The notes beneath the pieces are model-generated. The model was not told where the DNA came from. It saw nothing but the letters and a program-made list of their open reading frames with translations, and ran no database searches. DNA of 64,000 bases from Chakrabartia godavariana (lineage in GTDB: Bacteria; Pseudomonadota; Alphaproteobacteria; Sphingomonadales; Sphingomonadaceae): NCBI GenBank assembly GCA_005518185.1, contig RKSN01000003.1, forward strand, positions 310,001-374,000. The letters are read 5' to 3'. The position numbers were made by a program, and so were the translations under genes. The stretch's first letter is position 1. Each line of letters starts with the position of its first letter. Below are positions 1-64,000 of the stretch, in pieces.

Positions 1-471
1 GCCTCCGGCACCGGCAATATGAAGTTCGCCCTCAATGGCGCGCTCACCATCGGAACGCTCGACGGTGCCAATATCGAGATGAAGGACCGCGTCGGCGACG
101 AGAACATCGTCATCTTCGGCCTGACCGCCGATGAAGTCGCCGAAAAGCGGGCCAATGGGTACAACCCGCGCGCGGCGATCGAAGCCTCGCGCGAGTTGAG
201 CCAAGCGGTCCATGCGATCGCCTCGGGCGTATTCTCACCCGATGACCCGCATCGCTATGCCGGGCTGATGGGCGGCATCTATGACAGCGACTGGTTCATG
301 CTCGCGGCCGATTTTGACAGCTATGCGGCCGCCCAGCGCGAGGTCGACCGGCGCTGGACAGACCCTGCCGGTTGGCGCACCTCGGCGATCAAGAACATTG
401 CCAATGTCGGCTGGTTCTCTTCGGACCGGACCATCGGCGAATATGCCCGCGACATCTGGAAGGTGCTGTGA
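1..471 (+). CDS. glgP: Glycogen phosphorylase, C-terminal part (5' end outside window)
   Basis: This is the last 156 codons of a glycogen/maltodextrin phosphorylase, which releases glucose-1-phosphate from alpha-1,4-glucan ends in the cytoplasm. The frame is open from base 1 and begins ASGTGNMKFALNGALTIGT, the family signature whose lysine (NMKF) binds pyridoxal phosphate. DGANIEM follows, as in known phosphorylases. The C-terminus (WFSSDRTIGEYARDIWKVL) is the usual family ending, so the 3' end is intact. Its TGA overlaps the GTG start of glgB (GTGA), so the two are translationally coupled at the head of the glycogen operon. The assignment is near certain; only the N-terminal catalytic half is missing from view. 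Confidence 0.96.
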   Translation, partial: ASGTGNMKFALNGALTIGTLDGANIEMKDRVGDENIVIFGLTADEVAEKRANGYNPRAAIEASRELSQAVHAIASGVFSPDDPHRYAGLMGGIYDSDWFMLAADFDSYAAAQREVDRRWTDPAGWRTSAIKNIANVGWFSSDRTIGEYARDIWKVL

Positions 472-2633
472 GACCATCGGGAGAGGCCATTTCCGCGCTG
501 CTGGACGGGACCCACGCCGATCCCTTCTCGCTGCTCGGCGTGCATGAGGGGCCGGAGGGCAGCTTTGCCCGCGCGATCCTGCCCGGCGCCGAACAGGCAA
601 GTGCCTTTACGCTGCGCGGCACCGCGCTCGGCAGCCTGACTCAGGTCGATCCGCGCGGGCTGTTCGAGGGCAAAATCCGGGGCAAGCCCAAGCCCGTCAA
701 ATATCGGTGCCGGGGCCATGGCCATGAATGGTGGGTGACCGACCCCTACAGCTTCGGTCCCGTGCTTGGCCCGATGGATGATTTCCTGATCAACGAAGGC
801 ACGCACCTCCGCCTGTTCGACAAGATGGGCGCGCATCTGATCGACCATGAGGGTGCAACCGGCATCCACTTCGCGGTCTGGGCGCCCAACGCGCGGCTCG
901 TCAGTCTTGTCGGCGATTTCAATGACTGGGACGCCCGCCGCCACCCGATGCGCCGCCGCACCGACATTGGCGTGTGGGAAATCTTCCTGCCCGATTTGGG
1001 GCTTGGCCGCGCCTACAAGTTCCATATCGTCGCCGCAGACGGCACCGTCCTGCCGCTCAAGGCGGACCCCTATGCCTTTGCGGCCGAACTGCGCCCCAAG
1101 ACCGCGTCGGTCACCGCGCGTCCGGGCAAGCCCGACTGGGGCGATGACGCGCACAAGGGGCATTGGGCGAACACCGACCCCCGCCGCGCACCGATGTCGA
1201 TCTATGAGGTTCATCCCGGATCCTGGCAGCGCGACGCCAATGGCTGGTTCCTGCACTGGGACGAAATGGCCGAGCGGCTGATCCCTTATGTCGTCGACAT
1301 GGGCTTTACCCATATCGAGTTCATGCCGGTGTCCGAACACCCCTATGACCCGTCCTGGGGCTATCAGACGACCGGCCTGTATGCGCCGTCCGCGCGCTTT
1401 GGCGATCCGGCCGGATTTGCCCGCTTCGTCGATGGCGCGCACCGGGCGGGCCTGTCGGTCCTGATCGACTGGGTGCCCGCGCACTTTCCGACCGATGAGC
1501 ATGGCCTGGCCCGGTTCGACGGCACCGCGCTTTATGAACATGAGGACCCAAGGCTCGGCTTCCATCCTGACTGGAACACCGCGATCTACAATTTCGGGCG
1601 GCGCGAGGTCGCGTCCTTCCTCGTCAACAACGCGCTGTTCTGGGCCGAACAATATCATGTCGACGGGCTGCGCGTGGATGCCGTCGCGTCGATGCTCTAC
1701 CGCGATTACAGCCGCAAGGCAGGCGAGTGGATCCCCAATGAGGCAGGCGGGCGCGAGAACTGGGAAGCGGTTGCGTTCCTGCGCGACATGAACCGGGCGC
1801 TCTATGGCCTGCACCGCGGCGTCATCACCATTGCCGAGGAAAGCACGGCCTGGCCCGGCGTCACCCTGCCCGCGCATGAGGAGGAAGCTGCAACCAATCT
1901 GGGCTTTGGCTTCAAATGGAACATGGGCTTCATGCACGACACGCTGACCTACATGGCGCGTGACCCAGCGCACCGGAAGCACCACCATGACGAGATCACC
2001 TTCGGCCTGATGTACGCGTTCAGCGAGAATTTCGTCCTGCCGCTGAGCCATGACGAGGTCGTCCATGGCAAGGGCAGCCTGCTTACCAAGATGAGCGGCG
2101 ATGACTGGCAGAAATTCGCCAATCTGCGCGCCTATTACGGCCTCATGTGGGGTTATCCGGGCAAGAAGCTGCTCTTCATGGGGCAGGAGTTCGCCCAGCG
2201 CCGCGAATGGAGCGAAGAGCGCGCGCTCGACTGGGATCTGCTTTCAGCCCCCGCACATGAGGGGGTGCGCCTGCTCGTGCGCGACCTCAACCGGGTCTAT
2301 GCGAACCGGCCCGCGCTCCACGCCCGCGATTGCGAGGGCGACGGCTTTGAGTGGCTCGTCGTCGATGATGCGGCGGCGTCGGTCTTTGCCTGGCTGCGCA
2401 AGGCACCGGGCGCGGCGCCCATCGCGATCATCTCCAACATGACGCCGGTGCTGCACGATCATTACCGCCTGCCGCTGCCGCATGACGGGCTGTGGCGCGA
2501 GATCATCAACACCGATGCCGCGCTCTATGGCGGCAGCGGACAGGGCAATATGGGCACCGTCACGGTGCAGGAAGGCGCGGCGCATGTCGTCCTGCCGCCG
2601 CTGGCGACGATCATGCTGGAATTTGAGGGATAA
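468..2633 (+). CDS. glgB: 1,4-alpha-glucan branching enzyme
   Basis: Transfers alpha-1,4 oligoglucan segments to make alpha-1,6 branches in glycogen. The chosen GTG start overlaps the glgP stop and gives 721 residues, close to the 728 of E. coli GlgB; the frame is open upstream but that part is antisense-like and non-homologous. The order is an N-terminal carbohydrate-binding region, a CBM48 module (HFAVWAPNARLVSLVGDFNDW), and a GH13 barrel. The catalytic nucleophile is Asp404 in DGLRVDAV and the acid/base is Glu457 in TIAEEST. LSHDEVVHGKGS is the third conserved GH13 region, and an all-beta C-terminal domain ends in LEFEG. It is the second gene of the glg operon, followed by glgC after 24 bp. 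Confidence 0.97.
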   Translation: MRPSGEAISALLDGTHADPFSLLGVHEGPEGSFARAILPGAEQASAFTLRGTALGSLTQVDPRGLFEGKIRGKPKPVKYRCRGHGHEWWVTDPYSFGPVLGPMDDFLINEGTHLRLFDKMGAHLIDHEGATGIHFAVWAPNARLVSLVGDFNDWDARRHPMRRRTDIGVWEIFLPDLGLGRAYKFHIVAADGTVLPLKADPYAFAAELRPKTASVTARPGKPDWGDDAHKGHWANTDPRRAPMSIYEVHPGSWQRDANGWFLHWDEMAERLIPYVVDMGFTHIEFMPVSEHPYDPSWGYQTTGLYAPSARFGDPAGFARFVDGAHRAGLSVLIDWVPAHFPTDEHGLARFDGTALYEHEDPRLGFHPDWNTAIYNFGRREVASFLVNNALFWAEQYHVDGLRVDAVASMLYRDYSRKAGEWIPNEAGGRENWEAVAFLRDMNRALYGLHRGVITIAEESTAWPGVTLPAHEEEAATNLGFGFKWNMGFMHDTLTYMARDPAHRKHHHDEITFGLMYAFSENFVLPLSHDEVVHGKGSLLTKMSGDDWQKFANLRAYYGLMWGYPGKKLLFMGQEFAQRREWSEERALDWDLLSAPAHEGVRLLVRDLNRVYANRPALHARDCEGDGFEWLVVDDAAASVFAWLRKAPGAAPIAIISNMTPVLHDHYRLPLPHDGLWREIINTDAALYGGSGQGNMGTVTVQEGAAHVVLPPLATIMLEFEG

Positions 2634-2657
2634 CCGCCGATTGGGAGGGTGCGGAAG

Positions 2658-3916
2658 ATGGATGTGAAGAGACAGTCGCCATTGGCGCGTGATGCCATGG
2701 CCTATGTGTTGGCGGGTGGCCGGGGAAGCCGCCTGATGGAACTGACCGACCGGCGCGCCAAGCCCGCGGTCTATTTTGGCGGCATGAGCCGGATCATCGA
2801 CTTTGCGCTGTCCAACGCGATCAATTCGGGCATCCGTCGCATCGGTGTCGCGACGCAGTACAAGGCCCACTCGCTGATCCGGCACATGCAGCGTGCGTGG
2901 AACTTCATGCGGCCCGAGCGCAACGAAAGCTTCGACATCCTGCCCGCCTCGCAGCGCATCGATGAGATGCACTGGTATGAAGGCACGGCCGATGCCGTGT
3001 TCCAGAACATCGACATCATCGAAAGCTATGCGCCCAAATATATGGTCATCCTGGCGGGCGACCACATCTACAAGATGGACTATGAGTTGATGCTGCAGCA
3101 GCACGTCAATTCGGGCGCGGACGTCACGGTCGGCTGCCTCGTCGTGCCGAAGAAGGACGCGAGCGGCTTTGGCGTGATGGCGGTCGACGAGAACAGCGTC
3201 ATCACCGACTTTGTCGAAAAGCCGAAGAATCCGCCCGCCATGCCGGGCAACCCCGACATGGCGCTCGCCTCCATGGGCATCTATGTCTTTGAGACGCAGT
3301 TCCTGTTCGACCAGCTCCGCCGCGATGCCGAGACGCCGGACTCCAAGCGCGATTTTGGCGGCGACATCATTCCGTACATCGTGAAACACGGAAAGGCCGT
3401 CGCCCACAAGTTCACCGACAGCTGCATCCGCGCGGCCGAGGAGATCGAGGAATATTGGCGCGACGTCGGGACGCTCGACGCCTATTTCGAGGCCAATCTG
3501 GACCTCACCGATGTCGTCCCGAAGCTCAACATGTATGACCGCGACTGGCGCATCTGGACCGATCAGGTCGTCGCCGCGCCCGCCAAGTTCGTGCACGATG
3601 AGGAAGGCCGCCGGGGTCACGCCATCTCCTCGCTGATCAGCCAGGACTGCATCGTCTCCGGCGCAACGGCGCATCGCAGCCTGCTCTTCACCGGGGTCAA
3701 GATGGGGTCCTTCTCCAGCGTCAGCGAAGGCGTGATCCTGCCTTATTCGAACATCGGCCGCGGCGCGCGGCTGAGCAAAGTCATCATCGATTCCGGCGTG
3801 CGCATTCCCGAAAACCTTGTCGTCGGCGAAGACCCGATCCTGGATGCCAAGCGCTTCCGCCGGACCGAAAACGGCGTCTGCCTTATCACCAAGCCGATGA
3901 TTGACCGGCTGACAGC

Positions 3917-3920
<4 letters not shown>
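2658..3920 (+). CDS. glgC: Glucose-1-phosphate adenylyltransferase (ADP-glucose pyrophosphorylase)
   Basis: Makes ADP-glucose from ATP and glucose-1-phosphate, normally the regulated committed step of glycogen synthesis. The ATG at 2658 is preferred over a GTG nine bases earlier because GGGAGGG at 2643-2649 lies 8 nt upstream of it. The protein is 420 residues, a normal length. The nucleotidyltransferase signature [20 protein letters not shown] is followed by KPAVYFGG and the substrate-binding [17 protein letters not shown] is the glucose-1-phosphate region. A left-handed beta-helix C-terminal part follows. The stop overlaps the ATG of glgA (ATGA), implying coupled translation with the enzyme that uses its product. 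Confidence 0.97.
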
Positions 3921-8784
<4,864 letters not shown>

Positions 8785-8801
<17 letters not shown>

Positions 8802-10272
8802 GATCGCGCGCGGCTTCGACCGTGCCAGACCGCAGGCCCAGACCGTTGACGAGTCGCTGCAGGCGGCGCCGCAGGGTCGGTTCATCAAGTGCGGCAAGAT
8901 CCGGCGGCAGGTGCAGGATCAGCTGGCCATTGCGGATGCGGGGCAGGCTGCGGGCGAGCACCGCCGTGGAGCCGCCGGCGAGACGATCCGCCAGCCGGAT
9001 CGCGAGGCCCCAGTTGCGGCCCGCCTCCAGCTCGGCGGTCGGCGCCAGCGCGAGGAGCGACGGCGGAAACTGAAGATCGCCGCCCAGCCCAACATGCAGC
9101 GCCATCGCCATCGTCGCGCGTTCGATTGCGGTCACGCCAAGCCAATTGCCGTGGAGTGCCATTTCCTCGCCCGTCAGCGCGCGGAAGGCGGGCGTGCTGG
9201 ACCAGCCGACGCCTGCAATCTGGCAGACGGCGCGGCGCAACCGGCGCTGCGGCGCGGGCTCGGCATCGAACAGGACGTCGAGCCAGTCGGCCATCGCATC
9301 GCCATAGCCCGGCGGCTGCTGGTGATCGGCGGTCGCAAAGGCGACCCCTTCCGCCAGCGGATCGAGCGCCTTTTGCGCGGGCGACAGTGCATCGAACAGC
9401 AGGCCTTCACGCAGGCCGAACGGACAGATCACCAGCGTCGACGGCTTCAGCAGCATCGAGAGCACAAGGAGCAGCTGCGCCGTGGCGAGCAGAAGCGGAA
9501 CGCGTGCCGACGGCATTTCGGGAATGGCCTTGAGCTCCGCCGCCGACATGCCCGCGATGGTCTCGGCGAGCCCCGCGACATGCGCGGGCGCAATCTCATA
9601 ACGGGCGAGCACCGGCAGCGGATAGCCATGAGCCTGCATGTGCACGCGGGCCAGCGCGCGCCACGGACCGCCGACGAGATGGAGCGGGCGCCCCTTGCAC
9701 GCGTCCAGCCAGCCAATCGGCCGCAGCCCCTTGCGGACTGCCTCCTCAAGCGCGGTCCGGCCCGATTCAGCCAGCGCCTTGGCCTTGATCGCGCCGATCG
9801 CGATCGACCCGGTTTCGGTGACGTCGCCATGTTCGATGCGCGACAGATCAAGGCTGCCCCCGCCCAGATCAGCGACCAGACCATCGGCATCGGGGATGGC
9901 GGAGAGCACGCCATAGCCCGAACAGCGCGCCTCTTCCTTCCCCGACAGGAGCTCGACCTTCAGCCCGAGCGCGCGGACCCTGTCCAGAAAGGCAGCGCCA
10001 TTGCTCGCCTCGCGCACGGCTGCTGTGGCCACCACGCGCAGCCAGCCCACGCCCCAGGCTTCGGCGATGAGGCGGAAGCGTTCCAGCCCGCGCAGGGCCA
10101 TGCCGATCGCATCGTCATGCAGCCGCCCGTCCTTGACGACACCCGCGCCAAGCCCGGCCGACAGCTTTTCATTGTAGAGAACGACAGGCGCGCGCAGGGC
10201 GCCCCCAAAAACGACCAAGCGGACGGAGTTGGACCCGATGTCGATTACGGCTCTGCGCTGATTCCCATTCAC
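8785..10272 (-). CDS. ppx: Exopolyphosphatase, Ppx/GppA family
   Basis: Hydrolyses terminal phosphate from inorganic polyphosphate; GppA-type pppGpp hydrolysis is the alternative activity of the family. It has 495 residues. The N-terminal actin-like ATPase fold begins [17 protein letters not shown], followed by [20 protein letters not shown], the second phosphate-binding loop. The C-terminal helical region continues to ARDLSPAA. The start is a GTG whose bases overlap the ppk1 stop (GTGA), so the polyP-making and polyP-degrading enzymes are coupled. A nearby ATG at 10268 is in another frame. Pairing with ppk1 favours the Ppx role. Confidence 0.93.
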
Positions 10273-12422
10273 CGTTTCCCGTTTAGGACGAGTTTGGGCA
10301 CGGCGCCAGTGCTGCCAAGCGCCGCCCCGCGCCCGGAAAGCGACGGGTTGGTCATGAAATAGCGATGCAGGTTAAAGGGCTCATCCCCCGGCGCGGCGCG
10401 TTCATAGCTGCCATCGGGCTTGAGGTACCAGCTCTGTTCGGTGTCGATCAGGTTGGCGACCATCACCTGATCGAGCACCTGATCGTGCACGGTCGGGTTG
10501 CGGATGGGCAGGGCATATTCGACGCGACGGTCAAAGTTGCGCGGCATCCAGTCGGCCGAGGAGATGAACACCTCCGCCTTGTTGTTGGGCAGCACATTGC
10601 CATTGCCGAACGCCCAGATGCGGCTGTGTTCCAGAAACCGCCCGACGATCGACTTGACGCGGATATTCTCGGACAGGCCTTCGACGCCGGGGCGCAGGCA
10701 GCACACGCCGCGGATGATCAGCTCGATGCGGACACCAGCGGTGCTCGCCTCGTAGAGCTTGTCGATCACCGCGCGGTCGGCGAGCGAATTCATCTTCGCC
10801 CAGATCATGCCCGTCTTCCCGGCGCGCGCATTGGCGATCTCGCGGTCGATCAGACCGATCAGCTTGGCCCGCAAGTGGCTCGGGCTGATCGTGATGTATT
10901 TGAGTTCGGGCGGCTCGACATAGCCGGTGATGTAATTGAACACCTGTGCTGCATCGCGGCCCAGCGCCGGGTCCGCCGTGAAATAGCTGAGGTCGGTGTA
11001 GATGCGTGCCGTGACCGGATGATAGTTGCCCGTGCCGAAGTGGCAGTAGGTCCGGAAATTGCGCCCCTCGCGCCGGACGACCATCGAGATTTTGGCGTGC
11101 GTCTTCCAGTCGATGAAGCCGTAGACGACCTGCACGCCCGAGCGTTCAAGCTGCGAGGCCCATTGCAGATTCTGTTCCTCGTCGAAGCGCGCCTTCAGCT
11201 CGACGACGGCGGTCACCGACTTGCCGGCTTCGGCCGCATCGCACAGCGCGCGCACGATCGCCGACTGCTTGCCCGCGCGGTAGAGCGTCTGCTTGATGGC
11301 GACGACATTGGGGTCGGCCGCCGCCTGGCTCAGAAAGGCGAGAACGACGTCGAACGCCTCATAAGGATGGTGGACAACGATGTCCTTCTGCCGGATCGCG
11401 GCGAAGCAATCGCCATCATGTTCGCGGATGCGTTCGGGGAAGCGCGGCGAATAGGGCGGGAATTTGAGGTCGGGCCGGTCCTCGTCGACCAGCTGGCTGA
11501 GCGCGACAATGCCAAGGATCCCGTCGGTTTCGGCGATCGTAACTTCCTCGCCGCCCAGTTCCTTGCGGATCAGCACCTCAAGCGCTTCAGGCATGTCATG
11601 TTCGGCCTCAAGCCGGATCACCCGGCCACGGCGGCGGCGCTTGATCGCGCTGCGGAAGAAACGGACGAGATCTTCGGCCTCTTCCTCCAGTTCGATATCG
11701 CTGTCGCGGATGACGCGGAACAGGCCCGACCCGAGCAGGTCAAATCCGGGGAAGAGCAGCGCCGCATGCAGGCGGATCATTTCCTCGATCGTGACATAGG
11801 TTTCAGACTGTCCCGGCACGCGCACGAAGCGCGGCAGGGTCGCCGGGATCATGATGAGCTCACGGATTTCCTCCTCATCCGACTGGCGCTTCAGGTCGAA
11901 GATCATCGACAGGCCGAGATTGGGGATGAAGGGGAACGGGTGCGCGGGATCAAGCGCCTGCAAGGTCAGGATCGGGAAAATCTCGTCGCGGAAATAGGTT
12001 TCGAGCGCGGCGCGCGATGCCTGTGGCACGTCTGCCCCCGACAGCACGCGGATGCCCTGGGCGGCCAGTTCGACGCGAAGCTCCCGCCAGAGCGCTTGCT
12101 GGTCCGCCATCAGCCGGTCGGCTTCCTGCCCGATCAGTTCCAGCTGCTGCGCCGGCTTCAGACTGTCGATCGACATTTCCTCGATGCCGCGCATCTGCTG
12201 GCCGCGCAGACCCGCCACGCGCACCATGAAGAATTCGTCCAGATTGCCGCCCGAGATGGACAGGAAGCGCATCCGCTCCAGCAGGGGATGATGCGGGTTC
12301 TGCGCCTCTTCAAGGACGCGGCGGTTGAACTTCAGCCAGCTCACTTCCCGGTTGAAATAGCGGCCAATGGTGGCGGGCTTTTCGGTGGTGGCGGTACGGG
12401 TGGTCGATACGCTTGCGGTCAT
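10269..12422 (-). CDS. ppk1: Polyphosphate kinase 1
   Basis: Reversibly polymerises the gamma-phosphate of ATP into inorganic polyphosphate. It has 717 residues, typical for PPK1. The N-terminal domain begins after a short Thr-rich leader ([19 protein letters not shown]). The head and two catalytic domains follow. His461 in [19 protein letters not shown] matches the autophosphorylated histidine of E. coli PPK (His435), and LEHSRIWAF carries the second conserved histidine. [17 protein letters not shown] is also conserved. It lies 44 bp downstream of hemN on the same strand, with no obvious terminator between, and is coupled to ppx. I see no convincing Pho box upstream. Confidence 0.97.
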
Positions 12423-12466
12423 GGGATGCCAAACTGTTGAACAAACAGATTAGCACTATCTTTGTA

Positions 12467-13795
12467 TTATGAAAGATTTCCGACACTTTTGTCCGCTTGG
12501 GCATGGCGATCAAAGGCCGCGGCGATGTTGCGCGCATAGGGGCGCCCCCGATCGGTGATGACCAGCCGGTCCCCGGTGCGCTCGACAATGCCGAGCGAGG
12601 CGAAGTCCGAAAGCCGCGCGGTCAGCTCCTCATCCAGCAGATCGGGGTCGAGCCGGGCGGTCAGTTGGCACAAGAGCTGTTCGATCAGCGCGCCGCGCCG
12701 CTGGTCCTCCGGGCGAAGCTGCACGCCGCGCGCGGCGGCAAGGCTGCCGCCTGCAATCCGTTCGCGATAGGCGCCGGGGTTCTTCTCATTTTGGAGGATG
12801 ACATCGGGAAAGAGGCTGATCGCGCTGGCGCCGAGCCCGATGAGCACATTGGCCTGGTCTTCGGTGAAGCCCTGAAAATTGCGCCGGACGCGGCCCTGCG
12901 TCGCAGCCAGCGCCAGCGGGTCATCGGGCAGGGCAAAGTGATCAAAGCCAATCGGGACATAACCAGCCGCGGCCAGCCGTTCATGCCCATGCGCCGCCTG
13001 TTCGAAGCGCTCCTGCGGTCCGGGCAGCGCCGTCACGTCGATGCGGCGCTGACGCGGAAACATCTGCGGCACATGGGCATAGCCGAACAGGGCGATCCGG
13101 CTGGGCTGCAGGCGGATGACCTCATCCAGCGTCGCATCCAGCTTTTCGATGGTCTGGAACGGCAGTCCGTACATCAGGTCAAAATTGACCGCCTTGATCC
13201 CCCGGGCCTTAAGCGCTGACATGCAGGTCTCGATCATGTCGACGGGCTGGATGCGCCCGATATTCGCCTGAATGTCAGGGTCGAAACTCTGCACGCCAAA
13301 GCTGACGCGCGTCACCTGCGCGATGGCGAGCGTCATGGCCCATTCGCGGGTGAAGGCGCGCGGATCGATCTCCACCGAGACATCGGGCGAGGCGCCTGCC
13401 CCGAAGATCGTCACGAGCCGGTCCACGATGCGCACGAAATCAATCGGCGCAATCGCATTGGGGCTGCCGCCGCCAAAGGCGATCCGGTGCAGCTTCCCGC
13501 GCCCGCCCAGCATCTTGGCGACGAGCGAGATCTCCGCCTCAAGCGCGGTGAGATAGGCGGCAAGCCGGTGGGCCTTGCCCGCCGCACCCGTGTTGCAACC
13601 GCAATACCAGCAGATCTGCTGGCAATAAGGGATGTGCAGATAGAGCGAGAGCGGTGTGCCAGCTGCCACGCCATTGAGCGCGCGCGCCTGATCCGTCGCC
13701 CCGACATCCTCGCGGAACGCCGTCGCGGGCGGATAGCTCGTGTAGCGCGGAACGGGCCGCTCAATCAGGTGGGGCAGGTAAGGCCACATTGGCAC
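12467..13795 (-). CDS. hemN: Oxygen-independent coproporphyrinogen III oxidase (radical SAM)
   Basis: Oxidatively decarboxylates coproporphyrinogen III to protoporphyrinogen IX without oxygen, for haem synthesis under low oxygen. It has 442 residues. The radical-SAM cluster motif is Cys58-x3-Cys62-x2-Cys65 (PYCQQICWYCGC), with the extra cysteine after it that distinguishes HemN from HemW-like proteins. GGGSPN, the glycine motif for SAM, follows. VPRYTSYPPATAF at the N-terminus is HemN-specific. The start is GTG at 13795 or ATG two codons later at 13789; neither has a strong ribosome-binding site. A perfect FNR-type box is centred 36-42 bp upstream, fitting anaerobic control. Confidence 0.95.
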   Translation of the reverse strand: MPMWPYLPHLIERPVPRYTSYPPATAFREDVGATDQARALNGVAAGTPLSLYLHIPYCQQICWYCGCNTGAAGKAHRLAAYLTALEAEISLVAKMLGGRGKLHRIAFGGGSPNAIAPIDFVRIVDRLVTIFGAGASPDVSVEIDPRAFTREWAMTLAIAQVTRVSFGVQSFDPDIQANIGRIQPVDMIETCMSALKARGIKAVNFDLMYGLPFQTIEKLDATLDEVIRLQPSRIALFGYAHVPQMFPRQRRIDVTALPGPQERFEQAAHGHERLAAAGYVPIGFDHFALPDDPLALAATQGRVRRNFQGFTEDQANVLIGLGASAISLFPDVILQNEKNPGAYRERIAGGSLAAARGVQLRPEDQRRGALIEQLLCQLTARLDPDLLDEELTARLSDFASLGIVERTGDRLVITDRGRPYARNIAAAFDRHAQADKSVGNLS

Positions 13796-13824
13796 AGGGG
13801 TAGGAAATCCGCCGCGCAGCCGCT

Positions 13825-13838
13825 TTGACCTCGATCAA
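13825..13838. promoter_or_regulatory. FNR/FixK-type operator between hemN and usp
   Basis: The 14-bp sequence TTGACCTCGATCAA is a perfect TTGA-N6-TCAA palindrome, the binding site of FNR/FnrL/FixK proteins. It sits in the 125-bp divergent gap between hemN and the universal stress gene. If it activates usp from the usual -41.5 position, transcription would start near 13873, and a weak -10-like TGATAG lies at 13861-13866, exactly 12 bases earlier. For hemN the same rule places the start near 13790, next to the ATG at 13789. A Crp/Fnr regulator that could bind it is encoded at 23.6-24.3 kb. Confidence 0.85.
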
Positions 13839-13920
13839 CAAACTTCTTGCGTCCGGTCAATGATAGCGGGGTCGAGGGCGCGCATCGTGACGCTGCGACA
13901 CAACAAGAAAGGAAGCGGCC

Positions 13921-14733
13921 ATGAAATCGGTCTTGCTCCACATATTCGAGGATGAAGCTCTGAACGACCGCCTGTCGGTCGCGCTGGATGTCTGCCGTGC
14001 GCATGACGCGCACCTGACCTGTGCTTATGTCACGCCCTTTGCCTCTTATGTCGGGCTTGACCCGATGGGCGGCGTGTTCACGAGCAGCGCGCTGGTCGAC
14101 AGTCTGCGTGAGGCCGAAGACCGCGTGCGGGCGCAGGTGGAAAGCCGTCTCGCGCATGAGGATGTGCGCTGGGACTGGCAGTCCTTCGATGGCGACCCGG
14201 CCCAGACGCTCATCTCCGCCTCCTCGCTCGCCGACCTTGTCATCCTGAGCCAGGCGGGCCGCGACCGCGTGTCGGCCACCACGCCGCTGCCGATTGTCGA
14301 TGTGGTGGCGGTGAATGCCGGGTGCGCAGTCCTCGTCGTGCCGACGGGCGTCAACCGCTATGATGCCAAGGCGCCGGTCGTTGTCGGCTGGAACGCGTCG
14401 GAGGAAGCCGCGCGGGCCATTCGCGACGCGCTTCCCGCGCTGCAGCTCGCCGCCGCTGTCACGCTCGTCAGCGTCGGCGAAGAGGGCGAGGATTACCCCT
14501 CCACCGATGCGTCGGCCTATCTGTCGCGGCACGGTGTCGGGTCCGATCTGCGCACCTTTGCCGAAGGAGACGGCGCCGCCGATGCCCTCCTCCAGAGCGT
14601 CGCCGCAGAGCTTGGCGCGGGCGCCATCCTGATCGGTGCCTATGGCCATTCGCGGCTGCGCGAAACGCTTCTGGGCGGCGTCACCCGCCGTCTGGCGACC
14701 CAGTCCCGCATCCCCGTCCTTCTCGGACGGTGA
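13921..14733 (+). CDS. Universal stress protein, UspA family, likely tandem-domain
   Basis: A 270-residue cytoplasmic protein of the UspA superfamily. The ATP-binding signature G-x2-G-x9-G-(S/T) is recognisable at the C-terminus (GAYGHSRLRETLLGGVTR). The N-terminal half (VLLHIFEDEALNDRLSVALD, and LADLVILSQAG) looks like a diverged first Usp domain, giving the tandem architecture. AAGGAAGC just before the ATG is a good ribosome-binding site. It follows the FNR-type box, so induction under low oxygen is likely; several two-domain Usp proteins of proteobacteria are controlled this way. The OmpW-type gene starts 41 bp downstream and may be co-transcribed. Its exact role cannot be read from sequence. 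Confidence 0.9.
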   Translation: MKSVLLHIFEDEALNDRLSVALDVCRAHDAHLTCAYVTPFASYVGLDPMGGVFTSSALVDSLREAEDRVRAQVESRLAHEDVRWDWQSFDGDPAQTLISASSLADLVILSQAGRDRVSATTPLPIVDVVAVNAGCAVLVVPTGVNRYDAKAPVVVGWNASEEAARAIRDALPALQLAAAVTLVSVGEEGEDYPSTDASAYLSRHGVGSDLRTFAEGDGAADALLQSVAAELGAGAILIGAYGHSRLRETLLGGVTRRLATQSRIPVLLGR

Positions 14734-14774
14734 GGCGATCCAACAATTTCACTGCTCATCAAAGGAGATAACTC

Positions 14775-15440
14775 ATGAGCATTCCAAAGGGGAAACTTCT
14801 GCTGGCAGCGGCCGCCATGGGCGCCTTTGCAACGCCCGCCATGGCGGCGGCAGGCGACACCTATGTGCGCGTGCGCGCCATCATGGTGGCGCCGAACGAA
14901 AAGTCGGGCGGCATCCTCCCCGCGCTTCCAACCGAGACCGTGTCGGTCAACAATTCCGTCATGCCCGAAGTCGACATCACAAAGATGGTGTCGGACAATA
15001 TCGGCTTTGAGCTGATCGCGGCGACCACCAAGCATACCGCAAGCGGCGTCACTGGCGTGACCGGCGGCATCGGCAAGCTCGCCTCAACCTGGGTGCTGCC
15101 GCCGACGCTGACCGCGCAATATCATTTCGCGCCGTCTGGAAAGGTGCGTCCCTATGTAGGGGCAGGCGTCAACTACACGCTCTTCTATTCGGAAAAGGCG
15201 ACCAACGCCTTTGAAGCCGCCGCCGGGCAGACCAACGTCAAGATGAAGAGCAGCTTCGGCTGGGCCGGTCAGGTGGGCGTCGATATCGACCTCAATGAGC
15301 GGATGTTCCTCAATCTCGACGTCAAATATATCGACATCGATACCAGGGCGACGCTGGTGACCACCAACCTCGGCACCCAGTCGGTCAAGGTCAGCCTCGA
15401 TCCGCTCGTCTTCGGCGTCGGCGTCGGCTTCCGCCTCTAA
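14775..15440 (+). CDS. ompW: OmpW-family outer membrane protein
   Basis: A 221-residue exported eight-strand beta-barrel protein. A clear signal peptide (KGKLLLAAAAMGAFATPAMAAA) precedes DTYVRVRAIMVAPNE, the typical first strand of OmpW. VSDNIGFELIAATTKH, LPPTLTAQYHF, VRPYVGAGVNYTLFY and the terminal FGVGVGFRL are family hallmarks, with a C-terminal aromatic/hydrophobic sorting end. AAAGGAGAT lies 6 bp before the ATG. OmpW homologues are often controlled by FNR and implicated in passage of small hydrophobic molecules or stress resistance. The gene is downstream of usp and the FNR-type box and ends in a strong terminator, consistent with a usp-ompW transcript. Confidence 0.92.
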   Translation: MSIPKGKLLLAAAAMGAFATPAMAAAGDTYVRVRAIMVAPNEKSGGILPALPTETVSVNNSVMPEVDITKMVSDNIGFELIAATTKHTASGVTGVTGGIGKLASTWVLPPTLTAQYHFAPSGKVRPYVGAGVNYTLFYSEKATNAFEAAAGQTNVKMKSSFGWAGQVGVDIDLNERMFLNLDVKYIDIDTRATLVTTNLGTQSVKVSLDPLVFGVGVGFRL

Positions 15441-15471
15441 GATTTTTCCAGAGTTTCAGAGCTCCTCCCCT

Positions 15472-15503
15472 GCGGGGCTGGCATGTGCCGGCCCCGCCTT
15501 TTT
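15472..15503 (+). terminator. Rho-independent terminator after the ompW-like gene
   Basis: A 12-bp stem (GCGGGGCTGGCA pairing with TGCCGGCCCCGC, one U-G wobble) with a tiny loop is followed by CTTTTT. It lies 31 bp past the ompW stop and should end the usp-ompW transcript. It also separates it from the convergent cco operon. Confidence 0.88.
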
Positions 15504-15575
15504 ATGTCCGCGGCACGCCAGAGCGGGCGCTGGGGCTAGCGGAGGCGCCTGCGGTTCAGACGTGCTTGGGACGTG

Positions 15576-15815
15576 TCAGCAGCAGCTGTCGTCGAGCTGG
15601 TTGGCCTTCTTGCGCCGGTCGGACCCGGCGTGACAGCCCTTGCGGCAGCATTCGTGATCGTCCGCAGGCATGGGCCCGCCACGGCCATTGGGCAGGACGA
15701 TGCGTTCGGTGCCGCCATTGCACATGCCGACCTCGATCACGCGTGCCTGCGCCATGGGCGCGGGCAGCATGATCGCCAGGGCAAAGACCGGCGTCAGGGC
15801 GCGCAGGAAGATCAT
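15576..15815 (-). CDS. Small Cys-rich exported protein coupled to ccoS
   Basis: I do not recognise a named family. The 79-residue product has a signal peptide (MIFLRALTPVFALAIMLPAP, then MAQA) and a mature part of about 55 residues. That part holds six cysteines (32, 56, 57, 61, 78, 79) and two histidines close to the central cysteines (HECCRKGCHAG), ending in Cys-Cys. Its ATG overlaps the ccoS stop (ATGA), so it is translationally coupled to the last classical gene of the cbb3 oxidase operon, which supports it being real. Being periplasmic and Cys/His-rich, it might bind copper or haem during oxidase assembly; this is inference only. Confidence 0.72.
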   Translation of the reverse strand: MIFLRALTPVFALAIMLPAPMAQARVIEVGMCNGGTERIVLPNGRGGPMPADDHECCRKGCHAGSDRRKKANQLDDSCC

Positions 15816-15970
15816 GCCTTTGGCCCTGCGTCGTCATCGTCGATCAGGATGCGCATCCCGGCGCCGTCCAGATCCTCAAACTGCCCGCTTTTCAGCGACC
15901 AGAAGAAGGCGACCAGGCCCAGAAGGCCGAGGCCAAGCGCAATCGGGATGAGGAACGCAATGCCCGTCAT
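15812..15970 (-). CDS. ccoS: Cytochrome cbb3 oxidase maturation protein CcoS
   Basis: A 52-residue single-span membrane protein, MTGIAFLIPIALGLGLLGLV followed by AFFWSLKSGQFEDLDGAGMR. The motif FFWSLKSGQFEDL-x2-x-R-I-L is diagnostic of CcoS/FixS. It helps insert cofactors (haem and copper) into the cbb3 oxidase. The start overlaps the ccoI stop (ATGA) and the stop overlaps the next small gene. The short acidic tail (DDDDAGPKA) is normal for the family. Confidence 0.95.
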   Translation of the reverse strand: MTGIAFLIPIALGLGLLGLVAFFWSLKSGQFEDLDGAGMRILIDDDDAGPKA

Positions 15971-18096
15971 CGGGCAGCGCCCTTCAGCCGCAGGGCATTG
16001 GCCACAACGATCAGCGACGAGCCCGACATGGCGGCGGCCGCAATCAGTGGCGTGACCATCCCGGCAATCGCCAGCGGGACCGCGACCGCATTATAGCCGA
16101 TCGCGAGAATGAAGTTCTGCCGCACGATGCGCTGCGTCGCGCGGGCGACACGCACCGAGGTCAAAACGGGCAGCAAGCTGTCCCCCATGAAGACGGCGTC
16201 CGCCGCGTTCTGGCCTGCATCGCTGGCCGAGGCGGGGGCGAGCGAGGCGTGTCCGGCCGCGAGCGCGGGGCCGTCGTTGAGACCATCCCCGATCATCAGG
16301 ACCTTGTGTCCCGTTGCCGTCTGCCGCGCGATGGCGGCGAGCTTGTCTTCCGGGTGCATCGCCGTTTGCGCCGTCAGGCCCAGATGGCGGGCGACCGGCG
16401 CGACCGCAGCGGCGCGGTCCCCCGAGATGATCGCGCTCGCGATCCCTTCGGCCTGAAGCCCGGAAATGACCGCTGCCGCATCGGGCCGCAGCCGGTCTTC
16501 AAAGGTCAGAAGAACAGGGGCAGATGTGCCACGGAACTCCACCGCCATCGCCGCTGTCGCATCACTGTTGGCCGGACGGCCGAGCGAGACGGCGTGGCCG
16601 CCCCACAGCCCCTGCACGCCAAAGCCGGGCAGCTCGCCAATCGCGTCCACGCTGGCGGCGGTGGCCCCGCGCGTCTCAAGCGCACGGCGCAGCGACTGGC
16701 TGAGCGGATGGCGGCTCGCGCGTGCCAGGGCAAGGGCAAGTCCGGCATCTTCGCCCCGCAAGGCATCGATATTGGTCGGCTCCGGACGGCCAAGCGTCAG
16801 CGTGCCCGTCTTGTCGAACAGCGCCACATCGACCTCGGCCAGCCGCTCAAGCGCTGACCCGTCTTTGACGAGAACGCCCTTCTTCATGAGCGCGCCAGCC
16901 GCCACGATCTGCGCGGCAGGCACAGCAAGGCCGAGCGCGCAGGGACAGGTGATGATGAGCACGGCCACCGCAATCAGCAGCGCCTCATGCCAGCCGGCCC
17001 CGGCGATCATCCATCCGGCAAAGCTCAAGGCGGCGAGCGTGTGGACTGCGGGCGCATAAAGGCGCGCGGCGCGGTCGGCGATCCGTACGTAGCGCGACTT
17101 GGACTGGCCGGCTTCCTCCATCATGCGCGCAATGTCGGCAATGGCAGTATCGGCCCCGATTGCCGTCACGCGGACCTCGACCGGCGCCAGCAGATTGAGC
17201 GTGCCTGCATGAACAGTCTCACCGACACCGAGCGCGACCGGCGCCGACTCCCCGGTCAGCAGCGACAGATCAAAGCGCGTCTCGCCCTTGGTGATGACGC
17301 CGTCGGCCGCCAGCCGTTCGCCGGCGGCCACCAGCATCGTCATGCCGCGCGCCAGATCCTTGGCATCGACCCAGTGTGACCGGCCGTCCCTGTCCAGAAT
17401 GAGCGCACCGGGGGCGGTATGCTTGAGGAGTGCTGCAACACCTTCGCGGGCGCGGTCACGCATGACGCTGTCAAGATAGCGCCCGCCCAGAAGGAAGAAG
17501 AGCAGCATGACGGCGCCGTCGAAATAGGCATGAGGACCGTGGACGATGGTTTCAAACAGGCTGAGCGCGCCGGTGAGGATCACCCCGATCGAAATCGGCA
17601 CGTCCATATTGGTGCGCCCATGGCGCAGCGCCGCCCAGGCCGAGCGGAAGAAGGTGCGGCCCGAATAGGCGATGGTCGGCAGCGCGATCATCGCCGACAG
17701 CCAGTGGAACAGGTCACGCGTGCCGCCCTCCGCCCCGGACCAGACCGAAACCGACAGCAGCATGATGTTCATCGCGGCAAAGCCCGCGACGGCCAGCGCC
17801 TTCAGCAGCGCCTTGCTCTCCTCACCCGACACAAGGGCCGCAGGATCGATGACGGGCTGAGCCTCAAAGCCGAGCTGGCCGATGGCCGCGACAAGGTCGG
17901 GAACGGTCAGCCGGTCTTCATGGCTGATCGTGACGCGCTTGGCCGTGAAGTTCACGCGGGCGCTGTCGATCCCCGGCGTTTCGGCAAGCCCGCGTTCGAT
18001 CTTCGCGATGCAGCCCGCGCAATGCATCCCCGGCACCGAAAACAGCGTTTCCGGATGGTTCTGCATGTCGTGCGGGCGCGCCGTCGTCAGGGTCAC
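15967..18096 (-). CDS. ccoI: Copper-transporting P1B-type ATPase CcoI
   Basis: A P-type ATPase that exports copper across the inner membrane to supply the CuB centre of cbb3 oxidase. The chosen GTG start overlaps the ccoH stop (GTGA) and gives 709 residues; open frame upstream of it lies inside ccoH. The N-terminal heavy-metal domain carries GMHCAGC (Cys26, Cys29). Transmembrane segments follow, with the ion-binding CPCALGL. The phosphorylation motif DKTGTLT and the hinge GDGLNDGPAL are intact. Position after ccoGH and before ccoS identifies it as CcoI/FixI rather than a general copper-resistance CopA. Confidence 0.96.
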   Translation of the reverse strand: MTLTTARPHDMQNHPETLFSVPGMHCAGCIAKIERGLAETPGIDSARVNFTAKRVTISHEDRLTVPDLVAAIGQLGFEAQPVIDPAALVSGEESKALLKALAVAGFAAMNIMLLSVSVWSGAEGGTRDLFHWLSAMIALPTIAYSGRTFFRSAWAALRHGRTNMDVPISIGVILTGALSLFETIVHGPHAYFDGAVMLLFFLLGGRYLDSVMRDRAREGVAALLKHTAPGALILDRDGRSHWVDAKDLARGMTMLVAAGERLAADGVITKGETRFDLSLLTGESAPVALGVGETVHAGTLNLLAPVEVRVTAIGADTAIADIARMMEEAGQSKSRYVRIADRAARLYAPAVHTLAALSFAGWMIAGAGWHEALLIAVAVLIITCPCALGLAVPAAQIVAAGALMKKGVLVKDGSALERLAEVDVALFDKTGTLTLGRPEPTNIDALRGEDAGLALALARASRHPLSQSLRRALETRGATAASVDAIGELPGFGVQGLWGGHAVSLGRPANSDATAAMAVEFRGTSAPVLLTFEDRLRPDAAAVISGLQAEGIASAIISGDRAAAVAPVARHLGLTAQTAMHPEDKLAAIARQTATGHKVLMIGDGLNDGPALAAGHASLAPASASDAGQNAADAVFMGDSLLPVLTSVRVARATQRIVRQNFILAIGYNAVAVPLAIAGMVTPLIAAAAMSGSSLIVVANALRLKGAAR

Positions 18097-18551
18097 AGCA
18101 GTTCTTCCACCTTGCGATAGGCATCGCCGCCGCGCCGGACGTTCAGGTGCACGAGCCAGCGGCCCGCCGGAAGCGTTTCCGTACTCGTCCAATGCCCCTC
18201 ACCTGTCGCGATGAAGCGCAGCGTGCGTTCCGGCACCCGGCCGAGCGGATGGCGGACCAGCGCCTCAACCGTCACGCCATGGAGCGGGCCAGACGTCGTC
18301 CCCGCCGCCACCATCACGTGCCGCCCGGCATCGAGGCGGGCATCGACCGTCCACCCCATCTTGTCCTGCGCCTTGGCCTGATCGAGCCAGCCGTTGAACT
18401 TCTGGCTGGCGACATAGCTGTTCTCCACAACCGTCCCGCCAAATGTCCCGATGGCGGCGCGCGCCATGACGATGTTGACGGTCACGACAACGCCGAAAAA
18501 GGCCACGAGAATGCCGGTCATGTGCCAGCCGGTGAACTTGCGGGCCTTCAT
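18093..18551 (-). CDS. ccoH: cbb3 oxidase assembly protein CcoH (FixH)
   Basis: A 152-residue protein with one N-terminal membrane span (FTGWHMTGILVAFFGVVVTV) and a periplasmic FixH domain. NIVMARAAIGTFGGTVVENSY, YVASQKFNGWL and the C-terminal GRWLVHLNV are characteristic. CcoH interacts with the oxidase and its CcoG/I/S partners during assembly. The start overlaps the ccoG stop (ATGA) and the stop overlaps the GTG of ccoI, so all three are coupled. Confidence 0.94.
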   Translation of the reverse strand: MKARKFTGWHMTGILVAFFGVVVTVNIVMARAAIGTFGGTVVENSYVASQKFNGWLDQAKAQDKMGWTVDARLDAGRHVMVAAGTTSGPLHGVTVEALVRHPLGRVPERTLRFIATGEGHWTSTETLPAGRWLVHLNVRRGGDAYRKVEELL

Positions 18552-20026
18552 TCCTCGTCTCCTTCGCCAGTGGATCCTTCGGGCCGTTCAAACACGACCT
18601 CGTCGGTATCGCCCTTTTCATTGCCGCTCTTGGCCTTTGCCGTGATCGAGAAGTCGCTGCGTTCGGCGCCCTTGGCCGGAGCGGCCACAAACAGGCGGAC
18701 CTTGCGGATGCTGTCAGGCGCGACGCGCAGGTCAACGGTAGTGCGTCCCTCGACGCGGTCGGTATCGGCGGTCCAGACAACCGCGCCGGGCAGGCCCGCG
18801 ACGATCAGTTCGACATCGCGCGGACGCGCCTCCATGTTGCGGACCTTGACGGTATAATTGTTGCGGATCGACCCGTCGGACAGCTGCACATAGACGGGGT
18901 TGCGATCATGCTGGACATTGAGATCCAGCCGCGTGCGGGCGCCGAGCGAAAACAGCATCGCAAAGCCGATCGACGACCAGAGGCCCAGATAGATGAGCGT
19001 GCGCGGGCGGAAGATCGTCTTCAGAAGCGGTGTGCCCTGCCCGCCCTTCTTTTCGATCTCGGCATCGTCGAGGGTGCAGTAGTCGATGAGGCCGCGCGGC
19101 TTGCCGATCTGCGCCATGACCTTGTCGCACGCGTCGATGCACAAAGCACAGGTGATGCAGCCGATCTGCGGCCCTTCGCGAATGTCGATACCGGTCGGGC
19201 AGACCGACACGCACTGGAGACAGTCGATGCAGTCGCCAGTCTTCAGCGCCCCGTCATCGGCGCTCTTCTTGATGCCATGGGTGCGCGGTTCGCCGCGCCA
19301 GTACTTATAGGTGACGAGCAGCGACTTTTCGTCGAGCATCGCGGTCTGGATGCGCGGCCAGGGGCACATGTAGATGCAGACCTGTTCGCGCATGAAGCCG
19401 CCGAAGATGAAGGTCGTCATCGTCAGGACGAAGACCGTCGAATAGGCCACGGGCGCGGCATTGCCGGTCACGAAATCCTGCGCGAGCGTCGGCGCATCGG
19501 CAAAGTAGAAGATCCAGGCCCCGCCCGTCGACACCGCGATCAGCAGCCAGACGCTCCATTTGAACAGCCGCCGCACGATCTTGGCCGGACCCCAGGGCGC
19601 CCTGTCCAGCCGGAGCTGGGCATTGCGATCCCCATCGATCCAGCGTTCGACATGCTGGTAAAGGTCGGTCCAGACCGTCTGCGGGCAGGCATATCCGCAC
19701 CATGCGCGGCCGACCGCCGAGGTGACGAGGAATAGCCCGATTCCCGCCATGACGAGCAGGCCGGCCACATAATAGAATTCGTGCGGCCAGATCTCGATGG
19801 CGAACATGTAGAACCGGCGATGGGCCAGATCGACGAGCACCGCCTGGTCGGGCGCATAGGGACCACGGTCCCAGCGCAGCCAGGGCGTGATGTAATAGAT
19901 CGCCAGCGCGACGATCATGATGCCCCATTTGAGGCGGCGGAAGGGGCCGTCGACCGCCTTGGGGTAGACGGCCTTCCGCTTTTCATAAAGAGACGTGCTG
20001 TTGTCGGCGCTACTTGGGCTGGACAT
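18548..20026 (-). CDS. ccoG: cbb3 oxidase accessory protein CcoG (polyferredoxin)
   Basis: A membrane protein with two cubane [4Fe-4S] sites, proposed to reduce copper during cbb3 assembly. The start MSSPSSADNSTSLYEKRKAV is chosen because AGGAGGT lies about 11 nt upstream and conserved sequence (YPKAVDGPFRRLKW) begins just after; open frame further upstream lies within ccoP. It has 492 residues. Cluster cysteines are in CIDCLQCVSVCPTGIDIR and CITCALCIDACDKVM; CGYACPQTVWTD and CIYMCPWPRIQ are additional family cysteines. A C-terminal Ig-like periplasmic domain follows the last span. It overlaps the ccoP 3' end by 17 bp. Confidence 0.95.
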   Translation of the reverse strand: MSSPSSADNSTSLYEKRKAVYPKAVDGPFRRLKWGIMIVALAIYYITPWLRWDRGPYAPDQAVLVDLAHRRFYMFAIEIWPHEFYYVAGLLVMAGIGLFLVTSAVGRAWCGYACPQTVWTDLYQHVERWIDGDRNAQLRLDRAPWGPAKIVRRLFKWSVWLLIAVSTGGAWIFYFADAPTLAQDFVTGNAAPVAYSTVFVLTMTTFIFGGFMREQVCIYMCPWPRIQTAMLDEKSLLVTYKYWRGEPRTHGIKKSADDGALKTGDCIDCLQCVSVCPTGIDIREGPQIGCITCALCIDACDKVMAQIGKPRGLIDYCTLDDAEIEKKGGQGTPLLKTIFRPRTLIYLGLWSSIGFAMLFSLGARTRLDLNVQHDRNPVYVQLSDGSIRNNYTVKVRNMEARPRDVELIVAGLPGAVVWTADTDRVEGRTTVDLRVAPDSIRKVRLFVAAPAKGAERSDFSITAKAKSGNEKGDTDEVVFERPEGSTGEGDEE

Positions 20027-20939
20027 TGGAAACCGCGACCTCCTGAGGTGCCGGGGTCGCCTCTCCTCCGCCCAGCGAATGTACGTAGGCCGCGAGCATT
20101 TTGATCGTTGCCGTGTCGAGCTTGTGGCCCCACCGCGGCATGACGCCCTGTCGGCTCTTCTTGATCGTTTCCGTAATGGTGTCGGCATCGCCGCCATACA
20201 GCCAGATGCCGTCGGTCAGGTTCGGGGCGCCAACGGCGCGCCCGCCCTTGCCTTCTGGGCCGTGGCACACGGCGCAGTTCGTGGCGAAGAGCGCGGCGCC
20301 CTGCTGCGACAGGGCATCGCCCTTGCGCTGGCCCGAGATGGTGCGGACATGCGCGACGACCGCCGAAATTTCTGCGGGGCTCAGCACGCCGTCAAAGGCG
20401 GGCATCTGCGACACGCGGGTCTCGGCATGGTCCGGGTTCCGGATGCCATGGGTGATCGTATATTCGAGCGACTTCATGTCGCCGCCCCACAGCCAGTCGT
20501 CATCGTTGAGGTTCGGATACCCCTTTGACCCGGCGGCACCCGATCCATGGCACTGGACGCAGTTCACCTTGAAGGCAGCCTTCCCGCCTTCGACCGCCGC
20601 GCTCATCAGCTGCGGCTGGGCGGGCAGCGCCTCAATGGGCGTCGCCGAGATTGCAGCGAGCACCGGCGCGCGCTTGGCGGTCTGGGCCTTCATTTCCGCT
20701 TCGAGCTGCCCCCGGCTCGTCCAGCCGGTGACGCCCGCCGTTGCGGCGCTGATCATCGGCCAGGCCGGGAACATGATTGTGTAGCCGATCGCCCAGATGA
20801 TCGTCGCATAGAAGGTCAGCAGCCACCAGCGCGGCAGCGGGGTGTTGAGTTCCTCAATGCCGTCCCATTCATGGCCGACAAATTCGGTGCCCGTGGGCTC
20901 GTCGACGCGAGGCCCGTTGTCTTTGACGTTTTTAGCCAT
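20010..20939 (-). CDS. ccoP: cbb3-type cytochrome c oxidase subunit III (dihaem CcoP)
   Basis: Membrane-anchored dihaem cytochrome c that feeds electrons to CcoO and CcoN. The ATG at 20939 is preferred (309 residues) because AAGGAAG lies 6-8 nt upstream; an alternative ATG is two codons earlier. The N-terminal FixP region (HEWDGIEELNTPLPRWW) leads into a membrane span (LLTFYATIIWAIGYTIMFPA). Two CxxCH haem sites lie at 127-131 (CVQCH) and 222-226 (CAVCH). Its first bases overlap the end of ccoQ by 8 bp (ATGGCTAA). Confidence 0.96.
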   Translation of the reverse strand: MAKNVKDNGPRVDEPTGTEFVGHEWDGIEELNTPLPRWWLLTFYATIIWAIGYTIMFPAWPMISAATAGVTGWTSRGQLEAEMKAQTAKRAPVLAAISATPIEALPAQPQLMSAAVEGGKAAFKVNCVQCHGSGAAGSKGYPNLNDDDWLWGGDMKSLEYTITHGIRNPDHAETRVSQMPAFDGVLSPAEISAVVAHVRTISGQRKGDALSQQGAALFATNCAVCHGPEGKGGRAVGAPNLTDGIWLYGGDADTITETIKKSRQGVMPRWGHKLDTATIKMLAAYVHSLGGGEATPAPQEVAVSNVQPK

Positions 20940-21086
20940 TGTCATCTTCCTTGAAGATCGAGTTGGCGGCTTCGGCGCTGATGTCCTTTGATCCCGGACG
21001 GAACGCCCAGCCGACAAAGGTCAGGAAAGCGACACCCATGAGGACGAGCCCCCAGCTGTCCGCAAAATGCCGGAGCGCATCATAGG

Positions 21087-21090
<4 letters not shown>
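20932..21090 (-). CDS. ccoQ: cbb3 oxidase small subunit CcoQ
   Basis: A 52-residue single-span protein read from [34 protein letters not shown] and on to KEDDNG. The GTG start overlaps the ccoO stop (GTGA) and the TAA lies within the ccoP start. Size, membrane span followed by WAFRPGSK, and position between ccoO and ccoP identify it as CcoQ/FixQ, which stabilises the oxidase complex. Confidence 0.93.
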
Positions 21091-21821
<731 letters not shown>

Positions 21822-21833
21822 CTTCTGCGCTCC

Positions 21834-23489
21834 TTATTCGGCGGGCACGGCGACCGCAGGGCGGTCGGCTTCCGGATTGTAGGGGGTTTCGGTCATCGGC
21901 TTTTCAGCGCGGACCTTGCCGGCGAGCGTCATCCACACATTGTAGACCATGATGACCGCACCGGAGAGGTAGAGCGCCCCGCCTGCCGCACGGATCAGGT
22001 ACATCGGGAACATCGCCGCGACGGTTTCGCTGAACGAATAGACCAGATAGCCATCGGCCCCATATTCCCGCCACATCAGGCCCTGCATGATGCCGGCAAC
22101 CCACATGGACGAGGCGTAGAAAACGATGCCGATCGTCGCGAGCCAGAAGTGCCAGTTGATCATGCGCAGCGAATACATGCGCGGGCGGTTCCACAGGCGG
22201 GGGAACAGGTAATAGAGGCACGCAAAGGTAATCATCCCGTTCCAGCCGAGCGCGCCCGAGTGCACGTGGCCGATGGTCCAGTCGGTATAGTGCGACAGGC
22301 TGTTCACGGCCTTCACCGACATCATCGGGCCTTCAAAGGTCGACATGCCGTAGAAGGCGAGCGCCATGACCATCATGCGGATGATCGGGTCGGTGCGGAT
22401 CTTGTCCCACGCGCCGTTGAGCGTCATCAGGCCATTGATCATGCCGCCCCAGCTCGGCATCCACAGCATGATCGAAAAGACCATGCCCAGCGTCTGCGCC
22501 CAGTCGGGCAGCGCGGTGTAGTGCAGATGGTGCGGCCCCGCCCAGATGTAGAGGAAGATCAGTGACCAGAAGTGGATGATCGACAGGCGATAGGAATAGA
22601 CGGGACGTTCGGCCTGCTTCGGGACGAAGTAATACATCATCGCGAGGAAGCCCGCCGTCAGGAAGAAGCCGACCGCATTATGGCCGTACCACCATTGCGT
22701 CAGCGCATCCTGCACCCCGGCAAAGGCCGAATAGCTCTTTGACCCGACCAGGCTGACCGGCAGGCTCAGATTGTTCACGATGTGCAGCATCGCGATGGTC
22801 AGGATGAAGGACAGATAGAACCAGTTGGCGACATAGATGTGCGGCTCCTTGCGCCGCAGGATCGTGCCGCCGAAGACCAGCAGATAGGCAACCCAGACAA
22901 TGGTCAGCCACAGGTCGACATACCATTCGGGCTCCGCATATTCGCGGCCCTCGGTCACGCCCATCAGATAGCCGGTGGCGGCGAGGACGATGAAGAGCTG
23001 GTAGCCCCAGAAGACGAAGCGGGCGAGGCCCGGGAAAGCGAGGCGCGTGCGGCAGGTCCGCTGCACGACGTAAAAGCTCGTCGCGATCAGCGCATTGCCG
23101 CCAAAGGCAAAGATCACCGCCGACGTATGAAGCGGCCGAAGCCGCCCGAAAGTCGTATATTCAAAGCCGAGGTTCAGCGCGGGGAATGCCAGCTGCAACG
23201 CGATGTAGAGCCCGGCGAGGAAGCCCGCCATGCCCCAGAACAGCGTCGCGATCGCCCCCCAGCGGATCGGATCATCATCATAATGCGACAGCGTTTCGGC
23301 GCTTAGCGCCGGGAACCGGCCGGCCTTGTAGTCAAAGCCGCGATTGGTCGCGAAGGCCGCCAGCAGCGCGGCCGCCGTGACGATCCACATATGGACCGAA
23401 AAGCCCGTGTCGACGCCGGTGACCGCTGCCAAAAAAGCAATGAATGCAACGAGGTAATAGGCCCCGCCGCGAAGGATAACTTCTTCCAT
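21834..23489 (-). CDS. ccoN: cbb3-type cytochrome c oxidase catalytic subunit I (CcoN)
   Basis: High-affinity haem-copper terminal oxidase subunit for respiration at low oxygen. It is a 551-residue multi-span membrane protein. [16 protein letters not shown] and [14 protein letters not shown] carry the CuB histidines. [20 protein letters not shown] holds the family's Tyr in the YGMSTFEGP motif. [20 protein letters not shown] holds the haem-ligand histidines. GGGGAAAG precedes the ATG. It is the first gene of ccoNOQP-GHIS, with a perfect FNR box 74-87 bp upstream and the fnr-type gene directly before it on the same strand. Confidence 0.97.
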
Positions 23490-23562
23490 GGTCTTTCCCC
23501 GAGACGCCGCGCCATGCGGCTTATCCCTGTTGCCCCCATCGCAGCCCGGGTGCGGTGCAACA

Positions 23563-23576
23563 TTGACCTAGGTCAA
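23563..23576 (-). promoter_or_regulatory. FNR/FixK-type operator upstream of ccoN
   Basis: TTGACCTAGGTCAA is a fully symmetric TTGA-N6-TCAA site in the 92-bp gap between the regulator stop and ccoN. Its centre is 80 bp upstream of the ccoN ATG. Activation from -41.5 would give a leader of about 38 nt. It shows that the cco operon has its own oxygen-controlled promoter rather than relying on readthrough from the regulator gene. Confidence 0.87.
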
Positions 23577-23581
23577 AAGGC

Positions 23582-24283
23582 TCACGCAGCGAGTGCAATG
23601 TTCTCCAACCGGCGGCGATCCTTGATCACGACGCGGCGCCGGTCAGGCAGTTCGATCATGTCCGCATCCTTCAGCTTGGTGAGCTGACGGCTGACGGTTT
23701 CAATCGTGAGGCCAAGGACATCGCCCATTTGCTGGCGGTCCATCGGCAGTTCGAATTCATCGAGGAACGGAGTGATGGCAGAGCAGCTTGAACTGCCCAG
23801 CCGGTTCGAGATCTCGAGCAGCAGCGTCGCGATGCGTTCGCTTGCCGTCTTGCGGCCAAGCAGCATCATCCATTGCCGCGCGCGATCCAGCTCATCGAGC
23901 GTGCGCTGCAGCAGCTTGTGCTGCAGATCCGGGTGATCCTTGGCAAAGCCGTCAAAGGACGCACGCGTGAAGATGCACACTTCGGCATCGGTCAGCGCGG
24001 TGACGCCATAGGGGCTTTCCTTGCCGAAGGGACGACCGATAAAGTCCGATGGAAAGACCACGCCGACGATCTGTTCGCGGCCATCGGCGGTCGACACCGA
24101 CAGCTTGAGCACGCCCTGGATGACATTGGCGACGACCAGAGCTTCATCGCCTTCCCAGACAAGCGTCTGCCCGCGCGTGACCATCTGCTTGCGGCCCAGT
24201 TTGGACAATGCCCCCAGTTCGTCCGGCGAAAGCGCCGCGCAAATTGCCCTGTTGCGGACGAGGCATGTATCACAATCGGACAT
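23582..24283 (-). CDS. fnrL: Crp/Fnr-family oxygen-responsive regulator (FnrL/FnrN type)
   Basis: Likely senses oxygen through a [4Fe-4S] cluster and activates genes with TTGA-N6-TCAA boxes. The ATG at 24283 is chosen (233 residues) since AAGGGTT is just upstream and the cysteine motif follows. Cys4, Cys7 and Cys15 (MSDCDTC and AIC) plus Cys103 (AEVCIFTR) match the four cluster ligands of FNR. A cyclic-nucleotide-like domain is followed by a dimer helix (DELDRARQWMMLLG) and a helix-turn-helix. The recognition helix contains E-T-V-S-R, the FNR-type DNA contacts. It lies immediately upstream of ccoN and is the obvious candidate for the two boxes in this window. Confidence 0.92.
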   Translation of the reverse strand: MSDCDTCLVRNRAICAALSPDELGALSKLGRKQMVTRGQTLVWEGDEALVVANVIQGVLKLSVSTADGREQIVGVVFPSDFIGRPFGKESPYGVTALTDAEVCIFTRASFDGFAKDHPDLQHKLLQRTLDELDRARQWMMLLGRKTASERIATLLLEISNRLGSSSCSAITPFLDEFELPMDRQQMGDVLGLTIETVSRQLTKLKDADMIELPDRRRVVIKDRRRLENIALAA

Positions 24284-24450
24284 AACCCTTCGGTACAGGA
24301 AAGGCCGAACAGGGCGCAATCAAAAAAGCCCGATTTCTAAGCAAACTAGGTAGAATTGCGGACCGCAGAACTGCGGGTTAACCCTCAATCCACCTCGACT
24401 CTGGGGCGCACATGCCGCCAGAACGGTGGAAACCACCTGCCGAGGCCTGC
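24284..24450. promoter_or_regulatory. Divergent promoter region with two small palindromes
   Basis: This 167-bp gap separates the fnr-type gene (-) from the beta-helix protein gene (+). It has an AT-richer stretch at 24318-24360 and two abutting palindromes: CCGCAGAACTGCGG at 24363-24376 and GGGTTAACCC at 24375-24384. They could be an operator or simply leader hairpins. I find no full FNR box here, so autoregulation of the regulator is not evident. Confidence 0.4.
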
Positions 24451-25386
24451 ATGTCCCGCGTGCGCAAAATTGTCATCCTTGCCCTGCTTTTGGGGACGCC
24501 CCTGTCCGCGCAATCGGCGTCCGGCCGCTTCACGGTGACGGAGACCGGCCGCAGCTTTGCCCGCCTGCAAGATGCGGTGATGGCAATCGGGGATGGCGAC
24601 GGCACGATCGTCATCGCGCCCGGCAACTACCGCGAATGCGCCGTGCAGACGCAGGGGCGGATCGCCTATACCGCTCGCGAGGCAGGCACCGTCATCCTCG
24701 ATGGGACATCGTGCGAAGGCAAAGGCGGGCTCGTCCTGCGCGGCCGGGCGGCGCATGTCGAAGGTCTTGTCTTCCAGAACTTTCAGGTGCCCGACCGCAA
24801 CGGCTCTGGCATCCGGCTGGAAAAGGGCGATCTTAGCGTCGTCAACAGCGTGTTCCGCAATTCGGAGCAGGGCATCCTCACCAACAATGACCCAGGCGCG
24901 ACGGTCTCGATTGATCGGTCGACGTTCAGCGGGCTTGGCGGCTGCCCCGACGGCATGTGTTCGCACTCGATCTACGTCAACGACAATGCCCGGCTGATCG
25001 TCACGCGGTCGCGCTTTGAACGCGGCACGGGCGGCCATTATGTCAAAAGCCGGGCGGCGCGCGCGGACATCAGCGACAACAGCTTTGACGACACGCACGG
25101 CTCTGAAACCAACTACATGATCGACCTGCCGTCAGGCGCGACCGGGACGATTGCACACAATGAATTCGTGCAGGGGCGAAGCAAGGAGAACTACTCCGCC
25201 TTTATCGCGGTGGGCGCCGAGACGATCACCAACCCGTCCGCCGGACTGACCGTCAGCGCCAACCGCGCCGCCATTGCGCCGGGCGTGCAGCGCACGTCGA
25301 CCTTCGTCGCGGACTGGACGCACGAGGCGATCCGCCTGACCGGCAATCAGCTCGGCGCCGGGCTCAAGCCCTACGACCAGCGCTAG
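24451..25386 (+). CDS. Secreted right-handed beta-helix protein, function unknown
   Basis: A 311-residue exported protein when started at MSRVRKIVILALLLGTPLSA, which gives a proper signal peptide; an upstream in-frame ATG at 24412 would add 13 residues. The body has short repeats typical of parallel beta-helices: VVNSVFRNSEQGILTNNDPG, IDRSTFSGLGG, VTRSRFERGTGGHYVKSRAA, ISDNSFDDTHG, IAHNEFVQG and VSANRAA. Such folds occur in pectate-lyase-like and NosD-like proteins, but I see no catalytic signature that names a substrate. Several cysteines (CAVQ, TSCEG, GCPDGMCSH) could form disulfides in the periplasm. It is transcribed away from the fnr-type gene. Confidence 0.8.
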   Translation: MSRVRKIVILALLLGTPLSAQSASGRFTVTETGRSFARLQDAVMAIGDGDGTIVIAPGNYRECAVQTQGRIAYTAREAGTVILDGTSCEGKGGLVLRGRAAHVEGLVFQNFQVPDRNGSGIRLEKGDLSVVNSVFRNSEQGILTNNDPGATVSIDRSTFSGLGGCPDGMCSHSIYVNDNARLIVTRSRFERGTGGHYVKSRAARADISDNSFDDTHGSETNYMIDLPSGATGTIAHNEFVQGRSKENYSAFIAVGAETITNPSAGLTVSANRAAIAPGVQRTSTFVADWTHEAIRLTGNQLGAGLKPYDQR

Positions 25387-25395
25387 ACACCCACC

Positions 25396-27060
25396 TTATT
25401 TGCAGGTGCTGCTGGCCCCGGCGTCAAGGTCAAGGCAGCGCCCGTCCACGGTCTCCGCCGGCACGGCAAGGCCGATGAGGCTGGCCAGCGTCGGCAGGAT
25501 GTCGACCGTCTCGACCGGCTGGGGCTGTTCAAACGGGGTCATGCCCTTGCGCCAGAACAGGATCGGCACGCGCCGGTCATAATCCCACGGGCTGCCATGG
25601 GTGGCGACAGCACCGCGAATGCCCGCAGGCATTGGCTGCTGACCATTGCGGAGCACGACATAGATGTCGCCCGACCGGTCCGGCACGAAGGAGGCGCGGA
25701 CGCGGTCCGCCATCGTCCACAGCGCGGGATTGCCCGTCGGCAGCGGACGCTCCGCAATTTCGGCCTTGGTGAAGACGGCGGCAATCTGGTCACCAAGCTG
25801 GCGGGTGACCTCTGCCTTGAGCCAGGCGGCCGCCTCGATCCGGCGGTTGCCGGGCACGGCGGGCGTGAACCAGTAATCCCCGCCAAGCGAGCGGTTCTCG
25901 ACCAGCGTGCCCTGCCAGCCAAATTGACGGCCCAGCATGTCCGACAGGTTCTTCGACGCCAGCGAGAGCGGCGCGCGGTCGGCCGCGGGCCAGGCGTGAA
26001 TGTCATGGCGTTCCGGCGCATCGAACCCGCCATGATCCGCCGTCAGCGCGACGACATAGTCAATCTTCTGCCGGTCGAGCGCGGCAAAGAACCGGCCGAG
26101 CCGCGCATCGAGCGACAGCATCTGGCCGCACATCTCCGGCCCTTCGGTGCCATAGGCATGGCCGATATAGTCCGTGCCCGACAGGCTGATCGCCAGCACG
26201 TCGGTCCCAGCACCGCGCCCGAGGCGGTTGGCGGCGACCATGCTTTCGGCAATGTCGAGCGTCGCTGTGTCGATGGCGCGCGTGTAGCGGAAATCCTTCG
26301 CCGTGTTTTCCGGCTTGTCCATCCGCGGGGCGTCTTCCGCCCCGTCACCGATCGTCAGCTTGCCGACCGCAACCGGATTGATCTTCGCAGCACACTGCGC
26401 GGGCAGCGGGAGAATGGCGGGCTTGGACAGCCATTGCGCAATGCGGGCATTGACCGTCTTCAGCGCGGGAATGGCGGCATCGGCGCCCGACCGGTCCGCC
26501 TTGTCATAGGTGGTGAAGCCCCTGGCGCGCCAATCATACCACCAGGTCTGGTCCGCCTTGCGGCCGGCCATCAGCGTGGCACCACGGTCCTTGCCCGACA
26601 CCGCGAAGACGCGCGTGCGGTTGCCCGGCACCGACTTCATCCGGTCGCCCAGCGTGTTCCAGTCCTCGCTCAGATGCTTGAGCGACACGACATAATTGTC
26701 GTGCGTGGACCCGGCGATGTCCTCATCCTCGACGCAGTAGATCTCGTCATATTTGTCGCCGCGCATCCCGAACCAGTCATTGGCGGCAATGCCCGCCCGG
26801 CCGGGGCGGATGCCGCTCAGGATGGTCGAATGGCCGGGGCAGGTCTCGGTCGCGGCGTGGCTCTGATAGCCACCGGGAAAGACGACGCCCTGCGTCATCC
26901 GCTTCAGACCGCCCGTATATTTGCCGCGCCATTCGGAAAACAGGTCGCTGGAAAACTGGTCGACCGAAATGGCCACCACCAGCTTGGGGGGCGTCGGCTG
27001 GGCGAGCGCAGGCGCCGTTGCCATCAAAGAAGCGGCCGCAAGCCAGCGTGCGAGTGCCAT
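25396..27060 (-). CDS. Exported alkaline phosphatase, SPAP/PafA type
   Basis: A 554-residue periplasmic phosphomonoesterase of the nucleotide pyrophosphatase/phosphodiesterase superfamily, like Sphingomonas SPAP and Elizabethkingia PafA. The start MALARWLAAASLMATAPALA is a signal peptide, and AGGAGG lies 9 nt upstream. The first metal ligand is Asp34 (AISVDQFSSD). The nucleophilic threonine is within ATETCPGHSTILSG (residues 70-83). Further metal ligands are in SLSGTDYIGHAYG and ALTADHGGFDAPERHD, and ATHGSPWDYDRRVPILFW. The family has Thr in place of the Ser of PhoA. It diverges from dsbD over 51 bp and converges on the beta-helix gene. Confidence 0.9.
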   Translation of the reverse strand: MALARWLAAASLMATAPALAQPTPPKLVVAISVDQFSSDLFSEWRGKYTGGLKRMTQGVVFPGGYQSHAATETCPGHSTILSGIRPGRAGIAANDWFGMRGDKYDEIYCVEDEDIAGSTHDNYVVSLKHLSEDWNTLGDRMKSVPGNRTRVFAVSGKDRGATLMAGRKADQTWWYDWRARGFTTYDKADRSGADAAIPALKTVNARIAQWLSKPAILPLPAQCAAKINPVAVGKLTIGDGAEDAPRMDKPENTAKDFRYTRAIDTATLDIAESMVAANRLGRGAGTDVLAISLSGTDYIGHAYGTEGPEMCGQMLSLDARLGRFFAALDRQKIDYVVALTADHGGFDAPERHDIHAWPAADRAPLSLASKNLSDMLGRQFGWQGTLVENRSLGGDYWFTPAVPGNRRIEAAAWLKAEVTRQLGDQIAAVFTKAEIAERPLPTGNPALWTMADRVRASFVPDRSGDIYVVLRNGQQPMPAGIRGAVATHGSPWDYDRRVPILFWRKGMTPFEQPQPVETVDILPTLASLIGLAVPAETVDGRCLDLDAGASSTCK

Positions 27061-27111
27061 CGAAAAGTTCCTCCTGTTTTCCGGATGCCATTCATGGCTA
27101 TAGAGCCAGTC

Positions 27112-29148
27112 ATGACCGGGCAAGGCCTTTCCATTCCAACGCTGCGCGACATGATGATGACGGTGCTGCTGATCTTCGGACTGGCCGCCCCCGCTCAGGC
27201 GCAGGTGCAGACCAACATCACCGCGCGCCTCGCCGCGGAGAGCATGACGCCGGCCGCCGGATCGACAGTCATGCTGGCCATCGACATGCAGCCCAAGCCC
27301 GGCTGGCACGGCTATTGGCGCAACCCCGGCGATGCGGGCGTCGGCATCGCGCTCGACTGGACATTGCCCAAGGGCGCGACACTCGGCGCGATGCGCTGGC
27401 CGGTGCCCGAAAAGCTGGTCGTGGCGGGCCTCATGAACCATGTGTTCAACGGCGATCATGCCCTGCTCCTCCCGCTGCGCATCCCGGCAGGACTTGCGCC
27501 GGGAACGCAGCTGCCGGTCCGTGCCGACGCGCAATGGCTCGCCTGTACCGACAAGATCTGCGTGCCCGAACGCGGAACGCTGACGCTCAACCTGACCGTC
27601 GGAAACGGCACCGTCAGCGCAGCCGACCGGGCGCGTTTTGACGCGTGGCGCGCGCGACTGGCGGTGCCGCTTGGCGGACAGGCGCTTTTCCAGCGCGACG
27701 GGAACAGGATGCGCCTCTCGGTGCCGCTGCCTGCCAGTGTCGCGACGCCTGATCCATGGTTCTTCGCCGCAACCGAAGACGCGATCACGTATGCGGCACC
27801 GCAAACGACCGGGCGGGTCGGCGACCGCCTGATCATCGAGACCGAAGCGAAGGGCAACGCCCCCGCACGGCTGGAGGGCGTGGTCGCCACGGGCGACGGG
27901 CGCGGGTTTGAGATCAGCGCGACACCGGGCACCGTTCCAAGCGTGACGCCCGCAGGCGGCGTCGGCACGGTACTGGCCGCGCTCGCCGGCGCCTTGCTGG
28001 GCGGCCTTCTCCTCAACATCATGCCGTGCGTCTTTCCGGTCATCAGCCTCAAAGCGATGAGCCTTGCCCGCGCGGGGGGCGATGAACGTGCCGCCAAGCG
28101 TGAGGCGCTGGCGTATACCGCAGGCGTCATCCTGACCTGCCTTGCGCTTGGCGGGCTGCTGCTCGCCCTGCGCGCGGGCGGGGCGACGATCGGCTGGGCG
28201 TTCCAGCTACAGGAGCCGCGCGTGATCCTGCTCCTCCTTCTGCTCGTCACCGCGATCGCGCTGAACCTCGCCCATGTGTTTCACCTGCGCGGCTTTGGCG
28301 GCGGCGAGGCGCTGGTGGGCAAGGATGGGGCCGCGGGCTCCTTCTGGACCGGCGTGCTTGCCGCGTTCGTCGCCACGCCCTGCACCGGGCCCTTCATGGC
28401 GGCCGCACTGGGTGCCGCGCTCGTCCTGCCGACGCCTGCTGCGCTCGCCATCTTTGGCGGGCTCGGGCTCGGTCTCGCGCTACCCTTCCTGCTGATCGGT
28501 TTCGTCCCCGCTTTGCGCCGCCGGATGCCAAGGCCCGGCCCGTGGATGGCGCGGTTCCAGACGATCCTGTCGATCCCGATGTTCCTGACGGCGCTTGCGC
28601 TCGGCTGGCTGCTCTGGCGCCAGACGGGCACCAGCGGCCTGACGCTCGGGCTTGTGGCGGTGGCCGTCCTCACGGGCTTCCTCTTCGTCTTGGGGCGGCA
28701 GCAGGCAGCGGGCAGGTCAGCGGCGTTTCTTGGCACCGGCATCCTTGTCACCGGCGCGGCATTCGTGGCGCTCACCCCGGCGTCGGCACTGGTGCAGCGC
28801 AAGGCCGAGACTGTGTCCGGCATCCCGTTCAGCGAGGCCCGGCTCGCAGAACTGCGCACCAAGGGCACGCCCGTCTTCCTCTACTTCACCGCCGACTGGT
28901 GCCTGACCTGCAAGGTCAACGAACAGGCCGCGATCGAGCGGGCCGAGGTCACGCAGGCCTTCGCCAGAAAGGGCATCGTCATCATGGTCGGTGACTGGAC
29001 CAACGCCGACCCGGCGATCAGCCGCTTCCTCGAAGCACGGGGCCGTTCGGGCGTCCCGCTCTATCTCTTCTACCCCAAGGGGGCCGCCGAGCCGCAGGAA
29101 CTGCCGCAGGTGCTGACACCCGCGATGCTGACGGGGCTGGCGGGTTAG
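27112..29148 (+). CDS. dsbD: Thiol:disulfide interchange protein DsbD family
   Basis: Moves reducing power from cytoplasmic thioredoxin to the periplasm. The start is uncertain: MTGQGLSIPTLRDMMMTVLL (678 residues) is taken, but ATGs at 27085, 27094 and 27151 also precede the signal-like segment VLLIFGLAAPAQAQ. The N-terminal periplasmic domain has Cys pairs (WLACTDKICVPERG). The membrane domain has the paired cysteines in NIMPCVFPVISLKAMS and ATPCTGPFMAAALG. The C-terminal thioredoxin domain carries Cys597-Leu-Thr-Cys600 (FTADWCLTCKVNEQ). It may supply reductant for cytochrome c haem ligation and the DsbA-like protein at 41.7 kb. A REP-like pair follows the stop. Confidence 0.92.
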   Translation: MTGQGLSIPTLRDMMMTVLLIFGLAAPAQAQVQTNITARLAAESMTPAAGSTVMLAIDMQPKPGWHGYWRNPGDAGVGIALDWTLPKGATLGAMRWPVPEKLVVAGLMNHVFNGDHALLLPLRIPAGLAPGTQLPVRADAQWLACTDKICVPERGTLTLNLTVGNGTVSAADRARFDAWRARLAVPLGGQALFQRDGNRMRLSVPLPASVATPDPWFFAATEDAITYAAPQTTGRVGDRLIIETEAKGNAPARLEGVVATGDGRGFEISATPGTVPSVTPAGGVGTVLAALAGALLGGLLLNIMPCVFPVISLKAMSLARAGGDERAAKREALAYTAGVILTCLALGGLLLALRAGGATIGWAFQLQEPRVILLLLLLVTAIALNLAHVFHLRGFGGGEALVGKDGAAGSFWTGVLAAFVATPCTGPFMAAALGAALVLPTPAALAIFGGLGLGLALPFLLIGFVPALRRRMPRPGPWMARFQTILSIPMFLTALALGWLLWRQTGTSGLTLGLVAVAVLTGFLFVLGRQQAAGRSAAFLGTGILVTGAAFVALTPASALVQRKAETVSGIPFSEARLAELRTKGTPVFLYFTADWCLTCKVNEQAAIERAEVTQAFARKGIVIMVGDWTNADPAISRFLEARGRSGVPLYLFYPKGAAEPQELPQVLTPAMLTGLAG

Positions 29149-29167
29149 GCGACTTAAAACCCCGCTC

Positions 29168-29243
29168 GCCCTGAGCTTGTCGAAGGGCCGTCCTTTACCT
29201 GTTTGCCGCAAGAGGAAGTGCGGGGCTTCGACAAGCTCAGCCC
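29168..29243. repeat. Inverted pair of REP-like hairpins
   Basis: Two 21-nt hairpins lie at 29168-29188 and 29223-29243 in inverted orientation, between dsbD and the GMC oxidoreductase gene (convergent genes). Each has a 5-bp stem and the same 11-nt core GAGCTTGTCGA (read on opposite strands). The stems are GCCCT/AGGGC in the first and GGGCT/AGCCC in the second, so two base pairs differ but pairing is kept. A partial copy of the left flank recurs at 39065-39080. It may also serve as a bidirectional transcription end. Confidence 0.8.
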
Positions 29244-29280
29244 AAACGGGTTGGAAGTTTGGCGAGGGCGATTTGGTGCC

Positions 29281-30867
29281 CTACCCCAAATCCGCCCGGA
29301 CAAAGTCGGCGCAGCGTTCTCCGATCATGACGGAGGGCGCATTGGTGTTCCCCGAAACAAGCCGGGGCATGACCGACGCATCGGCAATGTAAAGCCCCTC
29401 CACCCCGCGCACGCGCAAGTGCGGGTCGCACACCGCGTCCGCGTCCGAGCCCATGCGCGCGGTGCCGACGGGGTGATAGACCGTGTCGGAACGGTTGCGG
29501 ATCATCTGGTCCAGCGCGGCATCGTCATGCAGCGGCGTATCATGCCGGTCGCGCCCCTTGTGCTTGGCGAGCGAGGGGGCCGCGTTGATCCGGTGGACGA
29601 GCTTCACCCCGGCGCGCAGCACCTCCAGATCGCGATCATCGGCGAGGAAGTTGGGATCAATGAGCGGCGCATCCTGGGCATTGGCGCTCGCGAGCCGGAC
29701 AGTGCCGCGGCTTTCGGGCCGCAGCACGCAGACATGGATCGAATAGCCCGTCCCGCTGACCGAGGTGCGGCCATGATCCTCCAGCATCGCGGACACGAAA
29801 TGGAACTGCACGTCGGGGATGGCGACATCGGGCCGCGTCTTTGCAAAGCCGCCCGCCTCGGCATAGGGCGTGGTCAGCGTGCCGGTGCGCTTGGACCGCC
29901 ATTCGAACACCGATTTCAGGAACCGGATCGAGGCCGAGAGCGTCGTCCCGTTGAACACATCGCCACCGGTCTGGAAGCTCGCGACATAGTCGATATGGTC
30001 CTGCAGGTCGGACCCGACGGCGGGCCGGTCCACCACCACATCGATGCCATGCGCCTTCAGATGGTCCGCCGGACCAATGCCCGACAGCATCAGCGTCTGC
30101 GGCGTGCCGAATGCACCGCCCGACAGGATGACCGCGCGCCGCGCGCGAATGGTGCGCGTCCTGCGGCCCTGCCGGATGCGGACGCCCACGGCGCGACCAT
30201 TTTCGATCAGAATCTTTTCGACGAGCGCCCCGGTTTCGACATGGAGCCGCCCGGCCGCCTTTTGCGGAGCGACATAGGCCCGCGCCGCCGTCCAGCGTTC
30301 GCCGCCGCGCTGCGTCACCTGATAGAGGCCGACGCCTTCAAACTGCCTGCCGTTGAAATCGGGATTGCGCGGCAGTTGCAGTTCGGCGCCCGCCTCCACG
30401 AAATCGACGCTGCCCGGATTGGGCCAGAGCTGATCGCTGACCGAGAGCGGGCCGTCCGCACCGTGATAGTCATCGCTGCCGCGCACATTGCCCTCGGCGC
30501 GGCGGAAGACGGGCAGCACATCCTTGTAGCGCCAGCCCTTGGCGCCGAGCGCGTCCCAATTGTCATAATCCCAGGCGCAGCCGCGCACATAGAGCATGGC
30601 ATTGACCGCCGACGATCCGCCCAGCCCCTTGCCGCGCGGCTGATATCCCGTGCGACCGTTAAGGCCCTTTTGCGGAACCGTCTCGAACCGCCAGTTGGAC
30701 GGCTTGGGCAGAAAGGGGAGCATCCCCGGCGCAATGACGCGCCAGCTGGTGTTGGCACCCCCCGCCTCGATCACGCAGACGCTGAACTTGCCGTCCTCGC
30801 TCAGCCGGCCGGCTGCTGCGCTTCCCCCGGATCCGCCGCCAATGACGACGATGTCGAACTCTTCCAT
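29281..30867 (-). CDS. GMC-family oxidoreductase (choline dehydrogenase-like)
   Basis: An FAD-dependent alcohol dehydrogenase/oxidase of the glucose-methanol-choline family, substrate unknown. The start MEEFDIVVIGGGSGGSAAAG is chosen (528 residues, AGGAAAG 5-11 nt upstream); MAGKTG six codons earlier is possible. The GxGxxG Rossmann motif is at the N-terminus, followed by the GMC signature GKGLGGSSAVNAMLYVRG. The second signature is SGGAFGTPQTLMLSGIG. The C-terminal active-site His-Asn pair is in TVYHPVGTARMG and VSGNTNAPSVMIGE. It overlaps the 3' end of the upstream hydroxylase gene by 67 bp, suggesting a shared transcript and possibly linked substrates. Confidence 0.92.
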   Translation of the reverse strand: MEEFDIVVIGGGSGGSAAAGRLSEDGKFSVCVIEAGGANTSWRVIAPGMLPFLPKPSNWRFETVPQKGLNGRTGYQPRGKGLGGSSAVNAMLYVRGCAWDYDNWDALGAKGWRYKDVLPVFRRAEGNVRGSDDYHGADGPLSVSDQLWPNPGSVDFVEAGAELQLPRNPDFNGRQFEGVGLYQVTQRGGERWTAARAYVAPQKAAGRLHVETGALVEKILIENGRAVGVRIRQGRRTRTIRARRAVILSGGAFGTPQTLMLSGIGPADHLKAHGIDVVVDRPAVGSDLQDHIDYVASFQTGGDVFNGTTLSASIRFLKSVFEWRSKRTGTLTTPYAEAGGFAKTRPDVAIPDVQFHFVSAMLEDHGRTSVSGTGYSIHVCVLRPESRGTVRLASANAQDAPLIDPNFLADDRDLEVLRAGVKLVHRINAAPSLAKHKGRDRHDTPLHDDAALDQMIRNRSDTVYHPVGTARMGSDADAVCDPHLRVRGVEGLYIADASVMPRLVSGNTNAPSVMIGERCADFVRADLG

Positions 30868-31751
30868 CCCTGTCTTTCCTGCCATCGCTCTCTGATTGTA
30901 TCGCTGGTCTCGCGGCTGCCGTCATGCGTCCAGCCGGGCGGGCGCCACACATAGCCGAGCTTGTGCCGCCACGGCGCTGTCCAGACGTCCTTCGCAATGC
31001 CCACCCATTCGTGGAAGACCGACCAGAGCAGATTGAAGGTGCCCAGCTGCTTCACAATGCCGTAGCGGATCTGCTCATCGGCCACCTCGGACGTGAAGGT
31101 GCCGAACATCCGGTCCCAGATGATGAACACGCCGGCATAGTTGCGGTCGAGATAGCGCGGGTTGGTCGCGTGGTGGACGCGGTGGTGGCTCGGCGTGTTC
31201 ATCACCGCCTCAAACCAGCGCGGGAAGCGGTCGATCGCCTCGGTGTGAATCCAGAACTGGTAGATGAGGTTCACCCCGCCGACAAAGGCGACCATCGCCG
31301 GATGGAAGCCGATCAGCATCAGCGGCATCCGGAAAATGAACCCCAAAGCGAAAAAGCCGGTCCATGTCTGCCGCAGCGCGGTCGACAGATTATAGTGCTG
31401 GCTGGAGTGATGGTTCACATGGCTCGCCCAGAACCAGCGGACGCGGTGGGCGGAGCGGTGGAAAGCGTAATAGGCCAGATCGTCTAGCACGAAGCAGATG
31501 ATCCACGCCCACCACGCAAACGGGATCGTCGTCAGGCGAACGTCGTAGACCGCAAACGACATGGCGAGCACAAGGCCACCGACCAGAAGGCCAACAACCG
31601 TGCTGCCCAGCCCGAAGGAGAGCGAGGTCAGCGTGTCCTTCGGCTCATATTTTTCGGGCGCACGCCGCTTCGCCCAGATCATCTCGATGACGATCAGAAG
31701 CACAAAGGCCGGGATGGCGAAATCGACGGGATTGGGGAGATCGGGCGTCAT
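30801..31751 (-). CDS. Sterol desaturase/fatty acid hydroxylase superfamily protein (first)
   Basis: A 316-residue integral membrane di-iron oxygenase of the fatty acid hydroxylase superfamily. The ATG at 31751 overlaps the upstream stop (ATGA). Four or five membrane segments surround the histidine boxes: FHRSAH, HVNHHSSQHYN, and SHHRVHH near the C-terminal third, plus HTEAIDRFPRW between. These bind the two irons. Such enzymes act on fatty acids, sterols, hopanoids, carotenoids or alkylglycerols; the exact substrate cannot be told. The C-terminal 20 or so residues are Ser/Ala-rich and overlap the GMC gene in another frame. A second member lies at 34461-35279. Confidence 0.9.
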   Translation of the reverse strand: MTPDLPNPVDFAIPAFVLLIVIEMIWAKRRAPEKYEPKDTLTSLSFGLGSTVVGLLVGGLVLAMSFAVYDVRLTTIPFAWWAWIICFVLDDLAYYAFHRSAHRVRWFWASHVNHHSSQHYNLSTALRQTWTGFFALGFIFRMPLMLIGFHPAMVAFVGGVNLIYQFWIHTEAIDRFPRWFEAVMNTPSHHRVHHATNPRYLDRNYAGVFIIWDRMFGTFTSEVADEQIRYGIVKQLGTFNLLWSVFHEWVGIAKDVWTAPWRHKLGYVWRPPGWTHDGSRETSDTIRERWQERQGWKSSTSSSLAADPGEAQQPAG

Positions 31752-32149
31752 GCGGGCAGATGCCTCAGCCCCGCCGCCCAATATTGCGCGGCGTCACCCA
31801 GATTGAGCGTGATCGTCCCGAACGTCCGCTCCCCCGTGCCGATCGTCAGGAAATTCTGATCGAGCCGGGCTTCGATATTCTGGTCGAGCAGGCGGCCGAC
31901 AAAACCCGCGCCGTGGCGGCGGATCAGCATCTGGCGGCCCTGCACGTCTTTCAGAAGCGCGCCCATCCCCGCCCGGTCGATGACGATGTCGGTTGCGTCA
32001 AAGCCGTAAACAGCCTCATTCGCGATCTCGCGCGCGTGCGCCGCGTCGCGGATGCGCAGGTCACCGCCGAGGTTGAGCAGCTTGGCGAGCCAGGCAAGCC
32101 CAAGGATCGCGAGGAGCGACCCACCGAGCTTGACCAGCAGCACCGTCAT
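31748..32149 (-). CDS. Conserved membrane-anchored hypothetical protein
   Basis: Not recognised. The 133-residue product starts with one likely membrane span (VLLVKLGGSLLAILGLAWLA) and continues with a soluble domain. That domain has no catalytic motif I can name (AREIANEAVYGFDATDIVID, LLKDVQGRQMLIRRHGAGF). Codon use matches its neighbours. The start shares one base with the stop of the rhodanese-like gene (TGATG) and the stop overlaps the hydroxylase start (ATGA), so it is translationally coupled on both sides and almost certainly real. Confidence 0.78.
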   Translation of the reverse strand: MTVLLVKLGGSLLAILGLAWLAKLLNLGGDLRIRDAAHAREIANEAVYGFDATDIVIDRAGMGALLKDVQGRQMLIRRHGAGFVGRLLDQNIEARLDQNFLTIGTGERTFGTITLNLGDAAQYWAAGLRHLPA

Positions 32150-32577
32150 CAGGCCTGCGCCTTCAGCATGTCCATGAGCGGGCGGACCGGCCCCACGTCA
32201 TAGCCGGCCTTGGCGGCCATGTTGGTCAGCGCATCCGGGTCTCCGCCCTGCGCGCTTTCGGCGAGCGCCCAGAGCAGCGTCGAGCGCGTGCCCGACCGGC
32301 AATAAGCGAGGATCTTGCCCTGCGCGCTTTCAAGCGCGGCGACCATTGCATCAACCTGCGGCTGGCTGAAGCCGGAATGGGTGATCGGGATCGCGACATA
32401 ATCGAGCCCTTCGGCGCGCGCCGCCGCCTCGATTTCGGCCCCCGGCACCTGATCGTCCGATTCGCCTTCGGGGCGGTTGTTGATGACGAGCGTGACGCCC
32501 AGTGCCTTGGCTTCCGCTACGGCATCGACGCCGATCTGAGGCGAGACAAAAATGTCGCTGGTCAACTTGCGGAACAT
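32149..32577 (-). CDS. TIGR01244/DUF442-type rhodanese-like sulfur transferase
   Basis: A 142-residue cytoplasmic protein of the DUF442 family (the N-terminal domain type of Blh proteins). FVSPQIGVDAVAEAKALGVT and VINNRPEGESDDQVPG are hallmark segments. The active-site loop is Cys93-Arg-Ser-Gly-Thr-Arg-Ser, a rhodanese-like CRxGxRS loop with a DSP/PTP-like fold. Members have been linked to sulfide oxidation and biofilm, usually fused to a metallo-beta-lactamase fold persulfide dioxygenase; here it stands alone. It is the first gene of a coupled four-gene set with the membrane protein, the hydroxylase and the GMC enzyme. Confidence 0.88.
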   Translation of the reverse strand: MFRKLTSDIFVSPQIGVDAVAEAKALGVTLVINNRPEGESDDQVPGAEIEAAARAEGLDYVAIPITHSGFSQPQVDAMVAALESAQGKILAYCRSGTRSTLLWALAESAQGGDPDALTNMAAKAGYDVGPVRPLMDMLKAQA

Positions 32578-32590
32578 GACACCACTCCTT

Positions 32591-34396
32591 CTAGAACTGC
32601 TTTAATATAGCAAGAAACGCATCGCCATAGGCTTCGAGCTTGCGGTCGCCCACGCCCGTGATCAGCGCCATGTCGCGCAGGCTCTTGGGCCGGACCTGTG
32701 CCATTTCGCGCAACGTCGCATCATGGAAGATGACATAGGGCGGCACGCCTGCCTCGGCCGCCAGATCGCGCCGACACGCCCGCAGCGCATCGAAGATCGG
32801 ATCGCCGACGGGGTTGGGGCTGTCCCCGCCACGCCGCCGCCGTTCGCGCTTGGGCGCAAGGACGAGCCGCACATCGGCTTCCCCCTTCAGGATCGCGCGC
32901 GCCTCCGGCCCGAGCATCAGCCCGCCATGATCGGTCGTGCGCAGCGCATCGCGCAGGGTCAGCGACCGCGCGACGGGCTTGAGCAAGGGCGCGTCCTCTG
33001 CCGTCACAATGCCAAAGACCGACAGCCGGTCATGCTGCTGCTTCACCACGCGCTCATCGCTTTTGCCGGTGAGCACATTTTCGATATGGCCCATGCCGTA
33101 GCTCTGCCCCGTGCGGTAGACGGCAGAGAGCAGCTTGCGCGCGACTTCGGTCGCATCAATGGCCGCCGGCGGGCTCTGGCAATTGTCGCAATTGCCGCAA
33201 TAGTCGCGGGGCGTTTCGCCGAAATGACGGAGCAGAATGGCGCGCCTACACCCCCCGGTTTCGACAAGCGCGCCGAGCGAGGCGAGCCGCGCGCGTTCGC
33301 CCGGCAGGCGGCTTGGTTCGACTTCGGACAGCCATTGCCGCGCGCGGGCAAAGTCCTCCGCCCCCCAGAACATCTGCGCGAGCGCCGGGTCCCCATCGCG
33401 GCCTGCGCGACCCGTTTCCTGATAATAGGCCTCGATCGACTTGGGCAGCCCGGCATGGATGACAAAGCGGACATCGGGCTTGTCGATCCCCATGCCAAAC
33501 GCGATGGTCGCGACCATCACCATGTCTTCGGAGGCGACGAAATCGGCCTGGTTGCGCTTGCGCACATCAGCGTCGAACCCGGCATGATAAGCGCGCACCG
33601 GCCGACCCGTCTTGGCGAGCGAGGCGGCCAGCTTCTCGGTGGCGTCACGTGACCGGGCATAGACGATCCCCGCCCCCGGCGTCGTCGCCACAAAGTCCGC
33701 AATCTGGCGCGGGCCATTGTCGCGCGGCGCGATGGCGTAGCGGATATTGGGCCGGTCAAAGCCCGACACGATCATCCCGCCAACCGGGATACCCAGCTGC
33801 GCGAGGATGTCACCGCGCGTGTGCGCGTCCGCTGTTGCCGTCAGCGCGAGGCGCGGCACATCGGGAAACTCGTCCATCAACGGCGCGAGCATCCGGTAAT
33901 CAGGCCGGAAGTCATGCCCCCATTCGGAGACGCAATGCGCTTCATCGATGGCAAAGAGCGTGATCTTGCCCTGCCGCAGCAGATTGCGGAACTCGCCCGA
34001 GGAGGCGCGTTCGGGGGCCACGTACAGCAGGTCGAGCAGCCCGGCACGGAACCGGTCCATCGTCGCTGCCCGGTCATCATCGGCAGACGTCAGCGTGGCC
34101 GCCCGGATGCCGACCGCATCGGCGGCGCGCACCTGATCATGCATCAGCGCGATCAGCGGGGAGATGACGACGCACGTCCCTTCCATCGCGACGGCGGGCA
34201 GCTGATAGCAGAGCGACTTGCCCGCCCCCGTCGGCATGACGGCCAGCGTCCGTTCGCCCGCCATGACGCGCGCGATGACCTGGTCCTGCACGCCGCGAAA
34301 GGCGGAGAAGCCGAAGGTCGCATGAAGCTGATCGAGGAGGGGTGACACGCCAGCGGCTTTGACGGCTTGGGCGTCACCTGTCGAGCGCGGCCGCAC
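32591..34396 (-). CDS. recQ: ATP-dependent DNA helicase RecQ
   Basis: A 3'-5' superfamily 2 helicase for recombination and replication-fork repair. It has 601 residues from a GTG at 34396; no good ribosome-binding site decides between this and an internal GTG at 34348. FRGVQDQVIARVMAGERTLA is the RecQ-specific motif 0 region, then MPTGAGKSLCYQLP (Walker A) and FAIDEAHCVSEWGHDFRPDY (DExH and aromatic loop). The zinc-binding cysteines are GCRRA and YCGNCDNC. A winged-helix domain and one C-terminal HRDC domain (FDALRACRRDLAAEAGVPPY) complete the E. coli-like layout. Confidence 0.95.
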   Translation of the reverse strand: MRPRSTGDAQAVKAAGVSPLLDQLHATFGFSAFRGVQDQVIARVMAGERTLAVMPTGAGKSLCYQLPAVAMEGTCVVISPLIALMHDQVRAADAVGIRAATLTSADDDRAATMDRFRAGLLDLLYVAPERASSGEFRNLLRQGKITLFAIDEAHCVSEWGHDFRPDYRMLAPLMDEFPDVPRLALTATADAHTRGDILAQLGIPVGGMIVSGFDRPNIRYAIAPRDNGPRQIADFVATTPGAGIVYARSRDATEKLAASLAKTGRPVRAYHAGFDADVRKRNQADFVASEDMVMVATIAFGMGIDKPDVRFVIHAGLPKSIEAYYQETGRAGRDGDPALAQMFWGAEDFARARQWLSEVEPSRLPGERARLASLGALVETGGCRRAILLRHFGETPRDYCGNCDNCQSPPAAIDATEVARKLLSAVYRTGQSYGMGHIENVLTGKSDERVVKQQHDRLSVFGIVTAEDAPLLKPVARSLTLRDALRTTDHGGLMLGPEARAILKGEADVRLVLAPKRERRRRGGDSPNPVGDPIFDALRACRRDLAAEAGVPPYVIFHDATLREMAQVRPKSLRDMALITGVGDRKLEAYGDAFLAILKQF

Positions 34397-34417
34397 CTCT
34401 GCGCATGGCTGTGGTGG

Positions 34418-34455
34418 AAAAGGCAGGGCGCGGGCGGGATGGTCCCGCGCCCTGC
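34418..34455 (-). terminator. Rho-independent terminator after the second hydroxylase gene
   Basis: A perfect 12-bp stem (GCAGGGCGCGGG with CCCGCGCCCTGC) and a 9-nt loop are followed on the minus strand by CTTTTCC. It starts 6 bp after the stop of the gene at 34461 and lies just upstream of recQ, so it insulates recQ from that gene. Confidence 0.75.
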
Positions 34456-34460
34456 AGGGA

Positions 34461-35279
34461 TCACAGAACGGGAGATGGGGCCAGTTCCGTGGATGGCTTG
34501 GGCCGGTGTGCTGTCACCCGGTCATAGACTGCGACATAGTCGGGATGCTCGGTGCCCATGACCTTGTCCCAGAAGGTCAGGTAGAAGCCGAAATTATGGT
34601 TGAAGCTGCCGGCGTGGTGCAGATCATGGTGCGTCGTCGTGCTGATCCATTTGAGCACCGGGTGGCTGGCCCAGCCGCGCGCGTGCAGTTCCAGCCCCGC
34701 ATGGCCCATGCAGTTGCGCAGGATCATGATGGCGAGGAAGCTGAACGTCACCCAGCCCGGCGTCGGCACAAGCGCGAGCCATGCGGGCATGAACACCGCC
34801 ATCACGACCGCTTCGGGCAACGCAAAGCTGTACGCGGTCCAGGGCGTCGGCGTGATTGTCCGGTGGTGGAAGCGGTGGAACGTCTTGAAGAGCCGGGGGT
34901 GGTGCATCGCCCGGTGCGCCCAGTAGAAATAGGCATCGTGTGCGAGCAGCAGGCCCGCGAGGATCGCAAGGTCGACCGCCCAGCCCCGGCTCGCCTCCAG
35001 CCCGCTCAGATATCCGCGCTGGATTCCCCAGACGGTGAGCACGCTGACCACGGTGTAGACCATGACCGTACGGATGGAGGCGAACACTTCGCGCCGGATG
35101 TCGGCGCCCGTCGCCTCGCGCTTCTGGATCTTGCGGGAGGCCCAGCTGGTCCGCCGAAGCGCCCAGACGAGGAGCGCGATGAGGCCTGCGCCGATCACGT
35201 ATCGCGCGAGGTCAAAGGTGAACATGTCGAGCGCACGGTGTTGCGCGATCTCGATGAGGCTATGGGGTGTCAGTGTCAT
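34461..35279 (-). CDS. Sterol desaturase/fatty acid hydroxylase superfamily protein (second)
   Basis: A 272-residue membrane di-iron protein, only distantly similar to the one at 30.8 kb. Histidine boxes are HDAYFYWAHRAMHH, FHRFHHRTITPTPW and TTHHDLHHAGSFNHNFGFYL, in the usual spacing. The C-terminal FWDKVMGTEHPDY is typical of the superfamily (the WDKLFGT motif). Sphingomonads use relatives for sphingolipid, carotenoid or sterol-like modification; no substrate can be assigned. It stands between an AraC-type regulator gene (upstream, same strand) and a strong terminator, so it is probably transcribed alone or with the regulator. The upstream gap holds three abutting palindromes. Confidence 0.9.
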   Translation of the reverse strand: MTLTPHSLIEIAQHRALDMFTFDLARYVIGAGLIALLVWALRRTSWASRKIQKREATGADIRREVFASIRTVMVYTVVSVLTVWGIQRGYLSGLEASRGWAVDLAILAGLLLAHDAYFYWAHRAMHHPRLFKTFHRFHHRTITPTPWTAYSFALPEAVVMAVFMPAWLALVPTPGWVTFSFLAIMILRNCMGHAGLELHARGWASHPVLKWISTTTHHDLHHAGSFNHNFGFYLTFWDKVMGTEHPDYVAVYDRVTAHRPKPSTELAPSPVL

Positions 35280-35340
35280 GCGGTGCTTCCTTCACGTGGA
35301 CTGGAAGCGCTGTGGCCGCCGCACGCGACGCGGGCGCGGC

Positions 35341-35373
35341 GGATTTCAAATCCGGCTAGCCGATTCCGGAATC
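35341..35373. promoter_or_regulatory. Three abutting perfect palindromes upstream of the second hydroxylase gene
   Basis: GGATTTCAAATCC (35341-35353), CGGCTAGCCG (35353-35362) and GATTCCGGAATC (35362-35373) tile 33 bp end to end. The last reaches into the stop codon of the AraC-type gene. They lie 62-94 bp upstream of the hydroxylase ATG, where an operator would be expected. A terminator is an alternative, but no T-run follows on the minus strand. Confidence 0.5.
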
Positions 35374-36430
35374 AAGCAGTCGCGCGCGTGCGGTAATCGC
35401 TCGGGGTCATGCCTTCGGCCTCGCGAAAGGCGCGGTTGAACGGCCCGAGCGACCCGAACCCGGCGTCGAGCGCGATGGTCAGGATCGGGACCTCGCGTTG
35501 TGCCGGATCGGCCAGAGCTTCCCGCACTTCAGCCAGACGATAGCTGTTGAGGAAGGCCGTAAAGTTCCGGAACCCCAGTTCGCCATTGATGAGGCGGCGG
35601 AGGCGATATTCCTGCTCACCCAATTGCGCGGCGAGCGCAGCGATGGTCAGGCCCTCGGTGCGATAGGGCCGCTCGTGGGTCATGTGCGTCTGCAGCCGCG
35701 TGGCCAAGGGCGATGATGCGGAGGCCGGTGTGCCCGGCGCGCGCGGCGCTGCGGGGGCGGCAAACAGCTCCGGATTGGCAAAGCCATAGAGCGCCGCCGA
35801 CACCAGAAAGGTCGACACAAGGATTGCAAACTCGGTCACGGTGCGCAGCGTCGCCCCGCCGCCATCCCGGTCGGCCACCATCTCGATGATGTTCACCCAC
35901 ATCACAAAGCCGCCGATCAGCCAGATGACGCCTTTGCGGAACCTGCGGCGCGGTTCGACCAGATCATTGTCACGGTCGGCCCAGGCGAGCCAGAGGCCAG
36001 CGCCCGCAAAGCTGATCATCCCGATGCGCACCGCGATCCAGCAGGCCATCGAAAATTGCCCGGTCAGATGGATATGGATAATCTGATAGGCGGGCAGCAG
36101 CGCAAAGGCCGCAACCAGCGCCCAGCGCCGCCAGCCAATCTGCTTTGAATCCGAAAACCAGACATGCGCGAACAGCCAGAAAGCGGCGGGCGCCGTGACT
36201 GAAACGGCATCGATGATCATCGCCAGAAGGCCGAAGGGATGCGCAGTCCACAACAGGCTGGAGACCACATAGCAGATGATCGTCGCGTTCATGGTGATGG
36301 CCATGCGCGCGGCCAGCGCGGTGCGATGATCGCGCCAGAGCAGCCAGCTCCACAGGAGGAACAGCGTGACCGAACCGCCGCGCACCATCAGGTCAAGGGC
36401 GGTCAGATCGATCACGCCCGCGCCGCTCAT
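35372..36430 (-). CDS. Membrane-associated AraC-family transcriptional regulator
   Basis: A 352-residue protein with an N-terminal membrane domain of about seven spans (for example GGSVTLFLLWSWLLW, ITMNATIICYVVSSLLW, GVIWLIGGFVMWVNIIEM). An AraC-type DNA-binding domain occupies the last 100 residues (YRTEGLTIAALAAQLGEQEY, LNSYRLAEVREALADPAQRE, ALDAGFGSLGPFNRAFREAE). The C-terminal GMTPSDYR is the normal family end. The membrane part may sense a lipid or small molecule, as proposed for similar regulators; the ligand is unknown. Its start overlaps the Atm1-type exporter stop (ATGA). The hydroxylase gene 92 bp downstream is a plausible target. Confidence 0.88.
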   Translation of the reverse strand: MSGAGVIDLTALDLMVRGGSVTLFLLWSWLLWRDHRTALAARMAITMNATIICYVVSSLLWTAHPFGLLAMIIDAVSVTAPAAFWLFAHVWFSDSKQIGWRRWALVAAFALLPAYQIIHIHLTGQFSMACWIAVRIGMISFAGAGLWLAWADRDNDLVEPRRRFRKGVIWLIGGFVMWVNIIEMVADRDGGGATLRTVTEFAILVSTFLVSAALYGFANPELFAAPAAPRAPGTPASASSPLATRLQTHMTHERPYRTEGLTIAALAAQLGEQEYRLRRLINGELGFRNFTAFLNSYRLAEVREALADPAQREVPILTIALDAGFGSLGPFNRAFREAEGMTPSDYRTRATA

Positions 36431-38247
36431 TCCGCCGCCACCGCGCTTTCCTCATCATCTTCGGCCTGCTGGCGCGCCCACATTTCGGCGTAGAGGCCGC
36501 CCTGTTTCAGAAGGTCGGCATGCGTCCCGCGCTCGGCCACGCGGCCCGCCTCCAGCACGACGATCTCGTCCGCATCGACAATGGTCGACAGGCGGTGGGC
36601 AATGACCACGGTCGTGCGCTTTTCGGACACGCGTTCGAGCGTTGCCTGAATTTCCGCTTCGGTCCGGCTGTCGAGCGCGCTTGTCGCCTCATCAAGGATC
36701 AGGAGCGGCGGGTCCTTCAGGAGTGTGCGCGCAATCGCCACGCGCTGCTTTTCGCCACCCGACAGCTTCAGTCCGCGCTCACCGACCTGCGTTTCATATT
36801 GCTGGGGCTGTGCGGCGATGAAGGCGTGGATCTGCGCCCCGCGCGCCGCCGCCTCAATCTCCTCCTGTGAGGCGCCTTCGCGGCCATAGCCGATATTATA
36901 GCCGATGCTGTCGTTGAACAGCACGGTATCCTGCGGGACGATGCCGATCGCGGCGCGCAGGCTGGCCTGTGTCACGTCGCGCAGGTCCTGCCCGTCAATC
37001 GTGATCCGTCCGGCCGACACATCGTAAAAGCGGTAGATAAGCCGCGCGAGCGTGGACTTGCCCGCGCCCGACGGCCCGACAACGGCGAGCGTCTTGCCCG
37101 GCGGCACGGCAAAGCTGACGCCCTTCAGGATTGGACGGTCCGCCTCATAGGCAAAGCTCACATCCTCGAAGGCGAGCGCACCGCCCGAAATGACGAGCGG
37201 CTGCGCGCCCGGCCGGTCACGGATCTCCGCCTCGGTATCGATGAGGTCGAACATCGCCGCCATGTCGGTCAGCCCCTGCCGGACCGTCCGGTAGACCATG
37301 CCGAGCATGTCGAGCGGCCGGAACAGCTGCGCGAGCAGCGTATTGACGAGGACGACATCGCCCGAAGTGAATTCACCCTTGGACCAGCCCCAGACGGTAT
37401 AGCCCATCGCGCCCGCCATCATCAGGTTGGTGATGAACGACTGGCCGATGTTGAGCCAGGCGAGGGAGTTCTCCGACTTGACTGCCGCATCGGCATAGCG
37501 CCGCGCGACCTTGCCGTAGATGTCGGATTCGCGCTTTTCGGCGTTGAAATATTTGACCGTCTCATAGTTCAAAAGACTGTCGACCGAGCGGGAGACCGTC
37601 GCCGTATCCAGATCGTTCATCTCCGCGCGCAGGGCGTTGCGCCAGTCGGTCACGCGCTGGGTAAAGAAGATATAGGTCACGACCATCGCAGCCGTCGCGA
37701 TCACCAGCCCCATCGAAAACTTGGTGCCGAAGATGATCATGACGGCGGCGAGTTCGATTACCGTCGGGGCGATGTTGAACAGCAGGAAATAGAGCATCAC
37801 GTCGATGCTCTTGGTGCCGCGTTCGATGACCTTGGTGACGGCACCGGTCCGCCGCGACAGATGGAAACGCAGGCTCAGCTTGTGGAGATGCGCAAAGACA
37901 TGTTCGGCGAGCCGCCGCGTCGCATCCTGCCCGACGCGTTCAAAGACGACGTTCCTCAGATTGTCGAACAGCACGCCCGCAAAGCGCGCCCCCGCATAGG
38001 CCGCGACCAGCGCGATGGCGAGCGTGACACCTGCCTCCAGCCCAGGCTTCATCCGGTCGATCGCCGCGCCGTAGAGGAAGCCCATGCTGATCTGAATGCC
38101 CTTGGACACGAGCACCAGCGTGAGCGCGATGACGATGCGCAGGCGCAGGCCTGGCATGTCCTTGGGCCAGAGATAGGGGATGAATCGCCGCATCACGGCG
38201 AAGTCGAGACCGTCATTCTCGGCAGAAACGGGGGCTTGGGGTGGCAT
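36427..38247 (-). CDS. Atm1-type ABC exporter (permease-ATPase fusion)
   Basis: A 606-residue half-transporter very like Novosphingobium Atm1, which exports glutathione conjugates and metal-thiol complexes. The N-terminal six-span domain includes KGIQISMGFLYGAAIDRM, LSLRFHLSRRTGAVTKVIER and VSRSVDSLLNYETVKYFNAE, all Atm1 signatures. The nucleotide-binding domain has Walker A GPSGAGKS, the signature LSGGEKQRVAIARTLL, Walker B LLILDEATSALD and the H-loop IAHRLSTI. AGGGGAAC precedes the ATG. Only 29 bp separate it from the divergent hydrolase gene, so promoters must overlap coding DNA. It probably serves metal or iron-sulfur/thiol homeostasis. Confidence 0.93.
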   Translation of the reverse strand: MPPQAPVSAENDGLDFAVMRRFIPYLWPKDMPGLRLRIVIALTLVLVSKGIQISMGFLYGAAIDRMKPGLEAGVTLAIALVAAYAGARFAGVLFDNLRNVVFERVGQDATRRLAEHVFAHLHKLSLRFHLSRRTGAVTKVIERGTKSIDVMLYFLLFNIAPTVIELAAVMIIFGTKFSMGLVIATAAMVVTYIFFTQRVTDWRNALRAEMNDLDTATVSRSVDSLLNYETVKYFNAEKRESDIYGKVARRYADAAVKSENSLAWLNIGQSFITNLMMAGAMGYTVWGWSKGEFTSGDVVLVNTLLAQLFRPLDMLGMVYRTVRQGLTDMAAMFDLIDTEAEIRDRPGAQPLVISGGALAFEDVSFAYEADRPILKGVSFAVPPGKTLAVVGPSGAGKSTLARLIYRFYDVSAGRITIDGQDLRDVTQASLRAAIGIVPQDTVLFNDSIGYNIGYGREGASQEEIEAAARGAQIHAFIAAQPQQYETQVGERGLKLSGGEKQRVAIARTLLKDPPLLILDEATSALDSRTEAEIQATLERVSEKRTTVVIAHRLSTIVDADEIVVLEAGRVAERGTHADLLKQGGLYAEMWARQQAEDDEESAVAAE

Positions 38248-38276
38248 AGCGTTCCCCTAGATCATATCTTGGCCGG

Positions 38277-38963
38277 ATGGAAACAACAGCCTTACCCTCT
38301 TTGTGGACTTATCTTGGCGAAGCGCGCCTTCTGAACGAGATCGTGCGCGGTTGGCTTGCCGAGGATGATCTTGTCGCCGGCCATGATGGTGGGGGCCGCC
38401 CCGTCATCGTCCTGCCGGGCCTGTTCACCAGCGACGCCCGCACGGCGATGGCCCGCCGCGTGCTGCGCAAGGCAGGCTATCGCGCTTATGGCTGGGGCCT
38501 CGGCTTTGCCCTTCCGGTCACGGAAGACACGCTGCCACGCTTTGGCCAGCGCGTCGATGAAGTCATTGCGCGTGAGGGCGGCCCCGTTTCGCTGGTCGGC
38601 TGGAGTCTCGGCGGCCTTATCGCCCGCGAATATGCCAAGCTGGCGCCTGAAAAGGTGGAAAAGGTCGTGACGCTCGGCAGCCCGATTGCGGGTGACCCGC
38701 GCCACAATCGGGCCTGGCGCGCCTATGAATGGGTTGGTGGGCATCCGGTTGACCGCCTGCCCGTCGCGGTCGACCGCGAGACCAAGCCGCCCGTGGAGAC
38801 GATCGCCATCTGGTCATCGGGCGACGGCATCATCCCGCCCCATGCGGCGCGCGGCGAAGCCCATATGCATGACCGGACGATCGAGGTCAGCTGCGGCCAT
38901 CTGTCGATGGTCAACGCGCCTGACGCACTGGCGGCGATGCTGGCGGCGCTGGCCAGAAGCTAA
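38277..38963 (+). CDS. Alpha/beta-hydrolase (lipase/esterase-like)
   Basis: A 228-residue alpha/beta-hydrolase resembling triacylglycerol lipase/PGAP1-like esterases. RPVIVLPGLFTSD holds the oxyanion region. The nucleophile elbow is VGWSLGGLIAREYA (GxSxG). The acid is likely Asp in WSSGDGIIPP, and the histidine is in EVSCGHLSMVNAPD. There is no signal peptide, so it is probably cytoplasmic. It starts at an ATG 29 bp from the divergent Atm1-type gene; the ribosome-binding site is weak. The substrate is unknown. Confidence 0.85.
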   Translation: METTALPSLWTYLGEARLLNEIVRGWLAEDDLVAGHDGGGRPVIVLPGLFTSDARTAMARRVLRKAGYRAYGWGLGFALPVTEDTLPRFGQRVDEVIAREGGPVSLVGWSLGGLIAREYAKLAPEKVEKVVTLGSPIAGDPRHNRAWRAYEWVGGHPVDRLPVAVDRETKPPVETIAIWSSGDGIIPPHAARGEAHMHDRTIEVSCGHLSMVNAPDALAAMLAALARS

Positions 38964-38993
38964 GCCCCGGCGCAATCGCCTGCACCTATCTGG

Positions 38994-39080
38994 GCTCCGG
39001 CTCGAGGCCGGAGCACGCATTCTCTTTCTATTTCGTCCGCATCTCCGCGTGACCGTCCCCTCGCGCTCAGGGCGAGCGGG
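38994..39080. repeat. Hairpin and REP-like remnant in the gap before the thioesterase gene
   Basis: The 126-bp gap between two convergent genes holds a 7-bp hairpin at 38994-39014 (GCTCCGG and CCGGAGC around CTCGAGG). It also holds GCTCAGGGCGAGCGGG at 39065-39080. The latter is the exact reverse complement of 29161-29176, the left flank of the REP-like pair near 29.2 kb, but the rest of that element is missing. It looks like a decayed copy. Confidence 0.6.
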
Positions 39081-39089
39081 TTGCTTCGG

Positions 39090-39485
39090 CTATGCGAAAA
39101 ACGGCGCCGCAATCTCATCGCGCACACGGGCGATCCGGCCCGAGGCCTTGTCGATCATCGCCCATGTTGTCTTGGCGCGCACGACGACCTTGCCGCTGGC
39201 ATTCAGAAACTCGACATTGCGGTCGAAGCGCGCGCCCTTGGGCGGATCGCTGATCCAGGTCCGCGCTGTCACCGCCTCGCCGGGGCCGACATTGCCAAGA
39301 TAGTCGATCTCGTGACGGACGACGACCCAGACATAGGCCGCCTTGTCCTCATCCCTTGCAACGGCATCCCAATGCGCGGTTGCAATGTCCTGAAGCCAGC
39401 GCACCCAGACCGCATTGTTGACATGGCCGAGTTCATCAATGTCCTCGGGCGCGGGCGTGATGGCGAGGCGATAGTCCTGCCCCAC
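39090..39485 (-). CDS. Acyl-CoA thioesterase, 4-hydroxybenzoyl-CoA thioesterase-like (hot-dog fold)
   Basis: A 131-residue hot-dog-fold protein of the YbgC/FadM type that hydrolyses acyl-CoA thioesters. The start is GTG. The N-terminal DIDELGHVNNAVWVRWLQD is the 4HBT signature with the catalytic Asp equivalent. RHEIDYLGNVGPGEAV and the C-terminal AKTTWAMIDKASGRIARV are also typical. It lies 4 bp downstream of... on the same strand just beyond the S9 peptidase stop at 39490, and ends near a decayed repeat. The acyl substrate is unknown. Confidence 0.88.
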   Translation of the reverse strand: MGQDYRLAITPAPEDIDELGHVNNAVWVRWLQDIATAHWDAVARDEDKAAYVWVVVRHEIDYLGNVGPGEAVTARTWISDPPKGARFDRNVEFLNASGKVVVRAKTTWAMIDKASGRIARVRDEIAAPFFA

Positions 39486-39489
39486 GTGC

Positions 39490-41649
39490 CTATTTCACCA
39501 TCCCCAGCTGCCACAGGAAGAATGCATATTCCTCAGCATCCTCGCGCAGGCTTTCAAACCGGCCGGACTTGCCGCCATGCCCGGCGCCCATGTTGGTCTT
39601 GAGCAGCAGCACATTCTGGTCGGTCTTGGTGGCGCGCAGCTTCGCCGCCCATTTGGCGGGCTCCCAATAGGTCACGCGCGGGTCGTTGAGGCCGCCGGTG
39701 ATGAACAGCGGCGGATAGGCCTGCGCCGTCACATTGTCATAAGGCGAGTAGCTGCGGATCAGATCGAACGCGGCCTTGTCGGTGATGGGATTGCCCCATT
39801 CGGGCCATTCGCCCGGCGTGAGCGGCAGCGTCTCGTCCTGCATGGTGTTGAGCACATCGACGAACGGCACGTGCGCCGCGACCGCGCCCCAGAGTTCGGG
39901 ATTGGTGTTGACGACAACGCCCATCAGTTCGCCGCCCGCCGAACCGCCCGCCGCGACGATGCGGCCCGGCTTTGCAAAGCCCAGCTCGATCAGGCCCTTG
40001 GCCGAGTCCACGAAATCATTGAACGTATTGGTCCGCTTGGTGAGTTTGCCATCCAGCTGCCATTGCTGGCCCAGATCGTCGCCGCCGCGGATATGCGCGA
40101 TGGCATAGGCAAAACCGCGATCGAGGAGCGACAGGCGCAGCGTCGAGAAATTGGGCGGAATGGCATAGCCATAGGCGCCATAGGCATAGAGGTAGAGCGG
40201 GCCGTTGCCGTCCTTCTTGAAACCCTTTTTGTAGACGACCGAGACCGGCACCTTTGTGCCGTCGCGCGCGGTGATCTCGACGCGCTCGGTTGCATATTGG
40301 CTCGCATCGTAGCCGCTCGGGATTTCCTGCACCTTGAGCGTCGTCATATTGCCCGAGGACACATCATATTCGGTGACGGTGTCGGGTGTGACCATCGATT
40401 CATAGGACAGGCGCAGCTTGGCGACCTTATATTCGGGGTTCTCGTCGAGGCCGGCCGAATAGCTCGCCTCGGGGAAGGCGATCCGCTTCGGCGTGCCGCC
40501 GCGATAGGGGTGGATTTCGACCTGATCGAGGCCGTTGTCGCGGCCTTCCACGACAAAGAAATCGGCAAAGGTTGTGACGCCCGTCATGTAGAAACTGGAA
40601 GACGGCGCGATGCGCTCGGTCCATTCGCCGGGCTTCGAGATCGGTGCGGTGACGAGCCGGAACTGCGTGCTCGTATCGTTGGTGTGGATGAAGAGCGTGC
40701 CGTCATGCTCCTCCACATCATATTCGACGCCCTTCTTGCGTTCGCGCACGAGGATGGGCTTGGCGAAGGGATCATTGGCGGGGAGCAGGCGGACCTCGCT
40801 CGTTTCATTGTCGCCGGTGGCGACCACGAGCCATTTGCGGCTGTGCGTCATGCCGACGCCGGTCTGGAAGCCCTGATCGGGCTCATGATAGATGACCTTG
40901 TCGTCCGAGACCGGCGTGCCCATCGTGTGGACGAGGATCTTCTCCACGCGCCAGCTATCGTTGACGAGTCCGTAGAGCAGGTGCTTGCCGTCGCTCGAAA
41001 AGACGAAGTCACCCAGCGTGCCCGGAATTTCCTCGGGCACGTCCTTGCCCGTCACCAGATCGCGGAAGCGGATGGTGTAGCGTTCCGACCCATTGGTATC
41101 GGTCGCATAGGCCATCAGGCGATCATCGTCGGTGATGGTGATGCCCGACAGGCGGAAATAGTCCTTGCCCTCGGCGAGCTTGGCCTCATCGAGCAGCACT
41201 TCGTCTGCACCGCCACTGGCAAGCTTGCGCATCCATTGCTTGTACTGGGCGCCCGGCTCAAACCGCCGCCAATAGAGATAGGCGCCGTCCTTTTGCGGGA
41301 CCGAGCTGTCGTCTTCCTTCAGCCGCCCCTTCATTTCCTGAAAGATCGTTTCGACGAGCGGCGCGAACGGCTTCATCTGCGCTTCGAAATAGGCGTTTTC
41401 GGCCTTCAGATAGTCGAGCACCTCCGGATCATCGACCGTCGGGTAGCTCGGATCCTTGAGCCAGAAATAGGGGTCGTCGATCCGGACGCCGTGCCGTTCA
41501 TAGAAATGGGGCTTCTGGGCGGCGACGGGCGGCTTGGCGGTCTCGGTCATGGAGGCTTTCTGTCTGGAAACGGTCTTGGGCGGCGCGGCGAGAACCGCCT
41601 GTCCGCACAGGAGCGCGGCGAGCGCCGCAATCAGGGGGCGTTGTGTCAT
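39490..41649 (-). CDS. ptrB: Exported prolyl oligopeptidase-family protease (oligopeptidase B-like, S9A)
   Basis: A serine peptidase that cleaves short peptides, probably after basic residues. Starting at MTQRPLIAALAALLCGQAVL gives a signal peptide and 719 residues; an internal ATG at 41550 would give a cytoplasmic form of normal OpdB length. The N-terminal YERHGVRIDDPYFWLKD is the family start, then a beta-propeller. The catalytic domain has the serine in AAGGSAGGELMG, the aspartate near GGLNDPRVTYWEPAKW and the histidine in MGAGHGGKSGRFES. The C-terminus is YAFFLWQLGMVK. It is 49 bp downstream of the DsbA-like gene on the same strand. Confidence 0.9.
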   Translation of the reverse strand: MTQRPLIAALAALLCGQAVLAAPPKTVSRQKASMTETAKPPVAAQKPHFYERHGVRIDDPYFWLKDPSYPTVDDPEVLDYLKAENAYFEAQMKPFAPLVETIFQEMKGRLKEDDSSVPQKDGAYLYWRRFEPGAQYKQWMRKLASGGADEVLLDEAKLAEGKDYFRLSGITITDDDRLMAYATDTNGSERYTIRFRDLVTGKDVPEEIPGTLGDFVFSSDGKHLLYGLVNDSWRVEKILVHTMGTPVSDDKVIYHEPDQGFQTGVGMTHSRKWLVVATGDNETSEVRLLPANDPFAKPILVRERKKGVEYDVEEHDGTLFIHTNDTSTQFRLVTAPISKPGEWTERIAPSSSFYMTGVTTFADFFVVEGRDNGLDQVEIHPYRGGTPKRIAFPEASYSAGLDENPEYKVAKLRLSYESMVTPDTVTEYDVSSGNMTTLKVQEIPSGYDASQYATERVEITARDGTKVPVSVVYKKGFKKDGNGPLYLYAYGAYGYAIPPNFSTLRLSLLDRGFAYAIAHIRGGDDLGQQWQLDGKLTKRTNTFNDFVDSAKGLIELGFAKPGRIVAAGGSAGGELMGVVVNTNPELWGAVAAHVPFVDVLNTMQDETLPLTPGEWPEWGNPITDKAAFDLIRSYSPYDNVTAQAYPPLFITGGLNDPRVTYWEPAKWAAKLRATKTDQNVLLLKTNMGAGHGGKSGRFESLREDAEEYAFFLWQLGMVK

Positions 41650-41698
41650 GGCAGAACAATGGCACAAGCCTGTGCGCTGCCAAGGGGAAAAATGCAGC

Positions 41699-42430
41699 CT
41701 AGCGCGAGGCCTTGGCGGCACGCGCTTCGGCAATGGCTGCCTTCAGCGCATCATAGCCGACAGCCCCGACCAGCACCTTGTTGCCAACGACCCAGGCGGG
41801 CGTTCCCGACAGATCGAGCTGCCGCTGGAGCTGCAAATTCTTGGTCAATTCCTGATCGACGGCGGGATTGGCAATGGCCGCCTTGTCGATGCCGATCTCC
41901 TTGCGGACCGCGGCCAGCGCGTCCGGCGTCGGGCGGCCCTTGGCATAAAGCGGCTTGTGCATCGTGTTGAACTTGCCGGCCATGGCGGCAGCGACGCTGA
42001 GCCGGGCGGCCTCGACGCTGTCTTCGCCCAGCACCGGCATGTCGCGGTAAACGACCTTCAGCTTCTTGTCCTCCGCCAGCAGCCGGTCGACATCGGCGAT
42101 CGATGCCCTGCAATAGCCGCAGGCATAATCGAAAAACTCAACAAGCGTGACATCGGCATCCGCCGCACCTTCCCAGGCATCGCCGACCGGCGTCTCAATC
42201 GCGGCGCGGTTCTGCACCACGACCTTGGTCAGTTCCTGCGCGCGCAGATTTTCCATCGCCTGCGGCAGGATTTCCGGATGCGTCAGGATATATTCGCGCA
42301 CGATCTTTTCGATCGCGGCGCGGTCGGTGGTGTTCACGGGTTCCGCCGACGCCATGTAGAGCGCTGCGCCCCCGGCCCCGATCGCCCCCGCCAGAATTGG
42401 CAACACCATGGATTTCAGTCCCCCGTTCAT
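41699..42430 (-). CDS. DsbA-family protein-disulfide oxidoreductase
   Basis: A 243-residue periplasmic thioredoxin-fold protein of the Com1/ScsC/BdbD-like DsbA family. An N-terminal span or signal anchor (MVLPILAGAIGAGGAALYMA) precedes a helical region (IEKIVREYILTHPEILPQAM) seen in Com1/ScsC-type oligomeric proteins. The active site is Cys104-Gly-Tyr-Cys107 (FFDYACGYCRASI), and the cis-proline is in LSGTPAWVVGN. The start overlaps the M48 protease stop (ATGA). An M48 protease-DsbA pair suggests envelope protein quality control; DsbD at 27 kb could keep it reduced if it acts as an isomerase. Confidence 0.92.
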   Translation of the reverse strand: MNGGLKSMVLPILAGAIGAGGAALYMASAEPVNTTDRAAIEKIVREYILTHPEILPQAMENLRAQELTKVVVQNRAAIETPVGDAWEGAADADVTLVEFFDYACGYCRASIADVDRLLAEDKKLKVVYRDMPVLGEDSVEAARLSVAAAMAGKFNTMHKPLYAKGRPTPDALAAVRKEIGIDKAAIANPAVDQELTKNLQLQRQLDLSGTPAWVVGNKVLVGAVGYDALKAAIAEARAAKASR

Positions 42431-43803
42431 CGGCGCTTTCGCTTGTCGTTTTCCATTTCGGCCCGCGACGCCATGGCAATATCCTGCGCGCGAATCCAGT
42501 CTGGCGATCCTTTTGCGATGCCGCCCATCGCCGCTTCCGCGCTGGCAAGGGCGCGCCCGGCCTCGCCCATCAGGCTGTAGCGTTCGGCCGTCGCCAGCTG
42601 CGCGCGCGGCAGATCGCCCTCACGCTCATAGACGACGCCCAGCTGATACCAGGCAAAGGGATTGTCATTGTCCTTGGAGACCGCCGCCTTCAGCACGCGC
42701 GTCGCTTCGGCAAGATTGGCCTTGTCCTCGGTCGCGAGCAGGGCATGGCCGAAGAGCGAGGCGATGAGCGGCTGGGCGCGCGTCAGGTCGGTCGCCTCGC
42801 GCAGCACGGGAAGTGCCTCTTGTGGGCGGCCCGATTCGAGCAGGATCTGCCCCTTCAGTTCAAGGAAATAGGGGTCATGCGGGACCGCGCGGAGCAGATT
42901 GTCCGCTTCTTCCAGGGCCTTGTCGGGATAGGCGCTGCGATGCCAGGCATAAGCACGGGCATAGCGCGCCGGGATCGAGGTGTCGGTCGCCGGATAGGTG
43001 AGCAGCGTCTGGCGCGGTTCGGACACAAAGCCCGTGAGCTTGGCCTTCACCCGTTCAAACTTCGCCTCCAGCACGGGGTCGATCGGCTTGTTCCAGGCCG
43101 GGTCCTTCTGCACCACTTCCTGAAGCGCGGCGATCCGCTCTCCGGTCAGCGGGTGGGTCCGGCCATAGCTGTCCTCCTGCGGGATCGCATAGCGGAACTC
43201 CACATTCTGCAGCGTCTTGAAGAAGCTGATCAGGCCCTTGCCGCTGATCCCCGCTTTGGCGAGATAGCTGGCGGCGGCAGCGTCGGCAGAGGATTCCTGC
43301 GTGCGCGTAAACGCCAGAAATTTGCCCATGGCAGCCTGCTGTCCGGCTGCAAGAATGCCCGCGCCCGCATCCCCTGCGCCCGCCGCAATGGCGGCCGCGC
43401 CGAGGAGAAGGCTGAGGAGCGTGATGCCGGTCGCCTGCTTGATGCCTTCGCTGCTGCGGATGATGTGGCCGCCCGCAACGTGACCAAGCTCGTGCGCAAT
43501 CACGCCCTGCACTTCGTTCACGTTCTTGGCTGCGGTGATCAGCCCCGAATGGACGTAGACGATCTGACCGCCGGCGACGAAGGCGTTGATTTCCTTGTCC
43601 TGCAACAGGACGATCTGGACATGCTTGGGCTGCAGTCCGGCGGCCTTGATGATCTCCGCGGACATGTCCGCGAACAGCGCCTCGGTTTCGGCATCGCGCA
43701 GCATCGACTGCGCCATGGCCGGCTGCGCCGACAGGACGATCGCCAGAAGCAGCGCGACACAGCGACCGAACAGGGACCGGGCAAAGCGGGAGGAGAATGG
43801 CAT
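42427..43803 (-). CDS. Exported M48 metalloprotease with TPR tail (BepA-like)
   Basis: A 458-residue periplasmic zinc protease, similar to E. coli BepA (YfgC), which degrades or matures misassembled outer-membrane proteins. The start MPFSSRFARSLFGRCVALLL gives a signal peptide ending in QPAMAQ; AGGAG lies 12 nt before it. The zinc site is His104-Glu-Leu-Gly-His108 (IAHELGHVAGGH) with a downstream Glu in FTRTQESSADAAAASYL. The C-terminal 200 residues hold tetratricopeptide-like helices (YARAYAWHRSAYPDKALEEA, AWYQLGVVYEREGDLPRAQL). The coding overlap with the DsbA-like gene supports joint function. Confidence 0.9.
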   Translation of the reverse strand: MPFSSRFARSLFGRCVALLLAIVLSAQPAMAQSMLRDAETEALFADMSAEIIKAAGLQPKHVQIVLLQDKEINAFVAGGQIVYVHSGLITAAKNVNEVQGVIAHELGHVAGGHIIRSSEGIKQATGITLLSLLLGAAAIAAGAGDAGAGILAAGQQAAMGKFLAFTRTQESSADAAAASYLAKAGISGKGLISFFKTLQNVEFRYAIPQEDSYGRTHPLTGERIAALQEVVQKDPAWNKPIDPVLEAKFERVKAKLTGFVSEPRQTLLTYPATDTSIPARYARAYAWHRSAYPDKALEEADNLLRAVPHDPYFLELKGQILLESGRPQEALPVLREATDLTRAQPLIASLFGHALLATEDKANLAEATRVLKAAVSKDNDNPFAWYQLGVVYEREGDLPRAQLATAERYSLMGEAGRALASAEAAMGGIAKGSPDWIRAQDIAMASRAEMENDKRKRR

Positions 43804-43852
43804 CGGGATGCTTGTCTCCTCCCCTAGCTGAACGCGCGCTGAAAAGACGCGA

Positions 43853-46441
43853 TCAGACACCATCCCCAAAGGTACGCTGCCACCAGCCACGCCGCGGCGG
43901 CTCGGCCGGAGCATCCGGATCAGCCGCCGGGGCCTCTTCGGCCTTGGCTTCGGCAGGCGCCGGATCCGCTGCGGCTTCGACGTCCGCCTCAACCTTCTTC
44001 TTGCGCGTCCGCTTGGGCTTGGCCGGAGCTTCCTCTTCCGCAACCGGCGCAGGCGCAGGCGCCTCAACCGGCTCGGCAGGCGCGTCGGCCTCGACCTTCT
44101 TCTTGCGCGTGCGCTTGGGCTTTTCCGCCACAGCCTCTTCGACAGCAGGTGCGTCGACAACAGGCGCGGCGGGCGCTTCTACGGTCTCGACCGCCTCAGC
44201 AGCCTTGGCCTTGCTCGGACGGCGGCGCGGCTTCTTGGGGGCCGCGTCAGCAGCGCCTTCGGCCTCGACGGCGACCTCAGCAGGCGCATCGGCGTCCACA
44301 GTGTCGGCCTGAGCTGCCTCGGCATCCGCCGAACCGCCCTCTTCACCGGACACAGCCTCTTCTTCCTGCCTGCGGCGACCACCGCGACGGCCACGACGCC
44401 GACGACGACGATTGCCTTCGCGATCTTCGCGGGACTCTGCGCTGTTCGCGGGCGACACGTCACCGGCCTCGTCCTCTTCGCCGGTCTCCGCTTCGCCTTC
44501 GGCTGCGCCCTCACCCTGTTCAGCCTCATCGCGGCGACCGCCACGACGGCCCCGACGACGACGGCTGCGGCGGCCACGACGGCCATCGCCATCGCCCCGC
44601 TCTTCGCGTTCTTCCCGTTCTTCGCGGGCGTCGGCCTCTTCCTCTTCGGCCTCATCGTCCATCTCATCGATGTCGAAATCAGGCTCGTCATCAACGATCG
44701 GCTCAAACTTCGGGCGGAACGCGGGCGGGGGACCGGAAGATTCGACGGTCATCCGGGCGCCTTCCAGCTGCCCGTCAGACTGGACGTCGATCATCACGCC
44801 ATAGCGTTCCTCGACTTCGCCCAGTTCGCCGCGCTTGCGGTTGAGGACGTAGAAGGCAGCTTCCTGGCTGGCGCGCAGCGTCAGCTGGCTGCCACGACCC
44901 TTTGCGGCTTCCTCCTCCAGCATGCGGAGCGCCGAAAGACCCGCGGACGAGGCCGTGCGGACAAGGCCCGTGCCTTCGCAATGCGGACATTCCCGCGTCG
45001 ACGCTTCGAGAACGCCGGTGCGCAGGCGCTGGCGGCTCATTTCCAGAAGGCCGAACTGGCTGATCCGGCCGACCTGGATGCGCGCACGATCATTGGCGAG
45101 CGCGGCCTTCATCGCCTTTTCGACCTTACGGACGTTGGAGTTGGACTCCATGTCGATAAAGTCGATGACAACGAGACCCGCCATGTCGCGCAGACGCAGC
45201 TGGCGCGCAATTTCCTGCGCAGCCTCGAGGTTGGTCGCAACGGCGGTCTGTTCGATCCCGTGCTCCCGCGTGGACCGGCCCGAGTTGATGTCGATCGAGA
45301 CGAGGGCTTCGGTCGGGTTGATGACCAGATAGCCGCCTGATTTCAGCTGGACGACGGGATGGTACATCGCCTCGAGCTGATCCTCGACACCATAGCGCTG
45401 ATAGAGCGGGACTGCGTCGGCGTAGGCCTTCACCTTCTTCGCATGGCTCGGCATCAGCAGCTTCATGAAGTCGCGCGCCTGCTTGTAGCCGCGCTCGCCC
45501 TCCACGATCACTTCATCAATGTCGCGATTATAGATGTCGCGGATCGCGCGCTTGATGAGGTCACTGTCCTCATTGATCAGCGCAGGCGCCTGGCTCTTGA
45601 GCGTGTTTTCGCGAATTTCGTCCCACAGCCGCGCCAGATAGTCGAAGTCGCGCTTGATCTCGGTCTTGGTGCGCTGGAGCCCGGCTGTGCGGACGATGCA
45701 GCCCATGGACGGCGGCAAGGCCAGTTCGGCCATGATCGTCTTCAGACGCTTGCGGTCCGACGCGTTCGAAATCTTCCGGCTGATGCCGCCGCCATGCGTC
45801 GTGTTGGGCATGAGCACGCAATAGCGGCCCGCCAGCGACAAATAGGTGGTCAGCGCCGCACCCTTGTTGCCGCGCTCTTCCTTGACGACCTGCACGAGCA
45901 GGACCTGACGCCGGTGGATGACGTCCTGAATCTTGTAGCGACGACGCAGCGCCATGCGGCGGCGGCGCAAATCTTCTGCCGCATGATCGTCATGGCCATT
46001 GCCGCCAGCAGATTCCGGTGCGGGCGCTTCGCCGTCACCGTCGTCTTCCAGATCGGCGTCGGGGCGATCATGATCCTGCCCGTCATCATCATGATGGCCG
46101 TCCAGAATGTCGTCATCGCCTTCGGCCGCACGCAGGGCGGCTTCCTCGGCGGCGTGTTCCGCCTCTTCGCGGAGCAGAGCTTCGCGGTCTTCCTTCGGGA
46201 TCTGGTAATAGTCGGGATGGATTTCCGAAAAGGCAAGGAAGCCGTGCCGGTTTCCGCCGTAGTCGACGAACGCCGCCTGGAGCGACGGTTCAACCCGGGT
46301 TACCTTGGCGAGGTAGATATTGCCTTTAAGCTGGCGGCGCTCCGCCGATTCGAAATCGAACTCCTCAATCCGGTTTCCCTTGACGACCGCAACCCGGGTT
46401 TCCTCCGGGTGGCGGGCGTCGATCAACATCCGCATTGTCAT
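43853..46441 (-). CDS. rne: Ribonuclease E
   Basis: The degradosome endoribonuclease for mRNA decay and rRNA/tRNA processing. The start MTMRMLIDARHPEETRVAVV is set by GGAG 8 nt upstream; 862 residues. The S1 domain (GNIYLAKVTRVEPSLQAAFV) is split by about 70 acidic, Asp/His-rich residues, an insert seen in alphaproteobacterial RNase E. Catalytic aspartates are in VVIDFIDMESN and ALANDRARIQ. The zinc-link is CPHCEGTG. The long C-terminal scaffold alternates acidic and Arg-rich blocks (RRGRRSRRRRGRRGGRR) and ends PPRRGWWQRTFGDGV. That ending matches the GWW motif that docks PNPase in Caulobacter. Confidence 0.94.
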   Translation of the reverse strand: MTMRMLIDARHPEETRVAVVKGNRIEEFDFESAERRQLKGNIYLAKVTRVEPSLQAAFVDYGGNRHGFLAFSEIHPDYYQIPKEDREALLREEAEHAAEEAALRAAEGDDDILDGHHDDDGQDHDRPDADLEDDGDGEAPAPESAGGNGHDDHAAEDLRRRRMALRRRYKIQDVIHRRQVLLVQVVKEERGNKGAALTTYLSLAGRYCVLMPNTTHGGGISRKISNASDRKRLKTIMAELALPPSMGCIVRTAGLQRTKTEIKRDFDYLARLWDEIRENTLKSQAPALINEDSDLIKRAIRDIYNRDIDEVIVEGERGYKQARDFMKLLMPSHAKKVKAYADAVPLYQRYGVEDQLEAMYHPVVQLKSGGYLVINPTEALVSIDINSGRSTREHGIEQTAVATNLEAAQEIARQLRLRDMAGLVVIDFIDMESNSNVRKVEKAMKAALANDRARIQVGRISQFGLLEMSRQRLRTGVLEASTRECPHCEGTGLVRTASSAGLSALRMLEEEAAKGRGSQLTLRASQEAAFYVLNRKRGELGEVEERYGVMIDVQSDGQLEGARMTVESSGPPPAFRPKFEPIVDDEPDFDIDEMDDEAEEEEADAREEREEREERGDGDGRRGRRSRRRRGRRGGRRDEAEQGEGAAEGEAETGEEDEAGDVSPANSAESREDREGNRRRRRRGRRGGRRRQEEEAVSGEEGGSADAEAAQADTVDADAPAEVAVEAEGAADAAPKKPRRRPSKAKAAEAVETVEAPAAPVVDAPAVEEAVAEKPKRTRKKKVEADAPAEPVEAPAPAPVAEEEAPAKPKRTRKKKVEADVEAAADPAPAEAKAEEAPAADPDAPAEPPRRGWWQRTFGDGV

Positions 46442-46893
46442 TATCGTATCTCCGTGCGCGTCCGGAGCCGCCGCATAGGGCGACTGGCGCGTCAAATTGC
46501 CGGCGGAGCATGCGCTCCATGCCGTTTGGTCTTGGTGAAAGTGCCTCTGCCGCAGATGCAGGACCGGCAATCATCGCCGAATCAAAAGCTCCTGCCAGCG
46601 CGTCGCCAAAAGAGGCGGAAGGGCGCAGGACGGGAGAAACATGCATCATGCAACGTCAACCTGGAACGACCGGGTTCCGTAAGGGGACCGGCCCGTGAAT
46701 GCCGGAAAGAGTCCCGGCGACCTCATGCTGCTAGCACCGCATTGCCGGAGCGGCAACAGCTTTGCATGGCGTGCAGACCCCGTCTGGACGCATCACGGCT
46801 AACATATTGTTAAAGAACGGTGACAGGCGGCGACCCGTTGGCGCGCCCTTCCGGCGCCCGATCAAGGCTGGACCCGCAGGCAGATTTCGGGGC
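46442..46893. promoter_or_regulatory. 452-bp divergent region between rne and the amidase gene
   Basis: This is the longest gap in the window. It should contain the rne leader (often autoregulatory in bacteria) and the amidase promoter. I see an AT-richer stretch near 46797-46816 (with TAACATATTGTTAAAG) that could be a promoter element for the amidase. There is also a perfect 6-bp hairpin TTGCCG-GAG-CGGCAA at 46742-46756. I find no convincing small gene, tRNA or conserved RNA. Confidence 0.45.
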
Positions 46894-47820
46894 ATGAGGC
46901 AGCGCATGGTGGCCGCTCTTCTTGCTTTGGCTGTGTTGGGTTCGGCAACGGGCAACCCTTATCCTGTCGCGCGGATGGCGCCCGCCGACCCCGCCTTTGA
47001 GCGGATGGCCCAGGCCCGCGCGCGACCCGAGGCGGCCCGTGCCAAGCCTCCGCGCAGCCGGTACAGCATCACCATCCCGCTCGACCCAGTCGTGCGCGGC
47101 GTGCCCCAGCCCCGCATCCTCGGGCCCAAGGACCGCCCGCTCGTCGTCATCGACGCAGGGCATGGCGGGCATGATCCGGGCACGATCTCGCCCTTTGGCG
47201 GCACCAAGGAAAAGAACCTGACGCTGTCGGTGGCAAAGCTGGTCCGTGATGAACTGCTCGCCTCGGGCCGGGTGCGTGTCGCGCTGACACGCGAGGACGA
47301 CACCTTCCTGATCCTGCGTGAGCGTACGGCTGTCGCGCGCAGTCTCGGTGCAAAGCTGTTCATCTCGATCCATGCCGATTCCGCCGGGGAACAGGCGACG
47401 GGGTCCACCATCTACACCCTGTCCGAGGTCGCCTCCGACCGGGAGGCGCATGCGCTGGCGCAGCGGGAAAACCGCGCCGACATCCTGAACGGCGTCAATC
47501 TGTCGGGCGAGAGTGGCGACGTGACCTCCATTCTCGTGGACCTTGCCCAGCGCGAGACGATGGCCGCCTCGCTCGAGTTCGCAAAGCTTGTCCGGCGCGA
47601 AAGCGCGGGGCTCGTGCCCTTTCGCACGGGCGGCCTGCGCATGGCCGGGCTGGCGGTGCTCAAGGCACCGGACATGCCCGCCATCCTTGTCGAGCTTGGC
47701 TATCTGTCCAACCGCGAGGATGCGGCGCGGATCCGGTCCACCGAAGGGCAGAGGAATATCGCCATCGGCCTCAGGCGCGCGGTGGAAATCCACTTCGCCA
47801 AGCAAATGGCGACACGCTGA
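46894..47820 (+). CDS. amiC: N-acetylmuramoyl-L-alanine amidase (AmiC-like, Amidase_3)
   Basis: A zinc amidase that removes peptides from peptidoglycan, needed for daughter-cell separation. Started at MRQRMVAALLALAVLGSATG (signal peptide) it is 308 residues; a start at 46906 is also possible. The catalytic domain begins PLVVIDAGHGGHDPGTISPF, with zinc ligand His90, the Glu in GGTKEKNLTLSVAK, the second His in FISIHADSAGEQ, and the catalytic Glu in AILVELGYLSNREDA. An alpha-helix insert (SDREAHALAQRENRADILNG) resembles the autoinhibitory helix of AmiA/B/C. No N-terminal AMIN domain is seen. PBP1A follows 57 bp downstream. Confidence 0.93.
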   Translation: MRQRMVAALLALAVLGSATGNPYPVARMAPADPAFERMAQARARPEAARAKPPRSRYSITIPLDPVVRGVPQPRILGPKDRPLVVIDAGHGGHDPGTISPFGGTKEKNLTLSVAKLVRDELLASGRVRVALTREDDTFLILRERTAVARSLGAKLFISIHADSAGEQATGSTIYTLSEVASDREAHALAQRENRADILNGVNLSGESGDVTSILVDLAQRETMAASLEFAKLVRRESAGLVPFRTGGLRMAGLAVLKAPDMPAILVELGYLSNREDAARIRSTEGQRNIAIGLRRAVEIHFAKQMATR

Positions 47821-47877
47821 GGCCGTCCGTGGAAAAGCGGTTCCCTGCCCTTTGGTTTCAGGCTAGATGCGCCCGCC

Positions 47878-50424
47878 ATGGCCGATGATCTGCCCGCCCA
47901 AATGTCCCGCCTGTCGTTGCGTCTGAGACGCGACGCGAGCGGTGCGCTGGCCTGGTTCCGGACCAATTACGCCCAGCCCCGCTTCCGTCTGGTGGTCCGC
48001 ATCCTCGGGGTGCTGCTCCTCATCTATGCGCTGTTCTGGCTGGTCTTTGCCCGCAACCTGCCTTCGGCCGAAAAGCTGCTGACCTATCAGCCGCCGCTGC
48101 CCACCTATGTCCGCAGCATCGATGGCGAGCCGGTCCACAGCTATGCGCGCGAACGGCGCGTCGAGCTGCGCTATGACGAATATCCGCCGCTTCTCGTCCG
48201 CGCCTTTCTGGCCGCCGAAGACAAGACCTTCTTCGAACACGGCGGGATCGACATTCCCGGCCTGGTCGGCGCGGTGTTCGATTATGTCAGCAAGATCGGG
48301 TCGGGTGAGCGCGCGCGCGGCGGCTCCACGATCACGCAGCAGGTCGCGAAGAACCTTCTGCTCGGCAATGAATATTCGATCACGCGCAAGATCAAGGAAG
48401 CGATCCTTGCCCGCCGGATCGAGGCGGTGCTGACCAAGCAGCAGATCCTGGAGCTGTACCTCAACCAGATCCCGCTCGGCCGCAACAGCTTTGGCGTGCA
48501 GGCGGCGGCGCGTGCCTATTTCAACAAGGACGTGGCCGATCTGTCGCTCAACGAAATGGCGTTCCTCGCCATTCTGCCCAAGGCGCCCGAGACCTATGGC
48601 CGCGCCAAGAATGAGGCGCGTGCACTGGAACGGCGCGACTACGTCCTGCGCGAAATGCTGGACAATGAATTCATCACCAAGGCCCAGTATGACGCCGCGC
48701 ACACCGCGCCGCTCGGCATTCTGCCCCGCGCCGTCACGGCCTCCAACCTCAACATGGGCGGCTATTACCTGGAAGAGGTGCGCCGCGAACTGATCGGCCA
48801 GTTCGGCGAGAACGCCAAATCGGGCCCCTATTCGGTCTATGATGGCGGGCTGTGGGTGCGCACCTCGCTCAATCCCGATTATCAGCGCTATGCCGAACAG
48901 GCGCTGCGCGACGGGCTGGTGCGCTATGACAGCGGCAAGGGCTGGCGCGGCCCGATTGCGACGATCGACGCCGGTCCCGGCTGGGCGGGCCGCTTGGCCG
49001 CACAGAATATGGGCGCAGGCTATGCCGATTGGCGCATCGCTGTCGTCCTTGGGAAGGCCGGGGCCGCTGCACAGATCGGCTTTGCCGACGGCACGACGGG
49101 CGTCCTGCCCGCCTCGGGCGCAGTCATGCCCAAGCGCGGCACCGCGACCGCCGCCTTCAATGCGATGCAGGCGGGCGACATCATTGCCGTCAAGCGGGAG
49201 GGCAATGCCTATGTCCTTCGCAACATCCCCGAAATTTCGGGCGGCATGGTCGTCCAGGACCCGCACACCGGCCGCGTGCTTGCCATGCAGGGCGGTTTCG
49301 ACGTCCGGCTCGCCTCCTACAACCGCGCGACGCAGGCGCTGCGCCAGCCCGGCTCCTCGATCAAGCCGTTCGTCTATGCCGCCGCGCTCGACGGCGGGAT
49401 GACGCCGGCCGAGATCATCATCGACGGCCCGTTCTGCGTCTATCAGTCCGCCAAGCTCGGGCGGAAATGCTTCCGCAACTTCACCGGCGGCGGCTCCGGC
49501 CCGCACACGATGCGCTGGGGCCTGGAACAGTCGCGGAACCTGATGACGGTCCGCGCCGCCTCCCAGACCGGCATGGACCGCGTCGTGAAGATGGCCGCTG
49601 CCGTCGGCATCAGCGCACCGGGCCAGGTCTATCCGCCAGTTCTCTCAATCGCGCTCGGCGCGGGCGAGACCACAGTGCTACGCATGGTCAACGCCTATTC
49701 GATCCTCGCCTCCAACGGGCGGGAACGCACACCGACGCTCATCGATTTCGTGCAGGACCGGGACGGCAAGGTCCGGTTCCGTGCCGACAACCGCCGCTGC
49801 GAAGGCTGCAATGCGCCGGACTGGGACGGCAAGGCAATGCCGCGGCCACCCGCGCGCACCAAGCAGGTCATGGACCCGCTGACCGCCTATCAGGTCGTCC
49901 ACATGCTCGAAGGCGTCGTCCAGCGCGGCACCGCTGTCGGCCTGCGCGACATGAACCGCCCGCTGTTCGGCAAGACCGGCACAACGAGCGGCCCGACAAA
50001 CGTATGGTTCGTCGGCGGATCGCCGGACCTGATCGCGGGCGTCTATATGGGCTTTGACCAGCCGCGTTCGATGGGTGGCTATGCACAGGGCGGCACGCTC
50101 GCCGTGCCGATTTTCAAGGCCTTTGCGACCAAGGCCATGGCCGACATGCCGATCGTGCCATTCCGCGCGCCGCCGGGCATCCGCATGATCCGCATCGACC
50201 GCACCTCGGGCAAGCGCGTCTATGGTGCCTGGCCGACGAGCGATCCCAAAGCCGCCGTGATCTGGGAAGCCTTCAAGCCCGAAAGCGAACCGCGCCGGAC
50301 CATCCGCCGCGACGAGATCGAGAAAACCGAAAAGAAGGTCGAAAAAGCCGCGAACGCCAACGCTGGCAATGGCAGCCAGCGCGGCGACAGCGATTTCCTG
50401 CAGCGCGAAGGCGGGATTTACTAA
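47878..50424 (+). CDS. mrcA: Penicillin-binding protein 1A (bifunctional class A PBP)
   Basis: Peptidoglycan glycosyltransferase and transpeptidase anchored in the inner membrane. It has 848 residues, with one N-terminal span (LVVRILGVLLLIYALFWLVF). The GT51 domain contains FLAAEDKTFFEHGGID (catalytic Glu) and RGGSTITQQVAKNLLLG. An OB-like domain separates it from the transpeptidase. The active-site serine is in QPGSSIKPFVYAAALD (SxxK), then SRN in EQSRNLMTVRAA and KTG in FGKTGTTSGPTNVWFVG. A charged Lys/Glu C-terminal tail ends the protein. It is next to the amidase, so the two likely act together in wall growth and division. Confidence 0.96.
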   Translation: MADDLPAQMSRLSLRLRRDASGALAWFRTNYAQPRFRLVVRILGVLLLIYALFWLVFARNLPSAEKLLTYQPPLPTYVRSIDGEPVHSYARERRVELRYDEYPPLLVRAFLAAEDKTFFEHGGIDIPGLVGAVFDYVSKIGSGERARGGSTITQQVAKNLLLGNEYSITRKIKEAILARRIEAVLTKQQILELYLNQIPLGRNSFGVQAAARAYFNKDVADLSLNEMAFLAILPKAPETYGRAKNEARALERRDYVLREMLDNEFITKAQYDAAHTAPLGILPRAVTASNLNMGGYYLEEVRRELIGQFGENAKSGPYSVYDGGLWVRTSLNPDYQRYAEQALRDGLVRYDSGKGWRGPIATIDAGPGWAGRLAAQNMGAGYADWRIAVVLGKAGAAAQIGFADGTTGVLPASGAVMPKRGTATAAFNAMQAGDIIAVKREGNAYVLRNIPEISGGMVVQDPHTGRVLAMQGGFDVRLASYNRATQALRQPGSSIKPFVYAAALDGGMTPAEIIIDGPFCVYQSAKLGRKCFRNFTGGGSGPHTMRWGLEQSRNLMTVRAASQTGMDRVVKMAAAVGISAPGQVYPPVLSIALGAGETTVLRMVNAYSILASNGRERTPTLIDFVQDRDGKVRFRADNRRCEGCNAPDWDGKAMPRPPARTKQVMDPLTAYQVVHMLEGVVQRGTAVGLRDMNRPLFGKTGTTSGPTNVWFVGGSPDLIAGVYMGFDQPRSMGGYAQGGTLAVPIFKAFATKAMADMPIVPFRAPPGIRMIRIDRTSGKRVYGAWPTSDPKAAVIWEAFKPESEPRRTIRRDEIEKTEKKVEKAANANAGNGSQRGDSDFLQREGGIY

Positions 50425-50470
50425 CGCCCTCTTTTGCGCAAACTTACCCCGTTGAAATTGGAGAATTGAA

Positions 50471-51598
50471 ATGCGCGCTGAAGCGCAGTCCCACGTCGAT
50501 CAGATCAATCAGGCCGTCGCCCTGTTGCGGCGTTTCCTCGATTGGGATCGTGCCGTGAAACGGCTGGAAGACCTGAACGCCAAGGTCGAGGATCAGGCGC
50601 TCTGGAACGACCCCAAGGCCGCGCAGGAAGTCATGCGCGAACGCCGTCGTCTCGATGAAGCGATCAACGCCACGCTCAAGATCGAGCGTGAGCGCGACGA
50701 CACGGTCGAGCTGCTGGAAATGGCGGAAGAGGAAGGCGACACCGCGCTCGCCGACGAAGCCGTGGCGAGCCTTGGCGAACTCGCCGCACGTGCCGAAACC
50801 GACAAGGTTGCAGCACTTCTGGCCGGGGAAGCCGACGCCAACGATACCTATATCGAAATCAACGCCGGGGCCGGCGGGACGGAGAGCCAGGACTGGGCCG
50901 AAATGCTCCAGCGCATGTACACGCGCTGGGCCGAACGGCACAAAATGAAGGTCGAGCTGGTTGATTATCATGGCGGCGAACAGGCGGGCATCAAGTCCGC
51001 CACGCTGATGATCAAGGGCGAGAACGCCTATGGCTATGCCAAGACCGAAAGCGGCGTCCACCGGCTGGTCCGGATCAGCCCCTATGATTCGAACGCCCGC
51101 CGCCACACGAGCTTTTCGAGCGTCTGGGTCTATCCGGTCGTCGACGATGACATCGACATCGAAGTGAACGAAAGCGAACTGCGCATCGACACCTATCGCG
51201 CGTCGGGCGCGGGCGGTCAGCACGTCAACACGACCGACTCGGCGGTGCGCATCACGCACATCCCGACCGGCATCGTCGTGGCGTGCCAGAACCAGCGGTC
51301 GCAGCACAAGAACCGCGCCGAAGCCATGAAGCAGCTGAAGGCGCGCCTCTACGAAGCCGAGCTGCAAAAGCGCGAGGCCGAGGCCAGCGCCGTCAATGCG
51401 ACCAAGACCGATATCGGATGGGGCCACCAGATCCGGTCCTATGTGCTGCAGCCCTATCAGCTGGTGAAGGACCTGCGCACTGGCGTGACCTCCACTGCAC
51501 CGGGCGATGTGCTCGACGGTGATCTCGACAAGTTCATGGCCGCCGCGCTGTCGCAGCGCGTGACGGGCGAGAAGGTTGTCGTGGAGGATATCGACTGA
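50471..51598 (+). CDS. prfB: Peptide chain release factor 2
   Basis: Recognises UGA and UAA and triggers peptide release. It has 375 residues in one uninterrupted frame, so the programmed +1 frameshift found in many bacterial prfB genes is absent here; [11 protein letters not shown] occupies that position. The GGQ loop is [17 protein letters not shown]. The codon-reading tripeptide region reads [14 protein letters not shown], with SPY where E. coli has SPF. The C-terminal region [18 protein letters not shown] is typical. GGAGAATTG precedes the ATG. The methyltransferase gene begins 2 bp after the stop. Confidence 0.96.
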
Positions 51599-51600
51599 TC

Positions 51601-52302
51601 ATGCGGCGCGCGCTTCTCCTTGCCGCACTCGCCCTTGCAGGATGCAATGGCGCGGCCAAGGAGAAGCCCGCTTTCCCGCCCGCCGACCGGCCCGTCGCGC
51701 CGATCGTCTCCAGCCGCTGGTCGAACGAGGAAACGCGCGACCGCGTCAACGAGGCGGACAAGATCATGGACCTGGCCGGGATCGATCCCGGCATGACCGT
51801 GGCCGATATCGGTGCGGGCGAAGGCTATTACACCATCCGCCTGTCGCAGCGCGTCGGGCATAAGGGGCGCGTGCTGGCGCAGGATATCGTGCCTGCGGTA
51901 CGGGACCGGCTGGCCGAGCGCGTCATCCGCGAACGGCTCGACAATGTCAGCGTGAAACTTGGCCAGCCGGGCGATCCGATGCTGCCGCACAAGAGCTTTG
52001 ACCGCGTCCTTCTGGTCCACATGTACCACGAGATTTCGGACCCATATCAGTTCCTGTGGAACCTGCATCCCGCGCTCAAGGCCGGGGGCCGGGTCATCAT
52101 CGTCGATGCCGACCGCGCCACGCAGGATCACGGCACGCCGCCGCTTCTCCTGCAATGCGAGATGGAGGCGGTCGGCTTCCGCCTTGTCGAATTCCAGCAG
52201 ACGGCCTTTGCCGGCGGCTATTTCGCGGCCTTTGATGCAGGTGCCAAACGACCTGCGCCTGCCGCGATCAAGCCCTGCGCGCTCGGTCGGCCCGCGCGCT
52301 GA
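51601..52302 (+). CDS. Predicted lipoprotein with class I SAM-methyltransferase domain
   Basis: A 233-residue protein with an N-terminal lipoprotein signal: MRRALLLAALALAGCNG, lipobox LALAGC with Cys15. A class I SAM-dependent methyltransferase fold follows. Motif I is TVADIGAGEGYYTIRL, then GRVLAQDIVP and FDRVLLVHMYHEISDPYQFL, and GGRVIIVDADRATQDHG. The fold looks intact, yet a lipoprotein would be periplasmic, where SAM is not expected. Homologous exported methyltransferase-like proteins do occur in proteobacteria; their substrate is not known to me. It starts 2 bp after prfB and is probably co-transcribed. Confidence 0.85.
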   Translation: MRRALLLAALALAGCNGAAKEKPAFPPADRPVAPIVSSRWSNEETRDRVNEADKIMDLAGIDPGMTVADIGAGEGYYTIRLSQRVGHKGRVLAQDIVPAVRDRLAERVIRERLDNVSVKLGQPGDPMLPHKSFDRVLLVHMYHEISDPYQFLWNLHPALKAGGRVIIVDADRATQDHGTPPLLLQCEMEAVGFRLVEFQQTAFAGGYFAAFDAGAKRPAPAAIKPCALGRPAR

Positions 52303-52306
52303 GCGA

Positions 52307-52699
52307 TCAGACCAACCCGCGCGCGCGAAAGCCCATAACGACCGCCCCGCCAAAGATGAGATGATCGATGAGCCGGATGTCGAGCGGCCGCAGCGCCGCG
52401 GCCAGCCGCCGCGTCATGTGCCGGTCGGCCGCACTCGGCGCGGGGTCGCCGCTGGGATGGTTGTGCGCCAGCATGAGCGCGGCCGCCTCCAGCCCCAGCG
52501 CCGTGCGCACGATCTGACGGACGGGAAAGCCGACCGCATCGTGTCGCCCCGCGGTCGAGACCTCGAGATCGAGGAGCGTTCCCGCCGTATCGAAATAAGC
52601 GATGGCCAGCCGTTCCTGCGCCGCCATCGCCAGATAGGGCGCAAACAGGGCGGCATAGGCAGGCTCCACGTCGCGCTGGAGAGGGAAGGCCAGATCCAT
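52307..52699 (-). CDS. Short RadC-like JAB/MPN-domain protein
   Basis: A 130-residue protein limited to the JAB/MPN metalloprotease-like domain of RadC (UPF0758), lacking the N-terminal helix-hairpin-helix part. The JAMM zinc motif is intact: [36 protein letters not shown] and [13 protein letters not shown] match RadC strands. The start is uncertain; the ATG at 52699 is used, with ATGs at 52732 and 52798 possible, none with a clear ribosome-binding site. It is oriented against its neighbours and its 3' end faces the methyltransferase gene with a 4-bp gap. RadC-type proteins have no established repair role. Confidence 0.8.
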
Positions 52700-52835
52700 G
52701 ACGCCGGAAAATGCCGGGAAAACTGTGCCCATGCGAGGCGAACCCTGTCCGTTTCCGTCCAGAGTTGCGCGAAAACGGACCAGCCCTGCGATTTTCAATT
52801 GCGCCGACCGGCGGCGGCGCCATAAGCGTAAGCCG

Positions 52836-53630
52836 ATGCGCGCTTATCATGACCTCATGCAACGCATACTCGACCATGGGGTCGAACAGAAGGACCGGAC
52901 CGGCACCGGCACGCTGAGCGTCTTTGCCCACCAGATGCGTTTCGACCTGTCCGAAGGCTTCCCCCTCGTCACGACGAAGAGGCTGCACCTGCGCTCGATC
53001 ATCTATGAGCTGCTGTGGTTCCTGAAGGGCGACACCAACGTCCGCTGGCTCAATGACAACAAGGTGTCGATCTGGGACGAATGGGCCGATGAAAAGGGCG
53101 ACCTTGGCCCGGTCTACGGCAAGCAGTGGCGTCACTGGGAAACGGCGGACGGCACGGCGGTCGACCAGATTGCGGAGCTCGTCCAGCAGCTGAAGACCAA
53201 CCCCGCCTCGCGCCGCCAGATCGTCACCGCATGGAACCCCGGCGAGATCGGGCAGATGGCGCTCGCGCCGTGCCACTGCCTATTCCAGACATGGGTGGGC
53301 AATGGCAAGCTGTCTCTCCAGCTCTATCAGCGCAGCGCCGACGTGTTTCTGGGCGTGCCGTTCAACATCGCCTCTTATGCGCTTCTCACGCACATGCTCG
53401 CCGATCAGGCAGGGCTTGAGCCGGGCGAGTTCATCTGGACCGGCGGCGACTGCCATCTCTATTCCAACCATCTCGATCAGGCGCGGCTCCAGCTGTCCCG
53501 TGATCCGAAGCCACTCCCCAAACTCGTGATCAAGCGGACGCCCGACAGCATCGACGGCTATGCCTATGAGGACTTCGCCATCGAAGGTTATGACGCCCAT
53601 CCGCACATCGCAGCGCCGGTGGCGGTATGA
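52836..53630 (+). CDS. thyA: Thymidylate synthase
   Basis: Methylates dUMP to dTMP with methylene-tetrahydrofolate. Starting at [15 protein letters not shown] gives 264 residues, identical to E. coli ThyA length. The catalytic cysteine is Cys146 in [49 protein letters not shown] and [20 protein letters not shown] are conserved. The stop overlaps the folA start (ATGA). The pairing is functional: ThyA produces dihydrofolate, which FolA recycles. Confidence 0.97.
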
Positions 53631-54115
53631 ATCATCCCGAAATCGTCCTGATCGTCGCGCGTGCCGACAATGGCATCATCGGCGTTGACGGGCGGCTGCC
53701 CTGGCACCTGCCCGCCGATCTGCGCCATTTCAAGCAGCTGACACTGGGCGCGCCGATGATCATGGGGCGCAAGACCTTTGACAGCCTGCCCGGTCTTTTG
53801 CCCGACCGGCGGCATATCGTGCTGACGCGCAACACCGAATGGGCCGAGGATGGCGCCGAGGTGGCGCACAGTGTGGAGGAAGCGATGCGCATGGCCAATG
53901 CGCCGCACGTCTCCATCATCGGTGGTGCCGAGATCTACCACCTGTTCCTGCCCCATGCCGACCGGATCGAGCTGACCGAAGTTCATCTGGACGCAGCGGG
54001 CGACACAAAGCTGGACGCCTTCGGACCTGACTGGGCCGAAGTTGCGCGCGCCAGCCATGCGGCGGAGGGCGACCGCCCCGCCTTTGATTTCGTGACGCTC
54101 AAACGGAGGGGATGA
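53627..54115 (+). CDS. folA: Dihydrofolate reductase
   Basis: Reduces dihydrofolate to tetrahydrofolate with NADPH. It has 162 residues. The N-terminal [20 protein letters not shown] contains the Met20-like loop and the W of LPWHLP, and the active-site Asp follows in [22 protein letters not shown] and [10 protein letters not shown]-type glycine region ([20 protein letters not shown]) bind NADPH. The start is coupled to thyA and its stop overlaps the dipeptidase start (ATGA), with GGAGGGG in the coding end serving as ribosome-binding site for the next gene. Confidence 0.96.
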
Positions 54116-55278
54116 TGCGTCGGATTGCTGGTGGTTTTGCGCTGCTGCTGCTCGTGGCAGTCGCAGCCTTTTTCCTGTTCGCGCCGAAACTGGCCGAAGA
54201 GTCGATGAACAAGGTCGTTCCGACCTCCCAAAAGATCAGCGCGCGGGCTGAGGCGCTCCACAAGACGCTGTTCATTGCCGACATGCACAGCGACACGCTG
54301 ATGTGGAAGCGCAGCCTGCTGGATCCCGCGATGCGCGGCCATGTCGATCTGCCCCGGCTGGAGGCGGGCCATGTCGGGCTGCAGGTCTTCTCCTCGGTCA
54401 CCAAGACGCCCAAGGGCCAGAATTACGACGCCAACCCGTCCGATACCGACAACATCACCGCACTCGCCATCGGGCAGATGCAGCCGCCGCGTACCTGGAC
54501 CTCGCTGCTCGAACGTTCGCTGTGGCACGCCGAGAAACTGAAGCGCGCCGAAGCCGACTCCAAGGGCGCGCTTCTGATCGTCCGCAGCGGCGCCGATCTC
54601 GATCGCCTCGTCCAGACGCGCGGCGCCAAGCCCGTGCCTGTCGGCGCGCTGCTGTCGATCGAAGGCCTCCAGAATCTGGAGGGCAAGCGCGCCAATCTCG
54701 ACGTCCTGTTCAAGGCCGGGTTCCGCATGGCGGGCTTTGCCCATTTCTTCGACAATGAAGTCGCGGGCTCGATGCACGGCATGAAGAAGGGCGGCCTCAC
54801 CCCGCTCGGCCGACAGGTGCTCGCCGACATGGAAGCCAAAGGCATGGTCGTCGACATCGCGCATTGCAGCCATCAATGCGTCGCGGAAATCCTCGCCGCC
54901 GCAAAGCGCCCTGTCGTCTCCAGCCATGGCGGCGTGCAGGCCACGTGCAAGGTCAACCGCAACCTGACCGATGACGAGATCCGGGGCGTCGCCCGCACCG
55001 GCGGCGTGATCGGTATCGGCTATTGGGACGCGGCGATCTGTTCCACCGACCCGCGCGCCATTGCCAAGGCGATGCGCCATGTCCGCGATCTGGTGGGCAT
55101 TGACCATGTCGGGCTCGGCTCCGACTTTGATGGCGCGACGACGACGCCGTTCGACACCGCGGGCCTCGCGCATGTCACGCAGGCGCTGATCGATGAGGGC
55201 TTTTCAGATGCCGACATTGCCAAGGTGATGGGCGGGAACGTGCTGCGTGTCCTGAAGGCGGTCTTGCCGCCGCGCTAA
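54112..55278 (+). CDS. Exported membrane dipeptidase (peptidase M19)
   Basis: A 388-residue zinc dipeptidase of the renal dipeptidase family. Two adjacent ATGs (54112 and 54115) can start it. An N-terminal span or signal (IAGGFALLLLVAVAAFFLFA) anchors or exports it. Zinc ligands: FIADMHSDTLMWKRS (HxD), the bridging Glu in LLSIEGLQNLEG, and the histidines in VVDIAHCSHQ and PVVSSHGGVQ. GIDHVGLGSDFDG is the conserved C-terminal region. Family members cut dipeptides, including those with D-residues. It sits in the thyA-folA-ribF-ileS-lspA transcript, though a metabolic link is not evident. Confidence 0.92.
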   Translation: MMRRIAGGFALLLLVAVAAFFLFAPKLAEESMNKVVPTSQKISARAEALHKTLFIADMHSDTLMWKRSLLDPAMRGHVDLPRLEAGHVGLQVFSSVTKTPKGQNYDANPSDTDNITALAIGQMQPPRTWTSLLERSLWHAEKLKRAEADSKGALLIVRSGADLDRLVQTRGAKPVPVGALLSIEGLQNLEGKRANLDVLFKAGFRMAGFAHFFDNEVAGSMHGMKKGGLTPLGRQVLADMEAKGMVVDIAHCSHQCVAEILAAAKRPVVSSHGGVQATCKVNRNLTDDEIRGVARTGGVIGIGYWDAAICSTDPRAIAKAMRHVRDLVGIDHVGLGSDFDGATTTPFDTAGLAHVTQALIDEGFSDADIAKVMGGNVLRVLKAVLPPR

Positions 55279-55300
55279 GGCGTTCCTATAGCCCGCCGCC

Positions 55301-56254
55301 ATGAAGCGACTGGATGGCAACGCCCCGATTGACGACGCCTTTCGCGGCGGCATCGTCGCGCTCGGCAATTTTGACGGCGTCCATGCCGGGCATCAGGCCG
55401 TCATCGGCACGGCCGTCGCCATGGCCCGCGCGCGTGGCGTGCCCGCACTTGTTGCCACCTTTGATCCACATCCCGTCCGCCATTTCGCGCCGGAAACGCC
55501 GCCCTTCCGGCTGACGACGCTCGACCAGCGGCAGCGCCATCTGGCCGAACTCGGCGTCGATGCAATGGTCGTCTTTCATTTTTCCGGCCTGCTCGCCGGG
55601 GTGAGCGCGGAAGATTTTGTAACCGACTGGCTGGGCGGCCATCTCGGCGCGACCGGCGTCGTGACCGGCGAGGACTTCACCTTTGGCAAGGGGCGCGGCG
55701 GCAATGTTGCCGTGCTGCGCGATCTGGCGGCGCGGCGCGGCATGGCGTGCGAAGCGGTCGGCCCCATCTGCGATGCCGACGGCCCGATTTCATCCAGCCG
55801 CATCCGCGACGCGCTGAAGGCCGGGGACTGCGCCACGGCCACCCGCCTGCTCACCCGCCCCTTTGCGGTGGAAGGCCGTGTCCAGCATGGCGACAAGAAC
55901 GGGCGCAAGCTCGGCTTTCCGACGGCCAATATCGACATGGCCCATTACTTGCGCCCGCTTTATGGTATCTATGCCGTGCGCGGTCATTTGCCCGATGGAC
56001 GCGTGGTCGATGGCGCAGCCAATCTTGGCATTCGTCCGACATTTGATCCGCCTAAAGAAATTCTGGAGCCCCATTTCTTTGATTTCAAAGAAGACCTTTA
56101 TGAACAGATCATAGAGGTGGCGTTTCATGCTTTCATACGTCCGGAGAAAAAGTTTGACACTCTGGATGAATTGATGGAGCAGATGGCCCGTGACTGTGAC
56201 ACGGCCAGGACCATTTTGACATCATGCGCATCGGGGCCCTTGTCCGCTGGCTGA
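55301..56254 (+). CDS. ribF: Bifunctional riboflavin kinase/FAD synthetase
   Basis: Converts riboflavin to FMN and FMN to FAD. It has 317 residues. The N-terminal nucleotidyltransferase domain has VALGNFDGVHAGHQAVI with the HxGH motif, TFDPHPVRHF, GEDFTFGKGRGGN and the ISSSRIRDALK stretch. The C-terminal kinase domain has GRVQHGDKNGRKLGFPTANI and a final helix FDTLDELMEQMARDCDTART. The last 70 or so codons drop to about 40% G+C (56041-56160), unlike the rest of the gene, though protein conservation continues. Its 3' end overlaps the next gene by 31 bp. Confidence 0.96.
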   Translation: MKRLDGNAPIDDAFRGGIVALGNFDGVHAGHQAVIGTAVAMARARGVPALVATFDPHPVRHFAPETPPFRLTTLDQRQRHLAELGVDAMVVFHFSGLLAGVSAEDFVTDWLGGHLGATGVVTGEDFTFGKGRGGNVAVLRDLAARRGMACEAVGPICDADGPISSSRIRDALKAGDCATATRLLTRPFAVEGRVQHGDKNGRKLGFPTANIDMAHYLRPLYGIYAVRGHLPDGRVVDGAANLGIRPTFDPPKEILEPHFFDFKEDLYEQIIEVAFHAFIRPEKKFDTLDELMEQMARDCDTARTILTSCASGPLSAG

Positions 56255-57021
56255 TTGCGCTCGGCATTATTTCCGTTTCCCTGATCAATGCTTCGTGGAT
56301 CGCGCCCGTACGGCGGGGCGCGCTGGAACTGATCGCCGCCGGGTCTTCGCGCGGCGTTGCGGCGACAGCGCGCTGCGACAGCACGACCATCTTCGGCGCG
56401 GTCGACCGGATGTTCATGGACCGCGCCGACCGGGTCGTCATGTCGGTTCGTCGGTCGGGCGAGACATTCCGCATCGTCCTGCCCGCGCTGGCCGCCTGCT
56501 TTGAGGATGCCTCAGCCGCGCCGACGCCCGAACGATTTGCCCGCCAATATCCGCTGCGCCGCTTCGTCTTTGACGTCGGTGCCGATGACCGCGCATTCCT
56601 CGCGCTGAAGGCGGGCTATGACGCCGCCGGACAGGCGCTGGGGCCCCGCCATGCGATCCTCGCGGCGGACGCTGTCGCCGCCCATGCGCGCGCCACCGCG
56701 CCCGGCATCTGGGCATTCGATCTGGAGGCGGCGAGGACCTGCCACAGCGACTATATGTGGCGCGGCTGGGCGGGGCTGATCCCGGCCTCCTGCGCGGGGC
56801 GGACCGTCCTCGTCCCGCTTGATGCGCAATGGTCAACCTGGGGCTGGCCCAACCGCTTTGCCACCCGCATGGGCGCGGCGGGAACGCGCATGATCCTGAC
56901 CGGCCCGGCCAAGTCCGGCGGGATCACTGCGGTCGAACAGATCCCGGACATCCCGCGCGACTATAAGGGGGCGTTGTGGGTGGCGGATATTGCGACGATC
57001 GGCCCGGCCCTGCGGGATTAG
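56224..57021 (+). CDS. Membrane-anchored or exported hypothetical protein
   Basis: Not confidently recognised. The 265-residue product has an N-terminal hydrophobic segment (LVRWLIALGIISVSLINASW) and a mostly periplasmic body. It has no clear catalytic motif. The C-terminal half (YMWRGWAGLIPASCAGRTVL, WGWPNRFATRMGAAGTRMIL, GALWVADIATIGPAL) recalls the last strands of glycerophosphodiester phosphodiesterase-like barrels, but the N-terminal His-Arg-Gly of active members is not seen, so an inactive relative is only a possibility. Normal codon use and a 31-bp overlap with ribF support a real gene. A REP-like pair separates it from ileS. Confidence 0.7.
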   Translation: MRIGALVRWLIALGIISVSLINASWIAPVRRGALELIAAGSSRGVAATARCDSTTIFGAVDRMFMDRADRVVMSVRRSGETFRIVLPALAACFEDASAAPTPERFARQYPLRRFVFDVGADDRAFLALKAGYDAAGQALGPRHAILAADAVAAHARATAPGIWAFDLEAARTCHSDYMWRGWAGLIPASCAGRTVLVPLDAQWSTWGWPNRFATRMGAAGTRMILTGPAKSGGITAVEQIPDIPRDYKGALWVADIATIGPALRD

Positions 57022-57055
57022 GAGTGTCCTCCACCCGGGGCGCCGCCACCCCAAT

Positions 57056-57128
57056 CCGTTTGTGTCGAGCGACGTCGAGACACGCGGGTGCGCACTGAGG
57101 TCCCTCGACTTCGCTCGGGACGAACGGA
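57056..57128. repeat. REP-like inverted pair in the ileS leader
   Basis: Two hairpins at 57062-57083 and 57100-57121 face each other around a GTGCGCAC centre (57088-57095), and both are flanked by CCGTTYGT. Stem/loop of the first: GTGTC-GAGCGACGTCGA-GACAC; the second, on the other strand: GTCCC-GAGCGAAGTCGA-GGGAC. Two stem pairs differ but still pair. The remaining 183-bp gap upstream of ileS shows no other feature; the element ends about 76 bp before the ATG. Confidence 0.82.
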
Positions 57129-57204
57129 AAGGCCGGACCCTGCAGGACTTGAGTTGGCCGAAAGGCTTTATTTGCGGGCGCGCATCCCGTAAGGCCCGCC
57201 GGTC

Positions 57205-60141
57205 ATGACAGAAGCACCGCGCCCCGACGCCCCCGACTATCGCGAGACCGTCTTCCTGCCGAAGACCGACTTTCCCATGAAGGCCGGCCTGCCGCAGAAG
57301 GAGCCGGGGATTCTGGCCAAGTGGCAGGAACAGGACCTGTACCGCCGCCTGCGCGAGGCGCGGAAGGGCCGCGAGAAGTTCATCCTGCATGATGGCCCGC
57401 CTTATGCGAATGGCGACATGCATATCGGCCATGCGCTCAACCACATCCTGAAGGACATGGTCGTCCGCACGCAGAGCCTGCTCGGCAAGGATGCGCCCTA
57501 TGTGCCCGGCTGGGACTGCCACGGCCTGCCCATCGAATGGAAGGTCGAGGAAGAATACAGGAAGAAGAAGCGCAACAAGGACGAAGTTCCCGTTGAGGAA
57601 TTCCGCGCCGAATGCCGCGCCTATGCGCAGAACTGGGTCAACCGCCAGCGTGAGCAGCTGAAGCGGCTGGGCATCAATGGCGATTGGGACAATCCCTACC
57701 TCACCATGGATTTTCAGGCAGAGGCGACGATTGTCGCCGAGCTGCTGAAGTTCGCCGAAAGCGGCCAGCTCTATCGCGGCGCCAAGCCGGTGATGTGGTC
57801 GCCGGTTGAAAAGACCGCGCTCGCCGAAGCTGAAGTGGAATATGAGGACATCGTCTCGACGCAGATCGATGTGGCGTTCGAGATTGTGGAAAGCCCGATC
57901 CCCGAACTGGTCGGCGCGCATGCAGTGATCTGGACCACGACGCCGTGGACGATCCCGGTCAATCAGGCGATCGCTTATGGGCCGGAGGTTGAGTACGTTG
58001 CGCTCCGTTTGAACTGGGCGGCTCGTGACGGTGCAGAGCAGCGCCGCTTTCCTTCCACTATCATTGTTGCAAAGGCTCTCGCAAACGATGCTTGTGCACG
58101 GGCGCAAGTTGGCGGCTGGGAAGTCGTTTGGTCTGGCAAAGGCGCCGACCTCGCCGGCACCATCGCCCGCCACCCGATGCATCATCTCGGCGGGTTCTTC
58201 GCCAAGCCGCGTCCGTTGCTCGCGGGCGATTTCGTCACGACCGACAGCGGCACCGGCCTTGTCCATATGGCGCCGGACCATGGCGAGGACGATTTCGACC
58301 TGTGCAAGGCGCATGGCATCGAACCCGTCTTCGCGGTGCAGGGCGATGGCAAGTATCGCGACGACTGGGCGTGGCTCGGCGGCGAAGGCAGTGTCATCAA
58401 CCCGAAGTTCAACGCGCCCGATGGCCCGATCTGCACCGCCCTGCGCGAAGCCGGCGGGCTGCTCGCCGCGAGCGCGGATTACAAGCACAGCTATCCGCAC
58501 AGCTGGCGGTCGAAGGCCAAGGTCATCTTCCGCTGCACGCCGCAATGGTTTGTGCCGATGGATAAGCCCATCAACCCCTCCACCACTAGCCTCACGGCTG
58601 GCGGTCCCCCTCCCCGTGCCGGGGAGGTTCTGGACGGTGCGACACCTCCCCGAAACGGGGAGGGGGACCAGCCGCAGGCTGGTGGAGGGGTAACCCTGCG
58701 CCAGGCCGCCATGCGCGCCATCGCCGAAACCCGGTTCGTGCCTGAAAAGGGCCGCAACCGTATCGGATCGATGGTCGAGGGACGCCCGGACTGGGTGCTC
58801 TCGCGCCAGCGCGCCTGGGGCGTGCCGATTACGCTGTTCGTCAACCGCAAGACGGGCCAGTATCTCAACGACCCGGCCGTCAACGCGCGCATCGTCGCGG
58901 GCATCAAGGAGCAGGGCGTCGACGCCTGGTCCGATGCGCGCGCGCAGGACTATCTCGGCAGCGACTACGCGCTTGAAGACTATGAGCGCGTGACCGACAT
59001 TCTGGACGTCTGGTTCGACAGCGGATCGACGCACGCCTTTGTGCTCGAATCGGGCAAATGGCCCGATCTGATGCGGCCCGAAGGCTATACCGGCCCGCTT
59101 GCCGACCTCTATCTGGAAGGCAGCGACCAGCATCGCGGCTGGTTCCAGTCGAGCTTGCTCGAGAGCTGCGGCACGCGTGGCCATGCGCCGTATAAGGCGG
59201 TCCTCACCCACGGCTTCACGATGGACCAAAAGGGCATGAAAATGTCCAAGTCGCTGGGCAACACCATCGATCCGCTGAAGGTGATGGAGCAGTACGGCGC
59301 GGACATCATCCGGCTGTGGGCGCTGTCGGTCGACTTCACCGAAGACCACCGCATCGGCGACGAGATCCTGAAGGGCGTCTCCGACCAGTATCGGAAGCTC
59401 CGGAACACGTTCCGCTATCTGCTCGGCGCGCTCGATGGCTATGACCATGCCAGCGAAGGCGTTGACTCCGCCGACATGCCCGAGCTGGAGCGCTATGTGC
59501 TCCATCTGCTGTCGGACCTCGACGCGACGCTGCGTCAGGCGATCGCGGACTATGACTTCAACGAATATACCCGCGCGCTGATCGACTTCTGCAATGAAGA
59601 CCTGTCGGCCTTCTTCTTTGATATCCGCAAGGACAGCCTCTATTGCGATGCGCCGGGCGATCCGAAGCGCCGCGCCTATCGCACGACGCTCGACATCCTG
59701 TTCCAGGCGCTGATCCGTTATGCAGCGCCGGTGCTGGTGTTCACGGCCGAGGAAGTCTGGACGACGCGCTTCCCGGACCGCGGCAGCATCCACCTGCAGG
59801 AACTCCATGCGCTGCCCGCCGACTGGCAGAACCCGGCGCTCGCTGAACGCTATGCCGCGCTGCGGGCACTGCGTGCCCAAGTGTCGGAAGCCATCGAGCC
59901 GATGCGCCGCGAGAAGATCGTCGGCTCCAGCCTTGCAGCGACCGTGACCGTCCCTGCCGATGCGCCCGAAGGCGATCTGGCCGAGCTGTTCATCACCGGG
60001 ACAGTGACGCGCGGGCAAGGCGCGGACGTGACTGTCGCCCCCTCCACCGATCCCAAATGCGGCCGCTGCTGGCGGCATCTGCCCGAAGTGGCGGAAGACG
60101 GCGCGCTGTGCGGGCGCTGTGACGGGGTGGTGAATGGCTGA
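57205..60141 (+). CDS. ileS: Isoleucyl-tRNA synthetase with an in-frame repeat insertion
   Basis: Charges tRNA-Ile and edits Val. It has 978 residues versus 938 in E. coli. HIGH is in GDMHIGHALNHILKDM and KMSKS in QKGMKMSKSLGNTIDP. The editing domain has AVIWTTTPWTIPVNQAI and GTGLVHMAPDHGEDDFD. The C-terminal zinc cysteines are DPKCGRCWRHL and CGRCDGV. Residues 457-496, between FVPMDKPI and TLRQAAMRAIAET, are Pro/Gly-rich and encoded by a palindromic repeat (see separate entry). Without them the protein would be 938 residues. The frame is unbroken. The stop overlaps the lspA start by 8 bp. The upstream leader carries a REP-like pair. Confidence 0.96.
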   Translation: MTEAPRPDAPDYRETVFLPKTDFPMKAGLPQKEPGILAKWQEQDLYRRLREARKGREKFILHDGPPYANGDMHIGHALNHILKDMVVRTQSLLGKDAPYVPGWDCHGLPIEWKVEEEYRKKKRNKDEVPVEEFRAECRAYAQNWVNRQREQLKRLGINGDWDNPYLTMDFQAEATIVAELLKFAESGQLYRGAKPVMWSPVEKTALAEAEVEYEDIVSTQIDVAFEIVESPIPELVGAHAVIWTTTPWTIPVNQAIAYGPEVEYVALRLNWAARDGAEQRRFPSTIIVAKALANDACARAQVGGWEVVWSGKGADLAGTIARHPMHHLGGFFAKPRPLLAGDFVTTDSGTGLVHMAPDHGEDDFDLCKAHGIEPVFAVQGDGKYRDDWAWLGGEGSVINPKFNAPDGPICTALREAGGLLAASADYKHSYPHSWRSKAKVIFRCTPQWFVPMDKPINPSTTSLTAGGPPPRAGEVLDGATPPRNGEGDQPQAGGGVTLRQAAMRAIAETRFVPEKGRNRIGSMVEGRPDWVLSRQRAWGVPITLFVNRKTGQYLNDPAVNARIVAGIKEQGVDAWSDARAQDYLGSDYALEDYERVTDILDVWFDSGSTHAFVLESGKWPDLMRPEGYTGPLADLYLEGSDQHRGWFQSSLLESCGTRGHAPYKAVLTHGFTMDQKGMKMSKSLGNTIDPLKVMEQYGADIIRLWALSVDFTEDHRIGDEILKGVSDQYRKLRNTFRYLLGALDGYDHASEGVDSADMPELERYVLHLLSDLDATLRQAIADYDFNEYTRALIDFCNEDLSAFFFDIRKDSLYCDAPGDPKRRAYRTTLDILFQALIRYAAPVLVFTAEEVWTTRFPDRGSIHLQELHALPADWQNPALAERYAALRALRAQVSEAIEPMRREKIVGSSLAATVTVPADAPEGDLAELFITGTVTRGQGADVTVAPSTDPKCGRCWRHLPEVAEDGALCGRCDGVVNG
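58574..58691. repeat. 118-nt palindromic repeat inserted within ileS
   Basis: The ends are perfect inverted repeats, ACCCCTCCACCA at 58574-58585 and TGGTGGAGGGGT at 58680-58691. They extend inward with small interruptions through GGCTGG and GTCCCCCTCCCC against GGGGAGGGGGAC and CCAGCC. Two inner hairpins, CCTCCCC-GTGC-CGGGGAGG and CCTCCCC-GAAA-CGGGGAGG, sit at the core. It is read in frame as about 40 residues (STTSLTAGGPPPRAGEVLDG and following). It resembles a type of intergenic palindrome I associate with sphingomonad genomes. Confidence 0.88.
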
Positions 60142-60640
60142 ACGCCATCTGCGGCTTGGCTTTGGTCTGGCAGTCGCGCTGTTCCTTGCGGATCAGGCGC
60201 TGAAGGCGGTCATGGTCGGCCCGCTGGCGTTGCAGGCCGCGCGGCAGATCTATCTGCTGCCGATCCTCAACCTGACCTGGGTTGAGAATTATGGCGTCGC
60301 ACTCGGCATGTTCCGGGCGAGCCATGAGACCGAACGCTGGGTGCTGGTCGGCGTGACCAGCCTGATCGCAGGCGTTGTCTCGGTCTGGATCACGCGCGAG
60401 AAGAACCGCATCGACGTGATGGGGCTTGGCCTCGTCCTCGGCGGCGCGCTCGGCAACATCGTGGACCGCATCCGGCTGGGCTACGTCGTTGATTTCATCG
60501 ATTTCCACATTGGCGGGTTCAGACCCTTTTTGGTCTTCAATCTTGCCGATGCGGCGATTACCATTGGTGTATTGATCCTTCTCGCCCGTGCCTTTTTCAC
60601 GCGCGATGCCAAGGCGGAAACGGAGACTGATAATGCGTAA
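60134..60640 (+). CDS. lspA: Lipoprotein signal peptidase (signal peptidase II)
   Basis: An inner-membrane aspartyl protease that removes the signal peptide of prolipoproteins. It has 168 residues and four membrane spans. The catalytic aspartates are in GNIVDRIRLGYVVDFIDFH and FNLADAAITIGV. The N-terminal FLADQALKAVM and NLTWVENYGVALGMF are conserved. The start overlaps the ileS stop (ATGGCTGA) and its stop lies inside the start of the following lipoprotein gene (ATGCGTAA), a typical ileS-lspA arrangement. Confidence 0.96.
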   Translation: MAERHLRLGFGLAVALFLADQALKAVMVGPLALQAARQIYLLPILNLTWVENYGVALGMFRASHETERWVLVGVTSLIAGVVSVWITREKNRIDVMGLGLVLGGALGNIVDRIRLGYVVDFIDFHIGGFRPFLVFNLADAAITIGVLILLARAFFTRDAKAETETDNA

Positions 60641-61040
60641 GGTTTTGGGTGTTGTGGCAGTCAGTGCGCTGCTTTCGGGCTGTGCCGGTGGCGGGCTGTT
60701 CAACCGCAAGTCTCCCGATGAGTTTCAGGTGACGCGTCTGGCGCCGCTGGTCGTTCCGCCCGATTTCGCGCTCGTCCCGCCCGCCGCCGGCAGCCCGCAG
60801 GCACAGGCGGCCGACAGCTCGACCCAGGCACTGCAGGCGATGTTCGGCGGCCCGGCCGCCCGTTCGGGCGCCGAAGTCAACGCGCTGAACGCAGCCGGCG
60901 CAGGCCGCGCGCAGCCGGGCATCCGTTCCAATGCGGGCGACCCGAAGACCGATGTCGTCGACAAGGGATCGACCACGCGTGACATCCTCGCCGCGCCCGA
61001 AGGCGATGGCCAGTCGGCGCGGACGTCAACCCCGCAATAA
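60633..61040 (+). CDS. DUF3035 lipoprotein
   Basis: A 135-residue lipoprotein of unknown function, DUF3035 family. The start MRKVLGVVAVSALLSGCAGG provides a lipobox (LLSGC, Cys17). The characteristic segment SPDEFQVTRLAPLVVPPDF follows, and the rest is low-complexity and Ala/Gly/Ser-rich. It overlaps the lspA stop by 8 bp; a lipoprotein gene of this family after lspA is common in alphaproteobacteria. A strong bidirectional terminator ends the transcript 20 bp later. Confidence 0.88.
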   Translation: MRKVLGVVAVSALLSGCAGGGLFNRKSPDEFQVTRLAPLVVPPDFALVPPAAGSPQAQAADSSTQALQAMFGGPAARSGAEVNALNAAGAGRAQPGIRSNAGDPKTDVVDKGSTTRDILAAPEGDGQSARTSTPQ

Positions 61041-61060
61041 CGCGTCTGTCACGGACACAG

Positions 61061-61098
61061 AAAAAGGGCGGGGCCACGAATGTGGCGCCCGCCCTTTT
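61061..61098. terminator. Bidirectional rho-independent terminator
   Basis: AAAAAGGGCGGG-GCCAC pairs with GTGGC-GCCCGCCCTTTT around a short GAAT loop, with one bulged C. A T-run follows on the plus strand and CCCTTTTT follows on the minus strand. It can end both the lspA-DUF3035 transcript and the convergent torF-type porin gene. Confidence 0.88.
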
Positions 61099-61140
61099 CA
61101 TTGCACAGGACGGCGCCGGGCGAACCCGGCCCCGGACCGA

Positions 61141-61920
61141 TCAGAACGACACGCCAACCGAGCCGAACAGGCCACCCTTGGCGATGTCCTTGCCCGAGGG
61201 GCTTAGGATCGCGCCACCGGCATAGCTGGTGTCGACATAGTTCAGGCCGAAGGTGAACTTGCCGAGCGTGTAGGAGGCACCGATGTTCCAGTCGGTGTAC
61301 TTGGAGCCACCCGACAGGAAGCTCTTCGTAAAGGTGCGGCCAACCGCGGCGCTCAGGCCGATCGGCGTGTTGGGCACCGTGCCCGACAGGCCGAAGTTCA
61401 GGTAAAGATTGTCTTCCTTGCCATTGCCAAGCGACAGCGCGGCCTGCTTCGGCGCGTAATTGGCGGCGAGCTTGGCGGTCACCGGGCCAAGCGTGTGCGC
61501 AACGCTGCCATAGAGCTCAAGGAAGTCGGAATTGGTGCCGGGCACGATCTTCGACGAGCCGGGATAGTAATAATAAAGGCCGCCCATATCGACGGTGGTG
61601 CCGCCGAACGTCTTCTTATAGCCCGCGATGAGATCGATTTCCTGATCGCCACCGGCCGCGATGTAATCATCGACCGACGAGCCCCAGATGCCGACATAGG
61701 CCCCCGATTCGTGGGCCACGGTCAGGCCCGCCTGCACGGCAAAGTCCTTGTCGGTCTGGGAAATGCCGCGGAAGCGATAGTCGGTCACGACGGCGACCGA
61801 GCCGCTGACGGTGATGGCGGGCGTATCGGCATCCTGCGCCATGGCCGGCGTGGCAGCCGCAGCGAGAGCGAGGCCCAAGAGAGGACGGAGGCCCGAAGTC
61901 GGGCGAAGGAACGTGCGCAT
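61141..61920 (-). CDS. TorF-family putative outer membrane porin
   Basis: A 259-residue beta-barrel protein of the TorF (TIGR02001) family. The signal peptide ends in AAAATPAMAQ. The mature start ITVSGSVAVVTDYRFRGISQ is the family signature, and VQAGLTVAHESGAYVGIWGS follows. GGTTVDMGGLYYYYPG and FLELYGSVAHTLGPVTAKLA continue the strands, and the last residue is Phe (GSVGVSF), the sorting signal for outer-membrane barrels. Function is unproven; homologues are abundant in proteobacteria. A GGGTATACCC palindrome abuts the ATG and overlaps the ribosome-binding region. Confidence 0.92.
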   Translation of the reverse strand: MRTFLRPTSGLRPLLGLALAAAATPAMAQDADTPAITVSGSVAVVTDYRFRGISQTDKDFAVQAGLTVAHESGAYVGIWGSSVDDYIAAGGDQEIDLIAGYKKTFGGTTVDMGGLYYYYPGSSKIVPGTNSDFLELYGSVAHTLGPVTAKLAANYAPKQAALSLGNGKEDNLYLNFGLSGTVPNTPIGLSAAVGRTFTKSFLSGGSKYTDWNIGASYTLGKFTFGLNYVDTSYAGGAILSPSGKDIAKGGLFGSVGVSF

Positions 61921-62107
61921 GGGTATACCCCTTGAAAGTTGTTGCGTCGTTCCGCCTGCGTTGCCGTCTGATGCCTCTCTCTGACCCGAAGGTCAGGGGG
62001 CCGCAGTCACGGCGACGCCCGACTCATGACGACGCATTGTGCGACGCACAACAAAAAAATGACACGTTTGTTGCAATCTGGCTCTGATCGTTGCGCGAAC
62101 GCAACAG
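61921..62107 (-). promoter_or_regulatory. torF-type leader with UUCG hairpins
   Basis: On the minus strand, after the aminotransferase stop, there is GTTGCG-TTCG-CGCAAC (62090-62105), then a T7 run at 62052-62058. Next comes CTGACC-TTCG-GGTCAG at 61981-61996, a cUUCGg tetraloop hairpin, and finally GGGTATACCC at 61921-61930 next to the porin ATG. The first may end the aminotransferase transcript; the others lie in the porin leader. The promoter itself is not evident. Confidence 0.5.
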
Positions 62108-63361
<1,254 letters not shown>

Positions 63362-63410
63362 CTATAGGCAAGCGCGGCAATGGGGGCAACCGCTGCTGCG
63401 CAGTTTCCCG

Positions 63411-64000
63411 TCACGCCAGCCGTGCGGGGAGGATGCCCCGGATGGCATTGCCGATAAAGAAGCCATGGGCCAGATCGTCCACGCGCAGGTCGGCTTCCTT
63501 GGCGCGGCCCGCCTCGATCAGTTCCGAGCGCAGGGTGCTGGGCAACAGCCCGCGAGAGAGCGGCGGGGTGAGCAGGCAGCCGTCCCGCTCGACATAGAGC
63601 GAGGTGAAGCTGCCTTCGGTCAGATAGCCCTGTGCATCCGCAAAGAGCACTTCAAACGTCCCTGCCTCGGCTTTGGCCTCATCGTAAAAGGCGCGGTCGC
63701 TGGTTTTGTGGCGCAGCCGGAAATCGGTGACGTCGACGGGAAGCGGGACAACCGCGACGGCCACCGGGCCGGGCGGCGGGGGTGGCAGGGCCGAAATCTC
63801 GATAGCGACGGCGCCGCTTCTGGCGAGCAGCAGGCGGACGCGCTTCGCCTCGCGCAGGCGGAAGGTGGCGGCCTGAAGTTCGTTGCGCACGGCGTGCCGG
63901 TCAAAACTGAAGTCGAGCACCTGTGCGCTGGCCCGCATCCGGGCGAGATGGAGGTCGAGCCGCTCAATCCCCTGTTCGGGGTCGAACCGCATCGTCTCAA
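63411..64000 (-). CDS. pabC: Aminodeoxychorismate lyase domain (PabC or PabB-PabC fusion), 5' end outside window
   Basis: The visible 196 codons are a fold-type IV PLP enzyme that converts aminodeoxychorismate to p-aminobenzoate for folate. The frame stays open to the window edge (ETMRFDPEQGIERLDLHLAR), so the true start is outside. The PLP lysine is in RHKTSDRAFYDEA, and EGSFTSLYVERDG and LSRGLLPSTLRSELIE are conserved. The start of this segment resembles the linker end of the PabB-PabC fusions common in sphingomonads, so a fusion is likely but cannot be proven here. It would supply folate for the ThyA/FolA pair nearby. Confidence 0.85.
   Translation of the reverse strand, partial: ETMRFDPEQGIERLDLHLARMRASAQVLDFSFDRHAVRNELQAATFRLREAKRVRLLLARSGAVAIEISALPPPPPGPVAVAVVPLPVDVTDFRLRHKTSDRAFYDEAKAEAGTFEVLFADAQGYLTEGSFTSLYVERDGCLLTPPLSRGLLPSTLRSELIEAGRAKEADLRVDDLAHGFFIGNAIRGILPARLA

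Follow-up and report, generated by a model that had tools for sequence, protein, structure and literature searches.

The window, that is, the whole 64,000-nucleotide stretch of DNA analysed here, carries an intact ileS gene whose product scored 798.9 bits against TIGR00392 (cut-off 621.4) and is covered by Pfam PF00133 over residues 36-716 (Table 1). The original prediction had described about 40 extra residues (457-496) in this protein, and the single open frame of 978 aa bears them out; removing them leaves 938 residues, the length of E. coli IleS. A 1081-codon open frame on the minus strand (window 56833-60078) lies antisense to nearly the whole of ileS and is probably a by-product of high GC content.

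The inserted codons contain a palindromic element whose anatomy, 118 nt with perfect 12-bp terminal repeats and two GC-rich inner hairpins, was confirmed at the positions that had been proposed for it. Its ends read ACCCCTCC/GGAGGGGT, and the inner arms (58603-58628 and 58644-58669) are 26 nt long and 92% complementary. When folded as a DNA strand the element reached -54.3 kcal/mol, and none of 200 shuffled sequences equalled it; together with the complementary arms, this rules out a chance origin of the palindrome. We also considered a structured RNA family, but cmscan of positions 57000-60200 returned only a microRNA family at 26.5 against a gathering score of 84, which we took as an effect of the palindrome. 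Four of the six reading frames are open through the element. The claim that it keeps the frame holds for the whole insert and fails for the element alone, since 118 nt (39 x 3 + 1) would cause a frameshift; two further nucleotides, from the flanks or from an older loop, must therefore belong to the in-frame insert.

Table 1. Features of ileS and its palindromic element in the window, and palindromic inserts found in valS and truB
Feature	Position or locus	Strand	Evidence
ileS, isoleucine--tRNA ligase, 978 aa, intact frame	57205..60141	+	TIGR00392; PF00133
Inserted codons, residues 457-496, between MDKPI and TLRQAAM	58573..58692	+	Same-genus loops
Palindromic element, family F1, inverted pair, 118 nt	58574..58691	.	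Arms, fold z -8.42, genomic copies
Left terminal inverted repeat	58574..58585	+	12/12 complementary
Right terminal inverted repeat	58680..58691	-	12 nt, 100% complementary to left arm
Inner hairpin 1, CCTCCCCG / CGGGGAGG	58609..58627	.	8-bp stem
Inner hairpin 2, CCTCCCCG / CGGGGAGG	58645..58663	.	8-bp stem
Residues 461-493, predicted pLDDT <50, without secondary structure	58585..58683	+	AlphaFold2 model
valS palindromic inserts, site 486	L262, L331, L332, L334, L336		
valS palindromic inserts, site 453	L272, L311, L324		
truB in-frame palindromic insert, ~28 residues, sequence unlike the ileS element	L349, G000:C2:640500-641600	minus	Fold z -10.3

In an AlphaFold2 model of the window's IleRS, built with 41 aligned sequences (mean pLDDT 86.3, pTM 0.82), most of the insert is predicted to be unstructured, while the strand before it (441-450) and the helix after it (498-508) are both well modelled. 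This agrees with the insert being a flexible loop, and the earlier description of a disordered loop is thus borne out at the level of the model.

We searched the window's own genome (G000, a 3.17-Mb assembly of five contigs in which the window lies within contig C3) for further copies of the element. There were 58 matches at E<=10, and the 18 at E<=0.001 comprised the element's own match on each strand and hits at 15 places elsewhere, some of which adjoin one another, so that the search for copies elsewhere, proposed as a check, came out positive. One copy, at C1:159926-160048, is a complete inverted pair; others are half-units or outward-facing pairs. Halves and pairs are also clustered within ~1.2 kb at G000:C1:354722-355896. 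According to the codon score, among 14 sites including ileS, a gene-like frame on both sides crosses the ileS site only (0.43 and 0.40 in the flanks, 0.39 for the true ileS), and three others (L004, L007 and L019) reach the border of such a frame. Related DNA was found in one phage record and in 24 plasmid records, of which 23 are from Sphingomonas or Sphingobium. We take the element to belong to a repeat family of sphingomonads. The insertion had been presented as direct evidence that the element can move into genes; of this, the multiple copies and the in-frame position stand, but no movement was observed, and mobility is what the distribution suggests.

Next, we compared the site among relatives. 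Twelve of 13 genomes of the same genus, including the window's, were readable at the junction, and, in line with the expectation that residues 457-496 would be absent from close relatives, the element was not at the site in any of the 11 others. Seven of these carry short loops and two (G002 and G012) a non-palindromic loop of the kind that we call type A; the loop DNA of G011 groups with palindromic loops of another family than the window's, and G003 has a short repeat-like peptide, judged by translation only. We widened the comparison to the family with 100 genomes fetched of 146 matched, approximately one per genus, and with the best 80 of at least 591 related named loci. The junction was readable in 175 of the 180 loci (L105, L106, L109, L110 and L196 were dropped). 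An insert profile of 139 sphingomonad IleS proteins, obtained after removing those of <=880 aa and then two duplicates (141 to 139), showed that variability across the entire protein peaks at the point after FVPMDK, with a mean insert of 26 residues over the short-looped reference L184 (sd 14.9, maximum 67) and at least 10 residues more than L184 in 77% of the proteins. The loop is 2-69 aa long (median 29) in 138 Sphingomonadaceae and 0-13 aa in 31 loci of other alphaproteobacteria. The finding named beforehand as speaking against the insertion, equivalent loops of unrelated DNA in all sphingomonads, therefore applies to most sphingomonad IleS proteins; against it, about a quarter of these loops are themselves palindromic repeats, often of another family. 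An artefact of the window's assembly is unlikely, because many other genomes carry similar inserts at the same site.

We then classified what fills the loop. Among 99 junctions drawn from the family, 23 have repeat-derived loops, 29 have short ones (<=14 aa) and 47 have loops that are long without being palindromic, so that length alone is no sign of a repeat. Among the 103 loops that measure 60 nt or more, 29 have a fold z below -4; of 205 length-matched windows from the rest of ileS, only two do. When the loop DNAs were grouped by similarity, the palindromic ones fell mostly apart from the non-palindromic ones, among which three types (A, B and C) recur. The palindromic loops display at least six core motifs, and the signature motifs derived from them (F1-F6) matched 37 of 109 loops against five of 1293 windows, a comparison that leans towards ileS because the motifs were chosen after the loops had been seen; the fold test and the scan for perfect arms described below are independent of these motifs. 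A blast of loop DNA against flanks outside ileS, in which 41 of 151 loops matched other loci against 4, 3, 20 and 1 of 151 in the controls, is a weak comparison with one high control. In L063, a seemingly intact type-A loop is accompanied by a stretch whose fold is borderline (z -3.99).

Four families, the window's included, proved to be multi-copy within a genome. The F6 loop of L221 has 77 matches in its own genome (G097), the loop of L152 has 73 in its genome, G026, and 21 in G116, and the loop of L161 has 26 in its genome, G035, and 54 in G039, counts that include both strands and the ileS copy and thus stand for fewer places, although the copy numbers are lower bounds in some genomes. These matches bear on the idea that the loops of all families derive from one ancestral repeat, for which the extra residues that most sphingomonads have at the site could be quoted. 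We regard such a common origin as very improbable, because the loops draw on distinct, seemingly unrelated repeat families, still multi-copy in the genomes concerned, and because sister genomes differ at the site. That different, still multi-copy families occupy a single position in an essential gene across many genera speaks instead for repeated capture.

Types A, B and C (L034-L072, L138-L237) are scattered over the IleS tree, which requires 76 changes for all loop classes. An exchange of these types together with their flanking DNA by recombination was considered and set aside, since there was no consistent excess of identity beside the loop: single windows reached z values of 2.3-2.9, while the two nearest gave -1.9 and 0.7. 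More tentatively, types A, B and C could be old palindromes that have eroded, in which case the Sphingomonadaceae IleRS would be a standing landing pad for unrelated selfish palindromes. We find this doubtful, although, if true, it would mean that most of the family's loop is protein born from repeats.

To count the changes of state at the site, we used a FastTree tree of 142 IleS rows, including three outgroups, built from columns filled to at least 90%, by which the long loops were left out. The repeat-derived state, assigned to 38 rows, in part by motifs or by eye (L057 and L187), requires at least 31 changes, or 37 with the families counted apart. By the fold criterion alone, to which neither motifs nor inspection contributed, the 29 rows, including the window's, require at least 25. 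All these counts are approximate, as 25 of the 139 inner branches were drawn open, and they do not tell gains from losses. Neighbours on the tree seldom share a loop state. Sister pairs gave an ambiguous picture overall, with two of the ten alignments failing around the loop: L235 and L039, and likewise L155 and L078, suggest that a short loop received an insertion, while L058 and L071, and L232 and L176, suggest that an older loop was replaced. In one genus, L143 and L227 share an element within which they differ by 27 nt in frame. We saw no target duplication at the flanks of the ileS copy or in the sister pairs. Some close relatives that differ in whether ileS holds a palindrome (L199/L052, L235/L039/L066, L070/L177 and L155/L078) are suited to timing insertions.

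We also scanned the 99 family loci (289 kb of ileS, 1.34 Mb outside it) without recourse to motifs, for perfect inverted repeats with arms of at least 13 nt and a spacer of 3-110 nt. The ileS loop held 10 of them and the rest of ileS 11; other genes had none, 76 lay outside genes and three at edges. Genes were recognised here by their codon score, so that genes of odd codon usage may be counted as outside. With arms of 14 the counts were 6, 9, 0, 60 and 1, and with arms of 12 they were 10, 13, 3, 114 and 3; since three then fall in other genes, the zero for other genes is restricted to arms of at least 13. In the same scan extended to 135 ileS genes, which leaves out L078, L079, L094 and the window, whose terminal arms of 12 nt are below the limit, 31 of 32 perfect inverted repeats lie at four loops. 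In the numbering of L184, 17 are at residue 449, nine at 325-330, four at 817 and one at 301; the remaining one, at residue 624 in the KMSKS region, is likely due to chance.

Other genes also hold such inserts. In valS, read in 58 of 59 genomes (L333 is cut by a contig end), palindromic inserts (z <= -4.0) stand at two points, with five and three cases. In truB they stand at one point, in a biased sample that yields no rates (41 of 59 genomes, 11 of them chosen for length, with the longest frame taken, which is not TruB in some loci). Because valS and truB share the property, ileS is not unique. The statement that such insertions are rare outside Rickettsia is not supported by these results, given the repeat-derived state of 23 of the 99 family junctions and the palindromes in further loops of ileS, valS and truB. 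The window's element is one event at a recurrent landing site rather than a singular case.

Such a concentration could also arise at the moment of insertion, if the repeats or their movers favoured the DNA of the ileS region and selection had no part in making the hotspot. Many families are found at the same point, as this would have it, and, with arms of at least 13, the other recognised genes of the fetched neighbourhood hold no long inverted repeats against 21 in ileS. We nevertheless consider a target preference unlikely: families of different sequence would need a common target, other loops of ileS as well as valS and truB have been entered, and most motif matches lie between genes. In this motif-based scan 52 of 80 matches were between genes and one was in another gene, counts that lean towards ileS because the motifs were chosen post hoc.

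We therefore favour, with a probability of roughly 80%, the reading that a REPIN-like palindrome of sphingomonads sits in frame in a permissive loop of IleRS, that palindromes land widely, and that selection keeps the in-frame ones in loops of this kind. Several palindromic families would have spread in sphingomonad genomes, chiefly in intergenic DNA; within genes, insertions would usually be purged, and in-frame ones would survive in permissive loops. The host site in IleRS would be a variable connector that leads from a strand to the next helix; this loop is presumably disordered and able to tolerate new sequence. With four such permissive loops (around residue 301, at 325-330, at 449 and at 817 of L184), of which that at 449 is the most used, ileS would act as a repeated trap. 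Once in, an insert would be read as protein and change by in-frame indels, of which the 27-nt difference between L143 and L227 may be an example.

The loop would be nearly neutral on this reading of permissive capture. Its diversity might instead have been selected as useful, for example as an escape from an inhibitor acting on IleRS, with the repeats as one source of sequence among others. The fact that a single position in an essential enzyme shows such high turnover would fit this, as would the scatter of types A, B and C over the tree. Against it, no common peptide was seen among the families, the loops of at most 14 aa in 29 of 99 junctions are natural too, and the modelled loop is disordered; we hold a selected function to be improbable, somewhat more so than a target preference.

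REPINs are mobilised by RAYT transposases. The window's element resembles a REPIN in its two REP-like hairpin units in inverted order, an arrangement shared with the sister copy at G000:C1:159926, and differs in that its genome has no match to the RAYT-type family PF01797 (Y1_Tnp) at E<=10. PF01797 was present at E<=1e-5 in seven of 24 genomes chosen for a repeat-derived loop and in two of 23 chosen without one. A RAYT as the present mover is thus not supported, given its absence from the window's genome and from 17 of the 24 genomes with such loops. The 12-bp terminal inverted repeats recall MITEs.

If palindromic DNA is captured in this loop as we propose, it would suggest a route from parasitic DNA to protein. 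The short loops, fresh repeats and changed repeats would offer a natural series for following non-coding repeats into protein, as well as a cheap test of the load of extra sequence that an essential enzyme can bear.

Palindromes within coding DNA are already known, both as Rickettsia RPEs and as intragenic REPs, which occur in tRNA synthetases as well. The GTAG/CGTC REPs of Di Nocera et al. (2013) are described as intragenic in tRNA synthetases of X. oryzae, E. litoralis and S. alaskensis and also in truB, and occur as dimers; the authors argue that flexible loops may tolerate them (PMC3733652). The single same-site case in the main text of that work is recB of Xanthomonas rather than ileS, and the synthetases are not specified there. 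Among our loops, the F6 loop of L221 resembles a CGTC REP in having CGTC outside a stem of 8 bp that is capped by a 4-nt loop. The window's element differs from these REPs, as it has no unpaired CGTC or GTAG tetranucleotide at its ends; GTAG, CTAC and CGTC are absent from its ends and its interior, and one GACG lies in the spacer between the hairpins. A search of titles and the beginnings of abstracts in the open-access literature, supplements excluded, found no paper on this ileS site in sphingomonads; within that literature, the new part is the repeated capture of different palindrome families at the same site.

The closest parallel is with the RPEs, palindromic, multi-copy elements of ~100-150 bp that PMC3767692 describes as lying in frame in known genes, where they fall in solvent-exposed parts. 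Its Table 1 includes a 144-nt RPE-7 in ileS of Rickettsia japonica, and for RPE loci shared within Rickettsia the account given there favours a common origin without excluding hotspots. The window's element is likewise palindromic, 118 nt long, multi-copy and in frame in a conserved gene. With RPE-7 it has the host gene ileS in common, a comparison made at the level of the gene only. The likeness would lie in the mode of working, and we claim no membership in the RPE family. The differences are that the lineage is another one, that the sphingomonad families are GC-rich and that here different families occupy one site.
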